A DNA stretch of 64,000 bases. It comes from Flammula alnicola (taxonomy: Eukaryota; Basidiomycota; Agaricomycetes; Agaricales; Strophariaceae). The notes under the pieces are model-generated. The model worked only from the letters and a program-made list of their open reading frames with translations, ran no database searches and was not told the DNA's origin. Position numbers and translations under genes: made by a program. The stretch is from contig JADNRV010000083.1 of the NCBI GenBank assembly GCA_015499995.1, positions 62,001 to 126,000 on the forward strand, in the 5' to 3' direction. Below are positions 1 to 64,000 of the stretch, piece after piece. Positions within the stretch are counted from its first letter, which is position 1; each line of letters starts with the position of its first letter.

Positions 1-7
1 ATATGTG

Positions 8-1696
8 ATGAGTAGGGTAACTAATATTCGTGAACTTTGCAACTTGACACTTCCGGAGGTTCAAGATATCCTTGGGGCTGAACCGGGCAAGAAGTGCTGG
101 GATTTTATCCACAAGGGGGATAGGTAAACTTAAATTCGTTTGTACCTATTTAAATTTTTACTGTATAATTCAAGTGAACTTGTATACTTTTTGCCTAGGA
201 TTCGTCGATCTCTTGGCCACAGCCCTCTCTAGGACATGGTAATCTAATAAACATGCATTGGATCCAACTCCATTCCTACTAGCAAAGCCGGATATGATGC
301 TTGTGCTCAGCGTGACTCCATCCTCCAGTATAAAGTAACGTCCCCTTCAGTGTAATATACCCGCCGAAGTCAAGACTTCCGCATCGACCTCACACAACAC
401 GCGAAGCAGTCGATATGACATCCACTGTTTTGTATTTTGTCGTCCAAGTAAGCCGCTCGATATTCTACGACTTCTCCTCGTTCATTGATTTGACATTCGC
501 TCGATTCAAGATAATTCGATGTACCTGCCTCAGTGGGCTCGTAAAAATCTGCAATCGGCTGTATATCTGGTTCCTGACCAAGTTCGCCATCATACCAGCA
601 CCCCTGCGGCTCCGAAGGGTCCGAGTCGAGAAGAGTGTGCGGTTCTGCGGTGGATATGCCGATATCCGTTGGGGGCAGCTACGTGGAAAGGGCGTGGCTG
701 TCAAGATCCCCAGACGTTACACTAGTAGTAGCGGGGTTGATGAGCAGACGGTGGTGAGAGCGCGTTTATAACCCGGCCTTTCAAATGCCTAATGTGCAAA
801 CTTTCTCCTTAGTTCAAAGATTTCCTCAACGAGGTTATGATAATGGAGATACTGAGGCCACATCCTCGTATCCTTGCTCTCCTGGGGATATCGTCATACG
901 ATGGTGTCCCATGTATTGTCACTCCCTGGATGGAACATGGAACGATAAATGAATTCCTTCGTCTCAACGCGGGGATGATCTGTCGAAAAAAATTGGTACG
1001 GACTCTAATCACGCTTCGTTTCATCGACCCACTAACATTCATTAGATAGGCCAGATTGTCGATGCTATGGTCTACATGAAAAAGTCAAATATCGTGCATG
1101 GAGATCTGAAAGGTGTAAGTATGCGCTGTTCCTATTCATCGTATGACTTTCTTGACGACCTTGCATGCTTCCTCAGACCAACATCCTCGTTGACCAGGAT
1201 GGAAACGCCTGCATCGCCGATTTTGGCCTCTCCGTCTTGGGAGACAGGCATTCGAGCTCATCAATCACTGGGATAACGCCTACAGACGAAATATCTTCGT
1301 CTTCTGTGCCTCATTCTACCCATTCTGGTGCAGGCAGTCCGCGCTGGATGGCACCCGAACTCCATCTTCCAGAGAAATGGGGAAACGAGAGCGCGAGACC
1401 GACGTTTCAAAGCGACATATTCGCATTAGGAATGGTGATATACGAGGTAGCCTTTCTCCAGCTCTTCATCCGCATTGTGGATGTGCTGATACTGTTCTCA
1501 GATTTATAGCGGAAAGGTCCCGTTTTACGAATGCAACAATTGTGTTGCAATCTATCACATCATACAAGGGAAGAGACCTCCCCGGCCTGCACGAATTCTG
1601 GACGACCTTTGGCATATTGCAGAGCAATGTTGGGATGCCGATCCATGTCTTCGTCCATCAGTGGAGTCGATCCATGCACAGCTCGATGATGATTAA
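8..1696 (+). CDS. TKL-type protein kinase, 5' part unresolved
   Basis: A kinase catalytic domain can be followed through five exons ending at a TAA at 1694-1696: an exon ending at 753, then 813-995, 1046-1114, 1177-1446 and 1502-1696. All joins are in phase 0 with GT-AG introns. Visible motifs, in order: a glycine-rich loop (CGGYADIRWGQ), the VAVK lysine near 697, the catalytic loop HGDLKGTNIL, DFG in IADFGLS, and WMAPEL. HRD is replaced by HGD, which is common in basidiomycete tyrosine-kinase-like kinases. A coding-looking stretch from an ATG at 8 to about 123 may be an N-terminal exon. The path between 124 and about 520 could not be resolved and may contain a frame error. The substrate is unknown. 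The kinase call is firm; the N-terminus is not. Confidence 0.75.
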
Positions 1697-2123
1697 TAGG
1701 AGCGTAAGACGTACTCCTAACATCCACAGAATTCAAAAGTCACTGATTTTCTCTTCAAACGAATGAGTCAACAGGATCAAAGTACGATATTTGCAGATGG
1801 CTGCGAGGAATTCCTCCTTGAGCATCTGGAAATATCGTGCCTTGTTCCTGATGCGTCTGAGTCGTGTCAGGTACGTTTGGCGTTTGAATACGCTGGAGAC
1901 CTCCGAAACCATCAATGATGGATGCAAAGCTCGAGTAAGCATAAGATATCGAATCAGTCCGAGAGGTTGGGTAACTCCAGAGTTCGCCATCTCGTTAAGT
2001 CGTTGACAGGCTAAACTTTCAAGACTTTCGACGAGCAGCTAGGCAGACCAGACACCGTCAAGATATTATAGAGTAACATAACAAAATAGCAAGTAAAGTA
2101 TTAAGAGTAGCGACGAAAACAAA
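1697..2123. other. Intergenic, convergent 3' ends
   Basis: Lies between the stop codons of the kinase (+) and the BTB gene (-). A short open stretch from an ATG at 1763 to about 1870 looks weakly coding, but no family is recognised. Confidence 0.4.
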
Positions 2124-3288
2124 TTAATCCAAATCCAAGAGCGAATTTTGCTTGTCGCCTTCGACGAAACCAAACCACTCGGGTAATAGGGTCCAAACTT
2201 CCTGTCGGGCTTTTGAGGCCGCCACGGCGAAGTCGGCCTTGCAAGACTGGCACAGCTTCAGCCCACACTGTCGCTGTCCATCGGAAAAGTCGGTGCGTGT
2301 GAGCATTTCGCTGGCTTGAATAAGTGTGTATAACGGATCCGCGTCTCGACCGCACGCAATACCGCCAACAGAGCGCAAGATATTAAGCATAATGAAGTAG
2401 AAGGATTCGTGGCATACGCGGCTCGGGCTGTCCTTTTCCGTGCGATTGAGACAATTTTCAGCTGGGGGTCGGCAGTGCAATTCTTTCGCGATGAACCCAG
2501 CCATGTAACGTTGTGTTGCCTCACGACCTCGGAGGGTTCGACAGAGAAGATCACGAGACAACCTCACAGGCTTTTCCAACGGCAACGGAGATCCGTGAAG
2601 TTGGCTGATCAAGCGTTCAAACGCAGTTGTTGGCGAGACAGTACCGGTCATAATTTTGCTAGGTCCGTAGCGCGACAAATCGTAGAGAGCAGCTGGGAGG
2701 ATAGAGGGCAGGTTCATGTCGAGAGCCAATTCAATAACCAAGATTGGATGGGCGCAATGGTCACGGGGGACGTAGCGACCATTATCGTCAGTAGACCGTC
2801 GTTCTCTGATATCCCATCCAGTGAGAGTAGATGGCCAGTCCGAGTCTAGCCGGGCGAGGCAGCGTTGTCGGAGATGTTCGACGAGGTATTTCGAGGAGAG
2901 ACGGAGAACAGCAGCGATAGCAGGAAAGTCGGAAGACCGAGATTTTTTGAAGTATCTGCATGTAAGATCCGATGAGTTCAGTCAAAATACTCCAATTATA
3001 GATAAAGAAACTTACTTACAAGCCGTCATACAGGGCACTGAGGAAATAGCAAACATCTGAGGGGCAATCTTGAAGTACCACGCAGGGACAACCATCGACG
3101 AGTTCTTGTTCCTCGGGTTGAGGGATGGAGAAAAGGTCGCTAAAAACTTCAGAGTGCCGCTCCAATTGCCCACGGTGAACTTTGAAAGCAGCAGAACCAG
3201 CGAGTATAACAATATTGCCGTCGCGAAACCAGAAGTCAGAGCGGATCAAGTTGCCGAATGGCTCTGGCGGGAGTTTTTCCTTGACCAT
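2124..3288 (-). CDS. BTB/POZ domain protein
   Basis: Two exons, 3020-3288 and 2124-2955 (minus strand), join in frame across a GTAAGT...CAG intron to give 366 residues without any frame break. Residues about 15-95 read as a BTB/POZ fold: SDFWFRDGNIVILAG, then FKVHRGQLERHSEVFSDLF, then the acidic loop and VVLQDCPSDVCYFLSALYDG. The remaining 270 residues are helical and carry several Cys/His, including CGLKLCQSC near the C-terminus. This layout matches the large family of basidiomycete BTB proteins of unknown role. BTB domains usually dimerise or recruit CUL3, but no partner can be inferred here. Confidence 0.85.
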
Positions 3289-4241
3289 GTAGCCAGTTCG
3301 ACGCTTGGGACAAGGATAGAAGGATATATCGGTAAAAGAGAAAGACAGTATTTTGTCGAGGCCATAATAAAGGGTTCTTGACGTGATCGCGCCCTGTTAA
3401 ATTCAAGATTCGACTACCGGGAGGCTGACTTTTGGGTGACTTCCAGCCTAACGGACATCCACAAATTATTGAACCAACCGAGCAGCGGATACCATCTGGT
3501 TCCTTCCCTTATTTTATCGGACTAGAATGGCTTTCTAGACGGCGTCATAGGGATCTGAACATAATGCCTGGGAGTTTATGTGAGAGTCGAGAGTAAATTC
3601 CGGAAATGTGTTGCAAAAAGGACGCGCAAGCACCTGTAAGCACAAGAGAAGCGGCAACTCGGGATTGGCAGGTTGCCGAGTTGCCGCTTCTCTTTGCTCT
3701 CATTATTTCTGGAAGGGGCCGGAAGACATCCGGTCAGCACTTGTTGTCATAAATACCAGCAGATGAGAATTTTCCAAAGACAAGGATGCGACGAAATAGG
3801 TGGGCAGTACTCCACGAATATCTTACGTTATAACAAACTTCTCATATCATCAATAGGAGGCGACATTCCGGAAGATCGTCCGAGCAGTTGGAACTCATAC
3901 AAACCCAGTCATCATCACCTCGTTGCCAGTGGTCTACGCAAGATATGTAAAGAATTACATAGGTTATTGCCCATTTCTGTGTTCAATTAAACAATGAATG
4001 CAGATACATCTTTACTTTTGAATTTCTTATCTCCTAAACCATGTTACCGCCTTCCAATGTGGTTAATGCTGACTCAATCACCCCGCAATAGCTCGCCATG
4101 CGCTCGCCCCGCGTTTAACAAATTGTCATTCTCACGGTAAATCGACACATAAAAGCCGTCAGTCGCAGTGGGATTCGCAGACATCCAAGTTATCTCTTTC
4201 CTTCTACACCGACGGGCCTTAGGATCGCCAGCGCTTTAAAG
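3289..4241. other. Intergenic, contains a perfect hairpin
   Basis: Shared upstream region of the divergently transcribed BTB (-) and DLH-1 (+) genes. No convincing gene is seen; an open frame at 3673-3990 shows no family motif. The notable element is the inverted repeat at 3644-3694, listed separately. Confidence 0.5.
3644..3694. repeat. Perfect 19-bp inverted repeat (hairpin)
   Basis: Arms 3644-3662 and 3676-3694 are exact reverse complements (left arm AAGAGAAGCGGCAACTCGG) separated by a 13-nt loop. A transcript could fold into a 19-bp stem. Its role is unknown: it could be a MITE footprint, a small-RNA precursor or a cruciform. Confidence 0.9.
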
Positions 4242-5414
4242 ATGTCTACTTCCACCGCCTCCCCAGTCCTTGCAGGGCCTATAGGAGACCATTGCGCGCA
4301 AGGGGTAAAGCACACCGGCGTGGCAGTCGGCAGAGTTGAAACGATCGCAGGGGTCGAGACATACATCTCTGACCCGCCAGCGGGCACGACTGGCCCCAAG
4401 AAAGTCGTCCTTTACTTTGCTGATGTGTTTAGCCCGCTTTTCCTGAATGCTCAACTCCTGCAAGACTACTTCGCCTCGCATGGTACGCACCCTGTGCACT
4501 TTGCGTCAGGTTTCTTGACACTCAGCTACTATATTAGGCTTTTACGTCTTGGGGCTTGATTACTTCTTTGGAGATCCTATCCAGAACCACACAGACGATC
4601 CTAACTTTGACAGGGCTGGGTGGTTTGCAAAGGTTAAGGGGCTTGCTAATGAGGCTACGCCCAAGTGGGTCAAGGCGGTTCGAGAGAGATACGGTATGCA
4701 CCGATTCTATTCCTCACGAACACAAATTCACGGGAACGTCAGGAGAGGACGCGAAATACACTGCAGTTGGTCTGTGATGCATCGAAAAAATTCGATTCAA
4801 GTTCCTGACCCTTTTTATAATTCTAGGATACTGTTTCGGTGGACCGTATGCTCTGGAGATAGCAACAACAGATGACGTCGTTGCAGGTATGTTAGCTCAT
4901 GTGACGAGGTACATCGACTCATCGTAGCGTCCGATAGCTGCCTTTGCTCACCCTGCGGCACTGAACGAGGATCACTTCAAGAAGCTGAAGAGTGAGATCT
5001 GAGAATTCATACGTACTCACCTCATGAATAGTCTGACGTCTCCCCTTTCAGAACCCCTACTTCTCTCTTGCGCAGGTATGTTTGCTTCATTTCAGTCAAG
5101 CAACCAAATTTTGGATTGACATCCACGCGATTTAACTTGATAGAGGAAGACAAGTCATTCCCCGCTGCATCTCGTCACCGCGCCGAAGAAATTCTGGCTG
5201 AAATCAAGGCGACCTACCATGTCCAACTTTTCTCCGGCGTGAGTCACGGTTTTGCTACGCGCGGTGATCCAAATGTGGAGAACCAGCGTAAGTATCTCCT
5301 AAACACTGGATGACAGGTTTCAAGTCGTTCTTGCGCTAACATCGTGGACCTACAGGCTGGGCCAAGGAAGAGTCCGCAAGGGGTATCATTGAATGGTTCA
5401 AGAGGTTTACGTAA
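4242..5414 (+). CDS. Dienelactone hydrolase family protein (DLH-1)
   Basis: Eight exons (4242-4482, 4538-4693, 4743-4769, 4827-4886, 4938-4991, 5052-5075, 5144-5287, 5356-5414) give 254 residues. Every intron interrupts a codon after its first base. The protein is an alpha/beta hydrolase of the dienelactone hydrolase family. The nucleophile Cys is about residue 144 in GYCFGGP, the His about 222 in SGVSHGF, and Asp190 in EEDKSFP is the likely third triad member. LGLDYFFGD and AAFAHPA are also typical. Family members hydrolyse cyclic or enol lactones, and the substrate here is unknown. A paralog with the same intron positions follows at 7895. The frame is intact. Confidence 0.9.
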
Positions 5415-6664
5415 AGTTCATAAGCTTGGGAATTCATTAATATTCATTCCCTGGATCGCAAGTAACACCTGTAAGACTTGGTATTATCCAGCTCGCAATG
5501 ACGTTGTAAACACTCCGAGATTACGGGCTCTTCTCCTCTGCATGGACAATAAAACAGTACGTACTTTTTTATACATCGGTATTGGAGAGACCCAGTCGAA
5601 ACAGCCGACTTCTAACTCCTCAAAAATTCAGTGACCGTATGCGGCCGGCGCTTAATTAGCCCTTGATAAACCCACTTGAATTGAGTGCCATAAGCACTGT
5701 AGACGCCGGTTGTTGCAGGCTCTATTAAAGCTAACTCCCTTGCTCGCCGGCTTTACGTGGCTACCAAACCAGGGAGACATTAAGAAGTTAGAATCATACC
5801 AAACTTGAAGCTGCAGTGCATTCCTCCAAACGTTATGCGATACAAGAAGATTAGGATCCAGATATAACGCCAAATATGGCAGACAGTGTCGGCCAGAATA
5901 CTGAAACTCATGTGAAATGTACAGAATATGCCACTAGAGTGATTATGCTCAATGGTTGAAATTTATTGTACCTTTCAATGCATTCATATTGGAGACAAGT
6001 TGAAACAGTCAACTTTTACATAACCTCCTCGAAAAATGAATGATGTATGAGTCCGGCGCTTAACTGGCGCTTAAGGCACGCAGCGCAGTCCTTGAATGAT
6101 CAGCAGAAGTCTTACTTAAACTCTAGATCTAGCACATTTATTTCATTTTTAATTCTGTACTCCCTTGAGTTACCAGAGCTGAGTATCAACATTTTCTATT
6201 GGATTCTTCCATTGGCAAACACCACTTTACTAACACCATCGCTCAGCGGCGTCACGCGGCCAGCGCCTCTGACAGCCAACAAACGGCAGCGAATGGCTGA
6301 ACGCAAAGCAGCGTTATGACTGGCCAAATCCTGCTGAATATCAACGATGATCACAACTGGCCTATCGCTTTGCAGTTAGCTGTAGCCTGTCAAGGTATGA
6401 CAGAAATTATCGGAAATTTTCTGCAGTAGCAACCGTATCTCTGGCGCAATTCATCGTGGTGTGTCATTCAGAAGCACAAACGTGACTACTAATTGACTTG
6501 TAAGAGTTATCTAACACAATGTTCTACTAGAGTAATTGCCGCCGTTGGCGGCAGAAACCTTGTTTGCTCCTACTGTGGGCATTTAAATTTTAAGTAGATC
6601 AAACACGAAACCAGATTTATTGTAATAGTAAGTACGGCTGCCAATATAACTACTCTTGTGCGAG
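5415..6664. other. Intergenic between the DLH paralogs, left part
   Basis: No gene recognised. It holds a diverged direct repeat (5573-5660 and 5982-6078) and leads into the helicase relic, so it is probably old transposon debris. Confidence 0.5.
5573..6078 (+). repeat. Diverged direct repeat pair (about 90 bp units)
   Basis: Unit 1 (5573-5660) and unit 2 (5982-6078) share the order ATTGGAGA, GAAACAG, CTCCTC, AAAA and CCGGCGCTTAA with small gaps. They may be the ends or internal repeats of a decayed element next to the helicase relic. Boundaries are approximate. Confidence 0.55.
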
Positions 6665-7550
6665 CAATATCACGTTGCAAGGCCGTCCGTCTTGCGGTGT
6701 CTGGACGGAGAGGCAAAGGACGGAAAGATGATTCGGTTGACTTCACAAAGTGTCCATGGGTCCAGGCGCCATTGGTAACTCCACGTCATGAGGCCAGGCA
6801 ATAGTGGAATAGTGCCATTGTGCGAAAAATGTGTCGGCCAACAACTGTTTTTATGCCTGGCGGAAGACACCTGTAAGGGAAGACCTCTGAACTTCAAAGA
6901 GAAATGCTGGCTGGAGGCTCACCGGAAGAAACAACAGGGAGGTCGACAACTTACGAAGGATTTACCGTACCAGGTGGAGGTGGCATTCGGGATGAAGGTT
7001 ATGGTCGCGGACTTAGAGATCACAAATGGAGCAGGAGGAGAAGTAGTCGGCATCGTGCTCCATGAAGACGAGCCAGCGACTGGAATCGAGCGGACTATAA
7101 AGTTACGTAAAACATACGCCAGTGTGCATCCTTGTCAAACTTATGAGAGCAACGAGGTTGGCGGGGTTGCAAGACAATGTTATACCAGTTGAGCCGGTGT
7201 CTACAACATACCGAATGAAAATGACGATACAGCGTACCGTTCGAAGGTGTTGATTCCCCATAACGACTGCTTATGCCTTCACCGATTACCGATTGCAAGG
7301 GCAAACGATGCCATTCGCCTTGGTTGACATCGGTCCACCACCCAGCAGTATCCTCAGCCTATTCAACCTCCATGTTGCACTCTCACGGAGTTCTGGGAGA
7401 GACACGATTCGATTGTTGCGGGACTTTGACGACAAAATGTTCACAAAAGCGCATGATCCTGAGTTGTTGGACCCTGACCTGTCTCCTAAGCTAGCGAACG
7501 GCGGGCCATACAGAATGAAGATGAACGTCGGGGAATGGATTAAAATCTGA
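6665..7550 (+). pseudogene. PIF1/Helitron-type helicase relic
   Basis: Fragments in shifting frames match the C-terminal part of PIF1-like helicases of fungal Helitrons. They are VTPRHEAR followed by a stop (about 6775-6800), FLCLAEDTCKGRPL (6838-6890), FGMKVMVADLEITNGAGGE (about 6988-7045), motif V-like FTDYRLQGQT (7272-7310) and motif VI-like LHVALSRSSGRDTIRLLRDF (about 7366-7430). In-frame stops and frame changes show it is non-functional. The N-terminal helicase motifs and the Rep domain are absent, so only the 3' end of an element survives between the two hydrolase genes. Confidence 0.8.
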
Positions 7551-7894
7551 GCGCTGAGCGCTAAGCTTGCGTCATCAACCACCACGTGATATTATACTAA
7601 ATGGCGAAACATCGGGAAAATGCTAAGAACCTCGAATTATGAACCCGCAGCAAACCTTTTATCTAATGCAATGTTCTATAATAACTCTGACAGCATTTGT
7701 CAGTATCTTACGAGCTCGATTGCGTCGTAATCACTCGGCACACAGAACCTATCGAGAGGATTGCAACATTCCCGCGTGCCATGAGGTCAGTGGATATAGA
7801 ACTATAAAGTTACGAGTTTGTCTTGCGGTTCAGTCGAACTTGTTTCCTCTTCCTCCATCAAGTCCACAGCTCGTCGAAAGTCAGGAATATCAAC
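7551..7894. other. Short intergenic upstream of DLH-2
   Basis: Promoter-side sequence of the second hydrolase gene; nothing else recognised. Confidence 0.4.
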
Positions 7895-9063
7895 ATGTCT
7901 ACCTCCTCTACCTCACCTGTTCTTGCCGGATCCGTTGGGGAGTGCTGCGTCAAAGGATTCAAGCATGAAGGCGAACCCGTGGGGAGAATTGAAACGATCG
8001 CTGATATTCGGACATACGTTTCGGGCCCACCAGCCAACACAACTGGCCCAAAGAAAGTTATACTTTTCTTCTCGGACGTGTATGGACCACTGTACATAAA
8101 CGCCAAACTCCTTCAAGATTATTTCGCTTCCCAGGGTGTGTGATATGTGCCATTGTTCAGTGTACTGTATGATGACCTTTCTGATCATAGGTTTCCACGT
8201 CATGGGGCTTGACTACTTCTTTGGAGACTATATGTCAGACCACACGGACAAACCAGGCTTCGAGGTGCTTCCCTGGATCGAGAAGAAGATGAAGACCGCC
8301 CAAGAGACTACGCCAAAGTGGATTGATGCTGTCAGGAAAATCTATGGCAAGTTCTTCATAGTAATAGTAATGTGCTTACCTTGAATGCAAAACGTGACCT
8401 CGATCGCAGGCGAGGATGCGATATACTTCTCCACCGGTTAGTAACATATGTTATGGAGATTCATGATCTACTGACTTATCGATACTGTGTCCAGGATATT
8501 GCTTCGGCGGTCCTTTCACTGTTGACTTAGCTGCCACGGATAAAGTCGCCGCAGGTATGTCGCGCCTTCCATATGTAGGAATGAGCAAGATTTGAGTTTC
8601 CTTAGCTGCCTTTGCACACCCCGCTTTTCTTACTGAGACGAGTTCAGGAACTTGAAGAGTAAGCCAATATATCTTCGAACATGCGATGTAAGACATTCTA
8701 ATGAAATACCAGAGCCCTTATTACTCAGCTGTGCAGGTGCGCTTGTACTGTTTAGCGCCAGGTATTTTGTTGCTTACCGTTCCTTGGCAGAAACCGATCA
8801 GACCTTCCCTACGGAGGCTCGCCACCGAGCCGAAAACATCCTAGCTGAAATCAAAGCAACTTACCATGTGCAAGTTTACTCTGGTGTCTCACACGGCTTT
8901 GCTACTCGTGGCGACATATCAGTAGAGAACATTCGTGCGTATATCTATAACGCGTCGCCTTTTTAAATCTTGTATTGATGCTCTGTATACAGGCTGGGCC
9001 CGAGAGCAATCCGCTCAGAACACCATTAACTGGTTTAAGAGATTCAGCGTCACCTCTTCTTAA
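7895..9063 (+). CDS. Dienelactone hydrolase family protein (DLH-2), frame broken
   Basis: Tandem paralog of DLH-1 with the same eight-exon layout: 7895-8135, 8191-8346, 8410-8436, 8495-8554, 8606-8658, 8713-8736, 8791-8934, 8993-9063. Exons 1-4, 6 and 7 have exactly the same lengths as in DLH-1. The nucleophile (GYCFGGP) and His (SGVSHGF) motifs are kept. Exon 2 ends at a GC donor (GCAAGT at 8347) instead of GT. Exon 5 has 53 nt instead of 54, so the frame is lost near 8639-8643 just before FRNLK. Whether this is a real null allele or a sequencing indel cannot be told here, but similar single-base gaps recur across the window. Confidence 0.85.
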
Positions 9064-9649
9064 CGAGTATACTCCAGGAAAGCATCAGACAGTAGCGCAG
9101 AGCATACAAAGGAAGTAAACAAAACATCGAAGACGGCAGACCCAGGGTCGGGCAAGATGAGTCTCGTGCAGAATGTACATGTAGTGGATTGAATTGAAAT
9201 TAGTTTATTGTTCTTCGGTAACTGAATCAAAAAACGCTTCTTTCGCAATTAATGCCACTAAGCACACAAACGAAGATAAGCGCCCGTTTGCCCGATCACC
9301 CGATCGACGATGACCAGCTACTGGGAAAGCGGTATAGTTCTATTGTCTACGCTGTAAGGCCATAATACCCTTAATGAGTGGTGGTGCTCATAGATTCCAG
9401 ACATATCTAAGCATGCTAAGCTGCGCCTTGGTTTTGGGGCCACGGCAACCCAGTCAGACTTGTGCCACCGCTTCAAATTGCCTTTTTAGGACAGAGGCCC
9501 AACAGTGGCCTGTTGTATTATGCGTGTCTTTGCCAATATCAAATCGATGCAGGTGTGGGCCAGAGGCGTATGAGGCATATAAAAAGGTTCTCTGAAGTAT
9601 CCAATTTCTCTACCAAAACATCCAATTCGTCCTCTGTCATAGTTCCAAC
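9064..9649. other. Intergenic
   Basis: Nothing recognised; presumably terminator of DLH-2 and promoter of the next plus-strand gene. Confidence 0.4.
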
Positions 9650-11041
9650 ATGAACCCATACCCAAACTTCACCAGTGCTCAATCGGCTCCTCGACGGGCT
9701 GAAAGCATCTTCTCGAGCTCCTCTCGGGGTAGGGAAGGCTCTTGCTTCTCTGATATTTCGCAGAGCACCATCCCTTATAGCCCGAGCTCTTCCAGTGACA
9801 TGGGAATAGCGGCAGATTTCCAAGCGCTAAACTACGGCACGCCCAACAATTTTCAGCGCGAGAGCTCGACGTTCAGTGCGAGGTCGGAATCTCCATTCCC
9901 TTCGCCTTATTTACTACCTCGGGATATGCCAAAGGTATGTGGTTTCGTTTCTGTAGCTCCTTTTTTTGGTCTACAAAGCTCATTTGAATCTCCAAGGATT
10001 CTCTTTTATTCAAGGGGACAAGGCCAGCGGCAACTCCGAGCCCCCTTGTGGACCTTTCGATGGGCATAACCAGAAATCCGGATTTGCATATAACGCGCGA
10101 GTTGAGGCCGTGAAAGGCGACCATAAACCTAGGGCATCGGCGACTCCAAGTCCTCGTTTGGCCGCCGCCGACAAAAAGGTATTAATTTTCTGAACTTGCT
10201 GTATTCTCTTCCCAACGCTCAATGGATGTCTAATAGTACATCGACAACTTCCCATGCCAAGATCCGAACACCGTCGACGTACCTCTTCCCCCGGGGCCCA
10301 AGTGGGACGTGCATGGCAGAGCCGTCAAGTATCTGATCACGTTCGAGCTGGCAGCCGGCTCCGGATCTCGCATGGTCTCATTGAGGGACTGTCTACACGG
10401 CGTTGAGTTGAAAAACGGCGATGAGCTTGTTTTCGACAAGTACATCAGAGACGGAGGTGGTCTGGCACGCAACCTCGTGATTCCGGTCTTGGTGAGTATT
10501 CTTGCTATTTTTCGTATAGGGAGGAACAGCGAGGAGCTTACCTGATTTCTCAGTGGCCTGGATATCCCGACCTCCAATGGGATCTGCATGTGAATACGCA
10601 CAAGACAGAAGGTATGTCGATGACGAGACGCAACCTCGCGTACCTCATCGCACGCCACTACCGCGACTTCGCTTTGGTGAGCCCACTCTTGCCTACAATT
10701 TAGCGCCGCAGTGACGGAAGCGCTAACGTGCCCTGTCTGTTCTTTTTTCAACAAAGTCCTGCGAGCTTGAAGCGCCCGGCCATCCCAAAGGCCAAGATCC
10801 CAAGTGGCATGTGGGGAAAGGCGGACTGAGCTTTGATAGGATGAAGATCACGGAGCTGCAACTCGCCATGGACCTCAAATGGCACGCAAATATATTTATC
10901 GCAGTCGACAAAACCGTAGGGCCATCATCATCGCAAGGACAGCAGAAAGGAGGGAGGCGGAAAAAAATAGGCAGTCGGCAAAGGCGAATTCGAGCACTGG
11001 GAGACAGGGACACAGAACCGACCGATACTTATGATAAATAG
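9650..11041 (+). CDS. Uncharacterised basidiomycete protein
   Basis: Exon 1 starts at ATG 9650 and encodes a Ser/Pro-rich N-terminus, ending around 9934-9942. Further exons are about 10015-10178, 10237-10491, 10554-10676 and 10757-11041 (TAG stop). The last three introns are clean and in phase 0. The exon 1-2 junction does not keep frame with the obvious GTATGT donor at 9935, so a different donor (9939 or 9942) or a base error is needed. The conserved-looking core includes PGPKWDVHGRAVKYLITFEL, SRMVSLRDCLHG and WPGYPDLQWDLHVNTHKTEG. The C-terminus is basic (KGGRRKK). No domain is recognised. Confidence 0.7.
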
Positions 11042-11398
11042 GCAAGCAATTAGCACATATTAATAGTAGATTGTGAGATGTAGATTTCCTTTGTTACTTC
11101 ACTTGATTTCCATTACACGAACATCTTTATTAAATTTATATCATTGTTACGTATTGCAGCTCGAATCCGTCGGTCAAGCTATCAAGCTAACGCGCCTCGC
11201 GCAGGCGAAGTTAATAGTATTAGTGGCGGCCGCCTCTTTTCACTGGCTGCTGAACGCTGCCGAAATTCCAACGAAATTAAATTTTTATACGTAGTAGCAT
11301 ATCCCAAAGTTTTTTGCAAAGTTTACAATATATTCAACGATTACAATCTGATATCGACATGAAAACATATCTCGGACAAGAGGAAGTGCAACATGCAT
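11042..11398. other. Intergenic between convergent genes
   Basis: AT-rich, no gene recognised. Confidence 0.4.
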
Positions 11399-12518
11399 CT
11401 AACACGGATAATGCCAATCACGCGTGTATCCATTGGCACCAGGTTCAGAAAATACAGCATGTGTAGGCAGACCAATAGGGGCGTAGATCAACGCCCTCGG
11501 AGTACGTTCTGGGTCTTGTAATTGCAACTGAGACAGGGCTGGGACCTTCTTGCGAGTGAACGGGACGTAGGTGTCGTTCGTCAGCACCTCCCGCGTATGC
11601 GCCCAGTTCTGCGGATGGGGTGCGATGCGCATACTCACCATGACAGCTGCAAATTAAAGAAACAAAAGGATCCTGAGATTAGTCGGGAGCCAGAAATCAA
11701 GAGGCGACGGACGAACTTATGGGGATGCAGTTGATTGTGAAATGCGCGAGATGGTTCTTCATGATATCTGCCGGTGAGGGAGTGGCACACGTCCCTGGAG
11801 GCATGACAATGACATCGATGAGCCACACCCGGAGGGTCCCTGGGAGCACCAACTTCGAGGTGGGGATGAGACCTATAGCCTCGCGCCGGATATCCTCGAG
11901 GTGGTTCAAGTACATCGCCCCAAAGTTATTAAGCTTGTCAACGGGGTAAATTCCACCGCCGCTTATCTTCTGAACTTCAGCGGCGAGGCGGCGCTGCGCC
12001 TCCGCGTAGTCGTTGTCTGTGAGAGGCAAGTAAGCTTCCGTCTCGGATTTGTCCTGTGGCATGGGCAGGTTGCTCTCGCGCATGATTTTGCTGGGATTTT
12101 GCAGGACCCTGTTCACGAATACAAACGTCTTGCAATTAGGTACCTGTTCGGCGGTGTGTGTAATTTGGACTTGGAAACAAGGCAACTGTTCGAAATGCAA
12201 GATCGATCACGATGATATCGATAGTTAGTTGCGTATTGAAGGGCTAAGAAATGATAGATTTTTAGAACATGCCTTTCCATCTGTAACTTGTTCCCATGCA
12301 GACCAGCCAATCGCGCGCCGCCGCTGCGGGGTGTCGAGCATCGACCTGTTGTGCTGCTCGATCTCTCTGTTGGGATAATTGGGAAGGGTGCGGGTCGGCA
12401 CGAGAGCGCAGGTAAAACCGTTGACTGTCAGCATCCTGTTGTCTTGTTATGTAGAACCTTTAGAATCGTAGACAATGAGGGGAGATGGGGTTGAGCTTTG
12501 TTTCGAGTGGACATCCAT
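11399..12518 (-). CDS. Uncharacterised protein
   Basis: Coding signal on the minus strand runs in three blocks. The first, 12434 to about 12270, includes MLTVNGFTCALVPTRTLP and RRRAIGWSAWEQVTDGK. The second, about 12150-11720, includes YLPLTDNDYAEAQRRLAAEV, ISGGGIYPVDKLNNFG, LPGTLRVWLIDVIVMPPG and HFTINCIPI. The third, about 11647-11399, includes HPQNWAHTREVLTNDTYVPF and GYTRDWHYPC before a TAG stop. An upstream ATG at 12518 in the same frame would add 23 codons before a TAA, so the start is either 12434 or the N-terminus is interrupted. I do not recognise the family, and exact splice sites are not settled. Confidence 0.55.
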
Positions 12519-15202
12519 GCCACGAAGACGAGCTCAATTTGTATCATCCGAGGAAGTGCCACTCAAGCGCTCAAGTCTCCATATATGGAGAGACTTGCCT
12601 ATGCGATCGCCACACTACGCACGCTTTTATTTGGCCCTTGGCGTTGCCATGTTCAGAATAATGGTGGTTGGTCTTAGAGGTTCCAAGTTGCCAACAAAAT
12701 CACAAGTAAAACAAGCATTGAATGACCTCTGAAGGTGACGAAGCAGCTTGAATTGTGGCCAAAGCAAGTCAATGGTCCATGAAGCGCACCTTTGTGGACA
12801 AGATTAGATACATAATTTCGCCAAACTTCACCATCTGGCTGAGCCACAATCAGCAAAAAATAGACCACTTACACGGCTTTGTATTCCATTGTACTTGACC
12901 GAAGATCCGCTGAAATTCACGCGTCAACAACAAGGAAAATATGAAGATAAACATAATTGATTGCAGTGCTTCTCTAAATACACAAAGATTAATAACATTC
13001 CGAACCTAGGCAAGAATCCAAGGGCACCCAATTCTTTCCTTTCAAACGCAAAAAGCGTCATCACAAAGTAAAGAAGAGGCGATGAAGAGTTTTCCAAAAA
13101 TTGCTGGAAGCCGAAGCTAACAGACGGGTTCGGATGTATAATTTGCAATCAGCAAAAAAACTGTGCCTCGGTAGAAACCTCACTGGCGACAGTACATGCC
13201 CGAGCACAAGAGATGGGGATTCATTTTGGGAGAGAGAGGTTTATATACCATGTAAACAAACGCACGGACCAGGTCCTTTGTTTGTTATACAAGGAGTAAC
13301 ACGTGATCAACACCGGTTCAAGTGACTTGTTCTGGGGATCGGCATTGCCTGATGAGAAACCGTGATGTTTGGCTGTATTTGTCCCACACCCAACCTCCCA
13401 TTTTCGTCAGTTCCTCTTTGTTTCAGGCCGTTTCCTCCTCTCCCATTGCACTTACACTGGTTTACAGTACATATTAGCAAATTTAAGGATGTATGAGTCA
13501 TGAATATTATAAAGTTTGAGATTATTTCACGCGTCACTCCGTAAAAGGGCGTCAGATATGAATTCGGCAGAGCCTCTCGAACTCACGCATCTCATGAAGG
13601 GCTTCAAAAAATCAGAAAGCGTCCTCAAATCCTGAGATTTAAAATCCGAGCTCATTGCATATGCTGAACCTCAAATCCGAGATTTCAGAGAGTCTGATTC
13701 AGAGTTTGCCGTCAAATTTAAATGGCATATTTCGGGGGTTAGAAGGTCAAGGACACCAGAACAAGCAAACATTCCTGTGAAAGGGGACCAAGAAAATCAT
13801 AAATAATTCAAGAATAATATTGGAAACTCTACGAGACTGCATTATTACCTTCTTGTGCCGATTTATTCAGTTCTTTGACCTCTAGAGGTGGATTGTTGAC
13901 TAAAGCGGTCAAGTCTCTGGAATTTAAGCTTGGTTTGAGCTCAATGCCTACATGTTTTGAAATAACAGAAGTACCAATCTATTACTTCAAAGTTTAAAAG
14001 CTATATCTGAGAGGAATATTTGAATTGCTTTTGTAAGTTCTATCTTGAATGTTCAAACAACATCCAAAGTTAGCGAATTGGGTGTCTTTCGACACATTCA
14101 ACCCGAGGGGCTTCTCTCTAACGTCGCAAATCGGACTCATATCTTCATATTGCTTTCGTACAGCTTAAATTCTTACCCAGTTTCTTGTATTGGTCCGGCA
14201 ATGTTGAGGTAAATGCTTTCTGGCGTGGTTGGGTGTAATTAAGAGGCACTTGGGAGTCGGTAAGTACGAAATTTCAGGCCTCAGACTGATGGTTATCTAT
14301 TTTATGACAGACTTGATATATTTAGGAAGATGGGTGACGAGTGGACGAAGGGGAGAAGAGAAATTATGACGAGTGGAAGGATCTTGGAGGATGCCGGACT
14401 TAGCCGGTCCGGTGATTGTACAGGTCATTTGCAGTGATTGACACTGATTGACACGCTTTGCTGCCCATGGCCGTTTGTCGTGGTTCCAGCTGATCTATCC
14501 ATTTTCCCTCGACAAGTAGGCACGGAGTATGTTTTCAAAGTGTTTCTTGGTTGGAATTTCATTTTCCCTTCCATTTGGTCTGGTAAAGGGTGTTTTATTG
14601 ACGGTTTTTGGTTTCTACATTTCATAAGAGAGGCATTCGGTATTCTGCGATAAAGAAAATCATTTTAGACATGTTCTATACATTTTAACTATTTTAGCAT
14701 ATTTTTTCGTGGTTGTGGAAGGCCGGAGGGGACGGAGTAAAAGTGGACAATTTGAGGAACCGACGTTTAGCAGGGACAAACAAGGAACAAATATCACGAT
14801 TCTCAGACGGGCCATGCCGATCCCCACTTGTTCTGATTCGTCGCGTCAGATCGCGTCGCATAGTAAGTCAGTAATTAAATATGTAGTCATGTCCTGTCGT
14901 CCCACTTCAGAATTCTATTACTTACGCTGAGAGTAAAGGGATTACTTAATTCCGAAATTATATATTCTGAAATATACAGGATGCCTAGTGACGGTATGAA
15001 AAAAACCTGAAAAGAATGACGGTGAACTTAAAAACGAGTGAGTGTATCCCTGTAGAATGGGGTATAAGACGAGAGAGAGAAACAAGCAAGTGAAACGAAA
15101 AGTGTATGCATAATGTAAAACATTGAGGAAGAAAAGAACAAGAGAAAACATCGTAAACCAACCCAACCCAACGCTCGTGTCATGTCATCATAATCCACCT
15201 CC
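12519..15202. other. Gene-poor AT-rich region, 2.7 kb
   Basis: No supported gene on either strand. Around 13600-13720 there are reiterated segments based on AAATCCGAGATTT-like words, suggesting old repeat debris. The right end is the 3' flank of the dynein tail gene. Confidence 0.5.
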
Positions 15203-18200
15203 TCAGAACCTCCTCGCAGCAGCCCCACCGCCCATCAAGCCCTCTATCGAATGATGCTCCAGATCATTCCTCGCCTTCAGGATCGACGCATGCATCTCCT
15301 TCATCGCCAGACCCAACTTCACCCCAAACCTGCTCAAAATATCCCTCTGCCACGAATCGTACTTGGCATTCACCCGCGCCTGCACCTGCTCGTAGTCGAT
15401 CACGCACACGCCGAACGATTTCTGCGTGTCCGAGGTGTCGAACGTCGATCGCGCCTTCTTGATCTCCGTCAGCAGCTGTTGCCAGTTCGCGAGCGAGTCG
15501 CCGAGTCGGTTGAAGACGTATTCGGCCTCAAGGTCCCATAGGGACTGGAATTGCAGCCATTTGCCGACATAGTCTTTGAGGTGTTGCACTTTGGTCTCGA
15601 TCAGAGCGAATGGTCTTTCCAGGGTGGTGTCAGGGAAGCGCGTCAGCTACAGAGGTGTTGTGGTCAATGTCATGCACGTTTCAAACCAAGCAACAAGCGT
15701 TGAAAACATACCAGAGAAGTATACGTAGTTTCCGCTGCCGAGGCTCCTTCCATTTGCAGTCCGATCTCGTATCGCGAACTCTGAATCCGGCGCAGCCGAC
15801 AAACAACACCCAGCCAATCATGCAACTGCTTGATCCAAGTCGCCCTCGCATACTCTATCGGCGGGTCCAAGAAGATAACCTGGTTCTGTATCCGGATCTC
15901 ATGCACGATAGGCTTCAGCGTCATATGTCCTTCGAGGAACTAGCTCAAATCACATCATCAGATCTCCCATCCACCAAAGCAAACGAAAAGCAGAGGCAAC
16001 ACACCTTCTCTTCCTTCATCCGCTTATCCCCTCGTCGCTTGTTCGTGATGTCTCGCAGGGGCGGCTGATCTCTTCTAGTATCGCCATCATCCGTACGATC
16101 AAACTCGGAGCACCACACTTGGATTATATGCGTCAGCCGTTGCAGTAGGATGCCTTCGATGCGCTTGTCGAGCTCGGCCACCCAATAGTCGAGGTTGGCG
16201 TAGCCCTCCAAGTTCAGTCGATCGATCTGGGAAAGTAACATGGTCAGGACGGAGGCGAAGGGCAAGAGAGAGAGAGAAACACACAGCAGCTTGGATCTTG
16301 CCCAGCAGTTCGGAGAAAGCTTCAGATGTGTATGAACATGTTGCAAGATCCTCGACTGCTCGTAGAATGTCCTTGTACAAGTCAATGACGTTGTTCGTTT
16401 TGTCCTAATTGCAAAGAGGTCAGTCTCCTGGCGCAAAATCAAAGCCAACCAAGGGTATTCACCTGTAGCACAGAAACTACGCTGGCGAACTCGCGCACAA
16501 ATTGGATATGTCGGTTATCCCGTCCATCCGAGCTTGGAACATATCGTGATGTATCGTACTGGTTGACAAAGTAATCCCAGCGGATGTTCATGCCTACCAA
16601 AAAGCAACAATCAGCAGCTACCCAAGTCGTCCACAGCAACTTCAACAAACCTTTGCTAATCATCCTCTGCGACTCATTCCTATACTCCGCGACCAACCAC
16701 TCAATGCCCTTATTATTCTCCACCAAATCCAACGTCTGCCCATACGTCCGTACTGTCTCCATCAAGCTCACAGCATGCGGATACACCCTCTTCGCATCCT
16801 TCGCCATATTCGAGATCGCATGCGGCACCTGGAAGTTCAGCCACAGCAAATTCCTCACCTCCTTGAACAAGGTGATAATCTGCGGATCAAAGTTCACCGC
16901 GAGCTGGAACCCGCCCCCGCGGAGCCGCACGATCTCGAACAGCCGCCCGTCGACGCCCATGTTCCGCCGGTTGATGTCCTGCAGCCACGCGTCGAACACG
17001 GGCCGCGTGTCGAGCTTTTTGCGGAAGGCGGTGCTTTCGGATTGGAGCTTCTGGCTCTCGGAGTAGTGCTCCCACCCTTTGCCGAGCACGTCCTCGACGC
17101 GCTTCATGTATGTCTGCAGCTGGCGCTCGATTTGTCGGGCCCAGATGATGGCGCCAGCAATAGGTGGCAGGTCGCGCATCTGCGACATGTGGTAGGCTTC
17201 CGAGAACCGGTATTGGGTTTTGAACTGTGGAATCGCGTTAAGAGACCGAGAGAGGTGGCAGGTGGATAAAGGTCACCTTTTCGTGCAGATGTTTGATGTC
17301 TTCCTTCACAGAGTCGATGAGCTGGGTTTGGTACTCTTTGATAGCACCGCGAATCTGTGGAGAAAAGAATATTGATGGGAGAATAATTGAAGATATTCCT
17401 GAAAGACAGACCTTTGCTCGGACAAAAAGAGCATTGAACTTTGAGAAAACACGGAACATCTCATTCGCATTACGAGCCGTCCCAAGCCGATCACGCAAGC
17501 GAGCAATGATCTGGTTCTCTACTCGAGACACCCGCTCATTGTACGCATTTTCAGCCGCCACCCAGATCTCCGTGCCCTCTGCTCGTCATCAGCCAAAAAA
17601 TCTCAATCACAGCATCCACGAAAAGAACGTACCAACGCTAACATCCAGGATATCGATCCGCTTCACAACCTCATACGCCTCCTTAACCTCCTCCTCCATA
17701 TCCATGCCACCCACCTCCATACCCACACCACCAAGACCCTTCGTCGGCCCCGTCATCACTGCCAGCTGCTCGTGCTGCTTCCTCCACTCTCGCAAATACC
17801 GCGTCCTCTCCTGCAGCTTTGCATGGGCGGGCACGACCTTGATCGGGATGAACCGCTCGTTCCTCTTCCGCGTCACCTCGCGTGCGACGTTCGTGAACTC
17901 CTTGATCTGGTCGTCCCACGTCCGGAAGATGTTGGTCGTCTGTGCGAGGAGCCGCTCGAAGGTGTCGTACGGCGTGTAGGGCAGCCGGTGCGATGTGAGG
18001 ATGCGCAGGAGCTGGTCGTTGAAGTCGCGCGAGATGGCCTCGACGAGAGGCAGCGCGCGCCGGATGGGGTAGGGGGAGAGCCGCAGCTTGCGGTTGATGT
18101 GGCCGAATATTAACATGAGGGATTCTTGGATTTTGTCTAGGTCGGTGGCGGAGAGGAGCTCGTTTAGGGGGAAGTCCTTCATTAGTTGGTTGTATTTGTG

Positions 18201-19730
18201 GACTAGGAGACATAAGTAAGGAAGTCAACTAGATTTTTAAGAAGAGGATACGTACCGAGATCCGTAGCGTCCTTTAGTCCAGTATCAGCGATGAAACTGA
18301 CCGTCGCATGGAAACGTTTCGCATTCCTCAAGCAATCCATAACCATATTAACTTCGTCACTCCGTAGCTGCGTCTCGATGCCCTCCAACGCCTTCTCCAG
18401 ACTGAGCCAAAAGTTGATCTCCTGAGATGCCGTTCCGGAGGCTACATCTCGTGTTAATTTTGTGACAGATTGGATAGACTTGATCCAAGCATTGACATGA
18501 CCGTGCAGGGTATTGAGGAAGGTGCTGTCGTTTAGCAATTTCACCGGAATGTGAGATATATTCGGCCGTGTGCCAGCGGCGTGCGCCTGAAGGTGTCCAA
18601 AGTCAGCATTCTGTAGTCATACGGAGGGCAAGAGAGAGAGAGAGAGAAGGTTCAAATGATTGCATGGAAGATCATGAGAAACTGATGATAGCGACCGCGA
18701 CTGCGTTTCCAATGACCTTCAGTCGACGGTCGAAGGATGGCACGTAGGGTAATGCTATGTTGTAAATTCCTTCGCCAAAGAATATATGATCATAGAAAGC
18801 AAATTTAAAATTGACATTCACCTGTTCTACGGCCCGTTGAATGATTGGGTGAATGATGAGGTGTGTCTCCGGGATTTCGACGTTTTGCTGAAGGTGCAGC
18901 AGCGAGAGCTCGAGTTCCGCAAACTTTTTCTTCGTCATAGGAATGCCTTTGCAAAAGTCAATACGTTGTCCGGATCGGATATACCAGAATTACTCACCCA
19001 TTTTTGTGTCGCCATCTTGACCCGTCCCTCGCGCGCCGACGAAGGCATCGAACCAGGGCTTGACACCGAAGCTGACAACGGAGTGTAAACTTTCATACGG
19101 TGTCTCGTCGCCTCCGAAAAGATTGAGAAAGTGGAGTTGGGATGCAAGTGGCGTCAGGGGGTCCAGTGTCGGCCCGCGTTTGATGAGTGCGAGTGTTGTT
19201 ACGTGTGAGGGATGGTACATGAGATGTGGGGTTAGCTGATATGTATACGTCGGATTTGAGTCATCTAGATAGTGATGTTAGTGCGTCAGAAAACCATGAT
19301 GAATTTATAACACACCTTCACTCTCTTCTTTAATCTGCACCACATAGACGACCCCTCCAGTGTCCGCAGCAAAGCGCGAGACGCGTTCATCGAACTCGTC
19401 ATCGAACAAAGAGTTGAGATCAGAGACCTTTGCGTCAATTACTGGTGGTAGAAGACTCGTCAAGTAGCTGCGGAAGATCTCTGGGTCAAAAGAGGAGGTT
19501 GGCTCCGCGGGAGGCGGGTCATGGTGATTCGATGAGCCATTCGTTAGGCTTTGCGGTGGTTCCATATCGGTAGAGGGGCGCGTAGATTCGGTTTCTGCTA
19601 CCGATGCTATCGAATTCCGTGTCGATTTTGTCCTCCTCCAGAGTGTGAGAGGCGCGGTAAGTGTTCGTCGAGGAAGTGTTCTGTAAGTCGTGAAATAATG
19701 CTGGATGATACCATTACCGTCAGACGCCAT
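15203..19730 (-). CDS. DYN1: Cytoplasmic dynein heavy chain, N-terminal (tail) half
   Basis: Thirteen exons on the minus strand join in frame without any break: 19316-19730, 18998-19264, 18822-18946, 18256-18586, 17633-18202, 17412-17578, 17277-17354, 16651-17224, 16463-16593, 16285-16404, 16005-16226, 15712-15939 and 15203-15646. They give 1223 residues. Diagnostic dynein tail stretches include [80 protein letters not shown] and [20 protein letters not shown]. The protein then ends with a Gly/Ala/Arg tail and TGA, well before the linker and AAA motor of a normal heavy chain of more than 4000 residues. The product would hold the dimerisation and intermediate/light-intermediate chain binding region. 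To my knowledge, heavy chains split into two genes have been described in Agaricomycetes and, at a different point, in Ustilago. The motor half is not in this window. Confidence 0.9.
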
Positions 19731-20099
19731 TTTGAAAGGGTACAGACCTGAACATACATACTAGGGTATTATACAACACCTCCTCTGGCGCAACGAGGCC
19801 TTGGTGCTTGCTGGGTCGTGGTCTTGAGTCTTGCTGTTGACAGCCGGATACAAGACGCGAAAGCTATTTTAGCTTGTTTATTTGGGCTGAAAATCTAGCC
19901 GAAAAAATAAAACTCCTTTCTTTCGCGACCACAACCTCTGACAACTACTATCCAAACGTCTTCTTATCGACTCCGATGTTGCAAAGAGACGAAAAAATCA
20001 CGCTGAAACTATGGATGCGTGGTTGAATTTTGAAGGCAATTCTTTCCGAGGCTCTCGATTCTAACTAGGCATGACATGCCAGAAGAGGATGGCTCTGGT
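19731..20099. other. Upstream region of the dynein tail gene
   Basis: Presumed promoter side of the minus-strand dynein gene; no gene recognised. Confidence 0.4.
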
Positions 20100-20159
20100 T
20101 ACAAGCTTCAACGGTCCTTCGCAACCAACCAACACCGGTCCTCCGAGTCTCTCGCCAAA

Positions 20160-21900
20160 GCTATATATTTTTGGGCTGGTTTGACATCTAGGAGTCTTAT
20201 CCTCGATTTTATATGGTTTAGAATCGCGATTGTGTGCTCCATGTCCGCATTGTAAATTTAGTCCGGTGAGTTGACGGCGGCCATGCAAACGTGGTGAGTT
20301 AGCACTACTGATAAATCACAGAATAGATAAATATGAAGAAAGAATGTATTCCATGACCCTTTCCGTTCTCAAGCGATAGTCGAGTTCACTTTGGTCGACG
20401 AGAAGACGAATTACGAAGAACAAGTACAACTACATAACAACATCGATATCGACAGACGAGAATAACATTCGAAAGCTGAGGTGAAACTAGGGGAAGGTCA
20501 ACAATCCTTTCCAACTAATAACGCCAGTCATCTTTTACTGAAGCTCTAATGTTTTTGGGCTTAGTTGGCATCTAGGGGTCTTGCTCAATGTTTTGTGGCT
20601 TAAAACCGTAACGATTGTGCGCTCCATCACCTCGTTGCCGATCCCCCCGGTGAGTGAACGGCGATGGAATCAGGCCACGAAAACACGGCGAAAGAGAAAT
20701 ACTGATAAATACGAGAATAGGTGAGTACAGAGACAAAAATTGTATTCCGATAGCAGAGTCCACCATAGAAGACGAGGAGAATTACGAAGCAAAGCACGAC
20801 TACAACAGATGCGAACAACAACATTCGAAACCTGAAGTAAACTAGGGAAAGACTCGAAAATAAGCTGTTTGATACACTACTTGTACGTAAAAATTTCCCT
20901 CAGTCAGTATGGCTAAACAGTTTGATCAGAAGATGCGATTACACCAGGCTGGGTGGCGCAAAGCCGATTCCATGCCATAGCCCCAACACCTGGAGGATGG
21001 AGTCCGACATAAGGCACGACCTTAATGGACTATAAATTATTGCCATTAGCCCAAGCGCAGGGAGGTGCCTCCAATCATCCGCCCCACATTAACAGCGGAG
21101 GCGATAATATGGGTGAGCCTGGTGCAATTCCTCTCGTCGCTTTCCAGGTTCGACACTGGTGGAGACGTGCTGACTAAATACAGCGAGATGACAATCAGTG
21201 TGCGGTGCGCACAAATAGCAAGAACAGTACACTGGCCAATGGCTCCGATAGTCTATGTAACATGATTACTTCACGCGTACTGCAGACTGTGCGTATCATA
21301 TCTCTTGTATCATAGACATGCCACTTTCCCGTGAGAGCACGCCGATGCCACAGAAATCCTCTTTTACCCCTCAGATGCATCACAAGGAATAAATCTCACG
21401 GTTATGTGAATCCCCGAGGGTATTTGCATATAGCCCACACATAGTCATAATGTGCTATGCTCCTGATTGTATCGTGAACAGTGAGACATTTCTTGCGCAA
21501 CGCACACCGGAGGAGAGGACGGCCTCTCCGGCGAGTTGATGACGATGGAATCAAGCCACGAAAACATGGCGAAATAGCAGTTCTGATAAAGGCAGAAATA
21601 TAATATTTGTGCAGAATGTCCGCCATATTTCCATTCCGTTCTTGTCTCTAAACAATTTAATGAGGAAATGTGTCTACTACAGCAGGCTGGCTAGCCCGGA
21701 GGCGATTCCACGCCATCAGCCCGAGAGCAGGGAGGAGGACAGCCGTGCCTCCAACCATCAGCCCCATTTTAACAGAGGATGCGATGTATGGGTGAGCACG
21801 GCGCAACTGTTCCATTGCGTCGCTCGCCAGGTTCGAAACTTGCGGAGACGTGATGACTAAACATGGCAAGACAATCAGTGTGGCGCACACAAGCAGTCAG
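20160..21900 (-). repeat. Degenerate tandem copies of a small membrane-protein gene
   Basis: Related segments occur at about 20160-20340, 20540-20740 and 21440-21610. Each has the series CCGG(T/C)GAGT, a GACG or ACGG word, GATGGAATCA, CCACGAAAACA and CTGATAAA. A second module is duplicated at about 20925-21240 and 21655-21900, sharing CAGGCTGG, GATTCCA(T/C)GCCAT and CAATCAGTGTG. On the minus strand the second module of the right-hand copy encodes a hydrophobic C-terminus, while the left copies carry stops. This looks like two or more rounds of local duplication followed by decay. Confidence 0.65.
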
Positions 21901-22400
21901 AAAGGTACACACTTTTCGCTGCTTCGTCTATCAAACAAACAACACGCGTCAAATATAACATTAGAAGTTAGTTCTTGACTCTCTTTTTTTTATGAAGAAA
22001 AGGAAAAGGTGATTGCTAATGATAAAACTGGGCGACTTACCAACAATCCGCCTCAGATCTTCCTTAAAATCCTTCCAATCCCAAAACACCCTCTTCGTCT
22101 GCTTCAAGTACACCTCCGTCTATCGGACATGACTTCCTTGAGGTCACCTCTCAAGAAATAAATAGCCACGTCCGGATATTGCTCGACAGGAACTTCGCAA
22201 TCATTTGATGCCAGCTCGATATCATTGTACCATCGGTTAAGGTCCTGCAGGCTGCCCGAGCTGGCGAGATTATTTTGCGCAGTAGATTTGTTGCCCGCAG
22301 TAAAAGGTCCTTCGAAGAACGGGTATCGAGGAACAAAGGACGATCCTATCCACCTGAGAAGACGACGCTCTAGTTCGTGGTGCGAGAGAAGACCAGACAT
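21657..22400 (-). CDS. Small single-span membrane protein, frame uncertain
   Basis: The minus-strand coding signal begins at ATG 22400 with MSGLLSHHELERRLLRWIG and continues through YFLRGDLKEVM. It then changes frame near 22118 to continue as TEVYLKQTKRVFWDWKDFKE and DLRRIV up to a GTAAGT donor near 22043. A 3' exon (about 21890-21657) encodes LVITSPQVSNLASDAMEQL, then one hydrophobic segment (MGLMVGGTAVLLPALGLMAW), and a stop. The acceptor of the last exon is unclear. The layout resembles small basidiomycete proteins of unknown function with one C-terminal membrane span. Decayed relatives lie directly downstream (20160-21610). Confidence 0.5.
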
Positions 22401-23078
22401 CGGAGTCGAGGAAGCTGGAATTTCAATCGAGGTGAGTGGCTCAGAGGGCCTAGTATGATTTATCCAGGTGATGCTGTGTAGTACTACTGCACTTGTTGTG
22501 CAGCGAGTGGCTCGGGGTATAGGGAACGACCTCGAGATTCCAAGTCAGAAGTCAGAAGAACTTGGCCGTCTTGGGTGAGATGACAGACTTTAATATGCCG
22601 TATGTACAAGAAGCGACGTGTAGAAAAAAATTCCCAAAGCACAGAAGCTGGGCGTAAAGGTGAAGAGGATTCCAAGAGTAATAAGGACAGCCTAGGCAAT
22701 TATTTATAGCGTTCTTCGAAGACTGGGACCTCCGCAGATTTGTCCAGAGCGGGTTTGAGTTAAATGCTGTGCCTAGATTGGGAGACATTGAGGAGGGCAA
22801 TGGGCATGTCGGAGACTGAAGATTAGTTTAAATAAAAGCCTCATGGCCAGTATGTCATATGTCGCAGCTATCAATGACACCGACCTGCAGGAGCTGTGTG
22901 AGGCTCACATTCAAATAATAAAACTTCCGGGAGGACGATCACAACAAGTAGACATCTATAGCTAATAATTTTTGTACAATTGTACACAAGACATCCCCAC
23001 GACACATACAACTCGGAGAGATAAACTCTTTTAAACTCCATCGATTAGCAACCCCACATCGGAGATGCAGTTATCAGT
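22401..23078. other. Intergenic
   Basis: Between the small membrane-protein gene and the 3' end of the aminotransferase gene; no supported gene. Confidence 0.4.
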
Positions 23079-24578
23079 TCACAGGCAAGGCACGCTCCAA
23101 TCCCGGAACTCCTTCCTGCCAGTCTGAATGTCAAATATCGTCGCTTTTATGCCTTTGGCAATGGGTCCAAGGCCGCCTTCGTGCACAGGGAGCACAAGGT
23201 CCTTGCCTTTCCAACCGATACGACCGATAGCAGCCACAAGAACAGCGGTGCCCACTGCGAATGCCTCCAGGACTCGCCCTTCGCTGAGAGGCTAGCGAGT
23301 TCGGCCATGGTAAGCGCACGTTCGTGGACGTTGAACTTGAGCCCAGCAAGTCCGGCAATGGTAATCTCGCCTGCGGTATGGGCCTGCGCGAGGGCGATCG
23401 TGGATTCTCGAGTGACGCCAGGCAAAATGGTTCCATCCAGAGGAGGTGTGATAAGATCAACGGCTGCATATGCAGGTTAAATACCATTTACGGCAAGAAA
23501 AAGGGGCACACGCACTGTCATCATCCACTTTCACGGCCACGAAGAAGTTCATAGCTCCACTTCGGTTACCTTCTCGTCGTCACCTAGCAGCCACAGGATC
23601 TGGTCGTAGCCTTGTTTAGCAGCGAGCCGTTGGGGCAGGAACCCTGGTGCGTAGTTCAGGCCAAGCTTGTGGCCGCCAGTTCCTCCAGGCCATGCACGCA
23701 CGCTCTCGCCCACAGCAAGCAGTGACACGCCTTTTGGCACACCACGGAAATAAGGGCCTGCGGGAGTGACAATAACGTAGATGCACGCGCTGTCTGACGC
23801 CGCGACTCCGAGAGCTGTAGAACAATGAAAAGACTTTCTCGCCGAGTTGCAGAGACGAACTCACCTGGACGCGTCCCGATGACGGTGGGCCTGATGTACA
23901 AACTGTAATCAGGGAGAGTGGGAACCCAACGAGACTCGATTTTGACAAAGTGTTCGATCAGAGTGAGAAGCTCGTCGGTGTTGAATGGCTGGAAGGACTG
24001 GGATTAATTTGAAAGCTTGACGAGACCAAAGGTTAACCTACAGGCAAAGCAACACGAGCTACAGAGCGAGCGAGACGCTCCATGTTCTTCTTGGGTCGGA
24101 ACAGCCGGGCTTCTCCATTAGGGCCAAGGTATGCCTGATTTTAAATGTTGAGTGTAAATCTATCTTAGACGATATAGATATCGCACCTTCATTCCTTCAA
24201 AGACATTCGGGCAGTAATGGAAACATGAAGCCATCGGATCGAAGGACAACGGGGCGTAGGGTTTGACTTCTGGTGCAGACCAGCCATGGATAGGATCGTA
24301 ATTGATCACCAACATGTGGTCAGTTTTCGTCTAACAATAAAGCAGTCAGAACACGCGTTCCAGGGAAACACTGAACACGCACCTCTCCGAAGACAAGAGT
24401 TTCCGGCGCAGGAAGAGGCTTCAGTTCTTTTGCGAGGTTAACAATGAGTTTTGAGGCCTGCATCGTACGTCCTTAGTTAGATTTCTGCACCAAGTTCATT
24501 TCCTTCAAATTTCAGACTCACATCGAGCTCAGCTGGGGTATGCGTTGTGGTATTCGCGTCTCCGTTTTGAATAGCCAT
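23079..24578 (-). CDS. Branched-chain amino acid aminotransferase, frame broken twice
   Basis: Seven exons on the minus strand: 24522-24578, 24383-24457, 24187-24330, 24042-24134, 23865-23997, 23516-23814 and 23079-23463. They encode a class IV PLP-dependent aminotransferase of about 395 residues if two missing bases are allowed. Family motifs: [29 protein letters not shown], the PLP lysine region [11 protein letters not shown], the EVxxMN motif followed by FFVAVK, and [12 protein letters not shown]. The enzyme interconverts Leu/Ile/Val with their 2-oxo acids. No clear mitochondrial presequence is visible, which suggests the cytosolic form. One base is missing at about 23556 (within EVGxMN) and another at about 23280 (before the EGRVLEAF motif). 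Both sit in short G runs. Confidence 0.9.
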
Positions 24579-25235
24579 ATTAAATGTTGGGTATGTTTCT
24601 CTGGGTTGTTTCCGCGAAGGTGGGATGGTAGTTGACGAAAAAGAAGAGACGAGTCATTTTTAAAGAACAAAATCGGATGGAGGGACGGATATCCATGAGA
24701 TCGGCATAAAAATTTCCCACATATTGTGAGTGATTACGTCATAAAAATGATCCCGCGCACGGCGGGCTGAATATTGACCGACCGGGGCGGAATAGACTCC
24801 GGCCCGTCTTGACTTTAGTCAGTCGACGTTCAACGTCTTGAAATATTCTCCTGATGCCTCCCTGATAGACATCGATTTTTATGACGCAAATCGTCACTTT
24901 GATACGAAAGATTTCTGGAACGAACTGAGAGCCTGAGGGTGGCGCTCGTTAAAAGGAATTACCGAACTACGGAATAAGCGCCCAGGAACGCGCTCTGGAT
25001 TTTTTCTCACCAGCACGATTCAACGCATCGACATTGTCCGAGTGTACATTGACTCAACTGAGAGGCCACATAACAAAGAACGCTGCATTTGGACAACTTC
25101 TGGAAATCATACTGTTGGTACATCCGTCATCCGTCACCTCGTGTTTCCCAGAATAATAAATAGCACTATAAGTTATCGCATCACAAACTCAGACGATCTG
25201 TCAAGAGGAAGAGCCACAGAATCTCAGCCAATTTC
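24579..25235. other. Promoter side of the aminotransferase gene
   Basis: Upstream of the minus-strand aminotransferase and downstream of the SRPK-like gene; no gene recognised. Confidence 0.4.
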
Positions 25236-26708
25236 TTAACCGCAGTAAGCCCCCTTCAGCCACGGGTGCAGCTCAAGCTCTCTGGCAGATGGCCTCTCCG
25301 ACGAGTCCAACCGCAGGCACGCCCTAATAAACTCAGAAGCAGGTTTTATCTCCTCTGAGGGTAATATCCCGTAGTTTTCCAGAGCCGCTCTATACTCCCG
25401 GGGAATATATCAGATATCCGGAGCAATTTACCTATAGCCAACGCCCGTTAGCATCGGTCCAGTGACATATGTAAATTGGGTTCGAAAAAAACAAAAAAGA
25501 GAAAGCGCATAGAAAAAGAATCTCACCGTCGTCATCGAAATATTCCTTCCGCAGTTGTGCACGATCCAACATAGACTTGCTGAACTGTTCTCCTGTCAGT
25601 TCCAGCATCTTGCAAGATGATCGTCTTCGAAGCGCCAGTCGTCACCGCCATCTTCGGGGTTGAAAAGCCAGCGCCCGACAAGAAACTCAAAGGTCAGGCA
25701 GCCTATAGACCATATATCGACCTTGGGGCCGAAGTCCGAGCGAATGATGATTTCCGGTGCGCGTAGGGCAGGTGCGGTGAAGGTATCTGCAGTCGGTTGC
25801 TTGCCTGCCCATTGCCCTGTATATATAGGAATCGTTTCCGATGAGAGAGGGTAAATGATATAAATGAAAGAAAGACCGAACCTTGTCCGAAATCGATCAA
25901 AGTAAATAACATAAGTTCAGCGTCGAAGTGGGATACATCCCATGTCCATAAGTGATGGATGGGTTGTGAGGCAAGTATAGGATACCGCTTGCCGTTCAGC
26001 TCAAATTCACCTTCGATTTTAGGAGGATCTTGAGCGAGTAATTTTTCAACGTAGTCATCAATGTCATCAACATTAGCGTTGAAAAGAATGTTGTCGCCCT
26101 TGACGTCTTTGGTCAAATCATAAATATAGTCAGAAAACGTTGTAATGCTGAGTTGGTGAGGCAATTATACGTACCTGTATGGATGATATCGAGGCTGTGC
26201 AGCTGAGCAAGCGCCTCTAAAACTTGACCGATGATATTCTTTACAATGTACGGCTTCAGCGCTTTGTTGGGGGCGCTTTTCCTGAAGGAAGACACGTCCG
26301 TACTCAACAGGTTCATCACAAAGCACAGATGAGATCCTCGTGGGCCTTGAACTTCGAAATCGTCGCATAGAAAGGGAAGGCTGAAGATATCTTGAGCGAT
26401 ATCGTCGTGTGCCTGAATGGCTTTCAGAAATTCTAATTCATGCATTACTCCGTTACGATGTTGTTCAGTCGCATTTAACGAAAGGATCTTTGCGGCAAAG
26501 TATTGGGCCTCATCTCTACCAAGTTGTGGTAAGCTACATTGGTTTTGAAGAGTACAGATACTTACTGGGTCTTGGAGTCAGATACGAGCCACGTCGAAGA
26601 GTGAACACCAGTGCCTAGTTTCCGCAGAACCTCGTAGCGATCTTTTTTCAGTTTCGAGCCCGGCCTTGCATGAAAGAAATCTAGGTCTGTTGCGATGAGC
26701 GGAAGCAT
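25236..26708 (-). CDS. SRPK-like serine/threonine protein kinase, frame broken twice
   Basis: Five exons on the minus strand: 26566-26708, 26175-26515, 25882-26106, 25527-25816 and 25236-25431. Kinase motifs in order: DRYEVLRKLGTGVHSSTWLV, the lysine in YFAAKIL, the catalytic loop IIHTDVKGDNIL split by an intron, DFG in LIDFGQ, then ALRAPEIIIRSDFGPKVDIW, SIGCLTFEFLVG and a C-terminal ERPSARELELHPWL. The insert between the catalytic loop and DFG and the TAPALRAPE pattern are typical of SRPK-type kinases, many of which are expanded in basidiomycetes. SRPKs phosphorylate Ser/Arg-rich splicing factors, but this paralog's substrate is unknown. Single bases appear missing near 25608 (before MLELTGEQF) and near 25400 (after RISDIFP). 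Confidence 0.85.
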
Positions 26709-27308
26709 GGAGATGGAGCGCAGTCTTGTAAGTGTTATGTTGACAAGCTTAGAAGAAAAAAGGGAAGCCAGAACAGTTGGACGACTCGGGCGTGCCAGTG
26801 CTTCTAGTAGTAGTATGGATATGAAACCTAGTCTCGGAGTGAACCACTGAGTTACGTCATATTATAAACCCCGCCGGAAAGATTCGCAGCGACGCTGCTG
26901 AAGCTATGATAACGGGCGGGGACTACTTGCAACGTCGGAGTCGTTGACAGTCAATTACAGGTTATTTGCCTTTCGATTAGTCGAAAGTGTGATTGGTTGG
27001 GGGTGGGGCGTCGAACTTCGATGATATCTCGTTCTTTGGCTGGCCACGGAGCTGTAGCAACTGCGGCATCCACGTGTGCTCAAGATGAGTCGCATATCCT
27101 CTTAGTATGGATGCTATTTAGGAATTCAAGTCTCGAGCACTCGTACAGACTGTACAGTAGTTCGTGCCTGGGAGTCGGTTGTTAACACTGTCCGACAAAG
27201 GTCACGAATGAATTATGCATACCCAGAAGATATACATTTCGCCTGATGGACCTCATTACAAGCACCGAGGCCATATTAAATCTTCCATGTATTATACTGA
27301 GAAAACAA
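26709..27308. other. Upstream region of the SRPK-like gene
   Basis: No supported gene between the kinase start and the TRM2 stop. Confidence 0.4.
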
Positions 27309-29478
27309 TTAGTAGAGACGGAGCAAAGCGACAGACTCCACATGCGCCGTCTGAGGAAACAGGTCAAACCCTCGAAGACTTTCCATCCGATACCTCTTCC
27401 CCTCTCCGTCGTTCTCCGTCGAGCGCACGATATACCCAATATCCCGCGCCTGTGTGTGGACATTACAGCTCACATACACCACGGTGCTGCACCTAAAGTT
27501 CAGAAGTTGCTCCAGGAATAGATCGTCACATCCTTTCCGCGGCGGGTCAATGATGACCACAGTCCGTTCCTTGGGGAAGTCTTTCACGGTCGCGAAGATA
27601 TTCGATGCCTCGCCAGACAAAAATGATATCCTGTCCTCCGAAATTGCGTTCAGCCGCGCGTTCTTCTTTGCAGACTCTATGGAGCTCTTCGACAGCTCGA
27701 TCCCCGCAACTTTCTCGAACACCGACGACAAAGAGATCGCGAAAAGTCCTGCACCGCAGTACGTGTCCACGAGATGCGTGGGATGCTCCTTGCCTTCTCC
27801 AGGGTTGATCAGGTCGCGGACAAAGTTGACCATGAGCGGGAGTACAGAGTTGTTGTTTTGGAAGAATCCGCCAGCGGTATATTCGAATAAGTAATCACCA
27901 ACCATCTCTCGCGAAGTGCCGTTCTGGTTCGAAACGCAGACATGCTTGGTGAAAGCGTCTGAGAGCTTGTCAATAGGTGGTGTCATCATCTGCGTGGCGT
28001 CGAACGTAGGATCCAGAGAATCGCGGTACATAGGGAAACTCCCTTTTTATACGAGAATATATTTCTGTGACGATGTATCGGTAAAAAAAGAAATAAGGAG
28101 GTGAATTGACTGACTTGATTATAGCTTGCCGGTCAGATTTGTATTTTTCGTTCAGTATGGAGTGGCGATTGGGCATTCCTACAAAGTAATCTCAGTGCCA
28201 ATGTCGTATGCCAAATCCACAGACGTACTTCTATATCCAATGTAGAGTTGCTATTAGCAACGTTGAATCCAATCTTCAGCCAGGACGGTTGTTGCCCACA
28301 GGGAACATCCTCCTTTTTGGCGGACTTGGGGGGACGCTCGAAATGGGGTGTGATTTTAGTTCGGTAATTGTACACCAAAGGCGACTCTACGGTGGCTTCT
28401 ATGGGAGGTATCGACGATTCCGGAAGCGCTGCACTTGCAAGGATGAGTTCTTTATTACGGCAATTGAGACTAGACAGGCACGTACAAGAATATGTTTTGT
28501 ACGCCTTGACAATGACGTCCCTCTTCAAGTCCAACTGCGTTTCACCAGAGAGCATCTAAGGAGAACGAGTCAGGCTTTACAAGGAGTACGACAGAAGAAA
28601 CGATATGTACCTGGTATTGGCATCCACCACACGACCCAAAATACTTGCACTGCACGCGAGAATCATCTCTTAGCTCGGTGTTTGGCTTGAGAAGTTCTTG
28701 CAATTGGCCATACGAGTGCATACGGTCATTCTTCACGATACGAACGCGTACCGTCTCCCCTGTCAGCGCGACAGGAACGACAATCGCCCATGGACCTTTT
28801 TCTGTTGGTGCTAAACCAATGCCAGAACCTAGATATGAACTACATCGGTTCCGGCGCAGATGTCGATGGAAGAAACTCACCTCCAGACCCAATTGTTTCT
28901 ATCTTCAGCACCGCCTCGTGTCCGTATGAGAATGGCGACTGAAAGGCGCCCCCAGCTTCTGTTACTGCATCGACAACATCCCCTCCCAGTAAATTCCTGA
29001 TCTCTTTATAGAGAACGTCGGCTGCAGAACACGGTTCAGGCAACGGTGGATCCTTTCTCTTCTTCTTCTTCCTCAATTTCGGGGGGTTGGAATTTTGAGC
29101 AGCACTGGTTCCGGACTCGAGCTCGGACAGAAGCAATTTGGCTGCTTCCGGTGCCCCGTTCTCCCTCTCCACTGGCTCTTCGTTACCCGTAACATCCTCT
29201 GCATCATCTACTTCTATTTTTGTTTCTTCAACGTTGGACCCTCCGCCTCCGAATCCGAGAGAGCGCGTATTTGTGGAATTGACATCGACATCGGGCGAGG
29301 AAAAACACTCTTCCTGAGAGTCGTTGTTGGGTAAAAGACAGGGCGAATCTGTATTATAAATCGCCTGTATAAGGCCAGCGTTCGCATAAGCCAGAATCAA
29401 GAAGAATGCGGACCCAGGAATCAAGGAAGAGCGCTTGCAAGTTGTACCTAGTGCCAAATGGCTGTCCGCAGATAGCAT
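27309..29478 (-). CDS. TRM2: tRNA (uracil-5-)-methyltransferase Trm2
   Basis: Five exons on the minus strand (28881-29478, 28611-28828, 28229-28555, 28115-28178, 27309-28038) encode about 645 residues. The N-terminal 200 residues include a Lys-rich basic patch (RKKKKRKDP). A TRAM-like region then leads to the Cys cluster CKYFGSCGGCQYQ, which resembles the Fe-S motif of bacterial RumA. The SAM-dependent methyltransferase core follows: VDTYCGAGLFAISLSS, IIDPPRKGCDD, the catalytic Cys in VYVSCN and FDLFPQTAHVE. Trm2 makes ribothymidine at position 54 of tRNA. One base appears missing near 28155 in the short exon (after CPIAT). The exon 4-5 join uses a GTCAGT donor. The true start could be downstream of 29478. 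Confidence 0.9.
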
Positions 29479-29808
29479 ATTACGTAATGCTAGATTTGAA
29501 ACCCCGCTACATGTAATCCATTAGGGTCGCCATCTTGCCGATCACTTTTTCGCTGCCAACTCTTTACCTAACTTGCCGTCAAGCGCCCAACCATCTCGTT
29601 GTGTGCTAAGGATCCAGATACCCAGATATCTTCGATCGAGCGGAAGTGAGTGATCAGATATCTGTTATATGCTTTGACTGAAACCATCCAAACAGCATTT
29701 TCTTGAGCATTTTAAACAGATTTAACATCTGCGATTTGTCTCCGATTTGAGAAACGCATCCCGACAGTGTAACCAATACTGAAACGTCAGAATCACCAAA
29801 TATTTCTT
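29479..29808. other. Shared divergent promoter, TRM2 and ChaC genes
   Basis: 330 bp between the starts of the minus-strand TRM2 and plus-strand ChaC genes, so probably a bidirectional promoter. No individual element is assigned. Confidence 0.5.
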
Positions 29809-31162
29809 ATGACGTCCAATGCTCCTCCATTCGTTGTTTTCGGCTACGGGTCACTAATCTTCAAGGCATTTATCTCCTCAAATTCGCACAAACGATATCG
29901 CTCAATGCAATACTCTATGTCCTCTAGCCACCGCCGCATGTTATTGCACAAGGTAAGGCGTGACTACGCTGCGTTTTTACTCATAATGACGACTATCCCC
30001 TTCCAAGTGCCCGGATACCTGAAAGGCTACGTGCGCCGTTTCGCCCAGAAATCGCATGATCACCGTGGGACACCCGAGGTATTTTTATTTCACGACGACC
30101 CCCAGCTCCAATTAATCCGAGCGTGAACAGAGTCCGGGAAGAGTCGTCACTCTTGTCCACAAGGAAGAATGGGACAAATTTTCCCAGTCCGTAAGTCCCC
30201 TCCAGATAGAGTACGTCATACAAATTTAGCATCGATTTCTAAGCACTCGGGCGTTTTCTATTTTTCGCAGGATGCTTTCCCTCACGATGATACCGTATGG
30301 GGTACGCCGATTAGCTCTAATCCAACTTACGACTAACCTTTCGGTGGATAGGCGTAGCCTATACCATTGACCCAGTGCATGAAACCGAAGTTCGTGATTA
30401 TCTAGGCAAGTCATATTCTCAGTTGCATATAAACCACTCATCAACATCTAACAAAATTCGGGATTAAGATTATAGAGAAAAGGTTCCCTCGTATCTTCTC
30501 TTCATCCTAGCAGGACGTTTCTAAACCCGCAACAGGATGGATATACAATGGAAAATTGGACATCTACGGTGTAGGCACCGATGGCGATGAAATTGTAATA
30601 ATCAGCAACGTCAGTACCTTTTCGAACTCAATCAGAAACATACTCATACATATGTTCTTAAATTTCACCAGGCATACGTACGTCGAACACCATTTCCCAC
30701 TCATCCAAAATACCCGTCCTCAACTGAAAACACAGTCCTACGTCGGCCGTAACGACAACCCATCGTTCAGTGAGTTACCTTTCCTCCCAAATTTAGTCAA
30801 GCACTGACAAGACACTTCTACGCTTTACAGTCGGGTCTGAGCCCCTCGACATCCTCGGCCATCGAATCTGGCAATCTGTAGGTCCATCAGGCCCGAACAA
30901 GGTAAACTCGAAGACACAGTATCCCATTCACCTGGTCGATGCCAATTAACCACATATCGAAACCCAGGAATATCTATTCAGACTTGTCGAATCAGTACGG
31001 CAACTCTCGCCCAGCTCGTATGATTCGCATCTCTATGCACTTGAAGTGAGCACCCGGAGACGCGTCCCAATACATCCAGAAACTGACGAACTTGTTTCCC
31101 CTCAATATTACAGGCAATTGTTCGTCGGCTGGATCGCGAAACGGCGTGGCAGAGCACTATAA
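29809..31162 (+). CDS. ChaC-type gamma-glutamylcyclotransferase
   Basis: Exons: 29809-29865, 29928-29952, 30008-30078, 30131-30190, 30271-30301, 30352-30405, 30469-30482, then from about 30535 through several short exons to the stop at 31160-31162. Motifs: the nucleotide-like loop FVVFGYGSLIF at the start, VPGYLKGYVRRF, SHDHRGTPE, GRVVTLVHKEEWDKFS, WGVAYTI, VGRNDNPSF and VGPSGPNKEYLFRL. ChaC enzymes cleave glutathione to 5-oxoproline and Cys-Gly in the cytosol. Two introns appear to use GC donors (weakly at 29866, convincingly GCAAGT at 30406). One base seems missing in the A run near 30552, where DGYTMEK changes to LDIYGVG. Splicing between 30609 and 30750 is not settled. Confidence 0.85.
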
Positions 31163-32667
31163 AAGGCACGGCCAGGGTATAGCCAATAACGATGACGACG
31201 GGGAAGATAGTTAGCAAGGACGATAAATAGCATGGGTGTGATATCAGCCGAGGATATAATAATCCACGTCGTCACTGGCTCCTAATCAGAAATTTGAAAA
31301 GGTCGAAGTTAAAGGTATACTAAAAAATAAGTCAGGGCTCAAGGCAATTCAATACCGCCATTATACTTATTTTGAGGCCCTACGTTGCCGCCATTAGACC
31401 CAGTGTTGAATCCAAAACGACTCGGAGTCAGTCATCATCGTCGATATGAAAGCGCAAGATACACTCACGCTAAGATATCCACCATCGGCATTTGCAAAGT
31501 GTATCGATATTCTTTTAGCTGTAGCGGTTGCTCCCTTTGTATACACATTTCTGATATAGTCTCTTCAAATATGTAGAATAGTTTTATAATTTTTAAAGAA
31601 TTGCAAGCCAGGGTATTGATGTCTGGAAGCCCATCGTCAATAGGGCAACACTGAGCGCCGCGGTCACACAGGGACTACGACGTATTGTCGAGAACAGGAT
31701 AGGTACAATGGGGCGGGGGAACGGTACGTGAAGAAGGAAGAGAAAAGGTATCTACATACTGATTCTACGATCTACGACGACGCGGTCGAAGCTCAGCACT
31801 CAATTGCAGCCGATACTCATCAGCCCAGTCCGCGCAGAAACCCGGGTTTTTTACATTCCGATTACTTTTAAGTTTTGATGTCAAGGTTTCCGATCATACT
31901 GGGTTTCTCATTAGAATTATCCCTGGCGATAAGCGGATGATGTTTTTGAAAGCTGATCTCGAAGGGAGAGGCCATGCGCTGTCCGATCGTAGCCGCATAA
32001 CAGCGCCTATCACCACCATGAAAAACCACAGTAGAGAGGAGACACGGGATAACCCTGTATAACGTTAAGCGGGCAAATTAAATGGCGGTTATCGTCGCAG
32101 CTTTGTATATCAATGTGCTTAGCGCAGTATGTTCCGCATGGACTACAACCGGCGTGCTAAAAATAGACTCGTCAAGAACGACCATCGAAACGTTTGATCT
32201 CAAAAGTAGCAACCTGTGCACTGGGCAGTTTGTGCGGCAGAATTATGAGCACTATCCAACCGAAACCGCATTTTCAAAGACCATTAACTCAGCTTTTATG
32301 GGAGAAAATCATGCATTGCACTTTCAAGTTTCAAGGATTCCGGTCGCGGGTGCAGCCCTGAAGACACAGTTTGGGGAGGAGTAGTACATAGGGAGTGGTG
32401 ATGAATTGGACGGCTGCAATAATACAATTAAATCAATCAGGTGCTCCTCCATGTCGTGAAAGGCTGTACTTTTCTACCATCATCAAACTGCCATCTGGAG
32501 CTGAACGGGATGCTAAAATCGCGCCGTGAACCCCTACGCACGTTTAAAATAGGAACACCCCCACTTTAAAAGGCGAAGGTTTCCTATGAACATTCCTCAT
32601 ATCAGCTGGTCTGACTTACCCACATCGACTGTACGGCAGGCCCCTACACTCAAGTAACGAAATCGCC
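31163..32667. other. Intergenic, 1.5 kb
   Basis: No recognised gene. An open frame at 32082-32384 begins with a hydrophobic stretch and could be a short secreted peptide, but nothing else supports it. A TATA-like word and start context for the secreted protein lie near 32600-32668. Confidence 0.45.
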
Positions 32668-33567
32668 ATGAAATTCCTGATCGTCTATGCCTTTCTTGGC
32701 TTTTTGACCGCCGTCACCGCCATTCCTTCCCAGTCCGTCGAAGGGACCAATTACATTTCTCGTCGTGATTCCTGGAGCGATGACTCTCTTGCAGATCGCT
32801 ACTTTGCGGACGAAGACTCGCTCCAAGAACGGGATAATTTGTACGACGACGATTCCCTTGGCGCTCGATACTTGGACCCGTTTTATGAGCTAAGTGAGCG
32901 AGAATATGAAGAGATCGAGGCCCGTCAGGTCGCGCAGATAGCAAAGCTGGCTATTAAAGGCATAATAAAGCTGGTCCACCTAATCCAGGATCAAATCAAT
33001 AAAGACAAAGACGTGAGTCCTTCGCATCTCGGCCTGGCGTACATTGTGTGTGGCGAATTTTCTGATCTGACTTTTTCTGGACCACGTAGATGCGAGGACG
33101 ATGGACCAAGGCATTAGCAGACAAGTTCAGGGCCCAACACCCACACCTCAACTTCATCGTTTGCCATACAAAGCATACGTACAATTTCAAGGGCAGACGA
33201 GGTGTCGATTGGGATCATTCGCATCAGGAGATCAATGTGAGCTTCCATAAAACAGTCGGGTAAGTGAACTTCCTTCCCTTAAACCTGTCCTACTCTTTTT
33301 CAACGTGAATGAATTATTTTTCGCATGCATAGTTTTGAAATATACTGGTTCAAGGAGGGTACCTTCCACCGTATTGGGGACGGTGGATATCTCAACGTGC
33401 GTATTTCTCGTCATCACACGGTCATGATGCTGAATGATATTTTACGTATAACAGTGGGCGTACAATGGAATGTGAAAAGCACATCTAATGGAGGAAAAGA
33501 CGTTGTTTTGGGCCTATTTAAAAAATCAGTTGCGCTTCTAGCGATCCTGTCTAAATTACTGTTTTAA
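32668..33567 (+). CDS. Secreted protein with repetitive acidic pro-region
   Basis: ATG 32668 opens a typical signal peptide (MKFLIVYAFLGFLTAVTA) followed by a dibasic site (SRRD). Three imperfect acidic repeats of about 12 residues follow (SDDSLADRYFA, DEDSLQERDNLY, DDDSLGARYLD). Exon 1 ends at 33012. Exon 2 (33090 to about 33258) encodes FIVCHTKHTYNFKGRRGVDW and DHSHQEINVSF. Exon 3 (about 33334-33396) encodes EIYWFKEGTFHRIGDGGYLN. A last exon from about 33454 encodes WAYNG and then, after one apparently missing base near 33469, NVKSTSNGGKDVVLG. The family is not recognised. The layout suggests a Kex2-type processed secreted protein. A truncated copy lies at 35879-36345. Confidence 0.7.
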
Positions 33568-34396
33568 CTCACGAATAATCATCCTTCCTGAGAAACCAAG
33601 CTCAGAGAGTCTTTTTCAAGGGCATAAACTTTCAACTGTCTGACATATTGCCACTGAAGATGGTAAGTACATCACTTCCGTTATAAACAAGATTTTCGCA
33701 ACCTTCTGCTTGAAAACTGCTCGACTCTCCGGATGGTCTCAGACACATCAGCTGGGATATCTTGTTCGATGTCTTTGGGACACATTAAGAAACTCCGACG
33801 AAAACCATATCATATCATTGATAAATGGTAACGTTAAACGCGGTGACGGCCTGTACAGCGATCGCCATCGATATCCAGGAGCGCTGATCAAGCGCTGAAG
33901 CGATCAGTCTTCCTCATGCTCTTTACCAAGCCTGAGCGCTCTGGGCTTTGTGATCGCTGGAGCTGCCATAGAGTTTGGAGTTCAATGCGTGCCAAGAACG
34001 CGATATCTCGGACGACGGCATCAGAGAATTCGGGAAAATGTGGCCATGGATTATATAGTGAACGAAATCGGTACAATGTGCTGCCACTGGTATAACCCGC
34101 TATAACATTACAACAGGGGATATATAGTCTATATATGGCCAGGAGGATTTTTGTAATTGTCATCATCTGATACCATGATGATGACCGACGACACCCTGGT
34201 TGCATATTGATTTTTAGTCACCATCTGTTGTCTTCATGAGCGACCTTTGCATTGTTGGATCTCCATTATAAGTACATGATCTTCTAGAATCACAATTGTA
34301 ATTTTTCCCGTCATACAATGGAAGCAATGATATGAAATTAACATTAGATTGATACTACAATACGAGAGGAGCTGGGGTTGATAGTGGTACTAGTCA
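33568..34396. other. Intergenic
   Basis: A segment at 33600-33660 (RVFFKGINFQLSDILPL in one frame, followed by GTAAGT) might be a further exon of the upstream gene. Otherwise nothing is supported. Confidence 0.35.
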
Positions 34397-35083
34397 TCAA
34401 ATGGATCTATAATCACGCGGTGCGAACAGCAGCGCGCTTCGCAGCGCACTCTTCCAGACCGAATCGTCGTTGGCTGTGGAGGAACCATGTTGCAGGAAAA
34501 CTTGTCTGAGAAACACGTCAGTAACTGCTTGTCGAATGCCATACTACTTTTAACTCACTTGTTCCACCACACAAGCACCTCCTTGTTGTTCCGGCAGAAG
34601 ATAGCGACGGTTGTATCATCAAAGTTGTCGACAATTACGTTGTAAAAGGTTTTGAAATCAAACCCATTGTAAATTGCATCAGCCGGCCACTGCTCTGCAT
34701 CGGTGAGGTTGAAGGTAAGCTACGAGACAATGTTAGTACACGGTAGAGATAAATAGTGATGGACATACAAGCATGGCAACGTAGGCAATGGACCGAGGTA
34801 ACACCTTCCCTTCCAATGTTGTTGATGCTGCCAGGTAGACTAGCCTCCCCGAGCCTGGATAGTTGAGATGTACGCCCGTCAGCGCCATCTCCGCTACCCA
34901 AGAATCAAACGGGCGGTCGTTGGTGGTCCTGCGACGCTCGTCAACGTCGCAAGCCCACCAACGACTCCGTTGATGAGAGCTGGAATCCCCTTCGCAGGTC
35001 TTCTATGTCGGCCCTATAAGTTCATAGTATACTATGGGGGAATTTTGAGTGGAAATGATGTGAAAGCGCATCGAGAGAGGCAT
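34397..35083 (-). CDS. Uncharacterised 180-residue protein, frame broken once
   Basis: Four exons on the minus strand: 35033-35083, 34769-34989, 34559-34719 and 34397-34505. They give exactly 181 codons including the stop if one missing base near 34923 is allowed. Recognisable stretches: LINGVVGGLATLTSVAGPP, PFDSWVAEMALTGVHLNYPG, LVYLAASTTLEGKVLPRSIA, FDFKTFYNVIVDNFDDTTVA and FCRNNKEVLVWWNKQVFLQH. There is no signal peptide and no known domain. The intron pattern and protein-like composition make it a real gene. It sits between the secreted protein and its truncated copy on the opposite strand. Confidence 0.65.
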
Positions 35084-35820
35084 AAGGTATGAGGTGAACG
35101 GTGGGGAAAGGCAAGAAGGCCACGCTGTTCAACGTTCAACTTGCATCAATTTCCTTTCCTGATCGTTGAACAGGATCACATGACATTCATGTGGCATCTC
35201 AGTGCAAGTTCGTCCCCGAGTCGGGAGTTCGCGGCTGCATTTTGACTTAGGTTTATTCGTTGTCAGTTAAGTGGCGATGGAAGTCTGAAATGACTTACGA
35301 AATATTTTATGAATGTACTTAGTTATTTAAGCACAACAATGACCCGCGGTGTACTATGGCAAAAAACAGCCCTGCGACTTGCCTGCGACGCTCCTCGAGG
35401 TTACCGGCAGAAATTTTGACCTTACTGTAATTTCCAACTCATCCGTTCCTTAAACAGTACAGCGGAAGACGAGGAGGACAACGACGATGGAGACGGTGAT
35501 CTGAGTTATGGCGATGTGGGATACGATGCACCTTGATGATAAAGTCAGATCTAGTGTAGCTAACAATTATATTGTTGATATATACATTCTGCCGGAATGA
35601 TGTCTGCTGACACCTCGAAGCTCACGAGCTGAACTTTTGGTGAAGTGGTGTGAACCTCAAATAATAAAGATGATCATAGTCTCAGGTAAATACCATGCTG
35701 ATTACCCCGGTATCTTGGGTTCTAATTCTCTGGTCAGAATTACGAACGAATATAAATTGGTGTCGACTAGACGAATGGATTACACCTCGATGTAATGGGT
35801 TGCAACTTCGTATCATCTTG
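35084..35820. other. Intergenic
   Basis: Upstream of the 180-residue gene; no supported gene. Confidence 0.4.
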
Positions 35821-35878
35821 TCACGACTTCACCACCGTCACAACCTCATACCAACTTTTCCACGATTTACTGATGTCA

Positions 35879-36345
35879 CAACCACCTCGGCGCTCGATAC
35901 TTGGATTCATCCTATGAACTGAGCGAACGAGAATATGAAGAACTCGACACTCATTTTGCGGCGGTCGCCATAAGTAGCCGTTCAAGGAATAGAGTGATCG
36001 TGAGTACTGTACTGTGCGTGGTATCGTTGTGGCGCACATCCCCGTGATCTCATTGCATTCTGATTTTATCCGTGTAGATGCGAGGAGTGGACAAAACATA
36101 TGGTGGATCAATTCAGGCAGAAATACCCCGATTCAACTTCGTGGTCTGCCATATGAGGCACCACACTGACTTTAAGAGAAGGAGGGGTGTTGATTGGGGT
36201 CATTCCCACCAAGAATTGCAAATCCACAGGAAGAGCAATCAGGTAAGCATCATCTTCGTGTGTTAGTACTGTTATTCCAAACCCTCAATGGCTTCTATGC
36301 ATAGCTTAAGGAAGGTACCTTCCACCGAATCGGACCTGGAAACTA
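35879..36345 (+). pseudogene. Truncated copy of the secreted-protein gene
   Basis: Homologous to 32860-33380. From about 35883 it encodes LGARYLDSSYELSEREYEEL, the same segment as in the intact gene, but signal peptide and acidic repeats are missing. After an intron, frames alternate: MRG, then WTKHMVDQFRQKYPD in a second frame, then FNFVVCHMRHHTDF and RRGVDWGHSHQEL. It ends with KEGTFHRIG and a stop. The 5' truncation and frame changes mark it as a decayed duplicate. Confidence 0.75.
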
Positions 36346-36444
36346 ATGACTGGCTAATACATTACAAATAAGCAGACCCATCGCTGTCCTTTTTCCTTCC
36401 TCCTATCGAAGAGGTTAGGCGGCACGCCAAGCCCCAACGATACC

Positions 36445-38705
36445 TTACGAATCCCGTGGCGATTCGCTGATCACCTCCATAGAGCCGTAATGAATCGGAG
36501 TCGACCCATTGGCCTGCATACTCGGACTCGGAGAGATGACGAGTAACGGCGTGCGCTCTGAATCCGGTGTGTCCTTACGCCTTTCGCGCTCGACGATCCT
36601 GAACCAGATGAACAAATGAAATGAGTGATGCGTCACGAGGAGGGCCTTAAAAATAACACCAATACTGACCCTCGCATAATCGCCGACGTTGTGAGACGCC
36701 TCGCCCGTCGTTTACTTTGGTTGTCCTCGTACCTATCCGTTTCATCCACAATCTCTTCGGAAATAATTTCCTGAAATACAAGTCGTCGTCAGTAAAGCTG
36801 TATTCCGAATGTGTACATAGATCTCAGAAATGCGCACTTCGATGATATCTAAAAATTGTGATCAAGTCAGCGTCGACATTATGACAATACCTAGCATGTC
36901 AATTACCTTCAAGCGTTATAACCCCGAGAGCTCCTCCAGATATGCCAGGAGTCCGACTAATCAAAAGAAGGTGGGCTCTCCCCGTTTGGCTGATACCCAG
37001 CCATCAGCTCAGAAACACTGCCAAGGCGCGAAGACGAGGTCAGATCAGAGGACGTACAAATAGTCTAGCGCTTGGAAGCAGTTAATAGAAGGATGCGCTT
37101 CTGGCAAGATGCCAAGCGGAAGGAAGAAACAGGCAGAGCTTTGCTTGGGTCGTAGGTCAGGAGCTAATGCGCAAACTGGAGGTCATCATCGCGGAAAGCA
37201 AAAGGTAGATGTAAGAGTAAGCGCCGCATGACGTACTTTCTTGATGAGCAGAAGTCCAACGAAGGACGAAGGGTTGCCTGATTCATGAACGGGGAAGCGT
37301 GAATACCCGCTTAATAGTCTAGAGAAATCCACTCAGCAAACTCCTTGTGCGCATACGTGCCCCACAAAAGAGAGAGAGAGAAAGACGAACATGGCATCGA
37401 CAGCTTTATGGTCCAAAATGGTATCGGCACTAAGAGTCACCGTGTCCTTGATCGGCGTCATAATCGTTTCCACATTCTTGGTGTTCAACTCCAAAACGCC
37501 ATTGAGAATGGCGATTTCATCGTTACGCAGCGGTTCTTCACCGGTACGATGAAATTGGAGGAAAGACTTGAGTTCAGCTTTCTTGTAGGTATGCTGTGTG
37601 TCAGCGCCGAGAACGTAGTCGAGAAGCTTAGCAATAGGCCACGCGACTGGGGCTGATAGGAATGTCAGCAGAACTCGGGAATTTGAGGAGGCGCAGAGGC
37701 ATACCGAAAAGATACATCATTCCGAGCACCAGAGGCGCGCATGCTGCTCCTATAGACAACCCATGGCGCACGCTGACGGCTTGAGGGATAATTCTACATG
37801 ACTGTATTAGCTAAAAATAAGCGTAATGAAAACAGGCAGGACTCACTCTCTGTATCCGAAAATAGTCGTGTGAGGAGGGTGCATGCAATTCGTTTTCGGG
37901 GCAATACGTACCCAAAAATAACTGTACGAAAGGGGGGAGTGTAAGAGGTGTAAATCCAAAAAATATAGAGCGGACGAACCAATAGCGGCAGTGGAAATCA
38001 CGATGGCAGCAATACCTCCACCCAGCTGAACACGTTCATTGTGAGACCGCCTGTTCAAATTTTGACGCAGCACATACCGCGCTATCCAAGAATATTGGCA
38101 AACTTTCGTTGACGATCTACAACGCGCCAGATTCGGTAAAGGTACAGTTTGTCAAGTCTTGAACATACCACATTGCCTAATAGCAAAACCTGCGATACTG
38201 TCAGGAACGTAGACGCGACAATGAATGTAGCAACGCACCACAAGGACCCAATGACGACCTTTCTGCATCAGCTTAAGAACTATTCGCCTGTCATTACGAC
38301 GTGTCATGAAATGCAAGGTGCTCTCCAACCTTTCTGAGCGTTCTTCTTTTCCTCAAGTCCTCCGAAGATGTGGCAAGGACGCGAAGATGGAGTTCATCAA
38401 GGCCCATGAGGCCAAGGGTTAGACTAATCACAAGGATTCAGCATCCTCATACGAAAAAAGGACATTCGACAGACGTACCCCGCGAACACACCTCCAGCAA
38501 GCACAAGCCCTATGCTCATGATGAGTTTCGTCCAAAATTCTGATGAGCCAGGCTCAGCGCCGGGTTCCTCGTCAACGGGACATTGCTCAATCGGAAGTAA
38601 GGCGATGCAAGCGCGGTGCGCAGTAAGAACAACAGAGTTGGTAGATTGGATCGGCATTGACTTGAAGGCGTCGCGATGAACGAGAGTCAGTATTGCCACG
38701 GCCAA
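36445..38705 (-). CDS. CNNM/Mam3-type membrane protein, copy A (DUF21 + CBS pair)
   Basis: Begins with MAVAILTLVHRDAF at 38705. The DUF21 domain has membrane segments around [58 protein letters not shown] and [18 protein letters not shown] pair follows ([78 protein letters not shown]), then a hydrophilic tail. Family members (human CNNM, yeast Mam3) act in Mg/Mn homeostasis at plasma or vacuolar membranes. Many short exons include the 10-nt exon 37912-37921 and the 3-nt exon 37847-37849. Single bases look missing near 38342 and 37118. Unlike copies B and C, no intron separates the MTPIK and DTV codons. Frame near the C-terminus is uncertain. Confidence 0.85.
37847..37849 (-). other. 3-nt micro-exon of CNNM copy A
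   Basis: Sequence ACAG|AGA|GTGAGT on the minus strand. It completes GG|A and starts GA|A so that VIFG-E-IIPQ stays in frame. Flanking introns are 62 nt (37850-37911) and 53 nt (37794-37846). Confidence 0.75.
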
Positions 38706-38965
38706 CCACGAAAAGATGTCATTGACGGTAGTTAGGTCAGCATGATTATGTAACTAGATGATGTCATGTTGCTGTAAACCTTTGGGCGCCTATTGGGCTT
38801 ATACCCGTTCGCAGCGAGGTCTTCAGTTACCGCAAGGCACGAGATCTTTGAGTACGGAGGTACGAAATGCGGTATATCGATATTGAGTTGCTACATACAA
38901 TGAAATTCTTAAGACATGGCTGTCTACAGTAAGTACTCAGTCCTACTGCAAACTGTACATGAACA

Positions 38966-41240
38966 CTAATGTAACGAAGAAAAAAAGGAAGAAAACGTGA
39001 AGGGTAAGCTAATTAGGCTGCGAGTTAATCCTCGGAAACGTAGAGTCACTGTAACGAGTGGTGTAACCGTTCCATTCTGCAAATCAAGCGAGACGGAACG
39101 GCTGCTGATGAGCAGCGAGCTGCTCTCGTTGAATAGACCCATGATTGACGGTTTCGGCGCTCCACGATTCTGCAAGACCATCGATGAATGCTAGGAGAGA
39201 TTATACTAATAAACCGAATCACTCACCCTCGCATAATTGTCGAAGTCGTGGAGCGCCTCGCCTTGCTCTTCGAGTGATTATCTTGGAACTGGTCCGTCTC
39301 ATCAACGATCTCTTCTGATATTATTTCCTCGATTATATCTTGGTAGATCAAGTGAGAAAGAAAGGAGGTGAAATTGTTACAAGGAAGACCACATAATAGA
39401 GAGAAGAAGAAAAGCACACCCTCAAGCGTTAGCACGCCAATAGCACCTCCAGCTTGCCCTGGGGTACGACTGATGAGAAGCAGATGTGCACGACCGGTTT
39501 GGCTTAAACGCAAAACAAACCCCAATGTTAGTCGAAGAATTCTGCGTCGATAATGAGGGAAAGACACACAAGTAATCCAAGGCTTGGAAAGCGTTGATGG
39601 ACGGGAGTGCTTCAGGAAGAATAGACAGCGGGAAACTTGAGACGGGCAACGCCTGACTAGGGTCGTACGTTAAGAGCTGGTCAAAAACAGAGAGTTCTCA
39701 GTCCATATTTCCAAATCAGGTTGAGTGATAGTGAAATTTACCTTTTTGATCAGTAGAAGGCCGATGAAAGAAGTCGGTTTTCCGGGTTCGTGGACTGGGA
39801 AACGAGAGTATCCGCTTTGCAGACTATTACAATCGAATACAGTGAGTTCGGCGGCAGCAATAGTAAAGGAAGTATAAAAGAACAAACATTGCTGTAACAG
39901 CCGCGTGGTCAAGGATATCATCAGCACTCAGTATCACGACGTCCTGCAAAGTTTGTTCGTGTGAGCAGACCAACCGAGAAAAGAAAGGACCCAGAAAACG
40001 AAAAACATACTCTGAGAGGCGTCATAATCATCTCCACGTCCTTCGTATTAAGCTCCAAAACGCCATTCAGGATCGCCAGCTCATCGTCACGTAGCGGTTC
40101 TTCCGCCGAGCGGTGGAACTGCAGGAATGATTTCAGTTCAGCTTTCTTGTACATGTGGTGGGTATCCGCCCCGAGGACGTAGTCGAGCAATTTCGCTATG
40201 GGGTACGCACAGGGGCTAATGAGGTCGTGTGAGAATCAGCCAGGGAGAGAAGATAGTTAGAGATACCTAAGACAAACATCATTAGAAGGACCAGAGGTGC
40301 ACATGTCGCTCCGACCGTTAGCCCATAGCGCACGCTTATGGCTTGAGGGATGATTCTGCAAAGTGGTGAGCGGTTAAAGAGGAAGATAAATTTCTGAACA
40401 CTTACTCTCTGTCGAAAGTTTAATCGTATGAGTAAACAAAGTAAGTTGATCCAGAAGGCACTGCAGAACGACATACCCGAAAATGACTAGGAAACAGCCA
40501 TATTAGCCACCTTACTTGAGATGGCGGGTATCTGCTCACCGATAGCTGTAGTCGAGATGGCAATAGCGGCAACCCGCCTCCGAGCTGCGGATGGTGAGAA
40601 AACCCACCAGCAGGTGAAAGCCGTATATAAACTCACAGCATTGTCAAGAAAGATAGGTAAACTTTCGTTGACGATCTAAAGTATCCGATTAAAATCCAGA
40701 AGGCCTCTAGAGGAGACGGACAAACCACATTGGACAATAAGAGGACCTGTGGAGCAGTGCTGTTGGAAAACAGAGAAAAGGGGAGTCAATGATTGAGACT
40801 CACCACGAGCACCCAGTGTCGGCCTCTCCGAAGCAGATTGAGGACTTATATTTATCAGTAAATTCAGAAGAATACCCATCGTAGATAAGTCAACCTTTCA
40901 TTGCGTTCCGTTTCTCCCTTAAATCTTCTGAAGACGTCGCCAGGACACGTAAATGGAGTTCATCAAGACCCATCAATCCTAAGGTCAAGCTAGACCGACA
41001 CGATGTCATCAAATGGTGCACGCTAGGCAGGCATAATGGCATGGCCACGTACCCTGCGAAGACACCGCCAGCTAGCACAAGTATAATGCTGATAGTGAGG
41101 TGGTACCAAAACTCGCGAGAGCCCTTGTCCGTCCCCGTGTTTCCATTCGGGAGGGGAGGACTCCGAATGTACGGCGAGGCGATGGATGCCCTCACGAGCA
41201 ACATACCAAGCGCAAGCCCGTTTCTTCGAACATTAGCCAT
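38966..41240 (-). CDS. CNNM/Mam3-type membrane protein, copy B
   Basis: Starts at ATG 41240 with a signal-anchor-like MANVRRNGLALGMLLVRAS. Exons include 41053-41240, 40895-40989, 40804-40844, 40726-40746, 40637-40675, 40540-40584, 40477-40486 (10 nt), 40406-40408 (3 nt) and 40267-40355. The CBS region follows ([18 protein letters not shown], then after an intron [64 protein letters not shown]). Same role as copy A. Bases look missing near 40570 (LGGG-x-AAIAIST) and 40213 (before CAYPIAKLLDYVLG). The final exon, aligned by SSLLISS and QNGTVTP with copy A, ends near 38966, but its frame is not certain. Confidence 0.8.
40406..40408 (-). other. 3-nt micro-exon of CNNM copy B
   Basis: Sequence GACAG|AGA|GTAAGT on the minus strand. 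Introns of 68 nt (40409-40476) and 50 nt (40356-40405) flank it. Skipping it gives GSSLKP and an immediate stop instead of [11 protein letters not shown]. Confidence 0.8.
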
Positions 41241-42901
41241 CGAATAACAGTAGAGCAGCGGATGCGATTACACGTTGGATAAGGAAGGAAAAGGTGAATG
41301 AAAGAGACAGGTGGGAGATTTCGATTCGGGCGTATACTTAAGGTGGTAACCAGGCCTCGGGCGCCCAGAATCGTCCTGCCAGCTCATATATGTCAGTCCT
41401 TGAGCTAGAGTTCGGAGATCTGTAAAAGTGATGTGGAATGGATGGGTGTATCGCCACGCCCACTGGCAAAATCGTCGCAAGCGTCATTTTAGCTTGCGCG
41501 ATTTTAGCTTGTTCGTCTATTGTGGGATATCAGTATGGTAGTGACACGGAATGACAGTGTTCGGAGCTGCATACCATTGTCGTTCCGTCACGAAGAGGTG
41601 AAATGTAGCGGCAGGCTGCGTGATGTTCTACTATTTCTAATTACAGAATGCCGCGGCCACAGTTAGATTCAGATGTAAGTGGAGACTTTGGATGGACAAC
41701 GACCAAGGCTAATTATTCTGGGAAAGATACTCCAGTTGAATTTTTAGGCCATTACCTTGACTGGAAGCCTCGTATCGACAGGTGTGCGGGAAGGCCAGTG
41801 AAAAGGCGAGAAAAAAGACACGCGCCAAGTAAGAACTGTAACCGGAAATGGCCGCCAAGTCTGATAGGTCCATTATCTTGATCGCCAACACCTTATCTTA
41901 TCTTCCTGAGCAATCTTTGCTCCAGCAAAAGGCGCAAGTAGAGCAAATTCGCTGCCAAAGAGTCTTCATTACGCCCTGGTGACCACCTAGAGAGAAAGCC
42001 TTGGCTTTCGGCAAGAATGCGGTACATTCGCCGAGTCTGTGCGGGGAACCTTGCGACTACTGAGAGATTTGGGGGTCTCGGAACGGTACTACCTTATCTC
42101 TGTTTGAACATTCAAAGGACATGGTACAAGAGGACTATTGAATATTGGAGGCGGATCCGATTCAACTCCACGACCTCGAGGAATACTCGGCGCTTAGCCC
42201 CACCAGTGCGGAGCATCGCCAGCACGCGATAGTAAAGGACTATCTTTATTACTTTACCTATGAGCGTTCGAAAGCCTTGGCGCATCTATAAGGCTACGGC
42301 GCTGCTGTTATTGGACAATGGAATGCCAAGCTATCATTCATCTCTCCAGGAAGGCTGTATCGTCATTGATCGATGCCCGGGAGTATCAGAAGACTCAACT
42401 AAGGGTTTTGTGAGGCGGTAAGCTTAAGGAGTACAATACCTATGCATCTCGCTGCTCACATTTCGGCGAGTTCAAAATAATCATATACTATAAAGTAGAT
42501 CCAATGTGACCCAATGAAATCCCAAGTCTACCCGAGAAGAAAACTGTACAGCGAAAACGAGATGCGAGATAATCGGAGATGATATATGATACATAATTCA
42601 AGGAAAGTTTGGTGTTGGGGTCCAGCACCGACGACGCGTGCCGATGAATTGAGCAGTCAAGAACCGCAGGTTCTAGGCGAGGCGAGCAGAAGTGGTCCTC
42701 GCGTCGAGGCCCCTTCACAGACCATCGACGTGTCGACGTGTCTAAGTAGAAGATATCGTCGCAGCGGCCGCCGTCATAGCAAACATAGGGAAGCGCGCTG
42801 GAGTACATTTATGTATGTTTGTTGGCCCGCTGGCCAAGGGGCGAGTTCATTGCGCAGTCGAAAGGCAGAGGTAAATGGAAAGAGACAGCGCCCTGGAGAA
42901 C
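41241..42901. other. Intergenic, 1.66 kb
   Basis: Upstream of copy B and downstream of copy C. Several open frames (for example 41648-41881 and 42488-42808) show no family motif and are not supported. Confidence 0.45.
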
Positions 42902-45032
42902 TTAAACGCTGCCATACGGAGTTATGCTCGCATAGTGGGACTCGACCGACCCAGACCGGATGCGCTCGACGAGCGAGGATGTCTCCGTGAACGAGCTTGT
43001 TCGGCGTCTCCGTTCGACGATCCTACAGGTGGGAGGGGGTGGCCATTATCAGACAGGTTAGTTTATGAAGGAGAAGTGGGGCAGTGAGAACGAGCGCACC
43101 CTCCTAGCACGCTGGACGTAGTGTGCCGCCGTGCGCGTCGTTTGCTGCGATTATCCTCATATTGGTCCGTTTCATCGACGATTTCTTCCGAGATTATTTC
43201 CTGTAGTGAACAAAGCATGCAAGGGACATTTTAGGTCGAATATGATTACTAATCGGCAGCCTTACCTCAATTATATCTTCCAGAGTGATGACGCCTATAG
43301 CTCCGCCCGGAAAGCCAGGTGTCCGGCTGATCAAGAGGAGATGCGCTCTTCCAGTTTGGCTAGATATAATAATATTTTTTGTCAGTATGGCACCAAGAAT
43401 GAATTTGTGCACTCACAAATAATCCAAGGCCTGGAAACAGTTTATTGAGGGCGATGCTTCAGGTAGGATCGAGAGCGGGAACGCTGAGACCGGAAGGGCC
43501 CTTTTGGGGTCGTACGTCAGGAGCTGCAAAAAGCAGACCATATGAGAGCCTGCACTCTGCTATAAAAAAGGTGTCGGCACCGTACCGTCTTGACCAGCAA
43601 CAAGCCAATAAAGGCGTCTTTGTTTCCCTTTTCGTGCACCGGGAAGCGCGAATAGCCGCTTTGCAACCTGCACAAGCCCAGATATAAGCTGTATGAACGA
43701 CGTTAGGAGCAGAAAAGACTGACATGGCATGGACGGCGGGATAGTCCAAGGTATCATCGGCGCTGAGGATGACGGTGTCCTGAAATATCACCTTCATAAA
43801 ACCATTCAAGGCCAAGACATACGGCGGAATGACAAACCTTCAACGGGGTCATGATACTCTCGACCTTCTTCGTGTTCAACTCCAATACGCCATTAAGGAT
43901 GGTAATTTCGTCGTCCCTTAGCGGCTCATCGCCCGTCCGATGAAACTGGAGAAACGACTTGAGTTCCGCCTTCTTGTAGGTATGCTGTTCCCGCGTTCCC
44001 AGCGCGCAATCGAGCAGTTTGGCTATCGGCCATGCGATGGGAGCTGTTGGCCGTTGAATACAATACAACAGTTGTGAAAAGAAGGCCGGACTCGTACCGA
44101 GAATATACATCAGTCCGAGGACAAACGGTGCGCATCTCGCGCCGATAGATAGCCCGTAGCGCACGCTGACAGCCTGGGGAATAATTCTGTATGTCAAGAT
44201 AGTGTCAGCGCGGGGGTTCGTCGGACATGTGATCGTCAACTCACTCGCTGTGGGGAAAATCACCGAGGGTAGGTCAGGGCCATTACGACATCAAGAAACG
44301 GGAGCGTACCCGAATATCACTAGAAACACGATTAACGGCGGCGATGAAGCAGATTACCAGGGGGGCTTACCAATCGCTGTTGTGGATATGGCAATGGCGA
44401 CGTAGCCGCCTCCGAGCTGGCAATACGTCCGTCAGCGGGAAACATGCGAGGTGGCTGACGTGCTCACTGCGCTATCAAGGAATATGGGCAAACTTTCGTT
44501 CACAATCTGGGGGGACTTTGAGATGGGAATGGCAGAATATTCTCTGGGAATGACGAACCACGTTGCCTAATAGCAGAACCTGGGCACGAATGTTCATTCT
44601 GCCAGTTAGAGGCGGGGGAGAGAAACGATACGTACGACTAGAACCCAGTGTTTCCCATGCTGCATCAATTTCAACACTGCACATACGAGTCAATTTCACG
44701 GATTGTAAACCCAGTACCATCCACACCTTTCTGCGCGTTCCTCTTCTGAGAAAGGTTCTCGACGATGTCGCCAAGACACGCAGGTGCAGCTCATCCAAGC
44801 CCATGAGACCCAATGTCAACCTAATTCTCCGTCAGCCGGCGCCCAGCTCAAGCAAAAAAACCACGAACCCTGCGAAAATACCCCCAGCCAACACCAAGAA
44901 GATGCTGACAATGACATGGTACCAAAAATCTGGCGACCATGGCTCAGCCCCTGGATGGCCGGTCTTGTGCTTGTGCGGAGACGCGTTGACAACGCGCAAA
45001 AGGAGGATAAGACTGGGAATCCGGAGCTTCAT
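42902..45032 (-). CDS. CNNM/Mam3-type membrane protein, copy C
   Basis: Starts at ATG 45032 ([20 protein letters not shown], a likely signal peptide). The same domain order as copies A and B follows: [126 protein letters not shown] and [17 protein letters not shown]. The last exon encodes [20 protein letters not shown] and YGSV before TAA at 42902-42904. It has the 10-nt exon 44310-44319 and the 3-nt exon 44245-44247. One base looks missing near 44761 (before [11 protein letters not shown]). This copy has the clearest C-terminus of the three. Confidence 0.85.
44245..44247 (-). other. 3-nt micro-exon of CNNM copy C
   Basis: Sequence CACAG|CGA|GTGAGT on the minus strand, with introns of 62 nt (44248-44309) and 58 nt (44187-44244). 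The first base differs from copies A and B (CGA against AGA), but it still encodes Gly-Glu across the joins (GG|C, GA|A). Confidence 0.75.
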
Positions 45033-45550
45033 GATGTTGGGAGAGAAGAGGAGAACATGTCAGGGTCGACCTATATTATTTCTGACATCTGTCATACAAC
45101 CTCCGGACCGCTGGTATTTCCGCCCACGTGGGCCGTGGCAGATCCTTTTACAATTACAGAATTCGCCATAGCGTTTCATGAGCACAAACTAATGAAAAAT
45201 CGTATATATCGCAATACTCCAGGTTATTATTAAGAGCATTGAAGTGGGACCAGCGCATTTTCATTCTTAAAATTTTGTTAAGTATTTTCTGACCAGCTCC
45301 CTCCGGGACACACGTTTCAATTTTACTTGCTCTCGACTGGCTACGGGACAAAGGGGACAACCGCAATGAATACACAGTGCCAGAACGTCATAGACAACTC
45401 TCGCGCCAATCCAGGCCCGTCCGAAGAAATTATTATTATAACCTACTAGGCGATAAGTAAAGTAGGGTCTACGAGCAAGTGTTAATTACGTGTGAGCGGC
45501 AACTCGGTTGCCTTTGGTCTGGGATGTCTTGATCCCATATACCCGCCGAC
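45033..45550. other. Upstream region of CNNM copy C
   Basis: No supported gene between the CNNM start and the F-box protein stop. Confidence 0.4.
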
Positions 45551-47114
45551 CTACTCCGCCTTGAAGGAGAGACCAAAGAAACGATCCGCGAGGAGTTTCA
45601 CGTCGATGCACTGAGTCGTGTGCCCATTTCGCCGGACTGCTATTGTCAATTCGCGCAGGGTTGGAACGTCGCATATGTCTTTATCGCGTGCCCTATCCAA
45701 TCTTTCACGCAAGAACCACTTCAAATTCTCCAGATCGGCTGGCTCTCCGAGAGGGGCCACGTGGAGATGGGTGAGATATGGGAGAGGTAACATCGGGCGC
45801 GACGTCGTTTCGCGCCATATGGGGAGTACTGCGACATTCAGGTGGTGTAGGACGTCGTGGTCCACATTTGTGATCGTTAAGACTTTGAGGGCGTTAAGGC
45901 GAGAAAGGATACAGTACGGATATACTGAGGACATGGGTCTGGAGATATTACAGCCTCTTGACGAGGACCGGAGGAATCGTGTGTGGTCATTGAAAACGCT
46001 GTGGAGGCTTAGGTCTCGAGTCGTCCAAAATTAACGGTGTTGGACAGGGCCTGGAAGAAGCGGTCTGTCGTGTAGGTTATGTCTTTTTGAATGTTCGTAA
46101 TCTTCATGCTCATTACGCCGGCGAGTCGAAGGGATGAAATTAATGGCACTATGGTGTCAGGATCGGCGTATGATATACTGAACTCCTTGACGAGAGGGAG
46201 GGACAAAGGCCCGTCTGGATCTAAGAGACCGAATGGTTCTGTAGGTTGCAAGGGGCTTAAAGAATGGGCGACCATAAAGCTGAGGTTTTTAAGCTGGAGG
46301 CGTTGGCGGCGAGAAGGTCCTTGAGCTCCGTAACGAAGTCGAACTGCGGCAACGTAAGCTTCAGAGACGTCAAGTACCTTGGTGTGAATAGGGGCAACAA
46401 AAGTGGCATGGCGGATAGCGCAACCGACTTGAGAGCTGGGAAGTTGTCCTGGAAATATTCTGCGGCGCTTTGTTTCGTAATGTCCTGGATGTTAAGGAAT
46501 GCCATGGTGTCGTGACACGCCCTGGGACAATCAGAGTGCAGTTGAGTATGGGTGCGTTGGACACGATCTATATGGAGCTCTTGGAGGCATGGCATGGCGA
46601 CTTGCGGCAAGCTCGACAAGAGCTCCTTCACGGGACAATATCGTGTACTCAGCACATGAAAGCGACGAAATCGGGGTGCATGCGGCGCGAGGACAAACGC
46701 CAAGTCGGATACCGTCGATTTTGAGTCACCCCTGAGCGCAGGGGGTGGGTGGTGAAACACATTGGACGTCGACATTTTATCACGGTTTGAAGTGGTAAGC
46801 TTGACATAGACGTCCAAGGAGGATCGGCGGGACCGTTCGAGGAAGAGATTCACGAGATCGAAGTGTTCTGATTGGGCGCCCATCTGACCTTCTGGTGTAG
46901 TCAGACGACGCGTCACTACGTGGTTGACGGCGATTGTAGACCAAAGTAGTGAGGTTTGAATTACGAAGAAACGCCAAGTGGCCGACACAGACGAGATCAG
47001 CAGCGTAAATTTCATCCTTTCAAAAGGATCGTGAAAGTGTCGGCCACATTTGAATATTTCTTGCCAAATGTCTTGGGGCAGACCTGGCAGGTGGCTTCGT
47101 CGGATTTGTGGCAT
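45551..47114 (-). CDS. F-box protein, frame broken twice
   Basis: Single-exon minus-strand gene. The N-terminus MPQIRRSHLPGLPQDIWQEI followed by LISSVSATWRFFVIQTSLLW is an F-box (residues about 8-60), the Skp1-binding part of SCF ubiquitin ligases. The rest has weak leucine-rich character (CLQELHID, YLTSLKLTLPQFD, LTHLHVAPLGEP, LRELTIAVRRNG), as in many basidiomycete F-box proteins. Two single bases appear missing, in an A run at 46286-46290 and in a run at 46027-46030. With them the length is exactly 522 codons. The substrate is unknown. Confidence 0.8.
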
Positions 47115-48938
47115 GTGTTCCTGTGTATAAAGAGCCTGTGACGCGTCCGAAGGTGAAACAGTCAGTAAGCGTGCAGTTCGCGAGCGACATTATTCGAGCC
47201 TCACCATGAAATGGGAGTAGAAAAGCGGAGGTATCACAGACTGGCTTTAAGGGACGGTAGGAGAGCTGAGAAGAAGGGAGGTTGCGAACACGCCGCCCTT
47301 CTTTCAGGACATGGTGGTCACAGCCTGCTGGTCGACATGCTGATGACCATCTCTTGTGTAATATATAAGCTGGAAGCCATGGGCACAGGCCATTCAGGGT
47401 CACTGATTCAGGGTTCGACCAAACATTGATCTGCTCCGAGAGGCCTTGCCCCTATGTACTCCGTGCAAGGCCAATCGGCGACCCTCCCTTTTTTGAGTCT
47501 GGCGATTGCAACTGAATTTGAAATTAGAGCCTCAAGCACAAGAAAGCAGAAGTTAATGGACTTGCCAGTAGTAGCTCGAAAGTTTGTCCTCGTCGTCGAG
47601 CTGGTGATTATGGCGTGAGTTTATCAAATCCGCATACTAAATTTAAGTGACCGGACCAATATAAAAGATCGATCCCTGTTCAAATCAACACTAATGGCTC
47701 ATCCCGTTCCATTGGACCCTCAGTTGGACAAGTCCACCGTAATATCTTGTGAGTTGAGGAAAAAATCAAGCAAGGAGGTAGGTAAGTAAGTGGGACGATA
47801 TGATAGACGGCGCCTCTTCATTGGGGATGGGTCTGAGAGAAAGAAAGAAATCGATTTAATTGCCGGTGGGAAGGCAATTCAAGCGGAGATTCAAGTATCG
47901 GACGTCAGCGGGTCGCCGCCAAACCATCACGTCGATCATCGTTCATCGATATCCAGAATTATTATCCATCATGCATCATGCATCATGTTGAACTCCCGGT
48001 GGACCGTGACCCTGCTCTTGTTGTTGTCTTGATGAAAACAACAAGCCTCCTTTTTCTTGCCTTGCGTTGTTCAAGTTTTGCCCGCTGCCCATTGTGCTCT
48101 ATGCGCTGAATCACAGGAATTAATTCCCCCGTCTCTAATTGGACTGAGCGGCATGTATGTAACATTGTAAGTTACTACTAGTCTCTCACGACAGACCAAA
48201 TAATAGATGACAAGTTACTACATAATTTGTGCTGGAGAACTCCAAACAAATAATAATATCAAATATGTATTGACAGACACTCTTTGACACTCTACATACC
48301 CGGTTTTTTTTTGTCCAGACACTGGCAGTAAAGCGTACCTGGAGACAGAATGACATACGCGCCAAAATCGCGCTACCGACGACTAGTTCGACAAGTTATG
48401 TCGACTCGTGTAGTATATTATCTGGTCCGAGGTCCGAGGTCCATCTTGCTCCTGGATGTTCGCCTGGATACGGGCTAGGTCTTGTGGAACTCACTCAGCT
48501 CGAACTGTGTCGTCTGTCAATCTTCTACTGCTGGAATACTGACTAGTGGAAACTTTTCACCGTCAAATAACTGCTGAAACTTTACCTCTCCTGCTGCTCC
48601 TCTCTTGCCTTCGTTTTCAATGTCGTAGTTCGTCGTACTGGATAGTCACGAGGACACACCTCGACCGCCTTGAATCTGACACTCTCAACCGGGTATCTTT
48701 CGTCTCTTGGCACATGTGGGTTTTACACGAATTCATGATAACTATCCGACTTACTTCCACCTTCATGGCATGGCATTTTGAGGCATCGAATTTATGTGCC
48801 TTAATCCAACTTTGCGCCCGTTCTGAATTGCCCAGTATTTTTGCAATGGCATTCATCTGACACGAGAGCGCGGAAAGTTGGAAAGTATTCAAATCCTTTT
48901 CTTCGCTTCGGTGGGCCAAGTTGCATCTTCCACGATAA
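47115..48938. other. Intergenic, 1.8 kb
   Basis: No recognised gene. A direct repeat of ATCATGC occurs at about 47970-47990. Open frames on both strands at 48546-49061 overlap each other and lack motifs; the plus-strand part may be the 5' end of the next gene. Confidence 0.45.
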
Positions 48939-50537
48939 GTGACTCGTGCAAATGTCATACATATAAGAGCTCTTGTGTTTTCTGGCACACGACATGCGAC
49001 TACCATCACCGCAAAAATAACTCCCGCAAAAGAGAAGATCCTTCAAGCCTTCGGAAATCAAATATTGGGACGATTTTACCTCCTCGTTCCTCTCGGCCTG
49101 CTTGAAGGTATGCGAGCAATTGAATTCTGGACAGCCGTTATATCATATTTCTGACGTTAAAATACAGGCATTTTCCTCCTACTATTTGCCATCTCAACGG
49201 CTACCGTACTGTGAGTAGAAAATTGGCTATACTTCGAAACAAACTAACGTTTATGAAGTAAGCGAGGTCTCAACACCGGCGCATCATGGGCAATTTTCGT
49301 TGGAACGGTCCTAAACTTTGGTTTCGGCACTGCTCAATGGGCGGGTTTAGTAGCGGGTGCGATTATCGAGACGCGGATCTTACTTGTGGAACACCCGGAC
49401 ATGCCGCTGGAGAACAGGGGGGTTATCTTCCAAAGTACAGTGTTGAAGCTGTTAACACCGTTCGCCGCCATGGAGGCAATACCTGTGCGTACTTTATGAC
49501 ATACGCTCTTCGTTGCGTAGTCGTATTGAATGGGTTCTTCTAACGTCACAGATGATCATCAGCGATGCCATTGTTATCTGGCGGGCTTGGTCATTATTTC
49601 CAGGACAGAGGTGGGTAATGATTGTCCCAGTATCTCTATTGCTTGGGAGTTTTGGTAAGTTTCGGGCATTTCAGACGACATTTCTATCGACACTGAAGAT
49701 GCCTGCGTTTATCTTTTATTCTCAGTGATGTGGATTGTCGTTGTCGAGCGAGCGAACAACCCAAATGCATCCCCCACAATAGTTGGCTTTATGGCTTATC
49801 TTTCTTTATCGTTAGCCACAAATCTAATTACTACGTTCCTTATCGGATGGAAGCTGTGGTGTGTACTACTTATGGATGACTTTCTCCGTTTCTGTTGCTC
49901 AGTTTCCGGTAATAGGACCCATCGGAAATTTCTTATCGGTGATCTGGGGCTGGGACCAAGAAAGTCTCCTGTGCAAAAGATATTTCTTATCCTCGTCGAA
50001 TCGGGACTCATTTTCGCGCTATTCCAGGTGAGTTCCATCTGCCTAGAACGAATTTAAAGCGACGATAAATTTACACCCGTCACAAAGTTCGGGATCCTTG
50101 TTCTGCAGTCTCCAACTTCTTGATGCTACCACGAAGCCTGCCGCGATCAATGCGGAGAATGTCTTAAATGTAGCTTTTTTGATGCTCTCGGTGCGTTCAT
50201 TCCTTTTATTATAATGCATCAGGGTGTTTAATGCGGCGTGTAGGCTTTCTACCCAAGCATAGTGGTCCTCCTCGTTCACACACACAGATCCTACATCGAC
50301 ACGATCGATTTCGGGTCCGGAAATAGCGCGGTTCGGTCGCGTTCAGAGGTACCCCTGTCACACATCTCATTTGTTGTGCCCTCTTTGAGCCGAAGAGAGG
50401 ACGAGTGGCAGCAATCTGCCCCAGACTTGATCCACCATCGATCGAAACACGAGAAAGAGGACGCAGTGGAAGGGAGCGATACGCTCGAGATAATCACAGC
50501 GGTAGAGAGAGATTCTGCTGAGCACAAGGCCAACTGA
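48939..50537 (+). CDS. Multi-span membrane protein of basidiomycete type
   Basis: Exons ending with or spanning 49107, 49168-49210, 49259-49484, 49552-49654, 49726-49858, about 49910-50028, about 50110-50189 and about 50240-50537. Hydrophobic segments recur about seven times: FYLLVPLGLLEGIFLLLFAI, ASWAIFVGTVLNFGFG, DAIVIWRAWSLF, WVMIVPVSLLLGS, LATNLITTFLIGWKLW, IFLILVESGLIFALFQ and FYPSIVVLLVHTHRSY. A Ser-rich hydrophilic tail follows. This matches a large Agaricomycete family of seven-span proteins of unknown function (receptor-like topology, ligand unknown). The start codon and the join around 50030-50115 are uncertain; the latter does not keep frame as read. Confidence 0.75.
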
Positions 50538-51370
50538 GATGTCGTTAGTGCACCTTGAATCGCTCGATCCCTTGAGTTCAAGGGCAACCGAATTGCATTA
50601 GGGTACAGTGTTGCTATTTAGTTGAAGGGTTCATTTAGGCGCCCGTCGCGTGCCAAAGGTCGCATGAAGACAGAATAATACTTCTATATTCCCACTTAGC
50701 AGAGTGAAAGTCAGTCGTGATAGTCAGTCTTATTATGTTTGAATGACGTTACCGCAATGGAGAAGGCCTCTCTCTACATAGTACCAGAGCGCAGTGAGCT
50801 CTCCTTGCTTGAATAATGATACCTTGAGATTGCAGGTTTAGGTATTGTAAGTCTGGACTAGATATGATACTATGATACACGATCATTGACATCGCAAAGC
50901 CGACATTTTCCCTTTAATTGGAAGATTTCACTGCCATTTTTCTGAATTGCATTGGCCGATAGATATGCTAGACGCTGCGTTGAAGATAACAACGCTAAGA
51001 CTGCAAAATTCTTGTTTTAACGTATTGTCCACGAGTCCGATTATACTTTTCCAAGTCCAACTTTCGAGACCGAAAAACAAGAATCCGTACCATCATCGCC
51101 AAAGCGTGGACCGCCTAATCGTACCGGGAAGGGAGGTTAATGCTAGAAATCGCGTGTTAGAACTGTCAAAATAATAACGAGCGTGTTCCCGCACAAGACC
51201 AACTGTAGACTAAATATCCGCGCAGCGCGCTGCATATTGCGCGACATCAAGCTGACAAGCACCATAAAGCCTATATACATATGCGTAGTGCTACATAGAA
51301 AGTGACGAAAGACTACTCAAGCCGTACATCTTTTGAGGCCAAATGACCGACGCGGAAATGAGGCAGACTC
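50538..51370. other. Intergenic
   Basis: Between two converging genes; no supported gene. Confidence 0.4.
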
Positions 51371-52336
51371 TTAAAGCTTGCCAATGGTGGCAGAAACGGC
51401 CTGGCCAGTGGCCTTGGCGCGCTTGCGAAGCATCTGGGTAGACTTGTTGCCACGGAGACCTCCACCCCATTGACGACGTTGCTCATCGTACTTGTCAGTG
51501 CTATAGAAGAGATGTCAGAGATCTTCCGACAGCGAAGAGACGGAAAAGAGCGTACAAGTTGGCCTTGGCGGCGCTGACGATGGTAGCGAGTCACGCTGGT
51601 CCTCGCTCTTAACCTCCTGGATGGCGAGGACGGCGGAGGTCTTCTTGTGGACCACAGTACCGAGACGGGCCTTGCCCTTAACAATCACGTAGGGAACACC
51701 CATCTTGCGGCAGAGAGCGGGGAGGAAGACAACGAGCTCAATGGGGTCAACATCGTGCGCAATGACGACGAGAGCGGCCTTTTTGGCTTCGATGAGGGCG
51801 ACGATGTGGTTAAGACCGTACTTTGCGAACAAGGGTTTCTTGGAGTCCTGAGAACGAAACTTAGCACGAAAAATAATACCGGCAAATAGAAGCTACCTTG
51901 GCGTCTTTCTCCTTGTCCTCAGCAGTGGCGGCGGCGGCGGCAAGAAGACGGGCCTTCTTCTCCTGCTTGGACTCGGGGCGGTACTTATTAAGGAGTTTGA
52001 ACAGCTGGGTGGCGGTGTTCTTGTCGAGGGTGTGGGAGAACTGGGCGATGGCAGGGGGGACCTTCAGGCGCTGGTGGAGAATAACCTTCTGGCGTTGAAG
52101 GCGGACATACTCGGGCCACTTGACGAAGCGAGTAAGGTCAGTCGTGGGGCGGATGTCTTGGCCTACAACATACAATGAGACGAAAAGAATCGAGCAGCAA
52201 ACTTGAAGCACGTACCAATGCCGAAGTTCTTGGGCTGAGACTCGAAGAGAGGGTTCTTCTTGGCCTTGGTGGACTTGCTGGCACCGAAGGGAGCAGCAGC
52301 AGGCTTCTTACCGGATCCGGCTTTGGCTTTGGGAGG
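51371..52336 (-). CDS. RPL8: 60S ribosomal protein eL8 (L7a/Rpl8), frame broken once
   Basis: Exons on the minus strand: 52216-52336, 51897-52162, 51556-51847 and 51371-51500. Nearly the whole eL8 sequence is visible: [136 protein letters not shown]. One base is missing near 51591 (after KSEDQR). The initiator exon, expected as ATG joined at 52336, was not located. eL8 is a structural protein of the large ribosomal subunit and normally essential, so the frame break is most likely a sequence error. Confidence 0.93.
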
Positions 52337-52536
52337 CTGGTCATTGAGACGAAGTCAGCAATGCAATCTCGAAAGGTTGACAAAGCGGCCTCGGAGCTCT
52401 AGCGCCGTGCGTATCGAAACACACACGGCCCAGCATTGAACGCTTCATCGCTACAGTAGCTCAGCGTTCGAAAGTCATTGAGACAATTGTCCCAAGCTTT
52501 CATAGCTGATACGGTTCTATACACCGAAAATTTCAG

Positions 52537-53448
52537 TCAGTCATTCCAAGGTAATCCAAATGAAGACGCACCATCCATCTCAGAATCGCAATCCTTCGTT
52601 ATGTTTTCCTCAACAGATGAACCGCTGCCGGGGTAGCTCCTCGACGCGAAACAAGTAGGCTTACCATGGTCGTTAGTCTTGAGGATGGCGTCGATGTCGA
52701 TGATGGGCACGGAGAGGTGAGGCAGACAACTATAACAAAAATTTAAACTCCGCTCGAATTGCGGTCCGCCGCTCCGATACAAGACGGTACCGAACTCAGG
52801 TGCTTGACCAAATTTACTAGACAAAATCCAGTTTGACTCCGCAGACTCGATGACTGTCAGAGTTTCCATTCCTTTAGAGTAATCCTGATGAAGACGGCTC
52901 TTCTTCCGAATTATAAAGCGAAGGGACGGCTCCGGCGATTTATCGTGTGCTAGTTCGACGGTCAAACTTGTATCCGTAGTCCTCAACGTCTATTTATCTA
53001 GACTCTTACCTCCGACGAACAAATGGCCGATAAGAATAAATATTAGATTCCAGAGACGCACGTCCACTGGGAAATTATTGGAGGTCAAGATCGACCCGTG
53101 AATTGAAATTTTAGAGCGTTTATTTTGCTGTCCCAGGCTTCCACTACTTAGTAGTGGCTCAAGAACGTCCGACAGCCTGACTCCAGGGCGCCAGAAATCG
53201 AACAAGTCCGGTGCAAAGTCTCCCACAATCTGATAAAAGAATATTTGATTGCGCCATCTCGCGTTCACCGTTACGCGCAACATCCGGAAAACCGTAGAAT
53301 TGTATCGTATCGTATTGGTATATCTCACGAAAATGCATGTTCCGCTAGTTATGAATATACTACAGGCAAGGACATAACAACAGATGCCAATAAGAATCAC
53401 AGTGATTGCACCGACGTAATGGTCTCCTTCATGCCCTGCAACATACAC
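52537..53448 (-). CDS. Long open frame with a single in-frame TAG
   Basis: From an ATG at 53448 the minus-strand frame stays open for 152 codons, meets one TAG at 52990-52992, and continues open in the same frame for about 150 codons to 52537. It contains hydrophobic stretches (ITVILIGICCYVLACSIFI near the start, LWNLIFILIGHLFVGG before the TAG) and CYSCLPHLSVPIIDID later. It overlaps the last codons of the Fic gene in another frame. No family is recognised. It could be a separate membrane-protein gene, or a continuation of the Fic gene after a base error. Confidence 0.35.
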
Positions 53449-55068
53449 TGCACTAAAGCACCATGGTCACCTTCATATGCCTGCAAATTTATACTCTCAG
53501 TCAAAAAAAATGCTCGAGTTGTTCGACTAAACATACGTACCTTGTTGATCGCGGCATAATAATCCGCACGCTGAGTCAACGAGACAGAATTGGGGGATAC
53601 CCATGTCTCATAAGAGGGATAGACGCAAGCAGTCGCACCAAGCGCCCGTTCCCATCCTGGTGTGAAAGATGTGTGGTTGTAACAGCCAAGTTAAGGCAGC
53701 AACAAGTAGATAGATAGACTCATTACATACTTCGAATGGATGACACCTGACGAGTACCAGATGAATCCAGCTTGCTGTTGCAAAAGGATTCTGCCACGAC
53801 TTGATCCACTGCTATAAAAAAACGAAACCCCGGACGGAATCCAGGGTAAACGCAGGAACAAAACCACCCGAAACAAAAAGTCTCACCTTGGCCATCTTGC
53901 AGATGTAGTCGAGCTCTTCATCGACCTCCGGGAAGGGACAACATTCTATCTTGTAAGCCCCGCCACAATGACAGTCTTCCGCGTTTCCGTGCGCGACTTT
54001 CCACCAGGGATGTAGTGCAGGTCACTAAATCGACACGTCTTCATGAGGCGTGAGTGAATGCGGCAGATCGCGGCCCTGTCGAGGACCCCCACGTTGTCAC
54101 AGAGATCAGATAGAAGACTGTATGCCTGGCCAATGATTTTGCCAGTCAAAATTATGTGATGACTTCAACTCGGTTGAAAGGAGGGGAAAAAACAAACCAC
54201 CAACGTATCGTTCAAGATGCTCTTAATCTTGGCTGAATCTTGTAGGGAGCTTTCTGGGCGGTAATTTACCATTCCCTCAGAAATGCCACGCCGGACCAGG
54301 TCTTGGGTTGACTGGGAAATAAAGAGGTGAGGCAGATAAATTCTAGTGAAAGAAGACGCACCGCTTCGGTGAGAAGGAAAGTACTCTCGATGTGGTTAGT
54401 CTCGATGGCGAGTTTCTTCAGATAAGTTTCAAAGAAAATGGACCCCTCCGGGACCAATTTCTGCCATCGTTCTTTAACTTCCTGAGACTCCGGCGGAAGT
54501 TGCGGCAGGTTAGTGGGAAAGGCGTGCTGCTTAGTCGGCTTCCATTCCTGATAGTATGAACCTGGTAATTGACAAGATTTAGCCAGAGTCACACTTAAAG
54601 AAAGTGGAACCTGGAGGTGTTACTTTTTCGCGCCTTGGTCAAAGTTTCGTTGACTTCGCCGTCGACTTGAAGAGCGTATTTCTGAATAAAAGTGTCCAAG
54701 CCACTGTCAACGATCCCCTTACTAGACAAGATACCTTGGGCCTAGTTTGGACGATGTCAGTCGAGTCGAAATAGACGAAGACAACAGCACTCACCTTGCG
54801 GTATAGATCAATAGCAAGCGTACTCGATTTAAGCAGAACAAAGAGGTCCGCCAGTCGTACCAGAAGGAATGGGTGTGAATCGGAATAACTTTCAATCATC
54901 TCCTCGTACAGCAGCACCCTCGCTCCATATCGAGCGTATTGGCGAGTGTCAACCTGTTTCGGTCCTTCTGAGAGATGGCGTCCGGTATTTCCTGCGGGTG
55001 TGACAACTTAGATAGCGCCAAGAAGCGGAACTAAGAAGTACCTGTAGGGCATGTGAATCGTAGGACAT
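53397..55068 (-). CDS. Fic domain protein with TPR-like N-terminus, frame broken
   Basis: Minus-strand gene starting MSYDSHALQ at 55068. An N-terminal helical, TPR-like part (YARYGARVLLYEEMIESYSD, RLADLFVLLKSSTLAIDLYR) precedes the helix TNHIESTF, which resembles the inhibitory motif (S/T)xxxE(G/N) of class II Fic proteins with Ser in the last place. The Fic core follows: AYSLLSDLCDNVG, GKSRTETRKTVIVAG, IECCPFPEVDEELDYICKMA, QNPFATASWIHLVLV. The catalytic HPFE|DGNGR motif is split by an intron, followed by LVRLLASIPLMRHGYPPI and AYEGDHGALVQCMLQGM. Fic proteins transfer AMP or other phosphate-linked groups to hydroxyl side chains; the target is unknown. Bases look missing near 53958 (G run) and near the first intron. 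Confidence 0.85.
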
Positions 55069-55439
55069 GGTGGTGGAGGTTCAACCGCCTGTCCTAAAAC
55101 GGTGACAAATTATGATATGTAGTGCCAATCTCCGGTGGCAGTGCCTCGACCTGGTAACGGCCTTCTGCCACTCCAATCGAAATGAACGCCATGCAGGTAG
55201 GTTGTTGATAGCCAAAGAAAAATGAGTGGTCGGCGAGAGAAGCGATGGGACATTTGTCTATTTGCGGGGGTCAAACCATAGCACGGATATTCGGTGTGCA
55301 ATACAAACAAACCCATGCAAGCGCGACACGTAATTAACGCGTCTGCAGGATCGCGGTTGACGCGATAGATCTATCCTGTTCTCTTGATCCATCCATAATA
55401 TCTAGCTAATATTATGTCTCACTCTTCAAGGGAATAAAT
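55069..55439. other. Upstream region of the Fic gene
   Basis: No supported gene; it borders the left arm of the inverted duplication. Confidence 0.4.
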
Positions 55440-55699
55440 TCACCCTCATTCGAAATTTCGATACCGAGTCATGAATCGTCCTAAGCCCAGGGGCGCTACA
55501 TAGGAGTAGTCCAGCTATGTGAGGCGTAAATTCTGGACTTCCAAGTAATTGTGGGTGAGAAGTGAAAGTGAGCAAAGCTATTTCCACACCGAGATGTTAA
55601 TCGTGTATCGTATCGTCCCCATCCCCTGTAGAATACAAGTATTGGCATTGCGAAATAGGAAATAGCGCGCACAAAGGAATAAATGACCACGCCATGGAT

Positions 55700-56781
55700 T
55701 GACACCATTTGCTGCTTCTGGGAAGGACGTACTGATAGTGGTGTGATACTTCAGATGCCCAGATTCCCGATGGACCTTGAATCTCAGTAACCTTGCATAG
55801 TACGATTGTTTACCGTTTGCGGTGTCGATATCAGCTGCTTGTCAGCATCTCTCATGCTCATCCGTAGCGAATTTGTAGTCATGCCGCGACGAATGAGAGC
55901 GTGATATGTCTACCGAATACATTAGTTGAAAGTCGATATCGACTCATTAATAAGCGTTAGATACGCACTGGACGACGGACCATATGGATAAAGACATCCC
56001 AATGGTATTTCTATCACCTACAGGAATGATAAAATGCCTCTTTTGTAGGACGACTTCGAGACTGTTGGGCGAGATAGTGATCGGGTAGGTCATTGGCGGT
56101 GCCGTATGATTCATAAACTGAACAACTCCGACAGGATGCTCTGCTATCATCCATCTCTTTCCGGGCGTCAATCCACATTTTCTGGGATGTATGGTTAAGC
56201 GGCAGGTATGGCGGCGCCGTCATCGCAGCTGTTTGAAGCATGCCTTCCATCTCTTCGGGCTTGTCCTTGGTTTCGGGCATTTTATAAAGTACCTTGAAAT
56301 CGCTCGGTTCGATGGTGATGTCTACTCGCGCAATAAATGGCGTGGTCAAAGAAGGGTCGTCGATGAGCTTGAACTCCAGCGCTATTAGGACTTGGAGGTG
56401 CATGTGGAGGAGGGGATCATCCACGAAACGCTTAAACGAGCTTGCCAATTTCGTAATACAACCTCTTGGCACGCCTGTTTCTGGATTTGCCTGGCGAGAA
56501 ACGGTCAATACATATGCAAGAAATGGTCTCAAATAATATAAGCCAGATGGGCCTACCAATCCGTTTTCTGTCACTAAATAATAAGCAGCAAGACCTCGAA
56601 AAGACAAAGAGAAATGCAGCGCGGCGACCCATATCTCTCGAACAATAAAAGGCTAATCTGCACTGAATTATGGTGAGAACGAAGTCAGTTGACATTCGTC
56701 TACGAGGCGTTTCAACGACTTATCTCCCAAACTCTGTCGCATTTCTTCAAGTCTACGAAAGGTTGTGCACGAAACTTCCAT
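55700..56781 (-). pseudogene. MYND-type gene, left-arm copy, decayed
   Basis: Minus-strand copy of the gene at 58154. The first exon starts MEVSCTTFRRLEE and has lost the first Cys pair spacing and most of the MYND finger. CRLAFYCSRDMG remains. The central block (HMHLQVLIALEFKLIDDPSL, FKVLYKMPETKDKPEEMEGM, LPLNHTSQKMW) is nearly identical to the right copy. Near 56145 a small deletion shifts the frame before HPVGVVQFMNHTAPPMTYPI. Later exons (ADKQLI, KQSYYARLLRFK) also drift. Together this indicates loss of function. Confidence 0.8.
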
Positions 56782-56987
56782 AACGTGTCGTGCTTGTTCA
56801 GACAATAATTGTATGTTAATGACCGCAAGCAATGGTGGAGATAGATGGACGGCGAATGGAAGGTAACCTGCTATTGGAATTGAGAATAAAGTGACTGACG
56901 AGGTCAAGTTGAGGTCAAGGTCAAGGTTGCTGCAGAGCTTCTTAGTCTGGCGGTGTTTCCTTCGGTGGGTGTTGACAAACAAATTGT

Positions 56988-57945
56988 ATGAATGTTGAGC
57001 TCAAACTTGGACTCGACACCCAAGTTATGCCAGCCTTATTTCAGCCATTCGACCTCCCAGAGGGCATAATTCTCCTAATAACAGACGAACTCGCCGCGCC
57101 TGCAGACTTCGTTTTACACCGAACCCTCGCGACGCACCTAAAAGACCGGAAACAACCAAAATCACTCATCTTATCGGTCTCGGAAGGGTTATCGAGATGG
57201 AAAGCTCTCGCGGCCAAAGTGGTTAGTCTTACTTTTCTGCGTGGATTTAGGAGGTGTTATTAACCTCTGCTGGTCGTTGGTAGAACATGAACTTGCAACA
57301 ACATCTCGACGGGGATCGCTCGAGTTCGTAGACGTGCTTGCGGAGGTTCAGCCGTCGGTCGTGGTGGAGGAAGCGAGTACAAAACCGAATTCAAGCTTCC
57401 GGATATTACTCGATCGCGTACAGACGTACTTGGATCGAGCGAAAGACGATCCGACGTTGATAATCTTGGACGACATCACGATGTTGGATTGGATAGGATT
57501 CCCCGTGCTCGATGTCATCCGTTTCTTCCGAGCCTTACGCGGCGCGTGCCTCGCAGTACGCCTCTTTATCATTTACGAACTTTGAATAATGCTTGGAATT
57601 TGCAACTTCTACCTAGGCCCACGCAACACTCCTCGTTCGTCACCACATGGTGATTCCGAACGAGCCAGACGACTTATTCCGCCATCTACTCCAAATCTGC
57701 ACTTACCATCTGGAGGTCCGACCACTGTTGAGTGGCCGTAGCGGAGCCGTGAGCGGAGAGGTTAGTTCTCATCGAGTTGTATCAGAATATATGTTTATGT
57801 CAGTCTTTAGGTGTCGCTGCATTCTGGCTTTTCGGTATCTGCAGAAACCGTGAAGTTGATTCCCCGAAGCACGGCAATGCAATATCGACTCACGGACGTT
57901 GGCCCAGTTTTCTTTGCGAAAGGAACAGGTGGAGGTGTCTTGTAG
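56988..57945 (+). CDS. ELP6: Elongator complex protein 6, frame broken once
   Basis: Exons 56988-57221, about 57284-57561, about 57617-57764 and 57812-57945 encode a RecA-like fold protein. Motifs: FDLPEGIILLITDELAAPAD, FVLHRTLATHLKDRKQPKSL, SEGLSRWKALAAKV, then LIILDDITMLDWIGFPVLDV, RALRGACLAHATLLVRHHM, LFRHLLQICTYHLEVRPLLS and GAVSGEVSLHSG before the stop. This is the Elp6 pattern; Elp4-5-6 form the hexameric ring of Elongator that supports wobble-uridine modification of tRNA. One base looks missing near 57326, between DGDRSS and FVDVLAEVQ. The gene lies in the spacer of an inverted duplication of a MYND gene. The start may be 56988 or an internal ATG at 57027. Confidence 0.8.
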
Positions 57946-58153
57946 ACTGTGGTTAGCATGATGACCTCACGGACTTGCCGATCATGTTGTTTACGTGTTT
58001 CTTGTTCCATCGACAAAGGCGGAACACTCCAAGTAAGACATAGTCTGACGCTCGACTTCCACTGGCTTGAAAGCTTCCATCTATCTTCAGCCTTTCTTGA
58101 GGCCATTAACAAGCTCTCAGACATCTTCTGACACACAAAAAACACGGCTCATT

Positions 58154-59375
58154 ATGGAAATTTCATGTACAACCTGTCATAAAGCAGGGAAAGACTTGAA
58201 GAAATGCGACAGAGTAAGTTAGGAGATTTGTTCAAGTTGGAACGCCTCATAGACGAATAATAACTAACCTCGTTGTCACCACATTCAGTGCAGATTAGCC
58301 TTTTATTGTTCGAGAGATGTGTGTCGTTGATGTACTTGTCTTTGCCATCTCTTGCTGATTATTACTTAGTGTCAGAAAACGGATTGGTAGGCCTTAGGCT
58401 GTCTACTTAGCTTATATTGCTTAACACATTTTCTTATCCCGTCGTTGTTCGTCAGGCTAAACCACAAGCAAGCGTGCCAAGAGGTTGTAGGTTACGAAAT
58501 TTGCAAGCTCGTTAAGCATTTCATGCACGATCCCCTCCTCCACATGCACCTCCAAGTCCTTATAGCGCTGGAGTTCAAGCTCATCGACGACCCTTCTTTG
58601 ACCACGCCATTTATTGCGCGAGTAGACATCACCATCGAACCGAGCGATTTCAAGGTACTTTATAAAATGCTCGAAACCAAGGACAAGCCCGAAGAGATGG
58701 AAGGCATGCTTCAAATTGCTGCGATGACAGCGCCGCCATATCTGCCGCTTAACCATACGTCCCAGAAAATGTGGAATGACGCCCGGAGAGAGATGGATGA
58801 TGCGGGGAAAGCAGATCACCCTGTCGGACTTGTCCAGTTTATGAATCATACGGCGCCACCAATGACCTACCCGATCACTATCTCACCGAACAGTTTCGAA
58901 GTCGTCCGACAAAAGTTGCATCTGAACGTCCCTTTAAGCAATGGGACAACCTTCGGGTCGCCTTTGTCAATTCTAGCTGTTGTCCAGTGCGTCATCTAAT
59001 GCTTATCGACAAGTCATTACTGACTTGCAACTAATTTTAATGTATGCTGTAGGTATATCAACGCTCTCATTCGCAACGATATGACTACCACCCGCTTACG
59101 AATGAGTATGAGAGTCGCTGACAAGCAGCTTATCATCGACACTGCAAACGGGAAGCAATCATACTTTGCAAGATTATTAAGATTCAAGATGCGTCGCGAA
59201 TGCGCGTATCTAAACAACGAGAACCAGACCTATGTCGATATATCCTTCTCAAGAGTACCAACCGAGATCAATCCGTGGAGCGGTTTTTTGTTCCTTTGTG
59301 AGCACCTTAATTCATGTTTTTCCATCTTAATACTCACAATTTACAGGGGATGGGGAGCGTAGTACAAACCATTAA
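58154..59375 (+). CDS. MYND zinc-finger protein, intact right-arm copy
   Basis: Exons 58154-58213, 58289-58318, 58370-58386, 58456-58987, 59053 to about 59299 and about 59347-59375. The first four exons build a complete MYND finger across three introns: CTTCHKAGKDLKKCDR, CRLAFYCSRD, CQKTDW, LNHKQAC, with all eight Cys/His ligands. The remainder is an uncharacterised domain (HLQVLIALEFKLIDDPSLTT, PFIARVDITIEPSDFKVLYK, LVQFMNHTAPPMTYPITISP, YINALIRNDMTTTRLRMS). MYND fingers bind proline-rich peptides in partner proteins. The frame is intact over all exons, in contrast to the inverted left copy. Confidence 0.85.
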
Positions 59376-59535
59376 CATCTCGGTGCAGATATAAGTATTT
59401 ACTAAGCTTCGGTTGCTTTCACATCTCACCAGCGATGCCTCGGAAATATAGAATTTACGCCTCACGCATCCATACTCTGTAGCGCTGTTGGGCTTAGGAC
59501 GACTCACGACTTAGCATCGAAGTTAAAGAATGATG

Positions 59536-60299
59536 GCCATTGGAGGCAGCAGATGTATGGCGCAATAATTGTTCTTCTCATCAAATTTCGAAGCCTTTGC
59601 ACCGGACCAATGGCACGGTTCATGCTCATGACTAGCGTTGGCGGGAACTATATGGCAGGATTTTGATTTCCGACGAGCGCATTTCGTCGATCAGTGTCTG
59701 GGATATGCCGAATCCTCCACCGAGAGCGTCAATTATCCTATTCGGCTTCAAGTGTGCTTCAATCGTAACTGATGATAATAAAGATAATTTTTCGTGAGCT
59801 TAGGCCTTCTGTGGAACATATCTATGGTGCTCCGAGAGATCCTGCTGTGTGCGTGCAGTTTGTGCGCGGTTGAAGCAGTTTGTAGACCAATATATTATAC
59901 AAGCCGTGCCTCGCTTCACTTCCGCCGCAAGATCTTCACCCAAATGCGACGCTGCTATGTCCAGCAGTTTGGGAGACTCCTGAGGGGTAAAAAAAATCGC
60001 AGATCTGTATTTGAGCTGATATATTATATTAGTTTCCCGCTACGCGGCAAAGGCAGCACAAAGGCGGCACCGAGCTAGGTGGTGGCCCCCATGATTTCGA
60101 CTGTCGATGTGGTTGAGAGCATACATTTCTATGTCATGGAGACGACATGTCAGATTTGAAAGTATGTACACCTTTGAACCAGACTCTACATACGGACTCG
60201 GGTGTAATGTTGTCTCCGGACACTGAAGACAAAGTGAAGATTTACGAATTAGCTTGCGCCGGGTGCTACATAGTACAGAGAATCAAATTATTGGAGCAT
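59536..60299. other. Intergenic
   Basis: Between the right arm and the stop of the integrase-like gene; an open frame at 59794-60078 has no motif support. Confidence 0.4.
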
Positions 60300-61916
60300 T
60301 TAAGTCGATGTTGATGCTACATTAATTATGCGCGCCATAGATGCAAAAATCCTCCAACCAGATAGAAGATCATCGAGGGATGGTTCTCCAACAGCGCTGT
60401 ATGCATCCCTCGCTGCAACCTCGAATTCATCCTCAACCCAACGCATCGATTCCTCGTGGGAGACAGAAATCTGGGCGCGAAGTGCGTCAATTACTACCTG
60501 GTCAACAGTAATTCCACATTCTTGAGCAGGAAGAGCTGGGACCGTGAATGCGTGCCTTGGTGTCGAGCCTGACATGTTTGGTTTCTCTGGCTGCGCACGA
60601 ATTTTGTGGTTATTCCAATATTGAACGAATTTGTCAAGTTGATTTTGGAGGATCTTGGGCCATAACCAGTAGAATAATTGCCTGGTAAACCGATTAAATT
60701 GTTGGAGAAAAGTTTGAGGGTGTGAATGACATACGGGTGAATAGCATTGTTAGGATTGTAAATTCCGCATTCAAACCCGCTGCGAATGGTGTCCTTGATA
60801 TTGTGACCAAACGTCTGCAGAAACCAATGCCACAATCCTTCAATTGGCGTGTTATGTACGCTTCTCATTTGTAGCATGGACGGAAAGTCTTCCTCATCAA
60901 TCTCGGGAGCGTATGTCGCACTGGCAATAGATTTTAGATGGATAGAACATTGACTCAGTTATACAGTGATATATCATTTACCGCAAACCAGTTTGACTAG
61001 CGTATAAAACTCCAGTCTCGCTGCCTTTATCCGTCACAAAAGTAATAGGGATCACTGCAAAATAAACCGGCCACATTAATAAACATATTCGCGAATCAGA
61101 AATTCTCTCGCCTTTATATTTTTCCACGCAATCAAGATAAACGTGCCCGATTGTAGTGGCGAGTCGATTGTTGGGGACCACCACGAGATAAAGGATGTAT
61201 GAGGACCATTGATCCTTGATTCCGTAGATATTCAGGCCCACACCGCCCATGTTGAGGGCTTGAGCGTTCAATTTCTCGTGACCGTCAGCGTGGTGCTGAT
61301 GGTTTGGGCCAAGCGCGGAGAGCTTGGATCGGTGAATGCGATTAACACCAGGAAAGCGACGAGCAAGGCCTTCTGGTGCGTAAGTGGCCAGTACATTTCG
61401 AATAAAGTCACTAAATGCATACTTCAGTTTCATACATTAAGAATGAAGATTAAAAGGCAGGGTACAGACCGTGGAAGAGAAATTCCCTCGTTACTAAGAA
61501 GAGTTCCAATCGTCCCGACCCCGCGTCCTTGGGAAGGATCATCTGCAAGTTTCTCCAGAACGGCCTGCGTGGCGATATCAGCAGGCGGGAGCCTTCGAAC
61601 ACTTGGTACATCGAATTTTTGATTCAGCTTGTATAACGTCGGAGCCCTTGGGAATGTTACGGTCATGAGTGGACGTTATAAAATGGGTAGACATGACACA
61701 CTTAATAGCAAGATTGTGCTCGGCTTCCAGTCTTGCAAGACGTTGTGCAGTCGAGAGTTTTTCCTTTGCATATTGAAACAGGGATGCCTTGAGGGTCTCG
61801 TCGTCGGGATCTTTGAAAGAAAGCCATCAGCAAGAACAAGGGAAGGGATTCAAATAATATGACAGACAATTCTTGGCGCCATGGCCGTTGATTCCAGTTG
61901 GGTTGTTGTTGCTCAT
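60300..61916 (-). CDS. Integrase-core-like (DDE, RNase H fold) protein
   Basis: Seven exons on the minus strand: 61868-61916, 61702-61810, 61470-61646, 61112-61410, 60982-61054, 60735-60920 and 60300-60681. They join in frame to 424 residues with no break. The core has three candidate acidic residues: HHADGHEKLN, FVTDKGSETG and NTPIEGLWHWF, consistent with a DDE integrase-type fold. IGHVYLDCVEKYK lies between them. The N-terminus (KNYPDDETLKASLFQYAKEK, TLYKLNQKFDVPSVRRLPPA) may bind DNA or act as a helix-turn-helix. No reverse transcriptase or terminal repeats are seen. Such stand-alone integrase-core proteins are widespread in Agaricomycetes and may be domesticated. The intron after 61112 uses a GC donor. 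Confidence 0.85.
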
Positions 61917-62156
61917 TGAGTCGAAGAGAGGATGGTCGGTACACTGAATTTTGGAACTGTGTAGCGACAGCTTTTATAGAGTAAACCTTGGGGCAAAAAT
62001 TTAAACTCGTCATTTAATGAGTATTGTACGCGTTAACATCTACACTAGCGGCAATAATTTTCGCAACCCAAATGAAGGTAACGACACTGAAGAATGTAGG
62101 TACCATGTGTTTACATGCAACGCGTCGGATCGGAGAGGTAAAATGGGTCATGTACT

Positions 62157-64000
62157 TCATTGATCATCGTCTAATTCATCCTCTTCAGAACCTCGAGCTT
62201 CCTCTTCCAGAAGGGAAACAAGTTTGAGGCCTTGGCAAATATAATTGCAGGTGTGTTGAGCGGTGAACGTGTTTATGCCGTCTGGCCCATGGTCCCCGAT
62301 CCCGGAATCCCTTTACGTTGAAATTCAGTTAGTCGAACTTGTAGATAGAATGCAAATGCTAAGTACGTACGACTGGCGGGAGTGAGACATTGGATCAAAA
62401 AGAATAAGGGTATCACTACCCTGAATGGTCATCGGGGATCCTAGAAATTTAATTCAATGTTTAGTATCACAAATTTCCACTTCGAAAGGTTGAGAAATGA
62501 CCTTGGATGTCCGCAAGAACCAACTCCTTCCCGCTACACTCGTAGACGAAGTGGGCAAACGCGGACAGCGTCTGTCCAAGTTTGTCGAGACGATTTGGAT
62601 GCACCAATGTTCCACTGTACTTCCGAACAGCCTTTGTGCGACGCGGTTCCACAAGCCAGATTGCAGAGTCATCCTCAAAGGATGGAAGGGAAGAAGCAGG
62701 AGAGGGCTCGCCAATTTCACGGACGAGAAAGCCTTCGGAAACAACAATGTCTAAATTGGAGCTGGTAAGTCATAGAAATAATTGACGAAATAAACCCAAT
62801 ATACTCGATGAGAATTCTACGCCGCGGTCCTTGGCGAGAGCCTTAAATTTGGAAAGGAACCATTCAACATTTTTCAAACGGATCAGCTCGTTCTCGAGGT
62901 TAGCCATGTTCTCATCGGCTGTTACCTCTCTACCAGAACCAATCTCGAAGAATCTCTTTGCTACATAGAGATCAGAACCGATTGATAACTGTAAATTTTA
63001 TCAGTATCACACTAGAACTTGCGAAGGTCAAGTGGGAAATACCTTGTACACATTTTTTGTAGCGCCACTAGCAAAAATGTCCTTCCCCATAACACCGTCG
63101 CATACTGCCATATTGTCGGGCCATACAATCTCCACCTCACCGGTCTCCATATCACACGTTGTATGGGCTTTCTTAAGTTGGACAACAGTCGATGCATTAA
63201 CAGCCGCATTGTTAGAGCGATTCGTCCGAACAAAAGTGGATTCGGTTACTCCACCTAAGTGCATCATAACGAGAATGTTAAAAATGAAATAAAAAAGGCT
63301 AACCTGCATTGAGAATTGCATGGCGCTTGTGGAGCGGGACATCGTCTGCCTCCGTAGCAGTTGCGCTTCGCTTTCTGAGGGAAGTAATATTAGTAGATGG
63401 CTGTCCAAGACTGCCTTGATTGAGTCTGCTGCGTCGTCGGAGCATAAACTATATAACGGAATAAAATATGTAAGATGAATATCATCAATTGGAAGGGTAG
63501 TTACCTTTGGCTGGTCAATATATAACTCAAGCGCCATCAACAATTGCGGTTGCGAACCCGCTGCTTTTTTGGTGCTTGGAGCGGGAGCTGAATAATAGCG
63601 TGCCATATCACCTGTGAGGTATGTGTTATAAACTTCACCAACAGGTTTATTGACATCTCCGGGAAGAAAGAGCTTATTCCCTGCCCAGCGAAATTCAACC
63701 TCCTCGCTAAGGTAAATGAGAACGTCAGATCACCAAAGACAACATGTTCAATAAAGAACTCATGGGATAAGTGCCATCCCTTTGTCGTTAGCCCAGCGCA
63801 CGTTGAGGGTAGCTAAATAGTCATCGAGAACCTCTGTCAAATTCAGAAAATAGGGCAGAAATGAGAGGATGAAAAGCGCAAATGAGAAAAGAAAGGAAAG
63901 CTAACCAGACATATATGCATCTTTGGGCCACGGCTTGCCCCACTGACCACAGCTAGGGTCAGTATTCTTCTGGTCTTTCAACGATGGACTCTTGATACGA
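62157..64000 (-). CDS. Alpha-kinase family protein, 5' end outside the window
   Basis: Minus-strand gene running off the right edge. Exons seen downstream of the edge include SLKDQKNTDPSCGQWGKPWP, EVLDDYLATLNVRWANDKG, EEVEFRWAGNKLFLPGDVNK, a Ser/Arg-rich segment, then the alpha-kinase core. The core has FASGATKNVYK (glycine loop region), DLYVAKRFFEIG (Lys), RKYSGTLVHPNRLDK, FAHFVYECSGKELVLADIQG (catalytic Asp region), TLILFDPMSHSRQ, GIGDHGPDGINTF and the zinc-site pattern HTCNYICQGLKL. It ends with an acidic tail and TGA at 62157-62159. Alpha-kinases (MHCK/eEF2K type) phosphorylate Ser/Thr, often in helices; the target is unknown. The join near 62748 is uncertain in phase. Confidence 0.85.

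Follow-up and report, generated by a model that had tools for sequence, protein, structure and literature searches.

Organization of the three CNNM genes

The window, that is, the whole 64,000 nt stretch of Flammula alnicola DNA that was analysed, harbours three tandem genes of the CNNM (DUF21/Mam3-type) family on its minus strand, designated copies A, B and C (Table 1). The GenBank protein model of copy C (P0001) matches the CNNM (DUF21) transmembrane domain PF01595 at 96.1 bits, against a curated cut-off of 28.4, and a CBS domain at 24.3 bits, barely over its cut-off of 24.0; P0010 has no Pfam CBS match and aligns with the cytoplasmic chains of CNNM2-4. Judged from sequence, the three copies are predicted to be CNNM/Mam3-type magnesium-transporter genes, with Mg2+ transport as the predicted activity.

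The first-pass annotation of this DNA had described, in each copy, a 10 nt exon, an intron, a 3 nt exon (AGA, AGA and CGA), a second intron and an exon beginning A-ATY, and the coordinates, lengths and letters of this arrangement were confirmed in A, B and C. The motif text that it gave for copy B had to be corrected, this copy reading FGEIIPQAISVR and not ending in AVSVR. The short element falls within the definition of an ultra-small microexon (internal, at most 15 nt, splice sites on both sides), being in all three copies 3 nt long, with AG to its left and GTRAGT to its right. Elsewhere in copy A, exons 10 and 11 have no intron between them, and the 67 nt intron following exon 15 is not among the 43 introns scored below.

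Table 1. Positions in the window of the three CNNM gene copies and of the modelled exons and introns surrounding the 3 nt exon.
Feature	Position	Strand	Remarks
Copy A, CNNM/DUF21 gene	36838..38657	-	Exons 1-15 modelled; exon tags with GT/AG flanks
Copy A, exons 15 and 16	exon 16 from 36770	-	Exon 15 of 11 nt, then 67 nt intron
Copy A, 10 nt exon	37912..37921	-	TTATTTTTGG; codon end for V, codons for I and F, GG of Gly
Copy A, intron before 3 nt exon	37850..37911	-	62 nt, GTACGT..ATACAG
Copy A, 3 nt exon	37847..37849	-	AGA; Gly codon end and Glu codon start
Copy A, intron after 3 nt exon	37794..37846	-	53 nt, GTGAGT..ATGTAG
Copy A, exon 9	37705..37793	-	89 nt, starts A-ATT ATC CCT (IIPQAVSVR)
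Copy B, CNNM/DUF21 gene	39110..41240	-	Exons 1-16 modelled, last exon in part
Copy B, 10 nt exon	40477..40486	-	TCATTTTCGG
Copy B, intron before 3 nt exon	40409..40476	-	68 nt, GTATGT..CGACAG
Copy B, 3 nt exon	40406..40408	-	AGA
Copy B, intron after 3 nt exon	40356..40405	-	50 nt, GTAAGT..TTGCAG
Copy B, exon 9	40267..40355	-	89 nt, starts A-ATC ATC CCT
Copy C, CNNM/DUF21 gene	42963..45032	-	Exons 1-16 modelled, last in part; GenBank model BDZ97DRAFT_1836104 (P0001)
Copy C, 10 nt exon	44310..44319	-	TGATATTCGG
Copy C, intron before 3 nt exon	44248..44309	-	62 nt, GTACGC..CCACAG
Copy C, 3 nt exon	44245..44247	-	CGA; silent change in Gly codon, Glu kept
Copy C, intron after 3 nt exon	44187..44244	-	58 nt, GTGAGT..ATACAG
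Copy C, exon 9	44098..44186	-	89 nt, starts A-ATT ATT CCC

Splicing parses and splice signals around the 3 nt exon

Enumeration of GT-AG parses with up to three introns of 35-160 nt each yielded 245 parses for copy A, 242 for copy B and 328 for copy C. Among these, the sequence VIFGEIIPQ was obtained in each copy solely from a parse combining a 10 nt and a 3 nt exon, bearing out the earlier claim that the family motif depends on inclusion of the 3 nt. Besides this parse, the GT-AG enumeration contained no alternative yielding VIFGEIIPQ other than a second 3 nt parse in A and C, shifted by 4 nt (exon TGA) and encoding identical residues, which is absent in B. A recursive splice site, equivalent to an exon of zero length, was also considered and rejected, since three exonic nucleotides are needed for the motif.

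Dinucleotide shuffling of the sequence separating the two flanking exons generated the pattern AG-NGA-GT with room for both introns in 0.3% (A), 0.54% (B) and 0.2% (C) of 5,000 shuffles, and in none of the 5,000 for any copy when a GTRAGT donor was required. On both strands of the whole window YAG-NNN-GTRAGT occurs five times, and three of these five occurrences are the CNNM microexons. All 43 scored introns start with GT and end with AG and measure 48-81 nt, a set against which both introns flanking the microexon are of ordinary length. Splice-site scores near the microexon are likewise unexceptional, with donor ranks of 15, 23 and 8 and acceptor ranks of 3, 6 and 28 of 43 (43 being the strongest).

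The GenBank-type model of the locus treats the region differently, with a single intron running from exon 7 to exon 9, the 3 nt skipped and FG-IIPQ encoded without the Glu; P0001 includes the translated product of exons 6, 7 and 9 with exon 8 absent. Because the exon is 3 nt long, such skipping leaves the reading frame unchanged and costs the protein a single conserved residue, the Glu, and in none of the three copies does it create a stop, contrary to the early stop foreseen in the first-pass annotation. The single intron that it requires would, however, measure 118-123 nt, beyond the range of the scored introns.

Divergence of the paralogs

Divergence among the three copies amounts to 78-81% at synonymous and 12-16% at nonsynonymous sites, and their introns are only 11-47% identical, yet AG-NGA-GTRAGT is kept in all three. 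Given these values, the microexon element common to the three copies is not attributable to recent shared ancestry, and its conservation among the paralogs, as proposed earlier, holds at the DNA level despite their divergence. Retention of the donor-acceptor pair around NGA in three such diverged genes also argues against the skipped model. With 19 candidates scored, at least 24 matches to the gene were found in the genome; 23 of them fall within copies A, B and C, and one is on contig C201. In this distant paralog FAEIIPQ is contiguous in a single open stretch, so that the Glu lies within a longer exon and the gene has no microexon at this position.

The frame is broken by one-base-short exons in A (exons 2 and 13), B (exons 6 and 10) and C (exon 2), as would be expected if the three copies were pseudogenes and the microexon a mere fossil here. 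All five differences, however, are single-base shortenings that, on visual inspection, fall within or next to homopolymer runs, and single-base shortening at such runs is the usual form of error in long-read consensus sequences. The contrast between nonsynonymous and synonymous differences, together with intact GT and AG termini in all 43 scored introns, also speaks against decay. We consider pseudogene status unlikely, and it would bear solely on how this strain uses the exon.

The residue encoded across the microexon

The microexon Glu aligns with Glu111 of archaeal MtCorB (PDB 7m1t), weakly for the piece (E 0.013) and with E 1.1e-14 for the whole protein. In the deposited CNNM4 sequences its counterpart is position 284 (E 7e-36). 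According to the available part of PMC8242095, MtCorB Glu111 is invariant from archaea to humans and has a role in Mg2+ coordination, and the E118A substitution in bacterial TtCorB reduces transport; from the numbering, we read TtCorB E118 as the equivalent of MtCorB Glu111. E357 variants were looked for in the accessible portion of PMC10959950 and none was found. In the mushroom genes, this invariant Mg2+-coordinating Glu of TM3 is present only when the 3 nt exon is included. Human CNNM4 and MtCorB share the family and the aligned residue with the mushroom genes, which are set apart by an exon structure that was read in the mushroom genes only.

Gene models of relatives with and without the Glu

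We compared this position in 190 relatives, namely the distinct proteins from three listings that each held the best 120 of more than 2,200 matches; counts refer to models and not to species, several of which contribute more than one. Proteins were assigned by hand as transcript-like on the basis of source (jgi or lgn) and a short contig (1.5-4.7 kb), with every listed short contig kept. The Glu (FGE[IV]) is present in all 38 transcript-like proteins among the 190. For 23 of the 38, the contig has too few spare bases to accommodate 15 introns of 48 nt, the other 15 contigs being long enough that introns are not excluded by length.

The 152 genome-contig models divide into 43 with the Glu, 64 lacking exactly that residue and 45 otherwise changed, FGE[IV][IVL]PQ being missing from 109. 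Some of the 45 may be real variants, and the 43 may reflect genes in which the exon was annotated or the introns are absent. The Glu-less models come from nine orders of Agaricomycetes; for these other species, we infer the 3 nt exon from the gap in the gene models.

Nine other exon junctions, scored as a control in 132 genome models, were intact in 127-132 of them, with no exact one-residue losses and 0-5 other changes, versus 53-55 exact one-residue losses and 29-30 other changes at the microexon junction of the same 132 models. This control covered 168 of the 190 proteins (132 + 36), scoring gaps up to 6 residues from the junction and counting substitutions as intact. We also paired the 109 motif-lacking genome models with transcript-like proteins, considering matches of at least 85%. 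Among the ten best pairs, at 95-99% identity, the Glu is the sole gap in six, including P0134/P0148 (99.05%), P0059/P0095 (98.6%) and P0143/P0163 (97.7%). A scan of viral contigs with P0010 matched 12 stretches, with no relative among them.

These comparisons bear directly on the skipped model, which is the reading adopted by the 64 genome-contig models, that of copy C included. The residue that it discards aligns with an invariant Mg2+ ligand and is missing from none of the transcript-like proteins, and we regard it as exceedingly improbable that the 3 nt are simply not used. A regulated cassette would instead produce both forms, the included one a working transporter and the skipped one a full-length subunit without its Mg2+ ligand that might act as a brake. 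The preserved frame and the nature of the residue removed are compatible with such regulation, as are the homodimer formed by MtCorB in the crystal (PMC8242095, available in part) and the precedent of a regulated microexon in Trichoderma Xlr2 (PMC11121469, likewise). Against it stand the ordinary splice sites and lengths of the flanking introns and the lack of skipped forms among the 38 transcript-like proteins, a count in which minor isoforms could be hidden by the 90% clustering of the database. Overall we give regulated inclusion very little credence. The same holds for the speculative extension in which the Glu exon is a one-residue off-switch, with low Mg2+ or a developmental state causing ligand-less subunits to join and silence the dimer; if that were true, the one-residue "error" in 64 gene models would be partly real biology.

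A probable constitutive one-codon microexon

We consider it very likely that the CNNM/Mam3-type genes of Agaricomycetes contain a genuine, constitutive and ancient one-codon (3 nt) microexon, bounded by two short introns and often misannotated. Under this reading the 3 nt complete a Gly codon and begin that of the Glu which, in CorB/CNNM proteins, takes part in binding Mg2+ where TM3 makes its pi-helical turn. Splicing would proceed as the removal of two ordinary short introns, each defined by pairing of its own two splice sites. Only 3 nt separate the acceptor of the upstream intron from the donor of the downstream one, and these two sites could probably not be engaged together, so that the introns would leave one after the other; removal of either would keep the sites of the other intact. 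The F. alnicola mRNA presumably includes the 3 nt exon, inclusion being in all probability essentially complete and removal of the flanking introns sequential. Relatives with Glu-less gene models probably carry the same exon in their DNA, and the arrangement appears to be common to relatives across the mushroom class.

The first-pass annotation had placed 3 nt at the lower limit of splicing, a statement superseded by the 1 nt exons reported in plants (PMC4674806, PMC8831610; both available in part). A constitutive 1 nt exon is described for Arabidopsis APC11 (PMC4674806), and both APC11 and VPS55 are reported to have 1 nt microexons throughout the land plants (PMC8831610). The mushroom CNNM exon resembles these plant microexons in being ultra-small, conserved and absent from annotations, and shares with the VPS55 exon the GTRAGT donor noted there, but has 3 nt instead of 1 nt. 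Its length is exactly that of the mouse Ncam exon (cited in PMC8042270, available in part), 3 nt having been the size of the smallest alternatively spliced exon known at the time of PMC4674806; unlike the animal Ncam exon, that of the mushroom is apparently constitutive and codes for a residue that is invariant.

Within fungi, P450 genes of Phanerochaete chrysosporium, also an Agaricomycete, combine small introns (45-55 bp) with tiny exons, the shortest of 6 bp (2 aa) as against 3 nt here (PMC1184071, available in part). Trichoderma virens Xlr2 offers a further likeness, a functional microexon in a filamentous fungus, but encodes a transcription factor with glucose-dependent inclusion, whereas inclusion of the CNNM exon is apparently constitutive (PMC11121469). 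A fungal CNNM microexon was not found among the papers listed from the openly licensed PMC literature, judged mostly by title or start of abstract, and in the available part of PMC3990503 the term microexon comes up a single time, for a setting of the read mapper.

The mushroom CNNM exon is thus a fungal addition to the microexons, down to 1 nt, already known in plants, and provides a clean fungal case of a one-codon exon, to which two of the three bases of a conserved metal ligand's codon belong. A recurrent fault of annotation comes to light as well, and proteins expressed or modelled from the 109 of 152 genome-contig entries without the conserved motif, 64 of which lack just the Glu, would probably be impaired. 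The site constitutes a natural test for the use of splice sites 3 nt apart, and if the class-wide reading is true, short-intron spliceosomes have handled a 3 nt exon across many fungal orders.

Structure of the three CNNM copies

Three CNNM (DUF21) family genes (Pfam PF01595), here copies A, B and C, lie in tandem on the minus strand of this window from Flammula alnicola, of the order Agaricales. Each copy has 16 exons in the numbering of B and C, with exons 10 and 11 forming a single exon in A, and the 43 introns scored across the copies measure 48–81 nt. Single-base shortfalls apart, exons 3 to 12 have the same lengths in all copies (41, 21, 39, 46, 10, 3, 89, 206, 56 and 82 nt). In each copy, an intron of 62–68 nt separates the 10-nt exon from the 3-nt exon, after which come an intron of 50–58 nt and an 89-nt exon with an A-ATY start.

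We enumerated parses of this segment with GT-AG introns of 35–160 nt and at most three introns, obtaining 245, 242 and 328 parses for A, B and C, respectively. In all three copies the family motif VIFGEIIPQ was obtained only from parses combining the 10-nt and 3-nt exons, bearing out the first-pass annotation's claim that only inclusion of the 3-nt exon restores the motif. An alternative parse shifted by 4 nt, likewise with a 3-nt exon, is present in A and C and absent in B. The early stop that the same annotation expected on skipping did not materialize: a direct junction of exons 7 and 9 gives FG-IIPQ, with no stop, in all three copies. Skipping costs one Glu and nothing more, and a gene predictor therefore meets no penalty.

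Coordinates of exons in the three CNNM copies
Feature	Copy	Position	Strand	Remark
3-nt exon (exon 8)	A	37847-37849	minus	AGA
3-nt exon (exon 8)	B	40406-40408	minus	AGA
3-nt exon (exon 8)	C	44245-44247	minus	CGA
Exon 2	A	38330-38423	minus	one base short vs sister copies
Exon 13	A	37058-37163	minus	one base short vs sister copies
Exon 6	B	40540-40584	minus	one base short vs sister copies
Exon 10	B	40011-40215	minus	one base short vs sister copies
Exon 2	C	44727-44820	minus	one base short vs sister copies
Exons 10 and 11, precisely joined	A	37391-37652	minus	intron absent; 67 nt in B, 58 nt in C
11-nt exon ATATCATCGAA	A	36838-36848	minus	flanking introns 58 and 67 nt
Exon 4, 21 nt, kept in all copies	A	38169-38189	minus
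Exon 4, 21 nt, kept in all copies	B	40726-40746	minus
Exon 4, 21 nt, kept in all copies	C	44559-44579	minus

The family's DIIEEIISEE requires the 11-nt exon in copy A and is restored on joining; the matching stretch has no intron in B and only the second intron in C, so intron gain or loss differed between the paralogs.

Conservation of the microexon and condition of the genes

The paralogs differ at 78–81% of synonymous and 12–16% of nonsynonymous sites (the latter slightly raised by a few codons misread close to the frame break in exon 2), with intron identity of 11–47%. Despite this divergence, AG/NGA/GTRAGT is retained in all three copies; the AGA to CGA change in copy C is silent (Gly), and the first two bases of the Glu codon are identical throughout. 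In 5000 dinucleotide shuffles per copy, a usable AG/NGA/GT arose in 0.2–0.54%, and one with a GTRAGT donor in 0 of 5000 for each copy. YAG-NNN-GTRAGT occurs five times in the whole window (both strands), three of these being the microexons. The microexon signal in the paralogs exceeds chance expectation.

The five single-base shortfalls break the frames of A, B and C and leave the 3-nt exon unaffected. All five lie in or beside one-base runs, as judged by eye, and look like long-read consensus error rather than decay. That the broken copies are pseudogenes is improbable, and selection on the remaining coding sequence speaks against old pseudogenes.

The microexon in related proteins

Relatives were gathered from three lists, each of the best 120 of more than 2200 matches, giving 190 distinct proteins (P-numbers denote these models), 38 on short jgi/lgn contigs (1.5–4.7 kb) and 152 on genome contigs. 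FGE[IV] is present in all 38 listed relatives on the short, transcript-like contigs. On 23 of these contigs fewer than 720 bases lie outside the coding sequence, which leaves no room for 15 introns of 48 nt; on the remaining 15, size alone cannot decide on introns. Among the 152 listed genome-contig models, the motif is present in 43, the Glu alone is missing from 64 and another change is seen here in 45. Nine other exon junctions, used as controls in 132 genome models, were intact in 127–132, with no exact one-residue loss and 0–5 other changes, versus exact loss in 53–55 and other changes in 29–30 of the same models at the microexon site; loss of the Glu is thus not general model sloppiness.

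In the ten best pairs of a transcript-like protein and a motif-lacking genome model (identity at least 95%), the Glu is absent from nine genome models, the tenth, P0183, being instead without VIF. It is the sole gap in six pairs (P0134/Armillaria mellea P0148, 99.05% identity; P0059/A. luteobubalina P0095, 98.6%; P0143/Lactarius pseudohatsudake P0163, 97.7%; P0059/P0093; P0045/P0047; P0143/P0154), and the other four have 2–8 gaps. Genome models P0030, P0034, P0057, P0071, P0136 and P0144 carry R, G or CG in place of the Glu, perhaps from adjacent splice sites picked by predictors.

The best protein match, P0001, is the GenBank model of copy C (hypothetical protein BDZ97DRAFT_1836104), and translation of copy C exons 6, 7 and 9 with exon 8 left out is an exact segment of it. 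P0001 also bypasses the broken frame in exon 2 through a donor 16 nt downstream, likely a second fault of that model; relatives such as P0002 have ENLAQKRNAQK where this donor yields different residues.

Exact-skip models among the listed relatives span Agaricales, Boletales, Amylocorticiales, Polyporales, Russulales, Gloeophyllales, Sistotremastrales, Hymenochaetales and Cantharellales (one species per order placed by its classification). The simplest reading of these gene models is that the one-codon exon would date back at least to the common ancestor of the nine orders. A distant CNNM relative in the same genome (contig C201, 189500-196500) has FAEIIPQ contiguous and hence no microexon at the Glu.

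Splicing and function of the one-codon exon

Both introns beside the microexon are short, of the usual size for these genes, which fits recognition across the intron. Simultaneous use of an acceptor and a donor 3 nt apart is sterically unlikely, so the flanking introns would probably be removed in succession. The splice sites have unexceptional scores, the acceptors of A and B being weakish (ranks 3 and 6 of 43), and special enhancement is therefore unsupported by the sequence; the downstream donors are GTGAGT (A), GTAAGT (B) and GTGAGT (C). A regulated switch through microexon inclusion is unsupported and seems very unlikely.

In alignments, the counterpart of the microexon Glu is Glu111 in the archaeal protein MtCorB (7m1t; E 0.013 with this piece as query, 1.1e-14 with the full protein) and position 284 in deposited CNNM4 sequences, which is Ala in 11gq. 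In PMC8242095, Glu111 is described as a residue involved in Mg2+ coordination that does not vary from archaea to humans, E118A in bacterial TtCorB (by our reading of the numbering, its equivalent) reduced transport, and the human CNNM2 disease variant E357K is presented as reversing the charge of the invariant glutamate that coordinates Mg2+. Skipped mRNA would thus most likely encode an impaired transporter.

Comparable exons are described in several sources: a constitutive 1-nt exon in Arabidopsis APC11 (PMC4674806), a 3-nt exon in mouse Ncam (cited in PMC8042270), smallest exons of 6 bp in Phanerochaete P450 genes (PMC1184071) and a regulated microexon in Trichoderma Xlr2 (PMC11121469). Like the Flammula CNNM exon, the 1-nt exons of land-plant APC11 and VPS55 are reported to be missed by annotation (PMC8831610). 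No earlier report of a CNNM 3-nt exon was found in the openly licensed PMC literature searched, mostly titles and abstract openings. The CNNM microexon is notable for its apparent age, the conserved metal ligand that it carries and the frequency with which it is missed.
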